A stretch of 64,000 bases of DNA from the NCBI RefSeq assembly GCF_003073045.1, contig NC_037590.1:44432296-44496295 (forward strand), given 5' to 3'. This DNA is from Pomacea canaliculata (lineage: Eukaryota; Mollusca; Gastropoda; Architaenioglossa; Ampullariidae). Positions 1 through 64,000 of the stretch are shown one piece after another (position 1 is the stretch's first letter; the number at the start of each line of letters is the position of its first letter). Both the position numbers and the translations under genes were made by a program. Under the pieces are notes generated by a model. That model did not search any database, was not told the DNA's origin, and saw only the letters and a list, made by a program, of their open reading frames with translations.

Positions 1-22
1 CAGCTGCTGGCAACTACACCCA

Positions 23-180
23 CCTATGACTAGGGCTCATATTCATGAAGTTTGTTAACCCAGCCTGTCACTCTACTCGAGACAAATATATCAGATACAC
101 TTTCCTATGATCAGGTCTCATATTTATGAATGTTGTTAACCCAGTCTGTTACTCTACCCGAGACGAGTATATCAGCTAAA
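23..180. repeat. Two-copy tandem duplication, about 81 bp period, in a TBC1D16 intron
   Basis: Copies start at 23 and 104 with cctatgac/cctatgat. They share ctcatatt-atgaa, gttaacccag-ctgt and gagac-a-tatatcag in order. The sequence is non-coding and no known element was recognised. The rest of 1-584 is AT-rich intron with a short doubled aaattgactccag at about 354-384. Confidence 0.7.
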
Positions 181-584
181 ACCCATATTCTTGGATTCAA
201 TGTGAGCCTACCCAAATTGTTTTACCAGTCAGTAATTTATTGGAAGGTCCCCTTCTGTTAGCTTTCTCCCAAGTACGGTAAATATACCGTCTATGTCTTT
301 TGTCATATGCTAGTAAGTGCATGACAATTGAATTATAGCTATGTAATCAGCGGTTAAATTGACTCCAGGCAAATTGACTCCAGTATAATCCTTTGTGTGA
401 TCTAATCAACTTATAGCAGTGGTTGAATTGGTAAAAAGTTGAATTGACCAGCAACCAACATATCAAGAAATCACTTTCGCATACTATAAAATTTATTTAT
501 AAGTAAAAGTCTACACTAAAAAAATACAGAATAAATTAATCTCAAAAAGAAACTAAAGGAGCTCAGATTAAAATAATCACTCAC

Positions 585-3500
585 CAAGGTCAACAGAAAA
601 TACACCACACATCTGGTCCCGAGCACTGCGCCTTTCTCTCTTGCCTTGGCTGAAGGTCATGGAATTCTCAGGAAAAGTCCAGTTGTATGAAGCACTGGCT
701 GAGCTGCTAGTGCTGGTGGGGGATTCCTGAGCACTCTGATGCGAGTCTCTCCGAGAGCTCTCCACTTCACATTCAGGATGTTCTTGCTGATTTGACCAGC
801 CTCCTTCTACTCCTTTCAAAGGGGAACCATCCCATTCTGTGTCAGAAGTGGCAGGAGTCAAAGGTGGGGAGTCAGGCCCAGAAGTGGTGGTGGAAGAACC
901 TGAGCTGAGCTGACCAGTGGCAAGAACATCCGGTGTCTCAACTGGGGTGTTTGGGGGTGGAGGGGTGATACCTGGCAGTTCCAGAAAGTGAGGTACTCGG
1001 ATGTTAACTAATTCAGCTGCATTGCTTTGAAGTCTGATGGAAGACACTTCATCCTTGATGACTGATAATGGTTGGCTGACAGGTGTCAATGTACCGATGG
1101 TGCCACTACAGAAAACGTCAGAGGTAAGCCGGATGCCATCGGTTCCAATCCCAGGGGAATCATTGTCTGTAGACTGAGAACTAGAAGCTGTACTGGTGTC
1201 AAATTTGCTGTCATTGGTGTTGAGATTTCGATCAAGGATGTTGGAAGCTGGTCCAGGTGCTCCGTTCTCCTGCACCTGACCTTCCAACACTACTAGTCTG
1301 TCGTCCGTCATCTGGATACTGAAAGAATGCCCTTCACCTCCACCCCAAGACCCACCACTTCGTGCACGAGCATGGAGTTTATGCCTGTTCAACATGGCTG
1401 CCAGCTGTTCTTCTGCTGTCAGTACATCACAGTTGTCTGCATGCACAGTGTCACCCCCAGCATTCAAATCATTCACGTTGACTCCAACTCGATTTTGTCG
1501 CAGTGCCAAAGGAACAGGCTTTGCATTGTTTTGTGGCACACTGCTGTTGTTCCGGCTGCTTTGGTTTGAACATAGGTCTTGAGTATTTGGGACAGTTGCC
1601 AAATCTGTGACATTCCTTGTGGCTTGTGAAACACTCTGCAACATGTTATACCCCAGCAACAAAGGCTCCTCAGTACCAATGCCAGAATCTGTCTGGGACT
1701 TGGCACTAGAGCTAAGCTTGCGTTCTGGATGCCATGAGTCCTCCCCTGGTGTGGAGCTGGCTTGGCTGAGAGATTCCTCTCTAGAGCCGCAAGACATATC
1801 CGAGCTCAGACTGCAGTTGTCCTGGCTGTGCTTTTTCCGTCTCTCTGCCTTCCTTTCGCCATGCTCATCCCATACTCTGTGCTCAGCAGGAACAGGATCT
1901 GGGTCCATCTTGGAAAACTCTTGACGTGGAGTTCTTCGAGGACTAGCTTTAGGTGTTGCACCAACAGAGCGGTTTGGACTGCTCTCAATGCTCTGAGGAT
2001 TTTTTTGCAGTGTAGCATTTGGAATCCATGTTAGGATAAGGGTAGGTCTGGAACCCTATAAAAAATATTTTAGAAAAATATATTAGAAAACAAAAAACAC
2101 TTGGACTGTTGTTCGTAAATCATTATTGCTATTATGCTTCTTAACTCTCTGATTCCAAGATGGACAAATAGGTCCAGCCCTTTCAACAACTAATATGTTC
2201 AAACTGCCAACTCATGTCTGTTATATTCAATAATTTCTACAACAAAACATGCTATTACAAAAAGGGATAAAATCCAGTCATTTAGCTAGATAATTTTGAA
2301 TAGTTACCTCCCTGAATATGGGAACAGAAAGACAATAATAAAGTGCACTTGTATAGTGCCTAATCCCTGCCCTTCAGACAAGCTCAAGGCATCTTAAAAA
2401 AAAAAAAACAAAAACAAAAAAAAACAGCACACTCTAGTTCACATATTTCATCAGGATCACAGCACTGACTGGTCTTAACTGAATACAATGTTGCAAGAAT
2501 TCCAGAAAAACAAATACATGTACAATGGCAGTAAAACGCTTCAAAAAGGAACTGCAGACTCAGTATCAATGGGAATACTATAGTAGTGGTGGTAGTGGAA
2601 CCAACAACATAAAGTTGTCCACTTTTGGTGCACATAACTGTCATGGATGAAGCAGGAGGCAGGACTGTAGATAGATCAGAGATCAGAGAATCAAGTCCAC
2701 GATTGCTGACGCCCATTGATTCAGAATCTAGAGCAGCATTGTGAGGAAAATGGACTGTATGTAGTGCAGAAACATGGAACATCTCCATGATTGTTGATTT
2801 ACTGTTGACTTAAATCAGCAAATGAAAAACCCAGAGCTGAGATGGCATAGATATGGTGGTGAAGACAGACTATGAAAGGGCACAGATTCAGGAAAACACT
2901 TCAGAACAGTCGAAGCAAATGTAAGTAAAAGCACAGATTAAGAGTAATCAGCAGATACCAAACATGATGAAACCCTAAGTACAATAATAAACGAAAGAAA
3001 AAGAACAGGATGAGCTAGTCCCCTCCAGCTGGTAAGGCAAAGGGACATCACTCTCATCAATTTAAAGATTCATATTTTTCCGGATGTATCTTTCTTTTAA
3101 AAAACAATGGTGACACATACGCACATGTGAAGAAGACTAGCAATTTTTCATAACTTTTCTAGTGGACTCAAGTGTTAGAAAATGCAAAGAAAAAATCTTA
3201 ACCCTTAACATCAAAACCAATGGCTATCTGTCAAAGTTAAGTGCATCATTTACTAATGAAACCTGATATAAGTGAATTGCACAACATATATTAAATAACT
3301 AATAAAACTTGATAAAAGTGAACTGTATGATATACATATTAAGATTCCAATTTTGCATGCATGTATTTTTGTTTTTCTTTTTTTATTAAGCAACACTTTA
3401 CGTACCTCATTTTGATGTGCCCGCAGAGTTAGGTAGCCTGGGTGGTGCTCAGAGTCCAAGAGAAGGGAAGCTGGTGGATGAACACAAACATTATTCTTGC

Positions 3501-3600
3501 AATAAATGATCTCTCCATCAAGAGGTGGGGGCTTGAGGGAGTCGCTGCTTCCCAGTCGCAGCAGGCTGCTGGCCTTTTTGACAATTGTGCTCAAAGCCAT
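585..3600 (-). CDS. TBC1D16: TBC1D16 orthologue, 5' coding part (Rab GTPase-activating protein), partial
   Basis: Two coding exons are visible on the minus strand: 3406-3600 (65 codons, phase 0, donor GTACG) and 585-2055 (490 codons plus one base, donor GTGAGT). The start ATG at 3600 is chosen because MALSTIVKKASSLLRLGS resembles the vertebrate TBC1D16 N-terminus. It is followed by LDGEIIYCKNNVCVHPP and EHHPGYL, near-identical to TBC1D16. An acceptor just upstream (exon edge 3609) implies a 5'UTR intron. The next exon opens with TLILTWIPN, then a long Ser/Thr-rich acidic linker, and ends with QMCGVFSVDLG, which in vertebrates precedes the conserved region leading to the TBC domain. That catalytic TBC domain lies beyond base 1. 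TBC1D16 proteins activate Rab GTP hydrolysis (Rab4A reported in vertebrates) and act in endosome recycling. Identity is strong; function is inferred from the family. Confidence 0.9.
2315..2412 (+). repeat. Short interspersed repeat tail (aataat / tatagtgccta type)
   Basis: The stretch aataataaagtgcacttg, then tatagtgcctaatcc, then aagctcaaggcatctt matches a layout seen elsewhere in this window (17627-17700), followed by an A-rich tract. It looks like the 3' tail of an old SINE or LINE. It lies in the intron between the two visible TBC1D16 coding exons (2056-3405), which otherwise shows nothing coding. Confidence 0.4.
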
Positions 3601-4537
3601 TAGTGTTTTCTGTAAAAAGCACCATGAGCCTCTTTTTTTTATAAAAATAAAATTGTGTTTTTCAAATTTTGCAAATGTTGTATTTGCAGTAAAAAAGGTA
3701 TTGAGCATCTCATTTCTGGAGCAGATATTCAACTATAAATGAAAGTGTTTTTGTATCATCTAATGCAGGTATTATTATACAAATATCCTTACAATTTCCC
3801 TAAGAGCTAACAAAAACTTAACTTGAATTCTTGGAATGCTTCTCAAAATACTGCAGCTAATAACATTGAACATTTCTTAATTTTGTACTAAATTACACTA
3901 TAATTTACAGTTACATGGGTAACTCTTACTAAAAGTTACAATTGTTTTCTTCTGTCTTCATGAGGATGTCACTTCTTTCCGATATATATATATGTACACA
4001 CAAGTGTTTAAATATTTAAGTGTTATATCGCGCTTAGTAATATATTAACAAGCAAGTTTCATGAAAACACTGAAACTAGAGACCGTAAGTTTATACCAAA
4101 TACAACAATGACACTTTCGACTACCAAAAATAAATATCTTCGCTAATCAACGTAAATTACTTTTTATTCTTGTACTCTTATACATTTATGTACTGAGTAT
4201 TATTTACTGATCTTTTATCTGCACGATATCAGCCTAGACTAAATCTTTTAAATACAATTACATGTGTCAAATGCGTATGCGTGTTGTTATTTTGCGTCTG
4301 CCACTCAGCCTTACTATATTCATAGTAGTCGTGAAAATGTCTTACTCGCTATCTCTACAACATCATAGAATAATTATAGGTAAACACAGAAGTTTCACAT
4401 TTTATTTTACTGTTTTTAATATTAATCCTTCCACAACTATATTGATTGCAGAAACTATACAACTATATGTTGCTGCTGCGTCGGCACGTCTTCGTTCTAA
4501 CATCTGCTGGCGTCTGCCTGCGCTAATGATGGAATGA

Positions 4538-4817
4538 CCGAGTATGCTTCATTATGGGAAAAACTGCTGGATATTCATCATTCAATATTTATACTTTCTT
4601 TAGTGTTTTCTAAATAGTGGTACTCTACGTATAACTTTAATGATATAAGGCCATGAGACACGAACAGCGCTCACTCATTGCTCTCCCGGATGACGACCGC
4701 CGCCATGCTATTTGATTAATCCATAACACTGCTTATAAGAGTGGTTTTGATTGGCTACTTGCACTCCCCACAATGCTTAGCGGAATGCTTCGTACGGCTT
4801 AGCAACCCACAAGCATC
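4538..4817. promoter_or_regulatory. Shared divergent promoter region, TBC1D16 (-) / CCDC40 (+)
   Basis: This is the short interval between the 5' ends of two head-to-head genes. It contains an inverted CCAAT box (ATTGG, 4750-4754), a ZNF143-like stretch CACTCCCCACAATGC at about 4761-4775 and a partial RFX X-box at 4792-4806. No TATA box was seen at the expected distance. Transcription start sites cannot be placed from sequence alone. The upstream stretch 3610-4537 should hold a non-coding first exon and intron of TBC1D16, but I could not fix its boundaries. Confidence 0.55.
4792..4806 (+). promoter_or_regulatory. Candidate RFX X-box (imperfect) in the CCDC40 promoter
   Basis: GTACGG, CTT, AGCAAC resembles the X-box layout GTNRCC-spacer-RGYAAC. 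The right half-site AGCAAC is perfect and the left half deviates at two positions. It lies 11 bases before the CCDC40 ATG. RFX factors are known to drive motile-cilium genes, so the placement fits. The match is partial, so confidence is modest. Confidence 0.4.
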
Positions 4818-7800
4818 ATGGCGGATGACACAGCTAAGTAGGATAGCTCTCTTTAGCAATATTTAATTTTTATGCTACTGATTTTAAATAGAATACCAAT
4901 AAATACCAGAATTAAATTACATTACACTAACTATTTCTTTATGGATAATAATCGCAAGTGATTTTATTCTGTTCGAATGAATGAAAGAATATTTGAAAAT
5001 TGTTTATGCTGGATCGAAGAAATATGCATACTGTGTCAACAACTGTAATATTTCATTACGTCTTATAGTATGAGCAATCGCTTGAAAATGCGGATAGAAG
5101 TTAACATTACATAAGATAGAGCTCCAGAAATCAAAATAGCTCACCCAGTCTCTAATGTTCATGCAAATGCAGGTCGATTGTGTTAATATATATAGAAAAT
5201 GTAGTCACATCATTATTTTACTCCTTTTTTAGGGAGGATTTCCCCCAGGATGACCTGGAAACCAAGGAGGCAGAGAACAATGAATTTGTACGTTAAATCT
5301 GTGTGATATATCAAGAAACTAAGAAACTCTTACCATAGTTTAACAAACTTAAATAACAGATAATTTCTGTTTGTGTCTGATACTTAATTGCATAGTAACG
5401 TTGTACTGCAATATCATTGTAATGCACTTTTAAAGACATTGTACTATGCAGATTGTAACACATAATAATTGATTTGACACTAATTAACTTACTTTTTTTC
5501 TTTCCCATCCATCCTTCTCTTTCTCTCCATCTCTCTTTCTGCCATCACTAATTTCAGATTTCCTCCTGCTAAACAAAATAAACAGACAAATTTACATTTT
5601 ATGTAATCCATGTTTAATATGGGATCTTTAGGAGGTTGACACTGAAGAAGAAAATAAAGATGTAGACATGGATCTTACGCGACCAGATTCAGAAAAAGGT
5701 AATACATATACAGTCTGTAATATTATTTTTTATTTGGTTTTACTTTTTTATAACTTTTTTGAAAGAAGCAGGATGAAAAAAAATGAAAGTAAAGCAAGAA
5801 ATGTTTTTACACATTGTGCAACCCGAAAAGTTTTTTGGTTGTGCAGTGTGTGAAATTATTTGCAGAAAATAAAAAATATTGTTTAAAATTAACATTTAAG
5901 AAAATTGATTTTAGGCCTTTTGTATGTAAACTTTTTAATTATATTGTTATTACAATGGGTAAATCATAAACTAGGTTTTTTTTGTTTGCTTTGCAAGATG
6001 TGTTCTTCAGGTCTGCAGTTAACACAGCATTTAATCAAGAAAGAGTTATAATACCTGTATATTAATATATGATTAATCTCTGTACAAAGATCCTTTATAT
6101 GTGTTCATGTATACATAGATATAGGAATAAAAAAGAGAGCAAAATATCAAATGAAAAAGATGAAGAATAAGTATTGTAACAGGCTTTCTTCCATGTTCTC
6201 AAGGAAACCCTCTTTCTCGTCCACCCTCTGCCACAAGTGTATTGTCAGCTACATCAGCTAGGCCACCTAGTGCACATCGCTCAGAGTCAGCCATTTCTGA
6301 TAAGTCTGGTGGTACCAAACAACCAGGATCAGGTACCTTAAACAGGCCAGATAGTGCAAATCAGTTAAGGTCAACCATTTCTAGCAGACCAGGTAGTGCA
6401 AGCAGGCCAGGATCATCCACGTCTAACAGACCAGGTAGTGCAAATCAGCCAAGATCAGCTACTTCAGTGAATAACATGCTGTCACATTCTTCAGGTCACT
6501 CAGCTTCACCTACTAGTAGCCGCCAAGGTTCAGATTCAGGAAGAGATTTTCACCCGTCGGTTGAGGTCATAGAGAATGGAGCTGGAGCCACACAGAGAGA
6601 GGAAGCAGTGGAGCAAGACAAAGGTGAGAATGTACAGATGATAGATAATAGCAAGAGAGAGAGAAAAGGCTGAAATGTTGCATAGAAAGTGATGAACAAA
6701 AGAGATCGATCTCAGCAGAACTTTTAATTTTATGAAATATCTGTTCATTGACTGGTATGTAGGATACTCTAGTTATGTTTTGTCATTTGCATCATTATCA
6801 TTTACAAGTGTCCTATTCAGCAGACTCCCACCCACCACTGATAGCTAAAGTATTGTAAACTTGCTGCTGATTGGGCTGGAACTCACCACTCCATTGATCA
6901 GAGTTGGTTTTTTAAAGCTGTTTACATAGTTTGCATAGTGAGCTAGGAATACTGTAGATATTTCTATGTAGAAATATGTGTAGTATAAACTAACCTATGC
7001 ACAATGAAGGTCATCACAGCTAGTGAATCATCAGCATTGAAATGCATTAGTCTGGGAGATTTTGCAGCCCAATTTTTAAAGAAGTAAGCAAAGAATAGGT
7101 AAAGAGTACAGGCAAAAGCCATAGGGGCTACTTTCATTGTTAGACTGATATCTTTTTTATTTTTGTATCATTCCTGCATGCTTTTATATATATATATATG
7201 GTCAACATTTATAACTTGAGTGAATGTTGCATTTGGATACTTTGAAAAAAAAAAGGTACAAAACTGGTTTTGTCACAAGAGAATGCGCATAGCTGTTTGA
7301 TCTTACTGTCAAAAATACATGTACTATCATACACAGATTCTACAGCTTACTTTTGTACAGAAAATAAATTTAAAGTCTGTATATGCCGTTAAACTAAAGC
7401 AACAAAATATAAATTTAGAAATGAATGTAATACTCAGGTTTTTCTCAAATAAAAATAAAGCAACTAAAAAGCACATTACAACATATTCATTCAAATATTC
7501 TTATCATGATTTTCCTACCACGCACTCAACATGTATATTCTTCATATTGTGTCAGACTGTTGCAATCTTTGTCTTCCTTCTTGATTCTTTTTCTTGTAAT
7601 CCTGTGATCTTTGGCAAACGGATATTATAAAAAACCAAACCTAAACAGAAAATTTTCCTCAGTATTACATAACATTTCATACAGGTAATAATAATAAATG
7701 CAAAATTTGTAAAGCACATACTCACACTCCTAAGGAGCATGCTCTTAGCGCCTATGAACTAGAATGAGACATGGACAGTATACGAGGGACAGGAAAACAA

Positions 7801-10800
7801 ACAAATAACATATGAACTATAAAAAAATAAACAACCATACTAAACAAAGAATAAAATCAAATACAGAAAACGCAAAGAGGACCAAATAACAGATACAGAT
7901 TTCTGTAGCAGCCCACCTCAATTTACATAATCTTACAGAATGAAACCAACAGTAGTCTAATTACAAACTCATCTCAACTCATAATATCTATTCTGTTAGG
8001 ACTTTACCAAAATTATTTCAGGATTTAGCATGCAAAAAGGAAGACCAATTCAAAGATGAGTTTCCAAAATAATCCAACACAACTGCAAATATTAACCCTA
8101 CTTTTTTGCAGTTTTTATACTGTTCTCTTTCAATGATATGGTTCTCTAATTAAAAAAAAGTGTATGACTCATAAAGAACACATCTAACAAAAGTTACTGG
8201 ACATCCTCCACTGTACACATTAGTCAGCTCAAAAGCTTAACCTGAGCTTTGTAACTAACCCCAAAGTTGAAGAAGTATTTGCATGTCTTAGTCTTGGTGC
8301 CTTTTCTGTTACACTTAGTTTCAGCTTAATTGGTTTTGAAAAACAAAAGTGGTACAGATAGGTAAAGTTCATCCTTAACCTTTACAGGTCATTAGCGAGT
8401 GAGGTGTTAGAAACCTCACTTTTCTCAGGGCCACTTTTTCATGAGGCTAGTGCCTATCTCCTCTCCCTCACTGTCTTACCTTGCCCAACCCTTTATGGAG
8501 TCAGGTACCCAATCCTGGCAACTGGTTCGACTTGGGGAAGTTTACTTCACTAATTGGGAATTGAACCAGTACGCTATATGTTTGGACGCCAGTGCTCTAA
8601 TCCCTTGGCTATCCACTTCCATTGGTTTTAGAAAAATGGTACAGATAAAGAGTACCAAAGCATAATGCTGTAGGGGCAGTGAACACAGTTCGCTGTGTTC
8701 AAGGAACATTTTGTGGAAGGTGGAGCCAAACTCTCTTCTACTGCCATCTTGATTCTGAAAAATCAGGTAACCATTCCTGAATGCTGGATGGGTAGGAGGA
8801 GTAATTCAGTCACAGGTCAAAGCTGGTCTTGAGCCAGTGGCCTTCTAACCTGCAGTCATGCATGAAGCACTTGGCTAGCATGTCTTTAGAGATACAATGA
8901 GAATGTGATGAAAAAAATTACACATTTGAATCGTTTGTGTGTTTTATCATTAGTTGAGTTGATATGTTTAAAGTTTGTCTCCATCTTTACAGGTGGCACT
9001 CAAACACCAGCTGAAGAGGAAGAGCCTGATTTGCCTATGATGCCTGCTGCAGCTGCTGAACTTCAGCATGGGGGTGGTAGGGGTGGTGGGGGTGGTGGTG
9101 GTGGAGACAGTGATGATGAAGATGAAAGTGAGGATGAAGAAGCTAGTGAGAGTGAAGAGGAGGGGGAGGAGGAGAGTGAAGGAAGTAGCACCGAGACAGA
9201 GCTAATTGTTCTGGACCCTGATCATGTAAGTGTCAAATGTTCTAATGAAGCATAATGGTTTAGAAATTGTGTTCTAACTTCTCTCTCTTCCTTTTTAATT
9301 GTAACATATTCATCATGTTTTACTATTGCACTTAATGTACTGTAGAGATGAAAGGTATTTCTGTTTTGTTATTAATATAGTGTAATCATGTGGATGAGGA
9401 TATGGCACTATTATATGCATACTATTTGCAAACACTCTTAAAAGAGTAGGTTTGTTTGCATCAGATTTGAATATGAACAGTTTGAAGAACTAAGACTGGT
9501 TTCACCATTTGGACAAAGAAAATGAATTGCTGTAGAATTCTGAATACGCACAGTTTGGAGTACTACATAAAAGAAGTCTTCAAGTCGTTGGATTTCCAGA
9601 CCAGGGTTGACACAGCTTCCATAATACTTTGTTCTTAATACTTTGCATCTTTCCTACAGCCTCTGATGAAACGCTTCCAAGCTGCCTTGAAAGCACACCT
9701 GGACAAGCAAAGTGAGCGGCTTACTTTGCAGTTGAGGGAACTCGTGAGTTTATATACCCCCTTTTTTCTTCCTTTCTTTTAACACTAACATTCAGCAAAA
9801 AGTATGTTTCACTTTTCTTTAATGTCCATTTGCATTATCAAACATATCTAGAATGTTTTTGTATATATATATACACACACATAAAGTGAGTTCATAAAAT
9901 TCATTATCACTTCATTCTTAGTGCTTAATCATGCCTGTGTATGTGTCATATGATATATTTTCTTTCAATATCTAGGATGAGTCCCTTCGTGTTAGAAAGA
10001 AGGAACGTGAAGACCTTGGAGTGGACCTCTATGGCGTGCAGCAAGAGCTGGCTCGTTACCAAATGATGCTGGAGCGCAACCATGATGAATTTTCACAGAA
10101 GAACCAACTGCGCCAACGTCATGAACAGGAACTTGTGGATGTGCGTCATGTCTATAAAGATACACAGCTGACAGTGAACATGGAAAAGAAGAAGGGTAAG
10201 ACTATTCCACCATTTAGATCTGTGAAAGTCATTGGCAGAGAAACATATGTTTGTGGGAGACGCTGGTTTATGTGCCATGATAAGTCTGATGATTAATGAC
10301 TCTTTGGCGATAGAGTCTGTGTGCTGTCTTCCAGTTCAGCCAACTATCCATGTCACAAGACTTTCCCAGTGGGAATAAAATGGGAGCAAGGATGGCAAAT
10401 GGGGTCACAAGTCACAGTTAGAGAATTATTGGAAATTCAAGAGTTCATCAAGAATTTCTGTCCGAGTTGAGAAGAAAGCCAACAGTTGGGTGCTCACCTC
10501 ACTGCTTCATTGTGTTCGATAGACTGTCTAATGATGAGCCAGAACTTTGGTATAGTCTTAATCTTTGAGGCAGTTTGCAGCGAGAGTTTGCTTTGTTGTG
10601 TGGTCTTACTGCAGGTGACAGGCAAGCATAATAAACATGGCCCTATAGGGCTTGACTTGAGAATGACATCCATAGCGTATAAAAGCCCTGGTTACAAACT
10701 ACATCAAGCTACAGGTTTTTGTCAACATTATAGATTTTCACACATTGCAGCCATGTTTTTTTTCATACAAATGTGTGTACAGGAAATGCCATTTGTGATA

Positions 10801-13800
10801 GGGTTTATAAGTTTTACTATTTGATGACACATCTGAGGATGTGTGACAATACAGTTGTTTTTTTTTCGCAAGGACAATAAACTGTACAAGGGAAGGAACT
10901 CTGTTGTCAAAACCTGAATCATTCATTTATCCATTCATCCTTTGACTGGTACTGGTCATTAAGGGGAACAAATGTGGCATCTGACCAGCCTGCAACTTGG
11001 ACAACGGTCTTTTCTCTGGGCTTATATACATGGCAACACTTATCTGCCTCTCCAAGTGAAACATATGGATTGACCTAGTCGAGAACACACAGGCACTGAG
11101 TGTTAGCTAGGACTTTCATCGTGGAAAGCCTTTGCCTGCTGGCTCCATGTTAGCATTATGATTTACTTAAGGGTTTACTCCCAGTTACATGTTGAGATAT
11201 ACACCTCCCTCAACTATGCATTTTTTCATTCTGGAAGAAATTAAGTAAACATAGGACTCAGGGTAAAAAAGCTTTTTTGTGTTTAAATTATTCTCTTTAA
11301 GTCTGTTTTTAGGGATACCTTTACAGTTATATTTATTTTGTTTTTTATTTTTGACAAAATAAAATGTTCCTTCTTTTGAGTATGGATAACCCATTAAATA
11401 TGCTGTCAACATTGAGTCCATAATAATGTATATATTCTAGAGACCACAGGGGCAACAAACTATTTTCACCATGTCTAGGGCACAGAAAGTGGATTACAGA
11501 GCCAAGCCCTATATGTTTCTGCCACACTTAAAATCTCATAATAAAGCTGAAGATGCCATTTAGTAATGATAGACTCCTTCTACCAATGGAACAGGATTAT
11601 GTTGGGATTAACTTAGAACTGTCTTGTTCAGGTACTAGAGTCTGGTATGTCTGTAAAGGAACATTATGGCCTTCCAACAGGTGCTGAGCTGCAAGGAGAA
11701 GTAGAGAATCTGGCTCTACGACTCTTCTATATGGAGAATGCCAAAGACGATGTGCGGTCAGATATAGCTGTCATGCGACGAGCTGCAGAAAAGGCAGAGG
11801 GGGATGTAGCAAAAGCAGAAGCTGCAAAGCAAAGGCAGGATCTGTTTGTAGATCGGTTGGTCGAGCAAGTTGACAAGTTGAGGGAAGAAGTTGCCATGTA
11901 TGAAGCACAGATCACAGCCCAGACAGAGGAGACACGAGCAGCCAAAGATGCCCTCATGGAAGCTAACATGGAGATGGAGGTCAGTTAAGAAGTTGTTGGA
12001 CTTTTTTCAATGTAGAGCAACCACAAAGACAATTTTTTGTCCCCTGTAGAAAAGTTAATCTTATTGTGAACTTGGATTAAATCATATGACAAGAACCATC
12101 ACCTATCAGTTTCTCAATAAAGATTTGTTTCTGTGTATGCATATATATAATTACTAACTAAAAGTAAAAAGAATGAGTGACACTAGCAGCTAGCCATAAA
12201 TTGTTTAATGTATTTCATCTTCATTTCAGTTATTACCTTTATATCACAAATGGCAGGCACAATCTTATATTGCAGGCTATTGGGGTGGAGAAGAAACAAC
12301 TGTTTCAACAGTGGAATTCCAGTCTTATCGGCATGCGCCGTCGAGATGAAGCACATGCAGCCATGCAGGAGGCCTTGGAGTAAGTCAGTAACATTTAGGT
12401 GTTGATTTCTGACAGCAGTCCATAAGCATAGTTCTCAGCTCCTTACTTGTCTTAACCTGTTGGGCAAACTTCTTGATTAGTCTGATAGGTTTTTGCTCCG
12501 AAGTTAACTTTCTAGTAATAGATAACTTGTTATAGTGCATAGAAAAATGTGAAAATTCTTATCATTGTTTTTAAAGTTACATCAACAGAAATGTTTAGTG
12601 CATCATATTTAAGACATTTTAATGATGTTGTTCATAATGATGATGAAAAAGAACACTTAAACTAAGGCTACTAAATTGTTTGGTGGTTACGTCCTCAGTT
12701 CCCATATTTCCAGTTTTGGGGAATTATTTGTAATGCAGTAATTCATTACAGTAAACAGGAGCAGAAGATTTTGTCACTGGAGATGGAAATGGAGGGTTAC
12801 CAGAGGTCTATTCAAAAAGAGCAAGAAACCAATGAGAAGCTGACTCTGATCCTAGCAAAAACAGAACGAGAAATTGAGGCTGTCAAAAAACAACTGGCCC
12901 AGTGTCATTCACGTTTTGATGCCCTGAAAGCTGAGTACACCGTCTACACTCGTATGCTGCATGAGACAGAGCAGTCTCTGAACAGAGCAAATGCTGTAAA
13001 TATTTATTTCTGTTTTGTCTTTATTCTTTTATTTATGCATTTTGGGGGAGGTGGGGGAAGATTTGCATGCAAATATTCCTTTCTCAGTTAAGCCATTTAT
13101 AAATTATTTCATCTCACTAAGCAGCAGAATTTCATTCTACATGAAACAATTAATGCAACGATGCCAAATGATTGGGTAGTCTTCAAATGTTTACTTTCTG
13201 AAAGAGAAAACTAACAATTTTAATTCTACTGTCTACTTTTTCATTGTTCTGAAACCTAGCTACTCTTTTATCAAGATTTTTACACAGAAAGTGCTGCATA
13301 GACAAGGAGTCATAGATAATGGTATATATGACTGTCAACAGATATGCCTCAGTGTTTTTGCAAACATGCATGCTTGCTTTTGTAAACTAAATAAATTTTA
13401 GTTGTTATGTTACTTAGGCCTGCACTAATTCTAATTGTACACAGGACAAGACACTGAGGGAACATGAATTAGATGCACTGAGGAAACAGACTGAGAGAGA
13501 ATTTCAAGCAAAGGTGTCCCTGGAAGATCAAATCATGGAGCGCCTTCGTACACAGCTGACATTGGATAAAGCTGCCCAGTACTCCAAGAAACTGACCTTT
13601 CAGACTCGAGAGCGTACCAAGAATGTGGTATGTTGCTGTGAGAGGTGATGTGTGGCTGTATAAATATGTCAGGGGGCTCCACAATTACTGATGCTACTCA
13701 GTATAATGAAGAGAATTTCAGGCAGTCTAAAATTAATACTATGTTTTGTTTATGTTTGAAACTTTAAAGTCCAGCCTCGAAACCATTTCTTTAAGAACTA

Positions 13801-16800
13801 TACTGAGTAATCAAATATACTGTTCTGTTCATTCCTTAGTTCTGCAATCATGCCTTAAGATCATGTTTGCCATAGTGTCAGCTGTTTGCTAATGCTTGTG
13901 TTTCTTTTAGCATTGACTGTCAGTTCGTTTGTTGTTTGTGCAGCACATTCAACTCATATCAATATGAGGAAATATGCCTAACCAATTTTATTATCACCAT
14001 CATCTTGTTTACAGGAAATTGAAGTGGCAGAAATTGAAAATGAAATTGCTCGCTCAAATCTGGAGACTGTAAATATAAAAACGCGTGTTGAGCTACTTTT
14101 AAAAATTCAAGAAAATTTGGACAAGGAGATGGTAGTCAAGAATGACATCATCACTAAAAGTATGTTGGATACTGAAAAACGCAATACTCTGATAGAACGC
14201 AAGCAGAGCTTGATTGACCAGTACAACAAGAAGCTAGAGAGCATGATTAATGCAGCTGGGGTGAGTAACAGCATTGTTTGTATCATTTATATTTGTGATA
14301 GATATAGGCCTAGGTCGAGGTAATATTGTTATGACATATCTCTTCCTTTGTTGAAGGGTCTGAAAAAGGCATCTCATATAATTTAGGGCTTTTCTAGTAA
14401 GTCAGAGTTTTATACAATACAATTACAGAACAGCTCAGAAATAAACATTTTCTTTATTTACAAATTTTAATATATGATATTTTCTAACAGTGTTAACCAT
14501 CTCCCTGATATCATCTGTTTGTCATCTGGTTCTGATCAGGGTGCTGATTACAATGGTTTATTTGAAGTGTAGAAAATTTTTTATGGATTTAACAACCTGA
14601 GGTGCATGAGCACTAGAGGATAGCTTGATCTCATTACCCTTAGAGATAATCTTTCTTCTCAGCATCACTGGGCTTTCGTCAGTACCTGAACATGTATTAA
14701 CCGGAGAACTTGTGTTATTAAGTTCAGGTAAATGTTATGTAACCAGCATTTCAGTCCATGATGGGTATGTAGGGGTGGGCTATTTGCACAAGAACACAAT
14801 AAAGATGGAGTTTGCCGCATATCTGTAGATTTTATTCAGCACTTCACTCGGCGGCTGACCTGCCTTCTCTCCACTCTCACTTCCAAATCCAAAACCCATC
14901 TTTCAACTGCAAAGCTGCACTACTTATTCTATCCCATAAATTGTTCCAGCAAACATCCTCTCCTTTTCCCATGACCTAGTTATGCAGCCTCGACCTTCCC
15001 CTTCCCCCATGACATCAGTGGTCGCCTCCATCCCGCACTGTCTGGTCTTGGCCTTCCCTACATCATAACTTCTGGTGTAACAATAGGTCCAGTAGCCAGT
15101 AGCCACTGGTGGACAGTTCAATGTTTGTTATTATGTATGCAGGGGTGGGAAAGGAACAGTCCTGGGAGCCATTCGACCACTACCCTCTACAAAACAAAGA
15201 AATAACTTAGTACACTAGTAGAGTGCTACAGTTATGCTATGATTGTATGTAGAAACAATTGGCACCTAAAAATTGCTTGTGCCATCTGCAGTCTCGCTGC
15301 TCAATCACAGATGAATTGTCAGTGATATGTGTGTAATGATGTAGGTGTGCATGTGAATAGTCTAGATGTAAGGTGGGTTTTTTTTTAAACATTGTGTCAC
15401 TTGCTCATATTTGTTTACCTTGTAACTAGAACTGTTTATATATAGTAACTGAGCATATTTCACATGTTTAAATTGCCTATTGGGATTAATAAAGTTGGTC
15501 ATTGTCATTGTCAATGGCTTTTGGTTGCAGGGTGTGGAGCTGGGCCCGATGGAGATCCAGATCAATGCACTGACCAAGATGCTGGAACAGCGCAGGCATG
15601 AGATCAGTGAGCAGCAGCAGCAGTGGCTGCGGCAGCAGGGGGCACTGGTGCAGATGACTAAGGATAGAGAAGCCCAATCCTCGGCTGTGGAAAAACTGAG
15701 TAGCCAGCTGACCATAATGTCTCAGAAGAAAATTCGAACCCAGAGTATATACTCCTCTTTTCTTTTATTTTAGTAGGTTACTATACTATGCGGAATTGGT
15801 ATTGCAGTATTGTCTGTCATGTGTACTGATATGAAACTACTCCATCTCTATACTGTTTACAGTCCCTATATCCCTTTATACCTTTATCCATTGCATTACA
15901 TTCTACTCTTGTACTTCATCTTTATGTTGCTCAGTGTGCCTATATGTATCTCACCGTCCATTGTCTGTTACCTAATGTTCATCATTACTGGTCAGCACAG
16001 AGAGTGCAACCTATCATGGTCATGATGCTGCATGATACAAGTATACATATTATTATTATAATGCAAATATTCGTGCACACATGTTCAACATGCATAAAGG
16101 GACACATTTGTAAATACAGTCTCACATAGAGAGGGCTACGCAATAGCTTAGTTCTTGTTACTCCTCAAGGAGCATACGGCTGTGGGCTAAACAATAATAA
16201 CCTACATTTCTGTGCTATAATTCATTTCGTCATACATTTGTCTCACTTTAAGAGAGCATAAAAGAAAAATGTTTGTGCAACTGAGACATCATATAATTGA
16301 AATGTATAAAATGCATGGAAAGACTTCTAAAGTGTGGATTTAGGGTGGAATGTGATGTGGATTATTTGACAGATGAGATTGACCAGCAGCACCGTGAGAT
16401 GGAGGACATTGAACGTCACATTCGTGATATGGAGAATGATATTGTCAAGCTCAACGCCCTGCTTTATAAGCAGACATCAACAGGAATGTTCTTGGAGCAG
16501 ACCAACATCCTGTCCGAGAATGATTTTGTCAAGGGGCTTAGGGTAAGTTATACAAAAGTAGAAATAGGACTGTAAAGAAAAAAAGAAAGGATGAGGAATG
16601 GTACATTTGTGAGCATAGCATCTATAGGATAATGAAATGTAAAACCATAACAAGTGACGTTAACAAGCTACCAAAATGGTGTAAAGAGGATTAAGATAAT
16701 GATGAAGCTCCTACAGATCCTTTTTGCAAGTGGATAAATATTGTTAGTTGTAATGCATCTTGCAGGAGGCCGAGCAGGATTCCATTCGTCTGACAGATCA

Positions 16801-19800
16801 ACTGGAGTCTGTAAAGGAGGAAAAGGAACGTCTGCTTAACAGCCTAGTTGAGGCTGAGTAAGTTGCAACACATTTTTGTCAACATTCCCCTTAATATTTG
16901 TGAAAATTCCTTTTTTCACAATCTTTATAAGGTAAAGTTAAGTGTGCTTTGCAGTGAAAGTACTTTCAAGGCAAAGCACATTATTGGGCAGCTGCTCCAA
17001 ATCTTGTACAATTACTTTGGTCACCATCAATTTTAGGATGCTACGAACTCTTTTCTGCAGCACTGAAGCAGAGCAAGTATTTTGGTTTAAGCATGTGACC
17101 CAGCATGATACTCTGTCTCAAACTGTTCTTCAGTGGTTCAGTGCCAAGGTGGACAGAGGAAGAATTAGTTGGCAAACGTGCAAAAAAATGGGCTGGTTGT
17201 TTCATGCAGGACCTGCTGACCATGGATTGCAGGATCTGTCAGCCATTGCATCTTTCCAGCTGTCCTTCACTCACCCATTCTAGTACTAATAATTGATCAC
17301 TTGGTAGTAGCCAAGGGATATATGTATGTGTATGTATTGGAACCATATGCCACAGTTAAGGGGGGACACTAATATTTTACTTGAAATCTTTTTTGTAATT
17401 TCCAATGATATTTTCTTCTTCATACGCAACAGACGTCAAATCATGCTTTGGGAGAAGAAAACTCAACTGATGCGTGAGACAAAAGCAGCAATAGACACAG
17501 AGGTGGGACAGGGGGAGATGAAGGCTATGAAGTCCGAGATTCACCGCATGACACTGCGCTATTCGCAGCTGCTGAAGATGCAGGAAAAGATGATTCAAGA
17601 CATGGAAAAGAGTGTGTCGAGGTGGGTGATAATAATAATAATGAGGATTTATATAGCACCTTTCTAAAGATTTGTTCATAGTGCTGTGCATACATCATAC
17701 ATAGTCTAAATCATCTACAACCATGCACTCATATTTGCATATAACAGACACACTTACTTCTACAACATATAGTCACTCATACACAAAGTAAATCACAGAC
17801 ACAGGTATGCATTCTCATGGTTAGGACGGGGTCACAGTGAAGTCATCATTCTGAAAAGATGTGTCTTAACAAGGCTTCTGCTTACGCAAAAAATTGCGTA
17901 CAGTACGCATTAAAAGTTCGGAGGACCCGTTCAATTTTCGTCAACGGGGTCCCTTTCAAATTTGGGCGAAGAACAGGGACCCCTTAAAAATCTGAAGAAG
18001 GGGTCCCTGGGACCCCGAAGAATTTAGCCTTAGCAGAAGCCCTGGTCTTAAGTTAAGAGTTAAAGGTGGTAAGAGAATCAGAGTGACTGGTGCACCGTCT
18101 GATCTGTACTTAAGTCTGTGGGTAAGATGCATAAAGCAGGCTTGATCCATAAAATAAAGAACAAAAATGCCCTGTGACAGAGTATGCAGAGAAAGGTTGT
18201 TCTAGGTGATACAGGTGAGTACACGTTAGCATGAACAAGTCAGAAGAATGCCGTTTTCTGTTGAATTGAGATCCAGCCATATTTAATATTTGTGTTTTTG
18301 AGTCAGTAACTAGTCTTACTTTGAGAGAAAGAAGGAGGGAGCATTCCAGCATTCCTGTTCTTACCTCTCTGGCATGTACATTTTAGGAGAGACACAATTG
18401 TCACAAGAGGAGAAGCACAGTCTAAACTGCAAAAGAAAATCCTTACAAAGGGTTCATTTGAGAGACAGATGGCAGAACTCCGCAAAAAAATCAAGACCAC
18501 AATTCAGGTAAAAAAAAATCCTACCAGAAATGGTTGACATATCTGTGTCTGCAGCTTTTGCAACTTTTCTTTGGTTGCATCCTGTGCCAGCTTGAAACTT
18601 ATTTTGAAAAACTGCCTAGGAATCTGCAATGAGGATAAACTTTATTGTGCATTAATGTCCACTTAGGATGCAAATGATTGTGATACGGAGATCCGGCAGC
18701 TGCGAGAGCACCAGATGGAACTGGGCAAGCATCTGGAAGAGAAGCAGGTCAACTGCCAGACTCTACAGTCTTCTGCAGAAACATTGGATGGTGATGTTCA
18801 GCAGATGCTGGAGCTCCGGCAAAAAGTAAGATTTTTAGGTCTGACATGTTTCTTGAAGAGCCATGTCCATTTCTCAGGCATGGCAGGCAGCAGGAAAGCC
18901 CATGAAGTTTGCCAACAGAATTTTATTTTGTGGTCTTTCTATTGTGAGTTTGTGTCTGTTAAATTTAATGTCCGTTGAGAGCTGAAGATTCTACCTTCCT
19001 ACGTACAGAGTTTGTCCTTGGAAGGCAGAGAGAAGGTGGGAGGGAAACGTTCTTTAACCATCCCAGCTGTCTCTCTTGTTGGTAGAGTGGACAGCATGGT
19101 GTAGTGCTTGGTGTACTTTTTTGCATGGCACAAAGCCGAAAATCTAAAGCTCTTCATCTTAATGTCCAGTTCTGAGGTGGAGCATTTAGTGGTGCATCTA
19201 TGTGTGGACTGCATCCATCAGTTTTGTTGGGAAACTGTTTTTTTTCTTTTCTTTGTGAATAGTGTCCTGATTTTTTGAAAGAATGATATAAGCGTGTGCT
19301 CATTCACCTTTGTTTGAACAAGCTTAACCTTCCAAAGGCTTAAGAAATGTCTTGTACAGGATCACAAAGCAATAATCTTGAAACCTTAAACCTTATGGCA
19401 AAGGACAACAGCATCATGAAAACCGAAATAGATTTTGTAAACATACCAATATAAAATAATACTTGTCAGTTCTTATTACTGTCCATAATGCACTATATTT
19501 GTCATTACTCAAGTAGCATTAAATATGACTATGGTGTGATTGTGCAGCATTTGTACTGTACAGCTTTTGAACGCATGTTTCACAATTTTCTGCTGGCAGA
19601 ACCTAATGGACCTGTTAACAAAGCAGCAGCGCATGAAGTATTTGCAGCAAGTGAAGGAAGGTCGCTACACCCCAATCTGCCGGACAGAATCAGCCATGCA
19701 GATTGAGCAGGGCAAACAGGAAGGCCGCCTCCATGCCCTGAATGCCATTGTTGATCGTCTCAACCAAGAATTCCCTTATGCTCAACTTTCTTTGCGTCTT

Positions 19801-19851
19801 GCCACTTGGGCTTTGAGCTCCAGGATTGTTGCAGGAGAAGAATCAACATAA
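4818..19851 (+). CDS. CCDC40: CCDC40, ciliary 96-nm ruler coiled-coil protein, complete (19 exons)
   Basis: Exons: 4818-4837, 5233-5287, 5632-5698, 6204-6623, 8993-9225, 9660-9743, 9976-10195, 11681-11979, 12276-12379, 12752-12995, 13445-13627, 14015-14260, 15531-15744, 16373-16542, 16766-16857, 17433-17621, 18387-18507, 18667-18825, 19600-19851. All have GT-AG borders and phases add to 1,124 codons with stop (about 1,123 aa; human is 1,142). Landmarks shared with vertebrate CCDC40 are [57 protein letters not shown] and QVKEGRY. The N-terminal 265 residues are low complexity, with RPGSA-type repeats at about 90-135 and a Gly run followed by an Asp/Glu block. The remainder is coiled coil. With CCDC39 the protein sets axonemal 96-nm spacing and anchors inner dynein arms and the nexin-dynein regulatory complex in motile cilia. 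Exon 1 has a weak donor (AA|GTAGGA), the least certain border. Confidence 0.94.
6290..6460 (+). repeat. Coding repeat: RPGSA / SRPGS units in CCDC40 exon 4
   Basis: Imperfect tandem units encode [28 protein letters not shown], at the DNA level aggccagatagtgc/agaccaggtagtgc. The unit is about 24-36 bases. It lies in the disordered N-terminus, outside the conserved coiled coil. Units of this kind vary fast by replication slippage. Confidence 0.75.
7680..7770 (+). repeat. Interspersed repeat tail in CCDC40 intron 4
   Basis: aataataataaatgcaaaa, then gtaaagcacatactcac and ctcctaaggagcatgctc. This resembles 3' tails of short interspersed elements with a (TAA)n start. A palindromic ctcctaaggag lies inside. 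It sits in the 2.4-kb intron 6624-8992, which is otherwise AT-rich apart from the SINE at 8365-8622. Confidence 0.4.
8365..8622 (-). mobile_element. tRNA-derived SINE, family A, copy 1
   Basis: On the minus strand an A-box-like GGATAGCCAAGGGATTAGAG (8596-8615) is followed about 30 bases on by a B box GGTTCAATTCC (within 8556-8567). This is the RNA polymerase III internal promoter of a tRNA-derived SINE. The body and 3' part (ggtaagacagtgagggagagg, then tctaacacctcactcg) align by eye with a second copy at 55795-56090 on the plus strand. It lies inside CCDC40 intron 4, antisense to the gene. Confidence 0.75.
15440..15515 (+). mobile_element. LINE-like 3' tail in CCDC40 intron 12
   Basis: cctattgggattaataaagt followed by a short repeated (tcattg) tail is the form of many invertebrate LINE 3' ends. 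It finishes just 15 bases before the acceptor of CCDC40 exon 13 (15531). The rest of intron 12 (14261-15530) includes a C-rich block at 14850-15110 that I could not classify. Confidence 0.4.
16150..16200 (-). mobile_element. LINE 3'-end remnant in CCDC40 intron 13
   Basis: Read on the minus strand, GCCGTATGCTCCTTGAGGAG then TAACAAGAA matches the end of the LINE copies at 46150-46440 (CCTATGCTCATCGAGGAG) and 52250-52290. It is very short. The rest of intron 13 (15745-16372) shows nothing further. Confidence 0.45.
17627..17705 (+). repeat. Short interspersed repeat tail in CCDC40 intron 16
   Basis: ataataataataatgagg, then atttatatagcacctttcta and catagtgctgtgcatac, just after the donor of exon 16. 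It has the same layout as 2315-2412: a (TAA)n run, a tatagc-cct core and an aagtgct-like end. Confidence 0.4.
17871..18043. mobile_element. MITE-like element with inverted ends
   Basis: A 10-bp perfect inverted repeat, GGCTTCTGCT (17873-17882) and AGCAGAAGCC (18032-18041), bounds about 170 bp. Both flanks carry tcttaa-like sequence, a possible target duplication. Inside are mutually complementary blocks around ggggtccc and gggacccc, so the element can fold on itself. There is no coding capacity. It sits in CCDC40 intron 16 and is probably a non-autonomous DNA transposon. Superfamily unknown. Confidence 0.6.
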
Positions 19852-20803
19852 CATGGAAGATTTCATTGCTGCATAACATCCTTTCTCAGAAATGTATAGA
19901 CGCTGCAGGAAATACCATAACAATGACACATCCTTTAACAAAGATTCCACTCTAAAAATAAATTGTAATTTAAATTCATAAAGATTTTGACAGCAGGGAT
20001 CACCGATTTACTCAATTGTGAAATTTTTCGCTAATGTGATGGTATTGTTAATTGCTAGAAAAATGAAAAGTAACCTTTAGAGATCACATGATCTCTTGAA
20101 CAATATGGCCATAACTTTTACACTAATGGGCATCATATGGTCTTGCAGCACTGTCTTGATCGTTGGAGTTTCATGGCTTTATGATACAGTTGTAAGGTTG
20201 CATAGCATCACACTTGTGTCAGGGGGTTGGATGGTGTCATGATTTGACATCAGCATCATAGGCTTTAAAGCGTTATTACAGTAAAATTGGATGAATATTT
20301 TGAAACTTCTTGTCAAAAGGGTCAACAGATTCATGGACATTCCACCATATAATTCTTTACTTGTGGTGTTTGTATCGACATATTTCAGTCATGTGACCTA
20401 CTATAGGCGCCATAAGTGTGAAGTGACTCAGTTTACTTTTTTTTTTTAAATGCTTGCTTATGCTGACAGGCAATTTGTTTTAAGAGATGGGGGAATATTT
20501 TTATAGATTTATTTATATAGGCACATTAATGTGGGCTGACATGACATACAGCAACAGTTACTACAGGGAGGTTTTGGTTTTATTGTCATTTCTAAAAATC
20601 TGTTTTGTAATAATGTACAATGCAGAGGAGTGACAGTATGAATAAAAGACAGCCAAAGACATGTTTATGTTCTAGGAGATGAAAGTTTCTTTGCAGCAGT
20701 TTTCACACCAGTAGCTATATAGTCAAACACTTCATTTTAATGTTTTACAGATTTTCTGTTAGCATTTGTCTACAGCAATACATTTTAATGCTGTTTATGT
20801 TGC
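19852..20803. other. Convergent 3' UTR interval between CCDC40 and the dehydratase
   Basis: The interval between two tail-to-tail stop codons is 952 bases. A CCDC40 polyadenylation signal AATAAA is at 19957-19962. A minus-strand AATAAA (plus tttatt, 20578-20583) may serve the dehydratase. No further gene was seen. Confidence 0.6.
19957..19962 (+). terminator. Polyadenylation signal of CCDC40
   Basis: AATAAA, 105 bases after the stop codon. Confidence 0.7.
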
Positions 20804-22537
20804 CTATACTGGAAAGAATGCTTTATCGGGAATAGGGCAGTTGATGTTGGCAAGGGCTTGTTTTCTGGACTGTTCCTCTGAGCGAGGACACGGCCGGATC
20901 AGTCGGGACTTTTCTAAAGTCACACCAAATCCTGGGCGGTCTGGCAGGTCGATGAAACCATCCTTGGGTAGCGGTTCGTCAGGAAACAGACCTCCGAAGT
21001 AAGGCGTGATCTTGTCGGCGTTTGGACTGAGGTTGATGAACTCGGCCACGGGGCAGTTGGTGAAGGCGTATTGCAGATGGTATGAATAGACGCTGGACCC
21101 GTGCGGGATCACCAGGACGTCCTCTGCCGCTGCCATGGCAACGACCCGCCGCGCCTCGGTCAAGCCTCCCACCCACGTGATGTCTGGTTGCAGGATGTCC
21201 ACGCAGCGGGAAGAGAGCAGCTGGCGGAAGCCGTAGCGCGTGTACTCGTGCTCACCCGTCGTCAGCAGCACGTCGCACCCACGCAGAGCTTCGCGTACCT
21301 ACACAGTACAGAACTCTATAATGAATATTGTGTATATCTTCCATAAAAGACACGACTTTGCGTACGACCTCTCATCCTTGTCCGTTCTTCATATATGCGC
21401 GCATAACAACAATGTTATATAAAACCTGTGTGTAGCCGGCGTAACTGTCGGGGGGAAGATACTCCTCTATCCACTTCAGACCCAAGGGTTCCAAGCGACG
21501 TGCCAGGCGGGCCGCATACGGCGCAGTCAAGGCCATGTAGCAGTCGAGCATGAGCGGAAATTCTGGACCGACTTTGTCCCGCCAGTTCCGGAAGAAAGCC
21601 ACGTTCTTCTCTAACCCCGCGTCGCCCTCTGCCGGCCCATATGGGCATGCAATCTTGGCGCCTACAAAGCCCATTTCCTTGGCCAGGTCAGGGCGTGCGG
21701 TGGTACAATACACTGGCAACCTCTGCTTGGTCTTGCCTCCCAGAAGTTGGTAAACTGGTTCACCACGTATCTGAAAGATCGATGCAACAGCAGAGTAAAC
21801 AAAAAAATTATCTCAAAACTAACAACTAGCTAACAATATTCAAACAAAAATTATCACAAAAGGCAAACAGTCCATAGTGCATGGCGAGAAAATTGTGATT
21901 AAAAAAAAAAAAATAGTGGAAAGTTCATACATACAGTGGAGTATAAAGGGTTTGCAAAGATCCGACGTATGGGGCAGAGATGAGGAGCAGAAGAGACACG
22001 ACTGACAAGGCAAATCCATACCAGGCAATGGGGAAAAAACAGTGCCTTTGCTGGAAAAAGCAGCAGTGTGACAGCGGTTTTGCTCACCTTGCCCAGGAGA
22101 TCCCAGAGAGCCAGATCGACAGCGGAGATGGCCTGTAAGGGAAGACCCTTGCGGCCATAGTTGAGGGTGGCCCGAAACATCTGGTCCCACATGCGTTCCA
22201 CGTCGCGGGGGTCACAGCCTTCCACGAAGCGGCTGAGGTGGCCCTCAACCAGCTGGCAGCCCGCCACCCCTCCGATAGTCACCCCCACTCCCACACGTCC
22301 CTCTTCGTCCTCCACCTCCACAACCAGGGTGCCCAGAGCGTTGATGCCCCAGGACTTTCGCGAGGCGCGGTACTGCGGGTAGGTGGCCATGGGGCAGGCG
22401 ATTGGCGCCAGGCCACCGTCGATCCAGTGGTCGTCTGCCACGTCATGACAGTCAGCTCCCTGATTGCCTGCCGCAGATGCTGTCTGGGTGTAGGCTCGCA
22501 CGTACTTGATGCGCGGAGTGGCGCGTGTCTCGGACAT
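20804..22537 (-). CDS. L-rhamnonate dehydratase, enolase superfamily (three coding exons)
   Basis: Minus-strand exons 22088-22537, 21426-21770 and 20804-21298 give 150, 115 and 165 codons, all phase 0, about 429 aa (bacterial RhmD about 401). The ATG at 22537 starts MSETRATPRIKYVRAY and follows an acceptor (ccaacag) four or fewer bases upstream, so a 5'UTR intron is likely. Hallmarks of rhamnonate dehydratase are HWIDGG, SWGINALGTLVVEVE, ARPDLAKEMGF and PHGSSVYS. By-eye alignment gives Mg ligands Asp226, Glu252 and Glu281, and the catalytic pair Asp304-His331 with His282 nearby. All are present. Known family members dehydrate L-rhamnonate to 2-keto-3-deoxy-L-rhamnonate. No signal peptide is evident, so it is probably soluble. 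The middle donor (GTTTTA) is weak. It may have been gained from microbes, but the introns show it is a settled animal gene. Confidence 0.88.
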
Positions 22538-24470
22538 GTCTGTTGGTAAAGGAACGTGGATATATCTTATGCTGTACAAGTTTATAAGGGGGATGGGGAC
22601 CGAATGTGCCAGGTGTGTTTGTGGGTGTGTGTTGGGGAAGGGGGGCATACCTCTAGACAAAAAGTGTTGGACTTGCATGCGAGTAAAGAACCGCTAGTGT
22701 TGGACACATTACTATAGAGATCTGTTTAGACTGGTCTCTGAATTCTATGTTTGCGGGGATAGGAAGGGAGGAATGCAATACGAGTATCGGACTGTTTCTG
22801 AGTGTGTGCTGGACATGTCGGTGGTCGCAGAACTTGACAAGGACTAACGGAAGCTGAAAGACTTCTCCAGTAAACTTTGTGATGTCACCCTCGTAAGGGA
22901 TGCTGCAGCATCAAGTATCACAGCTTCCATCAACGTTTGTGCCAGCAGCGCTGGCACTTTATCCATATGTATAGAGGTTGGTCGGCGTGTAGCTGAATTA
23001 AATACTTATTGCCAAACAGGGAGAAGCTACATATATTTTATACTTATGCGTAGACAGGTTGTTTGCTTTTTTTTTTCTAAGAGAGAGACAAAATGTGATA
23101 GCTACCTGTAACTCGACATAATCGTTAGTTGTTGAAGAAATAAAAATGTCTTGTCATATCTTTTGACATCCGAGGGACTAAACAAATGCATCCACTCATT
23201 TCACCCAAGTACAGGTCACAGAGATAACAATATGAATTCATTTCCGTAATGTACAACATGTACGCGCTCACTTACACTTGCAAATCCATTCCTATGGCAT
23301 TGAACACATTTTTACCTATCTTAAGAGTGCCTCGGTGTTGATGATGCTGTGAAAGGCGCACTGAAGCAAGTCGGTTTGCAGAATATTGACTTCGCCTGTG
23401 CATACGTGGTCACTCTTTCTGCAAAAAGGCCGCAGTGTTGCTGACACACGTTCTGCTTGCGATGACCTGACCCAAGCGGATTTGTGGGAACGTTTGAGGT
23501 CAAGAACACAGCTTTGCATCGCAATTTGGCAGATAAGAAATGAACCAGCTAGAAGTCAACCAACTTTGGTTACAAAGGCATATTAGCTGTACCAGATGAC
23601 GTGTAAAAGTTCATTCGTATAATAGCCAGCCCTCAATTAGAAACAATTAACGCATCTTTAATGTTTGAGACCAATCAACACAACATTTCATCTATCACTC
23701 AGATCATTTTGTTTGTTCGTCAAAGAGATGTCAGATGTGAATGCATTAGTGTTTTTGATAATTATGCTTAGTTCAGCACTTAAATAATGCATTCTCTTTT
23801 CATGCATGTGCGCATCTGCACACAATAATAATAAATAATAATTTATTGTTCCTTAAACAAATGTAAGCCATTTCCCCTCCACCACCACCACCACCACCAC
23901 CACCACCACCACCACCCACTCAGAGAGTCCGATATTTCGTATTTCATCCCTCCCTTCCTACCCCTGCTCCCAAATCAAAGAAAAAAACCCCAAATAATAC
24001 ATGGGACAGACAGCAACAGCATATACGCAAGCGCTGCCTATATTCGTATTACAAAACTACATACGATATTTCGTATTGCATCCTTTATGAATACCTTATC
24101 CCTGGCGTCAGCAGGGTGTGCTTGCTTTTGTCGAAATATACCAGCCTCAACCAAAATAAAGGTTTAGTACGATTCAAAACTTTATTTTTAAGATGACTGG
24201 ATTGGGTTTATTGCAAGATAATGTTTCCCCAAATGTGGGCAATTAACCCCCCTACATCCTCGAGATCGCCTACAAACATCACTATGCACAGAAAGATGCC
24301 GAACTCATGATATTGCGATTGTCACAATTATCATATAGCAGCAACTCTCCCTTTGTCCGAAGCCTAGGCAACGAACGTACGTATCCATGCAGAATCTTGT
24401 AGAAATCTGTCTTCCACGATATCCTGAAGATGATAGCAATGTTTCGGCAATTCATAAAGCATTAGACTAA
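22538..24470. other. Intergenic stretch upstream of the dehydratase
   Basis: This should contain the dehydratase promoter and a non-coding first exon, which I cannot place. A short open stretch at about 23322-23440 was not recognised. A long CCA/CAC microsatellite lies at 23878-23915. No coding gene is supported. Confidence 0.5.
23878..23915. repeat. (CCA)n microsatellite
   Basis: An uninterrupted run of about 12 ACC/CCA triplets in non-coding sequence. Confidence 0.95.
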
Positions 24471-24477
24471 ACAGGTA

Positions 24478-25381
24478 CAGTGGTACCTCGACATACGAGT
24501 GCCCTGACATACGAGTGTTTTGAGATACGAGCCGCCGAGCGAGCGATATTTTGCTTTGAGATAAGAGCAAGATTTGAGATACGAGGAATCGCACACTACA
24601 CCGCTGCACACGACCCCAACATGCGGGGCGGATGTTGGGGTCGTGTGCAGCGTCTAACAGTTTCTCCCACCTCAGACTACACCTCAGTCTGTGTGCTTGT
24701 TTCCCTCGTTTTCGAAGCATTTTTGATAAGTTGGGTTCGCGTTTTTTTGCTTTTTGTACATTTACAAAACATTATCACATTTATTTTTGTAACCATGGGT
24801 CCGAAGAAGACTTAAGATGATGTCTATTGAATTAAAGCGCGAAATCGTAGAAAAACATGAGCAAGGTGTGCGAGTAATTGACTTGGCGAGGATGTACGGG
24901 TGTAGCACATTAATGATATGTACTGAGCTTAAACAGGAGTTGATAAATGGTACAACGCCAGCTAAGGGCGTTACAATAATTTCTAAGCTCCGGAATTCTC
25001 TCCATGAAAAGATGGAGAAACTATTGATTGTGTGAGTAACAGAGAAGCAGCTTCAAGGAGGAACCTTAACACAAAGCATCATGTGTGAGAAGGCACGAGC
25101 GATTTACGGTGATTTGCTGAAGCAGATCCCACACACTTCCACAAACAAAGAATTTAATATGTTTTTATAGAATATGTATTTGTTATTCATAAATAAATGT
25201 TTCTTCTTGTAAATACACTTTTTCTTATTCAAAAACACTTAACAAAAACAGCTGAGGTGGTGTTTTGGGAGCTGGAACGGATTAATGGCATTTCAATGAA
25301 TTTCAATGGGAAAAATTGTTTTGAGATACGAGCAATTTGACATACGAGCAAGGTTACGGAACGAATTAAACTCGTATGTCG
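24478..25381 (+). mobile_element. Tigger/pogo-like DNA transposon, internally deleted and 3'-truncated
   Basis: The left end, after a TA dinucleotide, is CAGTGGTACCTCGACATACG. Subterminal repeats of the form (a/g)TACGAG follow. The right part mirrors it (gagatacgag, gacatacgag, actcgtatgtc) but loses its last dozen bases next to the ACTC microsatellite. At 24795 the sequence reads MGPKKT followed by a stop. Beginning at 24817, IELKREIVEKHEQGVRVIDL then ARMYGCST matches the helix-turn-helix DNA-binding start of Tigger/CENP-B-type transposases. The DDE catalytic region is absent. It is a dead, non-autonomous copy. Confidence 0.85.
24602..24652. repeat. Perfect 21-bp inverted repeat (hairpin) inside the Tigger copy
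   Basis: Arms 24602-24622 and 24632-24652 are exact reverse complements (cacacgaccccaac versus gttggggtcgtgtg at the core) around a 9-base G-rich loop gcggggcgg. All 21 pairs match, which stands out in a decayed element. Confidence 0.9.
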
Positions 25382-25512
25382 TATGTCACTCACTCACTCA
25401 CTCACTCACTCAGACTTTTTTATTTGTCACTGTCAGATTTGAACACACCACCTTTCAGTCTTCAGACCTTGTCGGTAGCCACCAGGCTATACAGCCGTTA
25501 GCAAACAACGTG
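25382..25512 (-). mobile_element. tRNA-derived SINE with (TGAG)n tail
   Basis: On the minus strand an A-box-like TAGCCTGGTGGCTACCGAC is followed by a B box GTGTTCAAATC at about 25434-25444. The element ends in a (TGAG)n tail, the actc microsatellite at 25387-25412 on the plus strand. It abuts the truncated right end of the Tigger copy, which suggests insertion there. Confidence 0.6.
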
Positions 25513-26334
25513 TCTAAAGTTCGTGAAGAAGTCAAGTTCGCCGTTTACAACAAAGAACAAATTCGCTGAACCGAGACGCACACGCCCCAGAACCGGTGAC
25601 GTCATCGATAACGAGGCTGCTGTTAACGAAGATGACTAGTGCACGACGGACCACGAACACTCTGCTACTAGGTGCCTCCAACTGCCAGGAACACACACGT
25701 CATACTCAATGGAGTGAACAAGATCGGAGTGACAGACGGCAACAACCTACCCGATCCTCTCCCCTTCAGACATCATTGTACGCGTGGTCAGAGTTGCCTG
25801 CCCAGTCAATGGAGGACATCGAAAACGGACAACAGTACCCTACAAAGAACACCAACAAGAAATAAGTGACAAGATGGCCGGTCCTCCACAGTTCATGACA
25901 ATTGCTATCCCATAATGTCGAGGACTTTGTGTGGACGGCAAGACACAAGCAAGACAAGGGAGAGAATAAGTTCCACTGACCCAGTGACTACGCGACACGA
26001 GGTGTCCGTGCTAACGGTCACCATGACACAGCACGGGACTCACCCGTGAAAATATTTCACATCTTCAACTGCGACATCGACGGTTTGCTCGTGAAAACAC
26101 TATCCTGGCTTTGTACAAAGCATTAACGTGTTTGTTATTGTGTCTTACAGACATTGCTTGACGTCAGCAGTACACTGCAATGTTTCTCTGACTTCCAACG
26201 ATACTTCAGTCCTGCTTCTACACTTACATCGCAAGGAAGAGCTGCCGGCCGATATCCTTGTTTTAGTAAAAAAATGTATTTAATAAGTTTTTGCATAGAC
26301 TGCAGTGTACGGTTGACAATTTGATTTTATTGCA
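25513..26334. other. Unassigned non-coding stretch
   Basis: An ORF at 25596-25865 gives a low-information, Ser/Thr/Gln-rich product with no recognised family and no splice support. I see no gene here. Confidence 0.4.
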
Positions 26335-26500
26335 ATTTGACACCGAGTTTAACGAGACAAGTTCTGGACTTAAACCCACAGATGAAACGCAGGGTTCGGA
26401 GACAGACCAGGAGGAGATCGATCCTCGGCCCAGAACCGGATCCGCTGGGGTGGTATGGTTGCGGCACTAGGAGGACAAAGAAGACTAAAAAGATAAGTGG
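26335..26500 (+). mobile_element. LINE (non-LTR retrotransposon) 3' end, C-terminal tail fragment
   Basis: The translation TRQVLDLNPQMKRRVRRQTR then RRSI, followed in another frame by QNRIRWGG, matches the C-terminal tail of the LINE at 51826-52300 (TRQALGWNPQGRR). The same tail is present on the minus strand at 46150-46440. It is decayed and carries only the last part of the reverse-transcriptase ORF. A (GT)n run follows at about 26507-26524. Confidence 0.65.
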
Positions 26501-28390
26501 GTTTGTTTGTGTGTGTGTGTGTGTGCTGCTTCCACCATTTTGTAAGTCTATGATCATGTTGAAAGCACAGTTACATCTGGACTTACAGGCCTACCACAGA
26601 GACGTTAATATTCGAATACCACTTCTACCTACCGCAGCGTTCTCATGGCAACCTACTATTTCTACCTACGCATCTGGTTTTGTAACATCATTTCTCATCT
26701 CCATCTCTTCCCAGAAGCACATTTTCCCGAGTTCCTCGAACATCTCACCGGAACATGGAGATGAAGCTGAGTTTGTAAGGTGGCCAGTGACAAATCACTG
26801 TCATGTGACCCCCAGCTTTCATGCTCGTTGACAACGGTGACCTCGCCACCAGCTCTGTCCATTTTTCACGGTTCCTCAAAGCCCCATGGGGAGTTAATCA
26901 CACAGCGCTGTCCATACTTTCCATGTATCCTCCTCCCTGTATCTTTCCTCTTCTTCTGTCTTCTCTTCTCCGCTTTCCTTATTGTTTGGGCATCGTGGTG
27001 TTGATTCCCTCTCCGATTTAAAACAAATGATATCACAGATGGTTGGCCTCTTCGAAAGTGAGACGTTTGCGATTTGTTTGTGGCCGTCGAACCTTTGCAG
27101 TCAGATGTTCCGAAATGTTTGTAAAGGAGACATATACCCACGGAGCTGGCGCAATCACAAAGACATTTCTCAGCGAGAAAATCGCTCTTGGTGGAGATCA
27201 GTGGCGGGCAAACAGTTGAAATGCGCTCTGGGAGAGACAGGTTGCATCAATTCGGCATTAATGTCCTCCGCCGTCTTAACTACAAAGACAGGCTGGAAGA
27301 TGTGTGTGTATGTGTGTGATGGAGGAAATGTGTATTTTTGATCACCTTTCAGAGACCGCTGGACACAGGATCTGTTTTGTCATGTGAAGTATGTCTTTGC
27401 TGTGAATGTGATTTGTGAACGCTCAGGTTGTTACAGTTCTGGGCGTGTGTCTCTGCATGCGTGCGTGTGTGGTGTGAGTGTGCTCTTCTTTCTCTTTTTC
27501 TTCTCTTGCTTCTGTCGTCAAGGAAGAATTTTTTATAACTGTGGCGTTAGCTTAAAGAAGTGAGAGAGAAGGGTTGTCTGAGGAAGGGTTGTAGTAAAGG
27601 AGGACATTGACTGTATGACACAAACAACGCGATCACCCACGATGCTACCGCGGCTGCAGGGCTGCGGGTCGAAGAGGACAGCTGGATGATGAAGATAATG
27701 TATGGTCGACGTGGGACTGGCTGTCCCAGCAGACTAGGCCAGGACAGTGACAAACTTTTCAGAGATGCGGAGACAAAGAGGGGTCTGAGTTTACCGAGAC
27801 CTCCAACTGACTGGCCTCGCTTGCCCCCGGAGAGACAGGCCACTGTGTGTGTGTGGGTGCGTGCGTGCGTGAGAGAGAGAGAGAGGGTGTGTGTGTTCTA
27901 GCGAGTGAGCGTTCTCTCTCTCTTTCAAGTCTCACTGGAGGGGTGCACGCATGTGTGTGTAAGAAAGAGCAAGATCGCATTAAAAGAAATCCGTGATGAC
28001 GCCCAATAAATAAATAACTAAATCATTATTCACCTTTCGATTTGTAACCGCATAAAATTCTAGAAATGTGGAAAGGGATGGACTGCGGGTCAGCATTCAT
28101 ATGAAGACTGTTTTTCTACTCTCACCATCATGAAAGTGATCACTTGTTAGGATTTTCGAAACAAGTGAGATCACATCAGAGTGTTTGAAAAATATCAGTC
28201 TCATCAAAATAACCGACCTGAGGTCACTTGTAGGCGGCATCTGGATGCACCATCAAACACATGAACAGATGGCTGGCTTTGTGCTTACAAACACTACCTG
28301 ATGGAACATTACATGTGGAAACACAGTGGCTAGTCAAGCAGTGTCTATCATGCCTTTGGCTGAGTTTGTACTGAGCAACGCAAGCACTCG
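26501..28390. other. Gene-free stretch with simple repeats
   Basis: No supported coding sequence. Simple repeats include (GT)n at about 26507-26524, tgtgtgtg and gcgtgcgt runs followed by (GA)n at 27844-27884, and ctctctct at about 27913-27924. Confidence 0.5.
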
Positions 28391-28395
28391 TAACC

Positions 28396-28571
28396 AAGCT
28401 AGCTATGTGCTAGCATAAATGCTAGGCATGGCCAGGGTGAACAGATAAACAAACAAGCTAGCTATGTGCTAGCATAATGCTAGGCACGGCCAGGGTGAAA
28501 CAGACAAACAACAAGCTAGCTATGTTGGTAGCATAATGCTTGGCACGGCCAGGGTGAACAGATAAACATGA
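28396..28571. repeat. Three-copy tandem repeat, 58-59 bp unit
   Basis: Copies begin at 28396, 28455 and 28513. Each contains aagctagctatg, tagcata, atgct-ggca and ggccagggtga. The unit contains palindromic GCTAGC blocks (gctagctatgtgctagc in copies 1 and 2). It is non-coding. Confidence 0.9.
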
Positions 28572-29079
28572 ATAAATGAGCGAAGTAGTTTACTGGCATG
28601 GACTCCTGTAGCCTACTGGCCGAGAAGTGGCTCATCATGTCTAGAGTACGTCCGTGGAAAGCGGAATCAAAAGCTCCCTCCGCCACATTTACATCTGTAA
28701 GCTTTAAATAGCTCCTTATAAATCAGGTAGCACTTTTTATTTTTACTGAAAAGAATGGCAGGATGGAGAGTGGGGGTGGGGTGGGGAAGCAGAATCCTAT
28801 CCACAGGCCACAAACCAGTGACCATAATGCAGTAACTTCCAGAACACGAAGCTCTACCCTTATTTAAGGGTGACTAATACATTTACTTTTTGCATTATCC
28901 TAACATAAAAAATTCCATTTAAAATGACAGAAAAACTGGATAAAAAATAAAAATAGTTAAATGAACAATGTCAGTGACCACTAACTCAGATGAAGTGATG
29001 ATCCAGACATTTTAGAGTTGGCTAATATCGATGAGGTCTTGGCTTGCATACATTAGAATGCTAAAATTTTGATTGCCCG

Positions 29080-29570
29080 AGGGTAGTCACGTGACCGTGG
29101 TGACAGGCCTGGGGCGACCTACCCGGTCGTTAAAATATGCGGCGTTCAATCGGAGCGCAGTTGAGAACCGTGAAGAAATGGGTGATTTTACCAGTCGGAA
29201 CACCACGTGAACCTATCAGACGCGCGCGCAGCAATCAGCTGCCACCTTGGCCCAGTGGGCCGCGGGCGGACCGCAAGTCAAACAAGTGTGCGCGCGAGGA
29301 CCGCGCCAGTGCACGTGCGACGCCGTGCGACACGGTGCGCTAATGAGGCGGTCAGCCTCGTGCCGCGAGGGGGCGCCCGTGCACCACCTGGACGTCGGGC
29401 TGTTGTGCGGACGTCAAAAGTTGCAGCAGCTCGTCGAACGCGCCGACCTCGGGTCCGAGTCCCCCGATGTCCACTCCGTTTGTGCACCCACCCAGCCTCA
29501 AACATCCTCAATAGCCTCCCTGGCAAAAGAGAAGTGGTGCGCGGAAAAATGACACGCCGGAGTGGCATGA
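29080..29570. promoter_or_regulatory. CpG-rich island, candidate promoter or first-exon region
   Basis: This GC-rich, CpG-dense block sits in otherwise AT-rich DNA. It carries a perfect palindromic E-box GTCACGTGAC at 29086-29095 and a second CACGTG at about 29204-29209. Several overlapping ORFs on both strands are expected by chance in such composition, and none resembles a known protein. It may mark the start of a gene or non-coding RNA whose body I could not identify. Confidence 0.45.
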
Positions 29571-30433
29571 AAGTGATGCGCCTTCACACACCAGTTGGCA
29601 ATCATTGACTAGGTTACCGCAGCTTATTCTTCCATTGTTGGAGGAAACCAGCGAGCAGTTTGCCTCGCCCCCCGCTTCATATATGTCAGACTGAGGTACG
29701 AGCGGACCCACATTGTGTGCCGCGCGTGCGAGAGAGAAAAGAAAATAAAAGAGAAAAGGATAATCTTTAAGGAGTGAATAAAACTTACATTGAGAAACCC
29801 TCAAGAAAAGAAAACGTATAGTTCAGAATAAACGCAAAAATAAAACGGTATCTTAGAGAATGTCGATGCCAGATATCAGATATCAGATATAATTTATAGC
29901 AAATTGTATTGAAACAGATATTTCAATGGTGTGAAGAGACACGCTGGGTCATTAGTGTCAAAGTGTCAAATGATACAGTAAATTATTTAAACACCTACAT
30001 ACAGCAAGGTACACGACAGTAAAACCCAGACATTATTGTGACTGTCTGTGGTACAGTTTGTTTTAATATACATTATTTTTCATAAAATAAGTAAACTATA
30101 AGCTAAACTACATCGTCACTGTCATGTTGTCATTTTAAAATTTGGATGACATGTAGATGTTAAATTGCTACATATTTTTAAAAAGTTGATTTGTCAGAGC
30201 TTTCTCTAGCATCAATGCTGTTAAATAAATAGATAGTTGATGTGTTTGCAAAAAATATGTCGGACTTCTCTATTATATTTTATGTGAGATATGTTTGCCA
30301 AATTCCACAGCTGGTCCCATGCACAAAAAAACAAATATCCAAATTTCCGAACCACAGTCCGAACACTCCACTGCCACAACACATCTTATGTTTCCTTCCG
30401 ACCATTCAATTCCCCTCCCCCCTAAAAAAAAAA

Positions 30434-30530
30434 TCTCCAGTTGAAAATGACACCAAGTCTCCACTTGAATATAACACAAAGTTTCCACTTCTAGGTAACA
30501 CAAATATGTCCACTTGAAAGTAACACAAAG
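30434..30530. repeat. Four-copy 24-bp tandem repeat
   Basis: Units start at 30434, 30458, 30482 and 30506. The consensus is approximately tctccacttgaa-ataacac plus aaag. Translating it gives repeated SPLEYNTK-like units, but no surrounding gene supports coding. Confidence 0.8.
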
Positions 30531-30776
30531 TTTTACTGACACACCGCATGCTCTTCCTGAAGTTATTTCTAATTCGCTCTGGTTGGTGAGCCCGAGGCGG
30601 ATACGATGAATAAGCGAAGATCAACAACAAAAGTGAGAAAAAAAAAAAACCCCACAAAACCTGGAGAAAAAAAAGTCTTTAGCTAAATGGCAAGTTCAAA
30701 ACTTAACTAACATTCTTCAAACATTAAACACACGCTCACCGAACAATCAACAAAATACACACTCACCTCAACAGAT

Positions 30777-30916
30777 ACAAATCTCGTCAGGATGTGCCCA
30801 GTCCAGTCAAGGCTACTTCCAATTCTGTTCAGGACTTGTTAAAAACACAAATCTGGTCAGGATGTGCACAGTCCAGTCAGGACTAAACACCAAGTCGGTT
30901 CAAGACTTGTTGCAAA
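30777..30916. repeat. Two-copy 70-bp tandem duplication
   Basis: Copies start at 30777 and 30847. Both hold acaaatct-gtcaggatgtg, cagtccagtca and gttca-gacttgtt. They are imperfect, so the duplication is not recent. Confidence 0.75.
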
Positions 30917-32065
30917 CAAAACCGTCCGGACACCACTGATGACACCGAGGAGACTGTTACTTTCTCCCGCCCCCGTCAAGGAAAAACTCACACAACAACA
31001 TCCCAAACACTCAAACACTCTTTCCTTTGTTCTTCGAACAAAACAACCTATCACACCAGTTGATTTAAAAAAAAAAAAAAAAAAACAAACAAAAAACAAA
31101 GCCCGGCCGGCCATCCCTGTGTGGCGCGCACTCAGACAGTAATTGCTGTCTTTCAACCTCCCCCTTCCAGTTACTTTTTCCTGTTCCTTCCTAGCTCAAA
31201 AAAAAAATTAAAAAATATAGCGCAGCAGGTTGTGACATACTTCAATCTCATTTATTATTACTTTCTTTGTTTAAACGTCTGGTCAAACAGATTTCTCAAA
31301 TCATGAAGTGGAGTCATATCTGGGTCCTGTCGGTAGAGGTGTTGCTACTAACCATGAAAGACTTTGCAAATTACATTATCTTGTATTATTTTAATTTTAA
31401 CATAATGATTATTTAAAATTGGAACTTTTGTAGTTAAAAAATTTTTTGTGCATCAACACTCTTGGCCAAACACAACAACAACAAAAAAAGGAAAAAAAAA
31501 GAAAACAATGTCTAAACTTTTGACATAAGGCACGAGAGTGATTAGTGTTCATGGAGTGGTGAATACTAAATTAAGGATGAATGAAAACGGTCCAGCTGAT
31601 ATTCAGTCTGCATCAAACCTTTAAATGTCATGTCAACATCATCTTGTGTGATATGTCTGTGGACTGCCACTTGTTTGGCAGTAACAAGTTGGTTATTTTA
31701 ACTAATAAGCTTTTGTCCGTCAATGGAAAGCAGCCAGAGACATTGGTGTGGAAGAATGTGCCATGTCGCATTATGTAAAAAAATACTGTCATGTTTGAAA
31801 TGAGTGTAATGGCGAAGCCTGCAAGGAAAATACTTTGGTACACGGGAAATGGACCAAAAGCAGCTTTACATGTACGATCATCGAAACACAAATCATTTCC
31901 CGGTCAGTAGGTCGCGCACGATTCTCGATTGGGTGTGGGAGCCCCTCACAGGTGCAAACGTACCCTCTTTGGTTTGAGATCATGAAGCATTCTTGTAGTG
32001 ACGATCATATAATAAATCGTGCTCGAAAGGCAAGTTAATGGATGAGTTTCTCAACCTAATACTTA

Positions 32066-32506
32066 TCAAGTTCCTGCCTGTCTCTCTTCAATTTCTATCC
32101 AAGATTCTCTCTCAAACTTCCAAATTCGTTCCTGGGATGCGTGCTCTAGTTTCTGCCATTCGGTGTCAATTACTACTTGACGTCCGAAATACTTTCGTTC
32201 CACCAGCATTTTGTCTCGAAGAAGGTTTTTTTCTTCAATTTCTATCAGATCTTCTAATTCGTTCTTTTTACTTCTTTCCTTTAACTCTAATTTTCTTCTT
32301 TCTAGTGCTAATCTTTGGCCTCCTACCTCTAGCCTTTCGTTTCTAACGCTGCGTCTACCGCTACCTTTTGCTTGTACAGCTACATCAATCTTCCGCATTT
32401 CTAACTCGTGTTTCTGCTTTGCTAACTCGTGTTTCTGCTTTGCTAACTCGTGTTCTGCTTTGCTAACTCTTGTTTTGTCTGTCAAACACCTTAAGTCCAT
32501 CCACAA
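32066..32506 (-). CDS. Unidentified charged coiled-coil ORF
   Basis: A 146-residue minus-strand ORF is rich in Glu, Lys, Leu and Arg with heptad spacing. It includes a tandem 21-base unit encoding HELAKQK near its start, then ERRKLELKERSKKNELEDLI. A possible upstream exon on the same strand (about 32544-32605) encodes EIERAQRDEVIQNLKRE and ends at a GTAAGG donor. The family is not recognised. It could be part of a host gene or the N-terminal region of a retroelement Gag-like ORF, which in invertebrates is often of this composition. No zinc knuckle or LTR was seen. Confidence 0.35.
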   Translation of the reverse strand: MWMDLRCLTDKTRVSKAEHELAKQKHELAKQKHELEMRKIDVAVQAKGSGRRSVRNERLEVGGQRLALERRKLELKERSKKNELEDLIEIEEKNLLRDKMLVERKYFGRQVVIDTEWQKLEHASQERIWKFERESWIEIEERQAGT

Positions 32507-32606
32507 TAAAGAAACGAGGTATCACCACTATATCCCCTCCTTACCTCTCGCTTTAAATTTTGTATGACCTCGTCACGCTGAGCCCGCTCTATTTCATAGT
32601 TACCAT

Positions 32607-34860
32607 GGCTCTACTATCCACAAAGAAAAAATGTTAACACACTTTGAAAAATATTAGCACAAATACAAATGCTAAAGCACAAATTAATCAGTAAAAAAAA
32701 TTCCACAGTTCGTTTCAGATTGCAGGCTCGCCAGTTGTCAGTTTCAAAGGCAGTTGTTTGGGGTTTTGGTGCTCTTTCGGGGCAGTTGTTATGATGAAAT
32801 TAGCATCGCGTGAATTAAAATTAGGCTCTGGGGAGAAGAACAATAAGACTCTTAGACAGCAAATATCAGGCAATTGTGCAAGAAAATCGGATAAACAAAA
32901 AGTATTACTTTGTATTTAATCTCTATGTCTGCATATATTCATACGACTGAATTAATAAAAAAAAATTACTTGCTGAGTAAAACAATTGGATCACACGATC
33001 GTTACAAGTAATATAAACAAATCGCAGCTAAATTCATCTTCAGATTAATTGCCTACAATGTACATTATTTGAGGTGTGGTGGACACCCCAGCACGAAGCT
33101 CTAGTTAAAGCAGTTTTACTCATTTGCAAATCGATAAAACTCCTCTCTTTCTGCCGAAACACCACCACAGGTGCATAAGCCACAGACTTATTAAAAAAAA
33201 CAAAACAAACTAAATACCAAAATAAATAGAATGGTCAAAGAACGAACTTGTCCATTACCAGTCCGATAAATATATTCTAACTGAACAAAATAGTCATTAG
33301 TTGTTAGATTGAGAACTGTATTCAGACTAAACGACCACTTTAGTTAAAAGATTGAAGTTTCCTCACTAGAAGCACAGAGTAAAGAAGTAGTGGGACGAAC
33401 AGTGTCGTTGTGGGTTAGTGAGAGAGAAACAACACCCAAATGCAAGTAGATGTACAAAGGCCGAGGTGACAAGCGCGGCTCTTTCAGGCTTAATCCTAGT
33501 CATAATATCTGTCTTCCTTGGATGTAATTTCTTTTTTTAAAGGGAGTTGCACATTTTGATTAATTTCAAACCTAAAATGTTATTCCTCTGTGGCATAAAA
33601 CCGTCGTTGGCCTCGTCGAGCATTTTATGAAATTCAAAACTGTTTCAACAAAATGTCGTTCCACTGTCATTTATTTATAATTTTACAATCTTCAAACTCT
33701 CTGCGTGTGACTGTAATTGTAAGAATTGAGTAAGCTGTGTCTCACCTACAGTTTTCAGGAAGAACATTAACATTGTTGCAGTGACCATTTAAAATAGTCA
33801 TCCTGTTTTTTACATTATGTAACAAATATTTTGATCACACACATATTACTCTCATGAAAACCGTAAATAATATAATAATTGTTGGCAATAATTATCTCTT
33901 CTATGCGGCACGAAGAGCAAACAATGTGAGCGAAGTGAATTGTAGTCTGATTGATATGTAAAACCTTTCCGTGAAAGGTGTTAGGACTCGAGGTACTGTT
34001 GTATTGCTAACCTCTCTGAATATGACAAGCCTCCATTGACTTGTGTCCTAAACCCTTCGACGTTTTTGAATCATCAATCATCTCTTTCTGGTCATCTACA
34101 TTATTTTTACAATTATATTTATGTCCAGTACTGTCAGAATTCTTCGCTTATATCGTGACGTTGACAACAACATCCATCATCAATTACTTTTTCCCGTAAC
34201 ATGTAACAAGGACGGTACTTGTTGTTTATTTCAACAGATTTTTTTTTAAAAGTTTTAGCTTAAAAAGTTCAGTTTTGTTATTCGTCTTTATGAGACGATA
34301 AATACCTTTATTGCAAACTAAATCTACTTACAGGGTGTAATACTTTCAGTATATTTACTTGCTAAGCTCGCGGGCCCGAGCAACGGGTGAGTGCAAGACC
34401 AAGGTGAGGGTAGGCACCCAGCAACATTTAGAGCAGGCTGTCTGACAGTTCCTATATTTCCGGATGGGTTGACGTCACCGTTTCGCGCAGGAGTCACGCG
34501 ACGGGGGAGTCTGCTGGGGGTAGGCGTGGACAGGTCAAGGGGGAAATGATTCACGACCAGCGTGGGACAACTTTTGGTCGTGCCTAGAATGATGAGTGTC
34601 GTTCCGACCCAGACTCCTGCCTGTTCTGGCATTAATGCAAAGTAACCTTGTTGTCTAGCAACGAACACGCACGCACTGCAGATCCTAGGCAGGATGAAGT
34701 TTCATCGCTACTTTCCTTGTTGTGCAGATGTAAGTCCAGTCATGTAATTTTCATGGTTATGATCAATATATTTATTTTGACGAGTGTGTGCTTGTCTGCT
34801 ACTCGTCAACCTAGTGATGCGTTTTATTTTTAAAGCAAGAGTTGTTTGATAGTTGGTTGG
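32607..34860. other. Gene-free AT-rich stretch
   Basis: No supported coding sequence on either strand. A more GC-rich patch at about 34365-34690 carries an antisense ORF (34324-34668) that matches nothing I know. Confidence 0.45.
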
Positions 34861-34864
34861 TGGT

Positions 34865-34990
34865 GGTGTGTTTGGGGAAAGGGGAGGATACACACAGAGG
34901 GAAGAAAACTTCACTGTCTCAGACAGGTCGGGATCGAACATGGTTTCTGCAGTGGTAATTAGGTGCTTACTCTACACCGACCGATGTAAG
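34865..34990 (-). mobile_element. tRNA-derived SINE fragment
   Basis: On the minus strand a B box TGTTCGATCCC (about 34929-34939) follows an A-box-like GTAGAGTAAGCACC about 35 bases upstream. The polypyrimidine-rich 3' part follows. This is consistent with a tRNA-type SINE. No second copy of this exact family was found in the window. Confidence 0.45.
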
Positions 34991-36637
34991 TATATTCAGT
35001 GTCTGAGCGTTAGTCCTGATAAACGCGTGTGCTCCAGGATGACTACAAATGAGACGCCTGCACCCTAACATTACCTTTAATACTCCACGGCAATCCCCAT
35101 CCTCCACAGTGATTCTCCATACGACTGGTGCGAGGCAGGGCAAAGATTACAAACAGACTTGCTTTGGCTTCATTGCACTTGGATTTTGAGCTCAGAGGTT
35201 TTGTAACTTGTGTCTAGAAAGTTGTTGCTTCTCTCCTTCGACTGTCATCAGGACTGCGAGTGCTTCTTTTTGTCTTCGTGTCTGTCCAAGAGTCGTCAGG
35301 ACATTATTTTGTCTCTCTTCTTGTGCTATAGTCAGTCGTTGTTGCCCAGTACAAGTTCCATGTTGTAGCCAAAGCTGGCTAGTTTGACGAGAGGTATCGG
35401 CTTCTTAGTTTTTTTACTAAGTTTGTTTTATTAAAAAAATTCTGCCAAGTTTAAACGGACTGCTTTCATCGTAAGCAGTGGCGCGTAGGTAACATGTTCG
35501 CCGCTTTTGTCGGGTTGGGAAGGGGTGGGGGGGGTCTGGGCAAACTCCCTGCTGACAGTGAACGGCGTTCGCACTCGTCACATTTACGTAAAAAATAGAG
35601 CATGGGGGGGGGCGGTACTGCATGACGCACTCACTATACACATGGTGTAGCATCACAACCACGCTGCTTTTGTTAAAAGGCAAAGCAGCATTAAATAAGA
35701 AAAAAAAACCAAATTAAAGAATGACTCCCCGGCTAACGCAGTTCACAAGAAATGTAATAAACGTTATAATCATATAAATCATATTAAAAGGTTGGCAAGT
35801 CAGTGTACATAAAAATCTGTGTCTTTCGGTGCTTTTTCTCTTATGAACTCCTATTGCATCTTCGTCCCAGATTTAGCAGATCAACCCTCTCTTTAATATA
35901 CATGTCATAATGATGACAGTTATTCAATGTGTCGTTTGTTGTCTATGGAACTTTTCAGGTTATGTTTTTTGTTCGTTTTTATAGGCAGAAAAATCGTTCT
36001 GCAGTTGCGTGGTAACTGGGATAGTAAGATACAGTTTCAAAAGCTTTATCGATCTCGCTTACATCTTTGCTCACTACCTTCCGGCTCAAGAGCAATCCCC
36101 CGTCCTCCCATGTTACTACTGTAGCTCTTCCAGTACCTCTATTGCAAAATACACTACCAAACATAATACATAAAAAAGAAAACCACCAAACCCCCGTACA
36201 GCAACGATCACATTCCCAGCTCTGCAACATGATACACCACGCGCGCACACCTATTGCACACATTGCCGCATGCATAGGCCACGCAGTCACACCGGTACCA
36301 GCCGTGGGTGACAGCGAGTGGGTTGGGGGATGTTTAGTTGGTCAACGAACAACCGCCAAAAAAGGCGTGCATTATTGGGGAGGGGGGAGGGAGACGTCAC
36401 TCGATGTACCGAGTAACTGTCCCGGCTTGCTTTCTTCACTCAGCTTCAACACAGCCTGCAATTAGCATGGCAAACAAGACAACGGACTGTCCCCATCTGA
36501 ATCGTCAGAGGTGTTAGCGGCCCTCCACTTGCCTCAGGGCCGCTTTTGTGACGTGATGACCGTCTCCTCTCTACGTTCCTACCTTTCTTCAGTTCTTTGT
36601 CTCTTTGTGAGAATTACGTTCTCAAAATTGGGGGGGG
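34991..36637. other. Gene-free stretch before the assembly gap
   Basis: ORFs such as 36067-36465 have no recognisable motif or splice context. I see no gene. Confidence 0.45.
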
Positions 36638-36722
36638 GGGGCAAAAGGTATTCACTGCCCCCCTGTATTTTCCTTGGGGGGGGGGCTGGCCCCGCTGCCC
36701 CCTGGTTCCTACGCCACTGCGG
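36638..36722 (-). repeat. Dispersed G/C-run repeat (cagtggcgtaggaacc type)
   Basis: On the minus strand GCAGTGGCGTAGGAACCAG then GGGGGCAGCGGGG and a C-run. This layout is common in marine invertebrate genomes as the end of a small transposon. Only this copy was identified here, so the family is assigned from memory. Confidence 0.35.
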
Positions 36723-36922
36723 ACTACTATACGTTTGCGGTGGTGAATCATGACGTGTTTTAGCTTCGTGGTGTGATTCAACCAGGTTCAGGCCAGAGGA
36801 TAACGACTCAATACACTCTGGCCACCTTTCCCATTAAACACCAAATTCTGAACTGCGGAGCAATTACCTAATTGCTAATCAATAATAAGTTTCACTCCAA
36901 ATTAGTACGTGAATCCGTGTTT

Positions 36923-37022
36923 NNNNNNNNNNNNNNNNNNNNNNNNNNNNNNNNNNNNNNNNNNNNNNNNNNNNNNNNNNNNNNNNNNNNNNNNNNNNNN
37001 NNNNNNNNNNNNNNNNNNNNNN
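36923..37022. other. Assembly gap (100 N)
   Basis: Exactly 100 N bases, the usual placeholder for a scaffold join of unknown length. Adjacency of the DHX9-like sequence on the right to the repeats on the left is not proven. Confidence 0.98.
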
Positions 37023-38595
37023 CTGGATAGTGACTTTAGATACTTGTAAGTTTAAAGTGGTGCATCGATAATAAATGCAGTGACTATAATAAGACGGATG
37101 TTGTGCTTCTTTTATGGCATTATTGTTGCTGGACTGCTGTTGTACATAGGCTTGCTCGCTATATCAAAAAAATCTCAGCATACCGGTGCTTGTACTATCT
37201 TCTTGCCTTCTTGGACATCTTAATCTACATGTTGGCAAAAACATCTGGAATCCTCACCTGAGTTTGTAGGTCGCCTCATTCTTCGGTATCATGTTATTTC
37301 ATGCAATGAGTGTACTTTTCTTTATTGTTATTAATTTAATAGCTACTTTAGAATTAAAATAAGTCGTTTGCGTGCTTACAAAACCTTAATCAGTAATGTT
37401 TAGAACAATAGCAGCACTGTCTTTTCTGAGCGTTACATAAAACATAACATTTTAATTACGATTTTAGGGCTCCTTGGTACGCACCCCCCCCCCCCCCTTC
37501 TTCTTCCTTTGCACTCTCAGATTACCACGTTATAAGAACAGCGTTGTGTCTTTCGAGCCAGTCCAGATGCTGTCACCAAGGTATATTGTCATTTTCTTTT
37601 TGGGAGTAACTCAGATCTTAGATGCCAAATAGATAAACTTACAAGAACTATATTATAGGTGATATTTCCTTGAAGAAGTTTGTTTTACGTTTTACATCAT
37701 GGTTGTCTATATAACTCTTGCTTTATTTTTTTTTTCAGATCATTTTGTCACACGATTATTGCGAGACAAGAGTGTGACCATCAATGATTTGGTCTATGTA
37801 GTAGACTCCTGCAGTAAGTACCATGATTCAAGTTATATATATTATATATTCTGACCAAGTCATACATGTATAAAAACAAACTGCAGGCTTGATTTCTATA
37901 TCTTGCTCGTAGCATCACAAAGTTTTGACCATGTGTTACAGGTAAAGTGTGAGCTGTTTACATCCACAACAAACATGGCAAACTATGCCACAGTGTGGGC
38001 ATCTAATAAACTAACTTAAAGCAGCGAAGAGGAGAGCTGGGCGTGTCAGCTCTGGTTTGCATTCCACCGTGCAGTCTGAGCTCGTTGAGTATGAAGAGGT
38101 CATGCCAGTAGCAAGATTTTCTAGAGATACTTGTCTTCATTCTCTGCATTTTACATATTAGCTGAATTTCTTCTGTGTGTAATCTTTAGGTCTTACGCTC
38201 TCATTTTGTCCCTTTGACCTCGATGATGTTTTGACATTGAAAGTGAGGTATCATCCTGTCTATGAGACAATATTTTAAAGTATTTTCTAGGCGTGTTTAC
38301 TTTGTTGTTCTTTAGGGACATTTTTGTGTGAACTTGCTTTAAAAAGGGGCGTTGTATCATGAGTCTATTCCAGTTTTGTTTTAGTATGTATTTTGCCAAT
38401 TCAGACTGTTTCCTCCATATATTGAAAGAGTGTTTAGTCTCTTGGTTGCCATCTACTGCAAGGGGTTGGTTAAGATGGTCATTGGCTTCAATAAAAGCTG
38501 GGAATAAGCATAGCCTTAATGCTGACTAAGATTACTATGCTGGCATATGTAGCTTGCACTCTTTGCAGTTGCAACTTAGGTTTTTGTGCTTGTGG

Positions 38596-38630
38596 AGCAA
38601 TGAAGTACAACTTTATTCATCCCAGAGAGT
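38596..38630 (-). mobile_element. LINE-like 3' tail remnant
   Basis: On the minus strand CTCTGGGATGAATAAAGTTG then TAC resembles a typical LINE 3' end. It is short and lies within the DHX9-like region. Confidence 0.3.
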
Positions 38631-39414
38631 GTCAGTTACAGCGGATAGGGATGCAGCTATGAATAACAACAATAATATGTTATGACAAGAGAGCTTCGTA
38701 AATCTCAGAGTCACACTCATTGTGCAAGTGTGCTCACCATTCTAAGTAAGATTTCCTGATGTTAAATTATACAAGAGAAAAATAAATGAAGATAGTGAAA
38801 AAATAGTTTTTTAAAAAACCCAGAAAATCAGCATTAGACAGCATTTTAACAATAGTCAAGAGACCATAACATAGCAATTGATTAGAAATAATAATAACTA
38901 GAAATGATAGTTTTTAAGATTACAAAAAGGATACATTTTTTTTAAAAAAAGTTTATGTTTGGAAGATTCGTGAGAGAGATAATAACTGGGCAAAACTTTA
39001 GGCTGTTGCAGAATTCTGTTGGAAAATCTTGAGATGCAGCGATTGACACCTTTCAGGCTTGACCAGCACACAACACCAAAATCTTCGGCCCACTCCCCTT
39101 CATGAACTGGCCTGGCCATCAAACTGCTTCACTTGGGCCCCATTCCCCAGTTCCTGAACAAAGCAGTAGAGCCACCACAACCAATTGATGCAGTCGCGGG
39201 AGGCTGAAGCCACCTTGAAAGGTTCATCTTTGATCCATCTAATTACCTCAGTCCATGTTCTGAAGACTTAGCATTTTTCATTACAGATCACTCTTAACTA
39301 AGATGTGCATGTTCTTAAATATTTTCTTAAGTTTTTATGGTTCTCAAAGAAAAACTTTTTTGCTTAATGTGTAATCTGTTGTTTGCACACTAAATCTGTT
39401 TTATATGGCTGATA

Positions 39415-39500
39415 GCTATGCATGCCCTGGACAGTAATTGATGAGCTGACACCTCTGGCCGATCCCTGGCTCGCTTTGCCCATTGAGCCACATCTGGGAA
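39415..39500 (-). mobile_element. tRNA-like SINE head
   Basis: On the minus strand GTGGCTCAATGGGCAAAGCG is a good A box, followed by a degenerate B-box region. It lies in an intron of the DHX9-like pseudogene. It is not a functional tRNA: no acceptor stem closes. Confidence 0.45.
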
Positions 39501-42500
39501 GATGATCATCTATGGATGCATCTTCTAGTAAGCAAGTCTTGGAAACTGTTATTAGCAATGTGCAGTGTATATGTATGATAGGTGAACTTATTCTGTAACA
39601 TACATGGTTGCTGCTCTTAGACATCTTCTTGTCACCATAAATTGAGATAAAAAAGACAGCCATCTAAACTAAAGCCATATAGTTGCGCTTGTATAGTCTT
39701 TCAGCAGGCCTCCAGCTAAAAATCTTCAAGAATCTTATAGATTGTGTTTCTCATTGCCGCGGTAGAGCTGCAGCAACAAATCTGACCACATTGATAAACC
39801 ATTTTAAAGTGGATGTAGATTTCAGCCACTATGTTCAGTTGGTGGAAACTCCCATTTAATGCTTACTGTGCATGCACGTGCATTTTACTGATAATACAAA
39901 GGTTACTCACTGAATATTAGAGTCTAGTTGAACATTTCAACCCACAAATGTTTAATGCCATTGGGAAGATCAGATTTTCTTTTAGAAAGTTGTTTTTCTT
40001 TCTTATATTTAGCATTTCTGATTTATCTGTTTTGACAGCATGTTTTTATGAACAGGGTTTAGGAACGGTATCAGAATCTTCATCTCCCTAGTATTTAAAC
40101 AGTTGCAGTGGTATTGCATGTAAATTCTATGTTGGGAAGAGAAGATGAGTAAAAAGAAATGATGGCAGCATTGGAGACTTTCGTGGTACACCCAGTCCTT
40201 ATGTTGCAGCATGGGGGATGCTATGTGCACAATAGCAGCAAGCACTACATTTCAGGTAGCCATTTGTCCCGCCAAATTGATCGCAGGCGTTTAGGTTGGG
40301 TGCACAAATCTTTGGCAGGGTCACGGCACAGTGACCACGCTGCCCTGCTCAATGCTTTCCAGCTATGGGAAAAAAAGCCAGGTCAGTGTCTGAAAAACAT
40401 GCCTTAAAACTATAGCGAAGCACATGATTCTGCTTGTGCAAGTGTGCAAAATACTCACTCACTTGAAGAATCTGATAACTGTTATGAAAAATACATGTTA
40501 CATTTCTCGATGCTCAACCAAAAAAAAAAAAAATTCCTTGCGCTGTCAGCTAGGTTTTTGGAGAGCAAATAGTGCCCATTTCCTTTTTTCATGATGAGCT
40601 TATAATCTGTCATTAAGAGATTTCTTTGCAGATGTAATGGCGGCGAAGAAAGAGAGATCGCACTTTTGTGATCAGAAATCACCTTAACATGCAGATTCTT
40701 CGCATGACTTGTGAGGCCGAGGTTTGGGTTTTTCTCACAGTAGTAATATTTTTAAGGGGATGTTTTTTCATGATGGACCACATGTTATACACCTAGAACA
40801 CAGACTTTTACACAATTTGATATATTATCCGATTTTAGAGAAATTTTTTTTTTCTATTTTCTTGAGAATAAATTATGAGCACGAATGCTGTTAGTTAATT
40901 TTTCTTCTTTCTAGGCGTACATTTATTTTGATCTGTGTTTAGAATGGTCTGCTGTGCGAAACTGTTATATATTTGTAGCAGAGATTGCATTCTAGTAATC
41001 AAAAAGGACACCAGCTCCATTTGCAGAAATGGGCTTTTCTCACATTGCATGCATACAAATATTTACACACATATGTGATGACATGTGTTCAGATAGATGT
41101 ATACACACACACATGTGATGTGGACACATAACATGCTTCCCTACTTGCCTAGAATGGACATTTGGAAAGTTTGCTGTTTGTTTAGAACCAGTTGCGAGAC
41201 ATACTGGTGAACACAGGCGTTCCCAGAAGTGTGCCTATTGCCACAGTCATTTGACTTCAATGGTCCAGAACAATAACCTGGATGTGGTTGGTATATATTA
41301 TATATTTTTTTAATACAGAAGATCTAGTGCTGGTGCATAAGACTCCTGCATTCTTTAAAGAAAGAAACTTGCTCTCTTCTGAACTTTCACTCAACGAAAA
41401 AAAAATATATATATGTTAGATAGTCCCATGACCTTACTGTTGGGGAATGAGGTCAGAAGATCGCATTTACATTCTTTGCCAACTTTCTTGTGAGGGTGGT
41501 GCAGTCCAAAATGGCCGGTGCTTTGTTCTTGTAAAATAATGGCCTTCAATATATGAGATTATCTTAAAAGATTGAATTTTGGAGGCACTGCAAATTTCTG
41601 CCTTGTTAAGTTTCTTCAAGTTGCTATTACAGTATATCTAACAGCTATCGTTATAATTTTACCAATGATTTACATATAATTTACAATTCCCAAACCCTTG
41701 TTCTGTCTCACCAGTCCCCTCCTACCATAACTGTATTTGCCAGAATCTTTTATCTCAGAGTATTTTAACAAGAGAAAATCTGTTTTTCCCAATCCATTTT
41801 GTTCCCCAAATGTTATGTAACGGATGACAGCTGTCCTTTTTTTCAAAACCTTTGAAGATAACTGGTGGCTTGTTGATGTCAGGCCATCACCCTGCTGTGT
41901 ATGGGGCTGTACCCCAACGTGTGCTTCCACCAGGAGAAACACAAAGTTTTGACACAGGAAAGCCATGCTCTTATACACAAGTCCTCTGTCAACTGTTCCA
42001 GCTTTGAGATTCTCTTCCCATCTCCCTTCTTCATCTTTGGAGAAAAGGTATGAATACACCTGTTGTTTATGTCATTATTACTCGTGTCTGCTTGTCACTT
42101 TCTTTTTTTAATCAGTAGCTTTTGAATAAATACTAGAAGGAACTATTTGTCGTGAATGGTTGAATACAATTAGGTCATGCATAAATTACAGTTCCAGTGT
42201 GTTGTCATGGCAAAGAGGTTTTGGCATATAGGTCTTGTAGAATCTGTTTTCAAATGCAAATAAATGCAGCCATATATTCAACTGGGAGTCTCTCCTGATG
42301 TGTGCTTAGTGTTAACGGTATGATGATGCTATATTTCACATAGGATGCATAGTGGAGTGATATTCAAGATGACAAGTGGTCAAGTAGTTATAGGTGAGGA
42401 TGCATTCCTATCTAAATGCATGATGACACATGATTACAGACAACAATGTACAGATCAGAATGTCGTTTCATATCATGATTACACACAACATTGTTACAGA

Positions 42501-42844
42501 TCAGAACCACCGTGCTGTATCAGCCAAGCAGATGACAATGGTGTCACCTCTCCAACTTTTACTGTTTGCCCACGATCAGTATCATGGCAGGAGTCGATGG
42601 TGCGTGCTTGACAACTGGTCAGTATGTAAATGGTCAATGTAGCACTTATTATGGCATTTGGCTCATATTATTGTCATGAAGTCTGGTACTGTGCTGGCAT
42701 ATTTTGACTAATGCCACTTTTTTTTAACCTTTTACTACCAGTATTTAACACAGAAAAGTTAATACTTTGGTAAACATGCTGACGAATGCTAATTCATACA
42801 AATTAATAGTTAACTCAGAACCAATAGTATTGTAGCTACATGTC

Positions 42845-43000
42845 GGTGGTGCAACTGTTCTCATCTGTCAATGATACAGCGAGGACTTTAGGTTTAGATC
42901 TCATCTTGGGCATACTGTTCTTTCTCTGCAAGTGCCATCTGCCTTACAGGATTGGCTGCTTGATATAGCCTTAGTTGCTGGCTCATCATAAAATAACAAT
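42845..43000 (+). mobile_element. tRNA-derived SINE, family B, copy 1
   Basis: gtggtgcaactgttctcatc, then a B-box-like GGTTTAGATCTC, then actgttctttctctgcaagt and ccttacaggattggctgctt. The same blocks occur in order, reverse-complemented, at 51010-51235. It is inserted in an intron of the DHX9-like pseudogene. Confidence 0.65.
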
Positions 43001-43872
43001 TCCTGCCTCAATGACCACCCCGTTGTCTATCCTGCCTGCCCATGCAACGCTAATTATTGGGTGGTCTGGAAAAACATAAAGACCTGGTAAAATTCCGTCA
43101 GAAGACCATTGATTTTGTTTGAAGCTATGGTTTTGGATTTGGGTACCCTCATCAATTACAAAGCCAGAAGTTTTATTGATAAAGTTTAGATGGAAGACTT
43201 CGCCTTCTTCTATTCATTATTCACTAGGATGTACTTTATCACTAGTTTTAGATGTGGAAAACTGGCTGATAATTGAATTTTTTGCTGCTTTAAAAAAATA
43301 TGGTTTTTGAAAATGTAGAAGGTAGAATGTCATTCCAACATTGAATGTCTTTGCTCTGTGGATTTTTAGGATCAACCTACAGCTGGATTCAGAGGTGGCT
43401 GCAAAAGTTGTGGCTTTCGCGGCCAGCTCTTGAGGCTCTAATGATCCGGGCCACCAAAAATCCTTCAGGGGATAGGTCATCTAGACCCACAGGAAGAGAG
43501 CCTCGTGTCAGTCCTTCAAGCACTTTCTCAACCATTGCTGCTGGACAACATGAGCTGCCAATTGAGGGGTGAGGATCGGGAATGCAAAGATCTACAGCAG
43601 TGAGACTAAGAGTGTGTTTGGGCGTGTGCTTGTGCACTTCCACCTCTTTACCCAAGTGACACTTTTTTTCTTGATAGGTAACTGTATTTTGATGCTTTTC
43701 CAAACTTGTTACAGGCAAGCTGGAAACTACCATGGTCGTCCAGCAAAGATTTCAAGGATGGACTTTGATGGCAGTTTTCAAAGCCGGGGAGGCCATGGCT
43801 TGGGTAGGAGCTCAAGGGGGCGGAAGAGGAGGCTATGGTGGCCAAAGCAGTGGCAGGAGGCTTCTTCAGCAG

Positions 43873-44014
43873 CGGAAGAGGTCATTCTTTTGGAGTTGGC
43901 AGAGGAAGTTCCTTCAGCGGCGGAAGAGGTAATTCTTTTGGAGTTGGCAGAGGAAGTTCCTTCAGCGGCGGAAGAGGTCATTCTTTTGGAGTAGGCAGAG
44001 GAAGTTCCTTCAGG
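43873..44014 (+). repeat. 48-bp tandem repeat encoding an RGG box
   Basis: Three units start at 43873, 43921 and 43969 with cggaagaggt-attctt and end ggaagttccttcag. Each encodes GRG-SFGVGRGSSFSG, the Gly/Arg RNA-binding tail of DHX9. The exact 48-base period keeps frame and reflects slippage. Confidence 0.9.
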
Positions 44015-44091
44015 GATTACAGAGGTGGTTTGATGGCAAGAGGAGAAGCTTTGGGCGAGGAAGAGGATATGGCGGACGTGGTGGCTACTAA

Positions 44092-46140
44092 CCTCTTTGG
44101 GTTTCCTGTGTGATTGCATCGCAGCTGGTTTTAGATAACTTTTATTTTCATTTGCGACTGCACTCACACGACAGCATTTGGCATTCCTAAAATCTCTGAT
44201 AACATTTATTTTCCGAAAACATGAGCATGTTGATTTCCGTCACCTTTTTTTTTTTTATTTTTATTTCGGTGTTCTGCATAAAATGTACATTGGTGCTTGT
44301 GGGAAATGTATATTGGTTTGATCTGCAGGAAGAGAGTAAAGCAAATATGATTGATTTACAAGACTTAAGTCTGTAAAAAAGATTGTCAAGTATGACAAGC
44401 CTTAGATGTTCGTCTCTCTCATCTATAGTAAAAACGTTTTTTAACTATAGCTCAGTTGCATCAATACACCTATATCTAAGAGTTAAATTTGATTGTAAAA
44501 TACTTTTGTTACCTGCATTAAAAAAAAAAAAACCTCCACTTTGACATGCATTTATAGCATTTACATTTTAAGTCAAAGCTAGTAAGTTGTCCCAGCTGTA
44601 CAAACTTGTGATATCTTTATCATTTTAAGAGATTTTATAGGACTATGAACCAGGCAAGAATTACGGCATAAAAATCTGACACCTCTCCAACTTAAAAAAA
44701 AGCTTAGAGCAGAACAGCCAAGAAAAAGAAGCATTTGAGCTGCCAATAGCGTAGTCAAAAGAATTTGGAAAACATCAAATTAAGCAGTTATTAATATAGT
44801 TAAAACTCCCTATTAAGATTCTCTAAAATTCTCTAAAAAGTAAAATTGGCCCAGGCTAAATGAATACCTGAGCAGTAACACCTTTTTCATATTTTATATG
44901 CATATTTAACAACATATTTAACATCCAAACAAAAGAGCGATAAACTTTTTAAAATTCGATTAAGAGAAAATTGTGTTCTGCATCATTGTGTGATTTGTTC
45001 TGAGTATGTGTAAAGTGGTCATTTTTATTTAGTAAGATGGAGGCTGAAACTGTTTTGAACACATGCTGTTATTTGGTGAAATATATGACATTAACAGTTA
45101 CTTTCATGTGATACTGATTTGTCTTTTTGTGCCTGGATTGATTTGAATTTCAGTGCTGGGATATTTAGTCATTATATGGTTGTGGCAGGGTCAATTCAAC
45201 TCAGGCAGGTGGTGGATATGACTGGAGTTATATAGTTTGCTTGTTTATTGGGATCGGTCATTGTGAACCAGTACTAATTTTATGTGATTTCAGCAGAATA
45301 ATGTAATATCAGGCAAGCAGTCAGCCGGAGGTAGTTATTTACAAAATATTTTTTCAACAAGCTACTTCTGCAAAAAAATTTTAATAGAGCACAAACTGCT
45401 GCTTGTTGTTGTTGGGAGGTATAGTCATAATAGATTGCAATTAGATATACAGCAAAATACATCCATGAAATATTTTGGGGTTGGAACGAAGAGGGGTTTG
45501 TAATATAAAAAAAAAGGTCTTAATAAGGAAGTTTTATTGGACAAGGAAAAGTCAGGGTAATATTGCACTAGGTTTTTTCTGAAAGAGGTTTTAAATTTAA
45601 AACGGAAAACAGTGTCTCTGCTTCATGGAGAGAGAGAGAGGTAGCAGGACCAAACGAGAAAGAGCTACAGCTGAACCTCTCCAGGCTCATCATCTATCAT
45701 TTATAGTTGAACATAACGACAGCAAACAATATGTCATGCGTAAATATAACTTACTAGTCTCCAGATTTAGCTTCTGAAGGTGACAAAGACTGTATTTTCC
45801 ATATACTGCTAGCAAATGTAAGGATCTGTATAATGAGAAAATTAATTTTTTTTTTTTTTTACAATGTTTATCCCACCACTTGGTATTTCAAATGGGTTAC
45901 ATCATTTATTGGGAAACATTCAACTAAATCATTTCTAGAACGCTATTTTCAAACTACAATTGTTCCATAAGCACAATACAATATATCTTTATTGTCTATG
46001 TCTGGTTGCAACAGAGATAGAAATTTTCCTTTGTTGCTGAGAAAAATAAACTGAAGAGATTACTCAGGCAGTTATACTCATGCTTAACCCCCTCATATGA
46101 CACAATTGTCAGATACACTTCCTCTTACTCTCTTACACAC
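44092..46140. other. Gene-free AT-rich stretch downstream of the DHX9-like copy
   Basis: No coding evidence. It carries A- and T-runs and a short (GA)n at about 45630-45641. Confidence 0.5.
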
Positions 46141-46149
46141 ACACATTCA

Positions 46150-46440
46150 GACTATGTCATCATCATCATCATCAGCATCATCATTCCTTGCTACTCCTCG
46201 ATGAGCATAGGGCCGCAACAACACCTCGCCAGCGGACCCGGTTTTGGCCCCTTCAGTTAGGCCCATGTGGTTCTGGCAGCCTTTGCCTCGCTCTCTACTG
46301 ATCTTCTCCAAGTCTGTTTTGGCCTCACAACTTTCCTCTTCCCCTGCGGGTTCCAGTCAAGTGCCTGCCTGGCAATGGTGTCAGCTGGTTTCCAGCCCCA
46401 CTTGCGCTTTTTGATGTCTTGACTAGGAAATCTATGTACA
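46150..46440 (-). mobile_element. LINE 3' end, reverse-transcriptase C-terminal tail
   Basis: On the minus strand it encodes SQDIKKRKWGWKP, ARQALDWNPQGKRK and RPKQTWRRSVESEAKAA, then the tail CCTATGCTCATCGAGGAG followed by an (ATG)n microsatellite (46157-46183 on the plus strand). It is the same family as 51826-52300 and 26335-26500. The 5' region, including the RT catalytic core, is missing, which is the usual 5' truncation. Confidence 0.8.
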
Positions 46441-47920
46441 TTATTGAGAATAGATTACACAAAATCTTATGCAGGACACCATGACAATGACTGGTTGAAT
46501 TAAAAAAGTGTTACGAAGCTGCAAAAATTTAAATAAAACATATGCTCAATATTTTTATGTGGGCTAATTGCAAAAAACACATTGAGGAAATGACAATATG
46601 ACCATTGCAATAAAATCTGCCCATCATAGTGAAATTAGAATATCACTAGAGCGGCAACATTGTTAGCCTGAGAAAATGTGTCAGACGGTTGTACATTTTC
46701 CCTTGTATCTGTGCACAGATACATGGTTAAGAGACCAGTGCATTATGTAGATGTAAGTGCTAGAGGCGGGTTTGCAGGGATTGTTTCAGACTTCCTATGG
46801 TTTGGTGGTGCTGGATAGAATAGCGCAGTAGAAGATTAGGTCCCACTGCACCAGACGATCCCCGAGCAAGACCAGCTTCCCTGCCATGACAGTGAACAGG
46901 ATTTGGAAGATTCCTGCAGCCAACAGATATGTAACTATTTTTAGATGCAAATATGTTCACTAAAGAAGACCTATTCATGCCCTGCTGTAACTATAATAAA
47001 TTAGCAAACTGCATGGAGAAAGATAAATCTAAGAGTTGCATCCAAACGCCTCACCCTTCAATTCATCCTTTCCCCTCCCCTCTTCCTCCCCCCTTCAAAA
47101 AAAAAAATCATCCTACCATCATAAAAATAATCATATAAAAATGGCATCGTTCACCAGACAAAACACTTACTGTAATAGTGATAGGTGTGGAGCAACACAC
47201 AATGATGGGTGAAGTATTGGGCCCGTGCCTTACAGTACATTCCATCGTGACTGTGTGGCCAGGTTGTTATGCCTGGGGTTGGCTGGTGACAACTGGTGAC
47301 ATCTAAATTATCTACCTTGGCAGGAATAGGCCTGAGTGTGGAGAAAAATAAGGAAAAGGAAATGTTTCCTTCAGTAAAATTAGTTTTAGTCAGGGTAGAA
47401 ATGCATACTAACTGCATCATCAGAGTGAATTAAATGACATACTGTGTAAAAGATAAACAGTCGAACCACAAATTTGATGAGTAAATGACTATCAAGGTAA
47501 AGAACATAAAATGGAACAAAGATAAAAAAAAAAAAGCCAATGACACTAAGCCACACTCAATGGTCAAAATGTACAGTGAAAAAAAAAGACAACGTGAATG
47601 GAAGCTTTTGTTATTTTCCTAAAATATACCAAACTAGTTAACCATAACAGCTGGAAAAGAAACACAGGACAGTTATAACAACCTTTAAGAGAGCCAGGTT
47701 TTCTGGGTAAAACCTAGGTGGCATGGAGGGACTAATGTCATGCCATCAAGATTTTGTGACAAAAAAACCCCAACAACAAAACAATAAGGAAACACAATAA
47801 AGGGGTAGGTATAACATGCTCATCGGTCATGAATCCAGTTGCAACCAGTGATAGCAGTTCTAGTGCATATCAGGTCTTTTGATCAGGGACTCACGCACTT
47901 TGTTCCCGCTCTTCCAACAG
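46441..47920. other. Unassigned non-coding stretch
   Basis: A minus-strand ORF at 46760-46978 and one at 47151-47420 have no recognised family. A-runs occur at about 47098-47107 and 47526-47536. No gene is supported. Confidence 0.4.
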
Positions 47921-47979
47921 GTGAGATATGTCTGACGATAGATTGAGTGCACCCGCCTTCTTAGCTGTTTTGCTTATGG

Positions 47980-49000
47980 GGTACATATCCAACAGTAAGG
48001 TCGTTCAGAGGCTTGGCAATTTGCGCGAACTGGGGAACCTAGCGCCTATAAAATCCTGCAAACCCCAAGAACGCCTTTACATCGCGAACTGTTTTGGGGA
48101 CAGGCCAACTGGTCAGAGCCTCGATCTTTTCAGGGTCTGGCCTAATGCCTTCTGCGGAGATGAGGTATCCTATAGGTGTCTAACCTCAGTGGTGGCGAAA
48201 ATACATTTATCGGGGTCAAGTTTCAGTTTAAAACTACGCAACCTCTCCAGAGCTCTAATTGTTCTATCTTCTAGCTGCTGGAGGTTAGTGGCATGTACTA
48301 AAATATCATCAAGAAAAATTATTAGCTCTGCCAAGCAACAGTCACTCAAGCAACAGTCCATCAAACGATGAAAGGTCATGGGGGCGTCGACAAGGCCAAA
48401 TGGCAACCTCTGAAACTCATAGTCCAAACGGGGTGTGAATGCAGAAACCTTCTTTGCTCGCTCGGACAGAGGTACCTGGTAGTATGCCTTTGACAAATCT
48501 AGGCTAGTGAAAACCTTAGCCCCACTCAATGTTAAAAACAGTTGTTCAATCTTTGGCAATGCATAACCGTCTCTCACTGTCCGCGCGTTCACTCTTCTGT
48601 AATCCACACACATGCGCAGTGCCCCATTCTTCTTCCTCACTAGCACAATCGGAGAAGCGAAGGAGATAGTCGACGGCTTGATGATGCGAGCATCTATCAA
48701 CTGTTGCACATGCTGTCTGACCTCCTCCAGGTCCTGTGGCGGTATAGGCCTCGGTCTTTCTCTAATCGATGATCGAGCTGGAGTCAGTTCGATGTCATAC
48801 ACAACATCTGTCATGTTCAAGTCAAACTCTTTTTCATTAAAAACATCAGTAAATGTCAACAACTTCTTTGTGAATCTGTCTTTTCATGTTTGATCGACTT
48901 TGGCCCCGAAACGAAATCTACCCGACAGTTCAGGAACACTGTTCCTCCCTTCTTCCCCGTGGTTGGCATTACAGTGAGTCCTGCCAGCGTCTTGTATGTC
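47980..49000 (-). mobile_element. Ty3-type (Metaviridae) LTR retrotransposon fossil, pol fragment
   Basis: The minus strand holds a reverse-transcriptase stretch (best part 48170-48862) with family hallmarks VDYRRVN, LDLSKAYYQVPL and the FLDDILV catalytic motif, running on toward the RT/RNase H connection. No flanking LTR, integrase or complete Gag was recognised, so this is a partial copy. It is broken, with a few interruptions, and looks old to intermediate in age. Confidence 0.85.
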
Positions 49001-49480
49001 ACAGTTCAAATCCTGTAATACACTAAAAAATAAATGTCTCAATGTCTGACCACACCGTGAAATGTGTTGTCCAACAGCCAAACTGTCTTTGGGATTTAAT
49101 TATTGTTGTTACACTAATTGTCTTAAAGGGCGACAACTTGCGATAAGACGCGATGGACTTTGACATCGTCTGAACACTTGATGAGAAGTTTGTGTAACAG
49201 GTACACTGGTATAGTATTAGCTGTTTGATAAATAAAGAGAGATTTGTGTTCTACTAGCTATAACTTAGCAGCAACTTTACAGTCTCTATAGGTCTCATTC
49301 TTCTTGTTATGTTTTTTTCTCCGTTTCGTGCTCGTAGAACTCTTGATCGGGGCCTTGCATTTAGATATTTTTTTCGTGTGTTTTAATGGACTGCTCGGAA
49401 ATCTTTTCATTATAGACCATCCATGTGTGTGTGTGTGAGAGAGAGAGAGAGCAGTTTTCAGCTGCTATACCAATTCAAAT
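49001..49480. other. Short intergenic stretch with (GT)n(GA)n microsatellite
   Basis: A (GT)n run followed by (GA)n lies at 49424-49451. A possible splice acceptor (ctctag) lies four bases before the hydrolase ATG, so a non-coding first exon may be in this stretch. Confidence 0.5.
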
Positions 49481-49500
49481 TCAAGATCTCCTCTAGGTCT

Positions 49501-52500
49501 ATGGCTGCCAGTACTTTGAAGGTCCCTGCAGCAGACGGCTTTGTAAAGCCAGGATTTGAACACGTTCAAGATGTTTTTAGGTATAGTCACGTTAATAGTA
49601 AACAGTAAACTTATTTAATTTTAACACAGCCTGACAGTTTTCTTCGATTGATAGTTCAAGTGTCTCTATTTGGTGAACCCATCGAAATAATGTTAATCAT
49701 ACTTTAATGCACTTTGAAATATATTTCAGTTTACAAGTGCCATATATATCTTTGTCATTCTCATCAGTCGCATTCATTATCATTCTTCTGCTGCACCCTT
49801 TAAGGTAATCCAAGTTTGTAAGGTTTATTTTCAATTAATGATGGTTTCCTGCACTTCAAAAATATAAACTCCATAATCACTGCAAAGTCTGCATATTAAA
49901 AATGTCATAATAGTATAGTCAGAGTTGTAACAAATGTAAACCGTATTTTATTTCTTGGAAAATATGATTTTAAAACTGCCTATAAATTACACAGTTTGTG
50001 ACATTGTTATGTAAATAGTGATGTCCAAAACATTTGTTTTATAAACATATGTATATATAGTATTCTCTCTGTATATCTCTTTTCATGTGTATTTCCAGGC
50101 AGACCATTGAAGAAGGAATAGAGCGAGGTGGAAGTTTTGCAGCATACTTTCAGGGAGAGCTTGTGGTGAATCTTTGGGGTGGGTTTGCTGATGAGGAGGC
50201 TCGAAGACCTTGGAAATATAACACAGCAAGTGTGTTCTATTCTACAACAAAGTCTCCATCTGCTGTGGTAATAGGTCACCTGGTTGACAGGTATGTCACA
50301 TCAGCTTCAGTGTCCGAACTTGACACATTATCAGAATTTGTGTTGTATAGCCAGTTTGCATGTCTGCAAAATGTTCCTCTAGCTCAGCCATAGAGGAGCA
50401 CATTATAGCTACCACCTAAAGTGTGACTGCTTATGAAGCACATGAGAAAAATATAACACTGTTCTAGAAAATGAAAGGAATTCATCGATCACCATTGCCA
50501 CTTGCTAAGAATTCAATCTCGACTCACAGGAATGCATTGTCACTGTTTAAAAAATATGTATCCTCCTGGTTGATCAGTCCATCAAAAATTATTTCTTCTT
50601 CATGAAAACGTAGTTCTGGTTAGATGTTGCTGTCCTTTTCTGTCAATTTGTTAGTGAAGGTAATATTCATTTGTGGATGCTCACTCTGTTCAAATCTAGA
50701 AGGCAGTGAATAACTATATAATTAATACTTTAATATCATTTCTGAAAAATAGTATGCTGTGAACACATGATCTCGAGACACTGCAGCTGCTGCACATTTA
50801 CTGACTAGTATTTAAAATTAAGCCAGGACAACTAAAGTAGAACAGTTTGTGAGCTGATCCTGTGATGCCATAAGGACTATAAAAGAGTGGCAGGGAATTG
50901 TGTTAGTCAAAATAGGCTACTCATTTTTTTTCATTTTTAAAAATCATGACTGTTAACTGTTAGTTTTGACAAGGAGATGACATATATATTTATCTTGTAC
51001 TACGGGTTACATGACAGGGCTAGGTATTTGACTCCAGTAGTTCGGTGGGGGTTGAGGGGGTATAAATTATTATATTCCAAGCCAGCAAGGTAGCCAGCCC
51101 TGTAAAGAGATGCCACATACAGAGAAAGAACAGCGTGCTCGAGGTGAAAGCTAAACCCAGGACAACCAGCTCTCACTGTATTGGTGACAGGCACTAATTG
51201 TTGTGCTACCAGACCACCCCCAGTGACTCTTTGACTGGCTGCTACTGACTCAAGAGTGTGATGATAGGTATTTCAGATCTTGGCAGGAGTGCATGGTTGC
51301 TAGGAGACAGAGATGATAGGCAAGGAGCTGGGAATAAGATTAATCAGTGAGTGAATGGAGTTGTTGCTAACAGTCCATGCAAGGATGTGAAAAATAAAGT
51401 GTGTGCACTTCAACACAGCGACCAAGTTATGTTTTATGAAGGTACTACAGAACCTATAGCTGCCTTTGTTTATCCTAGCATGTATGTGACACTGACCAAA
51501 CAACAATGTTTCAGGGGATACCTAGATTATGAACAGCCAATCAGCAGGTACTGGCCAGAATATGGACAGAATGGAAAAGAGAAAACAACATTAAAACAAC
51601 TGCTTTCCTTGAAGGTGTGTTGGATATTTTGCAATTATTTTGTGGCTGTTCTTATAATTGTGCTTTGATTATACTTTATTCTTAAGTCAGGTAATTTTTA
51701 AGTATTTATGTATGTATTGTTATAATATAATACTTTGAAATTATAACAAGCCATTACCTGACAGTCCTTAGAGATCCAGATAAGTCGCAGGTTGAGGAAT
51801 GCAAGCCTGGCTTTGTTTATTTGGCTTCTTACTCCAACGCTTTATCTCTACACACCAAGATCTGCATCTTTAACACAAATGTAAAGTCAGTCCTTCTATA
51901 TGGATCTGAGACATGGCGTGTGACAAACACCATGACCAACAAGCTTCAGACATTTGTCATCAGATGTCTGCACCACATCCTCAACATCAGATGGCTGGAG
52001 AAGATCTCCAATACAGACCTGTGGGAGCGAACCAACCAAAAGCCTGCCAGCCAAGACATCAAGAAGCGGAACTGGGGCTGAATTGGTCACACCTTGCCAA
52101 CAATTTAACAAGACAAGCTCTGGGCTGGAACCCACAGGGGAGGCGCTTGGTTTTGAGACCCAGTCAGACATGGAGATTGGTCCACAGCAGGGCAGAGGCA
52201 GCTGGCATGACTGGGTCCCAATTGGAAAGGGATTCCCAAGACCGGGTCCAATGTTGTGGCCATATGCTCCACTGGGGGCGATAAGGAGCAAGAAGAAGAA
52301 TTTGACAATTATACATTGTGCTTAAATGTTCTTTGACATGTGTGAAAATGTGTGTATATGATACACATATTATTTTTTACCTACCTATTACTGTCACCTG
52401 TGTTTTGTTGCAGTCAGGGGTGCCTGTTCTTTCAGACCCTTTTAAGCTAAGTCTTATTCGTGATGACCCTCAACAGCTGGAAAGCATTTTAGCTCAGCAA

Positions 52501-55011
52501 ACTCCTTGGAAAATGGGTATGTAACATGATAAGATGTTTTAAAGTAAGGGGTATGGTTAGAGGAAGAAGTTGTTTAAAGGGTTTAGGATCAGGGTGAACA
52601 GCAGAGTTTTTAATAGAATTTTTGAATGTAAGTTTAATTAATAAGCATATGCACCGAACAACAGAAATAATACTATGATATAGATTTTTGTGGTGTTGTG
52701 TAGTGCAGATCCTGTATCTCAGCACAGTAAAGTGACATGTACTTGAAGTTTTACTGTCTGCACTATTTTTAGTAAATTAAGTTCGTGCTAGTTATATCTA
52801 TCTGACTCAGTCTTGACCTTTACCCATTTATGCCAGAGGTTGACCTTTTTGATGTTGTGCATGAAATTCATTTATGATAGCACCAGATATTCAAGGGACA
52901 AAAATTTGAAGAGAAAAAAAAGTTTGTTACAATATTGGAACATGAGGAATAAATGGGTTAAACAAGTCTGTAACTTCCTGGCGCTAACAGGAAACATTGT
53001 CTGAATGATGCTGAAGTGAAAGTGATAAATCCATTATAACTCTTTGCACTAACATGGTGATTTGTGTTCAGGAGATGAATTCTATGCATACAGTCCAGTT
53101 GCCATAGGTCTGTATCTAGACCAGATTGTACGAAAAGTTGACCCACTTAAAAGAAACTTGAGCCAGTACTTTCAAGAAGAGATTGCAAAACCCTTTGGTA
53201 AGCATATTTCTATTATCTTCACCGTGTAAAAGATATAGCCTCTATATATATTTTGCTCTTTGAGAGGTAATCATCAATGATTGAAGAACACGTGTTTCCA
53301 TTGTGATATCGCCATTTCAGGATACTTTAATTATTGTCTTACATGACCAGAAAATACAAAGAGGGCTTCATAGAATAGAAAGTATCGTAAAGAGTATAGA
53401 GTGATATATATATAAAATCTCTTAAAGAACAACATATATGTTAAATAAAATTGTTAAATACCAATTGTTAAATAGAAATTTCTTCCAAGTGATTGCATTC
53501 TCTACTTCATACTATATATATATATCCATGCTGTTCACAAACCACAGATTCCTGCACAATAAAATTATTATCAGCTGCAAACCATAATAACTGGGACAAA
53601 ACAACTATCTAACAGAAACACATCATGCTACATTTTTAAATTTCATTCACTAGTTGAGCCTCTTATTGGAGAAACATCAGAGCTATCAAGCTGCAACAGA
53701 GTGGTAAATGCTTGAAGAGAAATAACCATTATTTCTACGTGTATAACTGTCCTATAACTAAGAAAACTGCTGCGTTTTTATACTTCTCCTAGGCGTTGAT
53801 TTTCACATCGGGATTTCCAAACCAGCTTACTGGAGAGTTGCACGACCAGTAGTGACAGTGAGAGGCCAGGCTTACAAAAAATATATTCAACAAATGGCTG
53901 CTAACCCAGACTTAGACATAAACCTCCTGCTGCTCTCCCAGTCTCAGCCTATTGATTTTCAACGTGTAAGTCAGGCTTTTGCAATATACATGCATATGTG
54001 TGTGTGTGTGCTTGTGTACATACATATATGTGTGCCCAATATCACTGCACCTAAGTAACAGCTAGCTGATCTGTACATCAACAGAACTCATTGATTCACG
54101 ATCCTGATTTCATGGAGCTTCCTGTGGGTTCTACCCATGGTGTAGGCTCAGCTGAGGGAATGGCAAAACTGCATGGCATTTTGGCAAATGGTGGCTTGCT
54201 AAGAGGACAGTGCCTCTTATCTGCCCAGACACTGAAGCTGATGCAAACTCCACTATCTATGGGGACAGAGAAACATTTTGGGCAGGAGATGTTTTACAGC
54301 TATGGGATGACTCTGCTGCCTGTGTTGGAGGGCAATGAGGTATATTTTATTTTTCTACTCTCTCATGAGCTATTATCAAACATTCACAAGTGAAACTGAG
54401 GAAACAGTGTATAAATGTATCTGTGTAATTTGTTAGCATTGTTTATCAGCACTTATCATAACATAAATTTTCAGAGAAGATTAATTGGAGCGCTGGGACC
54501 GCCTCTTTTCACTAACATCATCAGGGACAAAACTGCTAAAACATAAAAGATGCAGATGGAAGCATTAAACATATTTATGCAACTGATCCTGTCCAGTTTT
54601 GAATTGAAGCTGCTGTAATTTTAACCATGCAGATCTACAGAGTGATGTAATTTAGCTGTCTAAGGCATCAAAATATTCCTGTTGGTATTTTGGTTTAGAT
54701 TGTTTAAAGATATCCTTTTCTGTAAATTGCAAGTACATGACCAAACATTTTTCTGCTTTCAGGTGAAGTATAACTTTGGTCATGGTGGTTTTGGGGGTCA
54801 GTTTGCAGCATCTGATGTCCAGCACAAAACAGGTTGGGCCTATGTGACCAACTATCTAGACCCAACTATCATGGTTACAGGAAACTGCAAGTGGCAAAAA
54901 CTGGAGGAAGCTCTGTTCAAATGTGTGCAGAAAGTGAAAGGAATAAATCTTCCTCGCAAACATATCTTGAGTGCCAGAGACTTACAGAATACATTAAAAA
55001 GTAGTCTTTGA
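49501..55011 (+). CDS. Beta-lactamase-like serine hydrolase (LACT-type), complete (8 exons)
   Basis: Exons 49501-49580, 50099-50290, 51515-51614, 52414-52516, 53072-53197, 53793-53965, 54085-54339 and 54763-55011 join in phase to 426 codons (425 aa). The fold is class C beta-lactamase / esterase: nucleophile motif S75-T-T-K78, the Tyr of the second motif at about Y165 in EFYAYSP, and the third motif H350-G-G352 within NFGHGGFGG. The early GGSFAAYFQGELVVNLWGG and the late TGWAYVTNYLD are also typical of the animal LACT family. Animal members are intracellular or mitochondrial serine peptidase/esterase-like proteins with mostly unknown substrates. No signal peptide is seen. A polyadenylation signal AATAAA lies at 55110-55115. 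The ATG is chosen because the protein start fits the family and an acceptor precedes it. All key residues are intact, so it should be active. Confidence 0.92.
51010..51235 (-). mobile_element. tRNA-derived SINE, family B, copy 2
   Basis: On the minus strand GTCTGGTAGCACAACAATTAG is the A-box part and GGGTTTAGCTTTC the B-box part. The body, ctgttctttctctgtatgtg and ctttacagggctggctacc, is shared with 42845-43000. It lies in intron 2 of the serine hydrolase gene, antisense. Confidence 0.7.
51826..52300 (+). mobile_element. LINE 3' fragment: reverse-transcriptase C-terminal region
   Basis: The translation has KSVLLYGSETWRVT, LQTFVIRCLHHILNIRW, WERTNQKPASQDIKKRNWG and, after a stop and frame changes, TRQALGWNPQGRR. 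This is the post-RT tail of a non-LTR retrotransposon. It ends with an (AAG)n-like tail at 52286-52300. The catalytic RT core and endonuclease are missing (5' truncated). It lies in the sense direction in intron 3 of the serine hydrolase. The clade was not assigned with confidence. Confidence 0.85.
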
Positions 55012-55109
55012 TCATAGACTTATCTTAGTGTACAGATGTATGATCATTACAAGCAAAATTCATGTGATGAAGAATTTTGACAACAGATTTGATTTATAAA
55101 ACAAAAACA

Positions 55110-55115
55110 AATAAA
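55110..55115 (+). terminator. Polyadenylation signal of the serine hydrolase gene
   Basis: AATAAA, 98 bases after the stop codon, followed by T-rich sequence. Confidence 0.75.
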
Positions 55116-55794
55116 TGCTTTAAATTAATTATTAGGTGTCTTATTTTAGTTTTATTTCAAATATATTTGATTGCATATTTTCTAGACAAAGGTGGGCTCA
55201 AAGCAATTTACATAATCATTTGTAAGTAAAAGAGCATATGAGCACCCACCTTAGGATACATCAAATGCGCCTTCATATATGTGTGTACATGCATGCACAC
55301 AAAATGGAGGAAATTACAGTAACTGGAGAAAATTAATGATAGTCAGCCATATGAAAAACTACATCAGAAAGACGTACGTGCTTCAGTCCGGAAATCCAAA
55401 CCCATAACACCTAATTCTCACAGCACCACTAATTCCCCGTGCAGAAGATATAAAGACTGGTGAATCTTCCATCAAGCTGTTCTTTTCACCCTTTCATTCT
55501 CCCATCCCTCTTCTCTAGAATAAGATATGTGCATCAAATTTTGACAAAGTATTTTTGTTTCCTTCCCTGCTTCCTTTCCTCCTCCTAAAAAAAATAAAGA
55601 TGGTTAACTATTTCTTACATACATTTGATCATTACCTGTAATATCACAGTAATATATATTTATCAGGAATGAAATGTAACATTATTAGGACGATTAAATT
55701 CTTAAATGCAAATTTTTTTTGCATGAAAGACTCATTATGTCTTTTGACTCAATAAAGTAAATTGGATTGAAGATTTTAAGAACTTTGTGAAGGG

Positions 55795-56090
55795 GAAAGA
55801 GCAGATAGCTGAGAGATTAGAGCACTGCAGTCCAAAACTGAATGCATACTAGTTTAATTTGATACCTGCATGTGTGGTGCAGCGACATAGTCAAATCAGC
55901 TGTTGGTAATGGGCATATGATTATACAAAAGGCTGGGGAAGGTAAAGCAATGAGAGGAAGAGGAGGTGGGCATCAGCCTTAAATAAACAAATAAATAAAA
56001 AGCTGACATTGAGGGGGATCTCTTAACACCTCACTCCCCAAACGACTTTAAAAAAAGGGAGACTACCTTTAATTTACCTTTACTGGAATA
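55795..56090 (+). mobile_element. tRNA-derived SINE, family A, copy 2
   Basis: gcagatagctgagagattag then agcactgcagtccaa corresponds to the A-box half of the copy at 8365-8622. The B box is eroded (agtttaattt). The shared 3' body is ggtaaagcaatgagaggaag then gcatcagcct, and later cttaacacctcactccc. It is older or more decayed than copy 1 in its promoter. Confidence 0.65.
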
Positions 56091-56837
56091 AATTTCTGAA
56101 AGTTAAAGTTGCCTTGGAAACATAAGCGGTAGCTGTTGACAACACCGCTGGGCCAGCAAAAGACTGAGTTGAACGGATTACTTTTATGAACAAGAAACAA
56201 AATGCTTAGTTCATAGACTTTCAAACAACAGATACAGTACACGACAGAGATTCATACGTCACATTTACCCCTCCAAATGTAAGACAAGAACAGTTTTTGA
56301 TTAAATACCATTTCTGATTACCTTTAATTTACCCGATTCGATGTATTCACATTTACACATATTAAGTGGAATGTGACTTCTATACCGTTCTCTAAATGTT
56401 CTGTCGCTTCGTCTATTGAACGAGCTGAGAGCTTTTGTTGGGCTGGTCGGTGCGGTCAATGATGAGACAGGAGGCAAGAAACGACCTTCACTTTGTTGGT
56501 CGATGTGCTTTTTCACTGTGCTTTTTCAACTTGTGGTCTGTACTCATATGATATCTTAACCGGATGGTACATCACAGGTATTATTTTTGAAACCAAATTT
56601 TTGTTTCTTTTAGTGGTCGGCGGACATGTTTTCCCAGGGGCCTGTATACATATCAAAAGACAAAATTGTGTGAGTTATGTCCCTTAAAATAGAAAATTGT
56701 ATATTTAGCAAAGATTTATAGTCATTGCTGCTCTATCACAACACAAAATGCATGATAATATTGCGTTTTGTAGTGAGCATTATATAACAATAAAATAAAG
56801 ACTGTCTAAATGTAAGATTAGAAAAGAAAGATATATA

Positions 56838-56860
56838 TAGTAACAGCCCCCTTAGATATG
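56838..56860 (+). promoter_or_regulatory. Candidate snRNA promoter element (PSE position), U5 copy 1
   Basis: tagtaaca-cccc-ttagatatg lies 42-64 bases upstream of the RNA start, where the proximal sequence element of snRNA genes is expected. The same block lies at the matching place before copy 2. Flanks are duplicated too, so conservation alone does not prove function. Confidence 0.45.
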
Positions 56861-56901
56861 GAGAATTAGCTTGTGAGGGCTGAACGACGGACCTTGCTTC
56901 A

Positions 56902-57021
56902 TTACTCTGGTTTCTCTTCAACTCACGAGAAAATCTTTCGCCTTTTACTAAAGATTTCCGTGGAGAGGAACAACTTAATGAGTCTAACGACTAATTTCTT
57001 GTGCCCTTCATGAGAAGGGTG
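56902..57021 (+). ncRNA. RNU5: U5 spliceosomal snRNA, copy 1
   Basis: The sequence matches animal U5. It has 5' TACTCTGGTTTCTCTTCA, the invariant loop I TCGCCTTTTACTAAAG, TTCCGTGGAGAGGAACAAC closing the long stem, a Sm-type site AATTTCTTG, and a terminal stem GCCCTTC-ATGA-GAAGGGT. Length is about 120 nt, usual for U5. Loop I holds the ends of the two exons during splicing. The first base is T where copy 2 has the canonical A, so the 5' end is slightly uncertain. Confidence 0.93.
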
Positions 57022-57310
57022 ATAAACTCAATGGAAATATATGGTGTTAGTTAAATTTGTTTATAGTATACATGTAGTTCAAAAGCACATAGCGTTTTCA
57101 CACGAGTGTATCTATTCGTTTTGTTCACATGACGGGGAAGGTGTGTGTGTGTGGGGGGGTCAAGTTCTTGCTGACGACTATGCCTGTCGACAGTAACAGA
57201 TGGCTGTCGACTCGTTTGTGTTTTGTGTACAGCTGAAACATGTTCTACCAATTCTATTATTATTATCGTCATCTTCCTTTTATGTAGTTTCAGTGCCACA
57301 TTCACTAGCT

Positions 57311-58135
57311 TCCGGGTAGACAATCTGGATTAGACGAAAATCCTCTTAATACTAATATGTCATTTGTGTAATTACTCTTCGATAGAAAGGCAGGAGAAAT
57401 TAGTCTACAGACTCGCTGACTTGTTCCTCTCCGCGGCAATCTTTAGCAAAATGCGAACGATTTTCTCATGTTGTTGAAAAAAACCCAGAGTAACAACCAA
57501 TTTCGAATTAAAATTTTCATAGTAATATTAACGAAACAATTTTGAGCAATTTTCTCATTATGCATATAGTTTTTAATTTCTTCCGCAGAATTAACTTTCT
57601 TTGTGAGCGTCACAAAGCTCTGTTTTATGAATAACACATTAATAGTTAAAGGGAAATAAGTCGTCCCAACACCTCTGCACACAGTTATGAGTGTTTGTTT
57701 CCCTTGATTTGGGAGAAAAGAGTGAGAGAAAAAAAAAATGTCAAGTTTTTTGCTGCCTCTTGCTCAAATCCAGATGAATCACGAGCTGAATTCCTGAATG
57801 CCTATGATTGCATGATTGTACATGTTTATGTCCACAGAGCTGTCAGAAGCCACGTAAAAAGACACATGGATCACGCTGAGTTCGCTGTGGTGGAGATGAG
57901 GATACATTGTGCCCCCTCACAAAAACAACAATTTAACTTGTTCTTTTTTTAATTTTTTTCTGAGAATCAAGAGAAACCCTGTCTAAAAAAAAAAAAAAAA
58001 AAAAAAAAATGAATGGGGACATGCGTAAAGGGAAAAAGAAAAGAGAAAGGGATACATCCTTAAACATAATATGAGTAAACAATATGCGGGCTATCGTTCT
58101 TTTCGTCTTTTTTCTGACTGATGTCTTGATGGTAG
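57311..58135. other. Spacer between the two U5 units
   Basis: Non-duplicated sequence with a long poly-A run at about 57986-58009. ORF 57695-57952 has no recognised family. No gene is supported. Confidence 0.5.
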
Positions 58136-58450
58136 TTGTGATCTGTACTCAAACGATGCCTTAACCGGATGGTACATCACAGGTATTATTTTTGAAACCA
58201 AATTGTGGTTTGGTTTTAGCGGTCGACTGACATGTCTTGCCAGAGGCCTGGGTTAGGGTTAGATTTAGTATCTCAAAAATTGTGCGAGTTATGTCCCTTA
58301 AAATAGAAAATTGTATATTTAGCAAAGATTTATAGTTAATGGTACTTTATTGCAATACAAAATACATGATAATATTGCGTTTTGTAGTAAGCATCATCGA
58401 CTTTAAAATAAAGGCTGTCTAAATGTAAGATTAGGAAAGAAAGCTATATA

Positions 58451-58473
58451 TAGTAACATCCCCTTTAGATATG
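58451..58473 (+). promoter_or_regulatory. Candidate snRNA promoter element (PSE position), U5 copy 2
   Basis: tagtaacatcccctttag then atatg, 39-61 bases upstream of the RNA start, is the counterpart of the block before copy 1. Confidence 0.45.
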
Positions 58474-58511
58474 AGAATTAGTTTGTGAGGTGAACGCTGG
58501 ACCACTGAACG

Positions 58512-58631
58512 ATACTCTGGTTTCTCTTCAACTCACGAGAAAATCTTTCGCCTTTTACTAAAGATTTCCGTGGAGAGGAACAACTTAATGAGTCTAATGA
58601 CTAATTTCTTGTGCCCTTCATGAGAAGGGTG
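58512..58631 (+). ncRNA. RNU5: U5 spliceosomal snRNA, copy 2
   Basis: Begins ATACTCTGG, the canonical U5 5' end. It has the same loop I (CGCCTTTTACT), Sm-type site and 3' stem as copy 1. The two RNAs differ at about two positions (the first base and one C/T before the Sm site). The sequence gataaactcaatggaaa just after the 3' stem in both copies may act as the 3' box for end formation. Confidence 0.95.
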
Positions 58632-58920
58632 ATAAACTCAATGGAAAGTAAGGTGTCACTAGAAAGAGTATATTGTATTTATCTACACAAGACATGAATG
58701 TTGTCCAGCGTTTTCCTCTCGATTTGTTCACGTGACAGGGGAGGTTTGCGTGCAGGTGTGTCACCTGCTTGCTGACTACTGTTTCTTGACTGTTACAGAT
58801 GGCTTACGACTCGTTTGTGTTTTGTGTGCAGCATGTTGAGCTCTCCTCCACACCAGAAACGTGTCCTACCAATTTTATTATTAGTATCGTCATCTTTCTT
58901 TGAAGTAGTTTCAAGACTCT

Positions 58921-61100
58921 CCGTAAATGTTCACACACTTTCTATTAATGAAAAAAAGAGAAAAATTATGTTAATTTATAGAGCTTTCGCTACTCTTGTT
59001 CTCCATTGAATGAAATGAAGGGCAATAAAAAAGGTTTAAATCTCCGCACTCAAACTTTTGCAGTTATTTTCCGTCAAAGATTGTGAATAATTATTCAGGG
59101 GTTGTATTCATGAAGCAATGGTAAGTCGGCGACTTGGGTAAGTCAAGGGCAGTCTTTGTCTCCGTGGTTACAAAGCGGCGTCCAGAGGTCCTTTTCTCGT
59201 CGTTTTTATCTCCAGCAATAGATTCACATCATGTCATCGACTGTACTTTTACATCAAAGGCCCCATATCCCTCCAACATTATGTCAGTGTATCTGTATAT
59301 AATGCAACCTAATGGTAACATTCATACCAATGATCTGCACCATGTGCACATCACTGGACAACATGAATAACCCTACGCACTTAAAAAAAAATCGCGATTA
59401 ATATTCTTTTGTAATTCTTCTTTTAAATTATATTGTGAATGATCTATTAAAAAGGACGTTTATATGTATCTGAGAGTTCATAAGTCAACTGAGTACGATA
59501 CGATTATCACTAAGAACTTGACCAGATACATTATCGATATTTTTTTAAAAAACCTCATAGTTGACACGGTTAATGTGGCCAGCAACTTGTGGAAGATAAA
59601 AGCGATGTGTGTTAGTGGAACACTGTTCATGTCAACGCTCATATCTTGATGGCGCGCAAAGGCTTTGGATTGCAAACCTTTTTAATTGTAGATGAGTCAA
59701 ACCTCTTTAATCTGAACGTTTCTCAGGAGTATGAGGTGGGATGCCTGGACTAAATGCACATGCCATCATTGTCAGGCTTGAATTGTATGCGGACGTCATC
59801 GAGTTACCAAGTGTATGTATCTGGGTTGTATATCTGCCGAGAAAGCTAACTTGCTTTTATCTGTCTCTTTACCAGTATCTGATGATCTTTTGTTTTGTTT
59901 TGATAAATTATATCAAGTGCAGCACATGAACGATTTTCCCCAACGTGGAAGAGTTGTAACCCCTTTCCAGTATGATGCCAAATAAAAATTAAAAAACTTT
60001 CTTGTCCTTCGGTGATCGTGTTTTTACAACCAAGCCTGCCACCTTTGTACATCCGTGAGGGCTTTTACACCCTGACACGAGACGACTTCTTCCCCAACGT
60101 GAGAAACGTTTGCAATGTAGTGAGTCAACAGTTTTGTGCTCGACAGAAATCTTTCTTCCCCCTCACTCCCCACGCCTTCCCCTCCAATCACACTCACAAC
60201 CTTTGACCTGTAGACAGAGTTATCTGGAACACGGCGCTGACCTTTCGTTCTTGGTTGGATTAGGATCTCAGAAAGCGTCGATGGCGCCAGTGTATTCGAT
60301 GCTCAACGTCAATCTTTTACTCAAATTATGTTTTTGTCCAATGGTGCGAAGTTCACGAAGGTTTTCTTTTTTTATTCAGTGTTCACATTTAATCGCCTTG
60401 CCACCTCTCCTCTCTCCAAACACACACACTCCTCCCCCATCTCATGACCTTCAGAATGTTTGGGCGGCCTGGGTTACCCGGATACCGGGGTCACAAACCC
60501 AAGTAGCGTGGACTCTGTACTCCCCAGGACGTAGATAGACGTAGTCCCAACCTGACCAATCAACCAACGTGCTGGCTGCGTGTTACACATACAGTTGAGC
60601 AGGTGTGCAAATACCTATCAGCGATAAACAAGATCTTCGGTGTGTGAACGTCTCCAGTTGTACTGGTCTGTGCTGACCTTGTCGGGTGGTTAGTGAACAC
60701 ATATTGCAGCCGAGCTCCCACGTGTTGCCAAGGAATATTTTCTTCTATCTATGTGACCCCTGCCCCACTCATTGGAAGAAGACACATGTACACAACAATA
60801 ATAATGCACTTTAGTATCCTGAGAGGTAAAGCAGGATTTCTACTCAAGCTTGAGTGAAGGTAAATCTTGTACTTCTCTTATCATTAACTCTCGCCAGACA
60901 TGCAGTATCTGTATTTTTCTTCTTTGGTGATCATTTTGTCATTTATCTTTCTCATAGTGTTGTGTGTGCAAGAAAAACTGAACTATATATACATGCAGTT
61001 CTTTATTTATAAGCATGTCTCCAATATTCAAAGCCCAGAATTCATTTTTGAGGTGACGACACCAGCAGCTCTGTATCCAAGCATTGGAAGCCTTGCCCAG
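58921..61100. other. Intergenic stretch upstream of the SLC15-like gene
   Basis: ORFs here (for example 60110-60538, and 60900-61352 which overlaps the transporter exon in another frame) do not resemble proteins. The promoter of the transporter should lie here. An acceptor (cccag) at 61096-61100 suggests a 5'UTR intron. Confidence 0.45.
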
Positions 61101-61111
61101 GACCCGTTGCC

Positions 61112-64000
61112 ATGGAGAACTACGGCATGGAGAAGGACGAGGACACGTATGATGAAGTATTCATGGACGACTCGGAGGTCAAGGCCAGAATGGAGGCCAA
61201 CACAAAGCCGAAGAAACAGAAAGTCACATCTAAGAAGCTGGTGGTCGTCGTCTGCATCTGCTGACGGAGATGTGCGAGAGGCTGACCTTCTACAGTGTCG
61301 GCGCCAACACCGTGTTGTTCGGCACCAGCGTCCTCAAGTACTCCTCCACTGACGCGGCGCACGTCGCCAACATCTTCACAGGTAGGCAGTAGTATGTCTA
61401 CCCAGGCAGAAGTAGTCTCAGGTGAACATGGCATGCAGGAATGTTCTCAGCCAAGCATGCAGAAGTATTTTCAGGTAGGCAGGATACCTTTCAGGAGTAT
61501 TTTAAGGCAGGTGTTCTCAGGTATGCATTGGTATTTTGAGGAAGAAAGAAGTGTTTTAGGTAAACAGTAGGTTACCTGTTGAAGTCTATAATATTGCTTG
61601 AACACACAGTCAGTAAGACAACGAGATGTGCAGAGAAATGCAAAAGAACAAACAGCATATATCAACAATGTCATGACCTGACATGTATGACAAGTTGCAA
61701 ACTTGCTGAAGTACGTTACACAGGTTTATCATGTTTCAGTAACTAAAGCAAGGAATACACAAACACTGTGCAAGTTGTTTATAATTACATCGACAGTTTC
61801 CCAGTGCCAAGGGATGATGATGTCACGGCTGTTTTGCAGGTGTGGTCTATCTGTTGCCTCTCCTGGGTGGCTTCGTGTCGGACGCCTGGGCGGGAAAGTT
61901 TAGAACCATCGTGGGCGCCGGCTTCCTGTATACCCTGGGTAATTGATATACACTCGTGGTAACTGATATACATTCGAGATAATCGACACGTCGGGTAATT
62001 GATATTTACTCCGGTAATTGATGCACTCCGGGTAGGAGGAGGAGGAATATTTTATATATATAAATGATTGAAGATCATGATGGGATTGGCTGGATAAGTA
62101 GTTGGAAAATGTGCTTGCAGGTCTGGTGCTGTTGCCGGCCTCTGCCATTGACTACCAGACGCTGTTCGGCCAGCAGGAGGACGGCTCTTACTATGACTTG
62201 AGTGTCGTGAGTTATATCTTTGAATGACATGAGCATCGTGAGATTTATCCGTTAGTAAGCTGTTCCATGCTGTTACCTAACGCCGAGTTTCAATGGAAAT
62301 TATTAGAAGAGGATTACAAATTTGACAATGTGTCTCAAAACATAATGCTGTAGATGTTTTTCTATATTGAAATTCACCACAGTGGATGTTCTATTGCAAT
62401 ATATAACACCGTAGATGGTCTGTTGCATATATAACATTGTAGATGTACTGTCGCAGGACACAAGACGAGCTTTATTCCTCAGCGGCCTTACCTTCATCGC
62501 CCTGGGTACAGGAGGTATCAAGGCTAATGTCGGACCCTTTGGGGCTCAACAGCTGGTGGACAACGGCGAGGGGGCTGTTCAGGCATTCTTCAACTGGTGA
62601 GAAAAATATTTTGTGTTAAAGTATGTCATTCCTCGTTCTTTCGAGAAACAGTGATTGCCAAGACGGAGGCAGTCAAATAAAAACCAGTTAAAATGAAAAT
62701 AAAGCAGCTAATCAACTGTCGTAGGCGATGCTATATTTGCAACACAGAGACGTATCCTTTACGTCTGGCACTCCCTCAGTCTTCTTAGTTTCTTTTGCTA
62801 GTATATACTCTGTCAAGGATTGGCAATTCTGCCGGTCTGTCGCAGCTGACTCAAAAATCCCGATCCTCCTAAACATCTGTTCAAGTTTTTATGATTCTCA
62901 AGATTCTGTACATCTAATGTAACGTAGTCGATATTGTTCCCAAGGTCCACCATAATAACATTCAGTCTGTTAGTACACAATGACAACGTTTAGCATGTCA
63001 GCATCCAGAGATTCACCATGGCAACATGTTGTGTGTCTCTGTCCCAAGGTTCACCTAAACCAATGTACTCTATGGCTGCTTCCCAAATTCTCCATAACAA
63101 CATACCATCTGGGTGTATCGCAAGGTTCACTATAACAACATACCATCAGAATGTTTGTGATTTCCCAGGTTCTACTGGTTCATCAATGTGGGGTCACTGA
63201 TCGCTTACACCGGAGTAGCCTACATCCAGCAGGAGGTCAGCTTTGCCTGGGGCTTCTTCGTGCCGCTCATCAGCATGGTCATTGCTATTATCATCTTCAT
63301 CGCCGCCCAGACACTGTACATCCACAAACCTCCAGGTGGTAAGTGTTATCCAGTCACTGTACATCCACAAGGCAAGTGGTTCACGGGTCGCATTGTGTGA
63401 GACACATCAGAGAATAAAGTAGCCCAATCTTCTCTAGATGGCGCTGATGCTCCTTTCAGGAAGCCGAAACATGGTGCTTGCATAAAGAACTTTTAAATAA
63501 AAGCAGCGCATATACCTAAACCAAAAATGAACCCCACAAACAAGCAAAATCAAAATCAAAACAAAAGTAGGACTAGTTTAGGAGAGCTCCGAACCTTGTG
63601 ACTAACATACAGAAAGTGCTAGAAACGTAGATAAGACGTAACAAATGCTACGGACCCGACGCGCGACGTAAGAGTCAAAGGACTTGTCTTCACATGCAAT
63701 GCAGGACAAGGTCTTCATAAACTGAGACTAGTGTCCACGTCTTGGCCCTGACTTGTGTAGGACGTAGCACGTAGCACGTAGCACGTAGCACGTAGCGTAA
63801 GGACGTAACAGCCGTGGTTGTGTTGCAGGAAGCATCCTGGCGACGAGTGTGTTAGTGTGTTGTCAAGTCTGTGTCAGAAGACGTCCAGTGCTGCCTCCTG
63901 GCCACAAGCGGCGGGTGTTCGACAAAGCCAAGAAACAGTATGGCGGCTCCTTCGACTCCGACGTGGTGGACAGCGTCAAGAGCGTCCTGGCCGTCATCCC
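61112..64000 (+). CDS. SLC15/POT proton-coupled peptide transporter, N-terminal part (runs off the window)
   Basis: Exons 61112-61381, 61840-61938, 62121-62206, 62457-62596, 63169-63338 and 63829 to beyond 64000. After an acidic cytoplasmic start ([20 protein letters not shown]) come the POT hallmarks: ExxER in [12 protein letters not shown], the signature [30 protein letters not shown] and [10 protein letters not shown]. About six transmembrane segments are visible, half of the usual twelve. POT proteins move di- and tripeptides or histidine with protons across plasma or lysosomal membranes. The closest known animal group is probably SLC15A4-like, but this is not settled. Exon 1 is 270 bases where 271 would keep frame: the reading from the ATG meets a stop (TGCTGA) just before the ExxER block. 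This is a sequencing error, a real lesion or an unrecognised start. Confidence 0.85.
61382..61570 (+). repeat. Imperfect tandem repeats at the donor side of SLC15 intron 1
   Basis: Repeated blocks of the form ttctcaggta-gca and tgcagaagtatttt follow directly on the exon 1 donor (acaggtaggcag). caggtaggca recurs at about 61473-61482. Unit length is irregular, about 20-36 bases. Confidence 0.65.
61936..62036 (+). repeat. Five-copy repeat, about 20 bp, starting at the exon 2 donor of SLC15
   Basis: Units gggtaattgatatacactc, gtggtaactgatatacattc, gagataatcgacacgtc, gggtaattgatatttactc and cggtaattgatgcactc. The first unit contains the true donor G|GTAATT. Confidence 0.85.
62398..62456 (+). repeat. 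Two-copy 28-bp repeat ending at the exon 4 acceptor of SLC15
   Basis: atataacaccgtagatggtc tgttgcat and atataacattgtagatgtac tgtcgcag are adjacent. The second unit ends exactly in the acceptor gcag. A third, weaker unit may precede at about 62340. Confidence 0.75.
62935..63175 (+). repeat. Imperfect repeats leading to the exon 5 acceptor of SLC15
   Basis: Units of the form cccaaggttcacc-ataacaa then cataccatc recur about four times (near 62938, 63045, 63085, 63120). They run into the true acceptor tttcccag|gttctac, which resembles the unit start cccaaggttcac. Confidence 0.7.
63307..63385 (+). repeat. Duplicated exon-5 end inside SLC15 intron 5
   Basis: The last exon 5 bases (cagacactgtacatccacaa, 63308-63327) reappear in the intron at 63351-63370 as cagtcactgtacatccacaa, followed by ggcaagtggt, which resembles the donor ggtaagtg. 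Confidence 0.8.
63761..63797. repeat. (ACGTAGC)n tandem repeat in SLC15 intron 5
   Basis: About five 7-base units lie about 30 bases upstream of the exon 6 acceptor (63827-63828). Confidence 0.9.

Follow-up and report, generated by a model that had tools for sequence, protein, structure and literature searches.

The analysed window is a stretch of 64,000 nucleotides of the Pomacea canaliculata genome (contig NC_037590.1, positions 44,432,296 to 44,496,295). On its minus strand, at positions 20804–22537, it carries a gene assigned to L-rhamnonate dehydratase (RhmD), composed of three exons and coding for a protein of 429 amino acids that ends in FFPV. Exon 1 (22088–22537) opens with the ATG at 22537, encodes the capping domain and the start of the barrel, and closes at a GT donor (GGGCAAG/GTGAGC); exon 2 (21426–21770) contains the metal ligands D226 and E252, and exon 3 (20804–21298) contains E281, H282, D304 and H331 together with the TAG stop. 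Intron 1 (21771–22087; 317 nt, GC 39%) and intron 2 (21299–21425; 127 nt, GC 36%), on the same strand, are both GT–AG introns in phase 0. A preliminary description of this DNA had proposed a three-exon gene with two coding introns, and the exact coordinates, the joined reading frame and the phase-0 GT–AG introns all agree with it. An acceptor-like TTTACCAACAG lies immediately 5' of the ATG and marks a putative intron in the 5'UTR. The coding sequence has a GC content of 60 per cent and a GC3 of 70 per cent, the corresponding values for six sampled adjacent reading frames being 40–51 and 38–57 per cent; we regard the high GC3 as weak evidence of origin.

The plus strand carries, in an open frame (12675–13088), coding sequence of a CCDC40-like gene, for which the PDB chain 9fqr_Dz, named Coiled-coil domain containing 40, gives a match at E = 6.3e-10; the three PDB matches of this frame all belong to the same family. 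Another plus-strand open frame (19540–19851), with no Pfam match, terminates some 1 kb away from the stop codon of RhmD and, from its strand and spacing, is presumed to be the 3' portion of the same CCDC40-like gene. Elsewhere, the window contains a minus-strand open frame of 492 amino acids (580–2055), serine-rich by eye and with no Pfam match above the cut-off, and a reverse transcriptase domain (PF00078; 48173–48883), presumably a retrotransposon remnant.

A second match to RhmD, with a broken reading frame, was found on another contig, C3. It forms part of a larger match between window positions 10128–36922 and C3:34249637–34271579, which includes pieces at 81–95 per cent identity; the best stretch (9,487 columns) is 98.2 per cent identical and differs at 57 mismatched and 111 indel columns, many of the indels lying, by eye, in homopolymers. 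In the window the match ends at 36922, directly before a 100-N scaffold gap (36923–37022), and on C3 it starts 0.8 kb past another 100-N gap; at its other end on C3, no run of N was found up to 34294999. A block of about 6 kb in the window (24478–30459), which begins 1.9 kb 5' of the RhmD start codon, has some 270 bases in its place on C3, and a clean terminal inverted repeat was looked for in this block and not found. A true paralogue on C3 was rejected as unlikely, given the broken frame, the excess of indels over mismatches and the N gaps at or near one end of the match. It is most likely an assembly duplicate, the overlapping ends of two contigs having been assigned to different chromosomes; a genuine segmental duplication of recent date is less probable but deserves to be kept in mind. 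The other end of the C3 match, free of N, is a poor fit to a simple stand-alone haplotype contig. A leftover haplotype as the source of the copy would fit the heterozygosity of P. canaliculata (1–2%) and the removal of alternative contigs shorter than 200 kb from the assembly, both given in the excerpted text of PMC6129957. The match may point to a fault in scaffolding or in the handling of haplotypes.

Two separately assembled contigs thus carry the RhmD locus, which makes contamination unlikely. A bacterial-like protein and a high GC3 are what bacterial contamination or an assembly chimera would produce, but the AT-rich spliceosomal introns, the CCDC40-like animal neighbour and the matching locus on the second contig lead us to reject this reading, which the preliminary description had also dismissed, as extremely improbable. 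The RhmD gene is native to an animal chromosome.

The snail protein scores 508.1 bits (E = 1.5e-152) against the NCBIfam model for L-rhamnonate dehydratase (NF011968; cut-off 393), the match spanning nearly its whole length; the runner-up, the galactonate dehydratase model, reaches 146 bits, under its cut-off of 311. Pfam recognizes the N- and C-terminal domains of the enolase superfamily, and a PDB search gave matches down to E = 6.6e-133, the seven best of which include several named (L-)rhamnonate dehydratase. A chance resemblance to RhmD is, we consider, excluded. Individual residues were compared in an alignment of 81 rows, composed of the snail protein, three PDB chains and the proteins of 77 of the best 80 bacterial loci (of 294 relatives). 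The metal ligands D226, E252 and E281, at the ends of barrel strands, are invariant across the 81 rows, as are the H331–D304 pair, H282, H31 and R60. Snail H331, D304, H282, H31 and R60 align with positions 331, 304, 283, 35 and 61 of the 2p3z chain; their counterparts in the numbering of the Escherichia coli enzyme are presumably the H329–D302 dyad, H281, H33 and R59, and we take H31 and R60 to be substrate-side residues. At six columns that are at least 97 per cent invariant in the rest of the 81 rows the snail protein deviates (V91, A191, S259, V317, L355 and E394), and none of these is a named catalytic residue.

With the curated cut-off of NF011968 passed and the catalytic residues kept, the identification as L-rhamnonate dehydratase is well supported, activity and substrate being predicted from the family model and the residues. 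The preliminary description had arrived at the same enzyme, and the five catalytic residues on which it relied (D226, E252, E281, D304 and H331) are all present. It had also set the gene apart from ENOSF1, the animal L-fuconate dehydratase, which is likewise an acid-sugar dehydratase of the enolase superfamily. This common superfamily is what a paralogue of ENOSF1 would explain, but ENOSF1 is a separate gene of the snail genome, on contig C10, where it matches 4a35, no L-fuconate dehydratase model is among the 10 NCBIfam families reported for the snail protein, and snail RhmD is not an ENOSF1 orthologue; this reading is rejected as having next to no probability.

Relatives were sought in the PDB and by a pattern scan that covered 84,980 species of bacteria and archaea. 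The scan gave 381 pattern matches, 294 of them relatives, and the best 80 were kept. The closest among these best 80 of 294 is a Gemmatimonadota protein (65.5% identity over 397 columns), followed by proteins of Acidobacteriota (61–64%) and Chloroflexota (58–61%). In a scan of viral contigs, four stretches fitted the pattern and none was a relative. RhmD is sparse even in the phylum of the bacterial locus L015, where a match (E ≤ 1e-120) is present in 3 of 396 genomes, that of L015 included. In the four genomes examined, the best match beyond the RhmD group has 40 per cent identity. The snail protein is like bacterial RhmD (EC 4.2.1.90; NF011968) in its catalytic residues and near full-length match, and is 58–65 per cent identical to the enzymes of the Acidobacteriota/Gemmatimonadota/Chloroflexota type. 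Unlike them, its gene has eukaryotic introns, belongs to no operon and stands on a long branch of its own; the C-terminal tail is about 20 amino acids longer, and the six near-invariant columns are changed. Identity to the PDB chains is 53.7 per cent for 2oz3, 47.8 per cent for 2p3z and 47.6 per cent for 3fxg, the first two of which we take to be from Azotobacter and Salmonella. The third is from the fungus Gibberella zeae, according to the excerpted text of PMC3197473. Fungal L-rhamnonate dehydratase (LRA3; PDB 3fxg/2p0i) is also a eukaryotic RhmD with identical catalytic residues, yet the one fungal chain compared is more distant from the snail enzyme than the closest bacterial proteins.

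Gene neighbourhoods were listed for eight of the best 80 bacterial loci, and rhamnose genes were confirmed by Pfam in two of the eight: L008 has an alpha-L-rhamnosidase, and L010 has an L-rhamnose mutarotase adjoined by two SDRs and a metallo-beta-lactamase (MBL)-like protein. Locus L011 resembles L010 by eye, and L009, L014 and L015 contain, again by eye, sugar-ABC-transporter-like genes; no clear rhamnose gene is among the listed neighbours in L017 and L020. An amidohydrolase with the motif FGSDWP occurs in four of the best 80 loci (L030, L034, L036 and L050).

Pathway partners were searched for in the snail genome exon by exon (440,159,624 bases in 24 contigs), a procedure by which split or short-exon genes can be missed. 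The preliminary description had proposed to look for genes of rhamnose dehydrogenase, rhamnonolactonase and KDR aldolase (KDR, 2-keto-3-deoxy-L-rhamnonate); no KDR-aldolase candidate or MBL-like lactonase was seen, SDR matches were weak, and a fuconolactonase-like gene was found. The fuconolactonase-like gene, of the amidohydrolase-2 family, lies on C11 (13956918–13959591; positions 6919–9592 of L139), with exon ends set by eye. Its joined exon pieces, a partial protein, score 101.8 bits against the L-fucono-1,5-lactonase model NF052480, below the cut-off of 400, and its last exon matches PDB 4dlf. Snail matches to the two SDRs of the L010 cluster are short pieces of 28–54 per cent identity. 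The exon-by-exon search gave no match to GH78 alpha-L-rhamnosidase (PF17389), to the rhamnose mutarotase RhaM (PF05336) or to the MBL-like lactonase (with the L010 protein as query), an empty result for the last of these being no proof of absence. HpcH/HpaI (PF03328), presumably the family of the KDR aldolases, has a single match in the genome, CLYBL-like (citramalyl-CoA lyase) by eye. On C5, a gene has an exon that matches FAHD1 (E = 1.3e-37) and, more weakly, the L-2,4-diketo-3-deoxyrhamnonate hydrolase 8gsr (E = 2.9e-11), and two more places of the FAH family are present, on C5 and C4.

RhmD enzymes have side activity on L-mannonate, L-lyxonate and D-gulonate, and one of these might be the substrate in vivo of a snail protein that keeps the fold and active site of RhmD. 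Such a substrate would suit the snail-specific changes in near-invariant columns and the lack of a rhamnose-specific partner in the GH78 (PF17389), RhaM and HpcH/HpaI aldolase searches; a score that singles out the RhmD equivalog model, together with the retention of H31 and R60, speaks against it, and we hold it to be unlikely.

With L-rhamnonate as substrate, the proposed mechanism is based on the chemistry of the enolase superfamily. Mg2+ would be held by D226, E252 and E281, a general base would abstract the proton at C2 of L-rhamnonate, and the H331–D304 dyad and H282 would take part in the beta-elimination of the 3-OH that yields KDR. Because no KDR-aldolase candidate was seen, KDR would most likely enter the native L-fucose route. 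By our derivation KDR and the corresponding L-fucose intermediate differ only at C4, and therefore oxidation at C4 should, on stereochemical grounds, convert KDR into the same 2,4-diketo acid as that formed from L-fuconate, which a hydrolase would split into pyruvate and L-lactate. The likeliest role of snail RhmD would be to feed L-rhamnonate into the animal L-fucose route. It is possible, at a tentative level, that a bacterial RhmD was grafted onto an ancestral animal L-fucose route (a fuconolactonase-like enzyme, a C4 dehydrogenase and a diketo-acid hydrolase), and that dietary plant L-rhamnose would in this way be converted to pyruvate and lactate, the last steps proceeding without gut bacteria.

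The rhamnonate dehydratase route has been described in fungi (excerpts of PMC7532622 and PMC3197473) and in bacteria (excerpts of PMC13406643). According to the excerpted text of PMC13406643, mammalian L-fuconolactonase is molecularly unknown; and bacterial FAH-family hydrolases are reported for the diketo acid. Two points of these excerpts tell against the proposed route: FAHD1, a mitochondrial protein for which that text gives no activity on the diketo acid, is judged implausible as its hydrolase, and they present HSD17B14 as the mammalian L-fucose dehydrogenase, strict on the C2–C4 configuration and therefore a poor candidate for rhamnose oxidation. In another snail, Achatina fulica, the crop metagenome is reported to contain GH78 rhamnosidases (excerpts of PMC3486852), and gut bacteria could, by analogy, be the source of freed rhamnose.

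Two trees were built. The first contained 44 of 88 rows, including two outgroups, the 44 omitted rows being Burkholderia-group near-duplicates by record title; the second contained 28 rows, after eight Verrucomicrobia/Planctomycetes rows, Salmonella, both outgroups and five proteobacterial rows had further been dropped. The snail protein joins the Verrucomicrobia/Planctomycetes clade in the first tree (support 96/91; clade stem long, 1.09), and is sister to the Acidobacteriota/Gemmatimonadota/Chloroflexota group in the second (98/98). Its own branch is long in the two trees (0.45 and 0.72). The groupings put to the clade tests were chosen once the first tree was known. A clade of snail and Fusarium obtained p-AU values of 0.030 and 0.031 in the two trees, each with one, long-branched, fungal row, and this grouping appears disfavoured, though not strongly; a clade of snail and L009 was not rejected in the 28-row tree (p = 0.107).

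The preliminary description had suggested a transfer and a phylogeny by which to check it. In a comparison of bacteria with one fungus, snail RhmD does group with bacterial RhmD, but the clade that it joins varies with row sampling (44 versus 28 rows). Transfer from bacteria is favoured by these trees and by identity (65.5% to a bacterium versus 47.6% to the single fungal chain), the donor clade not being resolved. On this basis a bacterial origin of the gene by transfer is plausible, and the acquisition, if it was a transfer, is probably old. Alternatively, an early eukaryote or an ancestor of the animals may already have had RhmD, which then survived patchily, with no transfer into the mollusc line. 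The long private branch, the lack of a nested position among bacteria and the two introns would be expected of such a gene, and an ancient gene lost from most animals would look identical to a transferred one; yet the identity values point the other way, as does the disfavoured grouping with the fungus (p-AU 0.03), albeit with one long-branched fungal row, and we consider this history rather doubtful. Our preferred reading, to which we give a probability of about 0.6, is that P. canaliculata possesses a working RhmD, taken from a bacterium by the snail lineage or by an older animal ancestor, and that the introns were gained later. In the open-licence literature we found no paper on rhamnonate dehydratase in molluscs or snails or on its bacterial origin in animals, and a search combining RhmD with horizontal gene transfer gave only off-topic papers, as judged by listing. 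Public annotation may already label similar mollusc proteins.

The lactonase-like gene on C11 is a lead toward the L-fuconolactonase that is unknown in mammals according to the excerpted text of PMC13406643. If snail RhmD is functional, it would be a case of one acquired gene extending an existing animal route, and a plant-eating invasive snail may handle a pectin sugar with an enzyme of its own.
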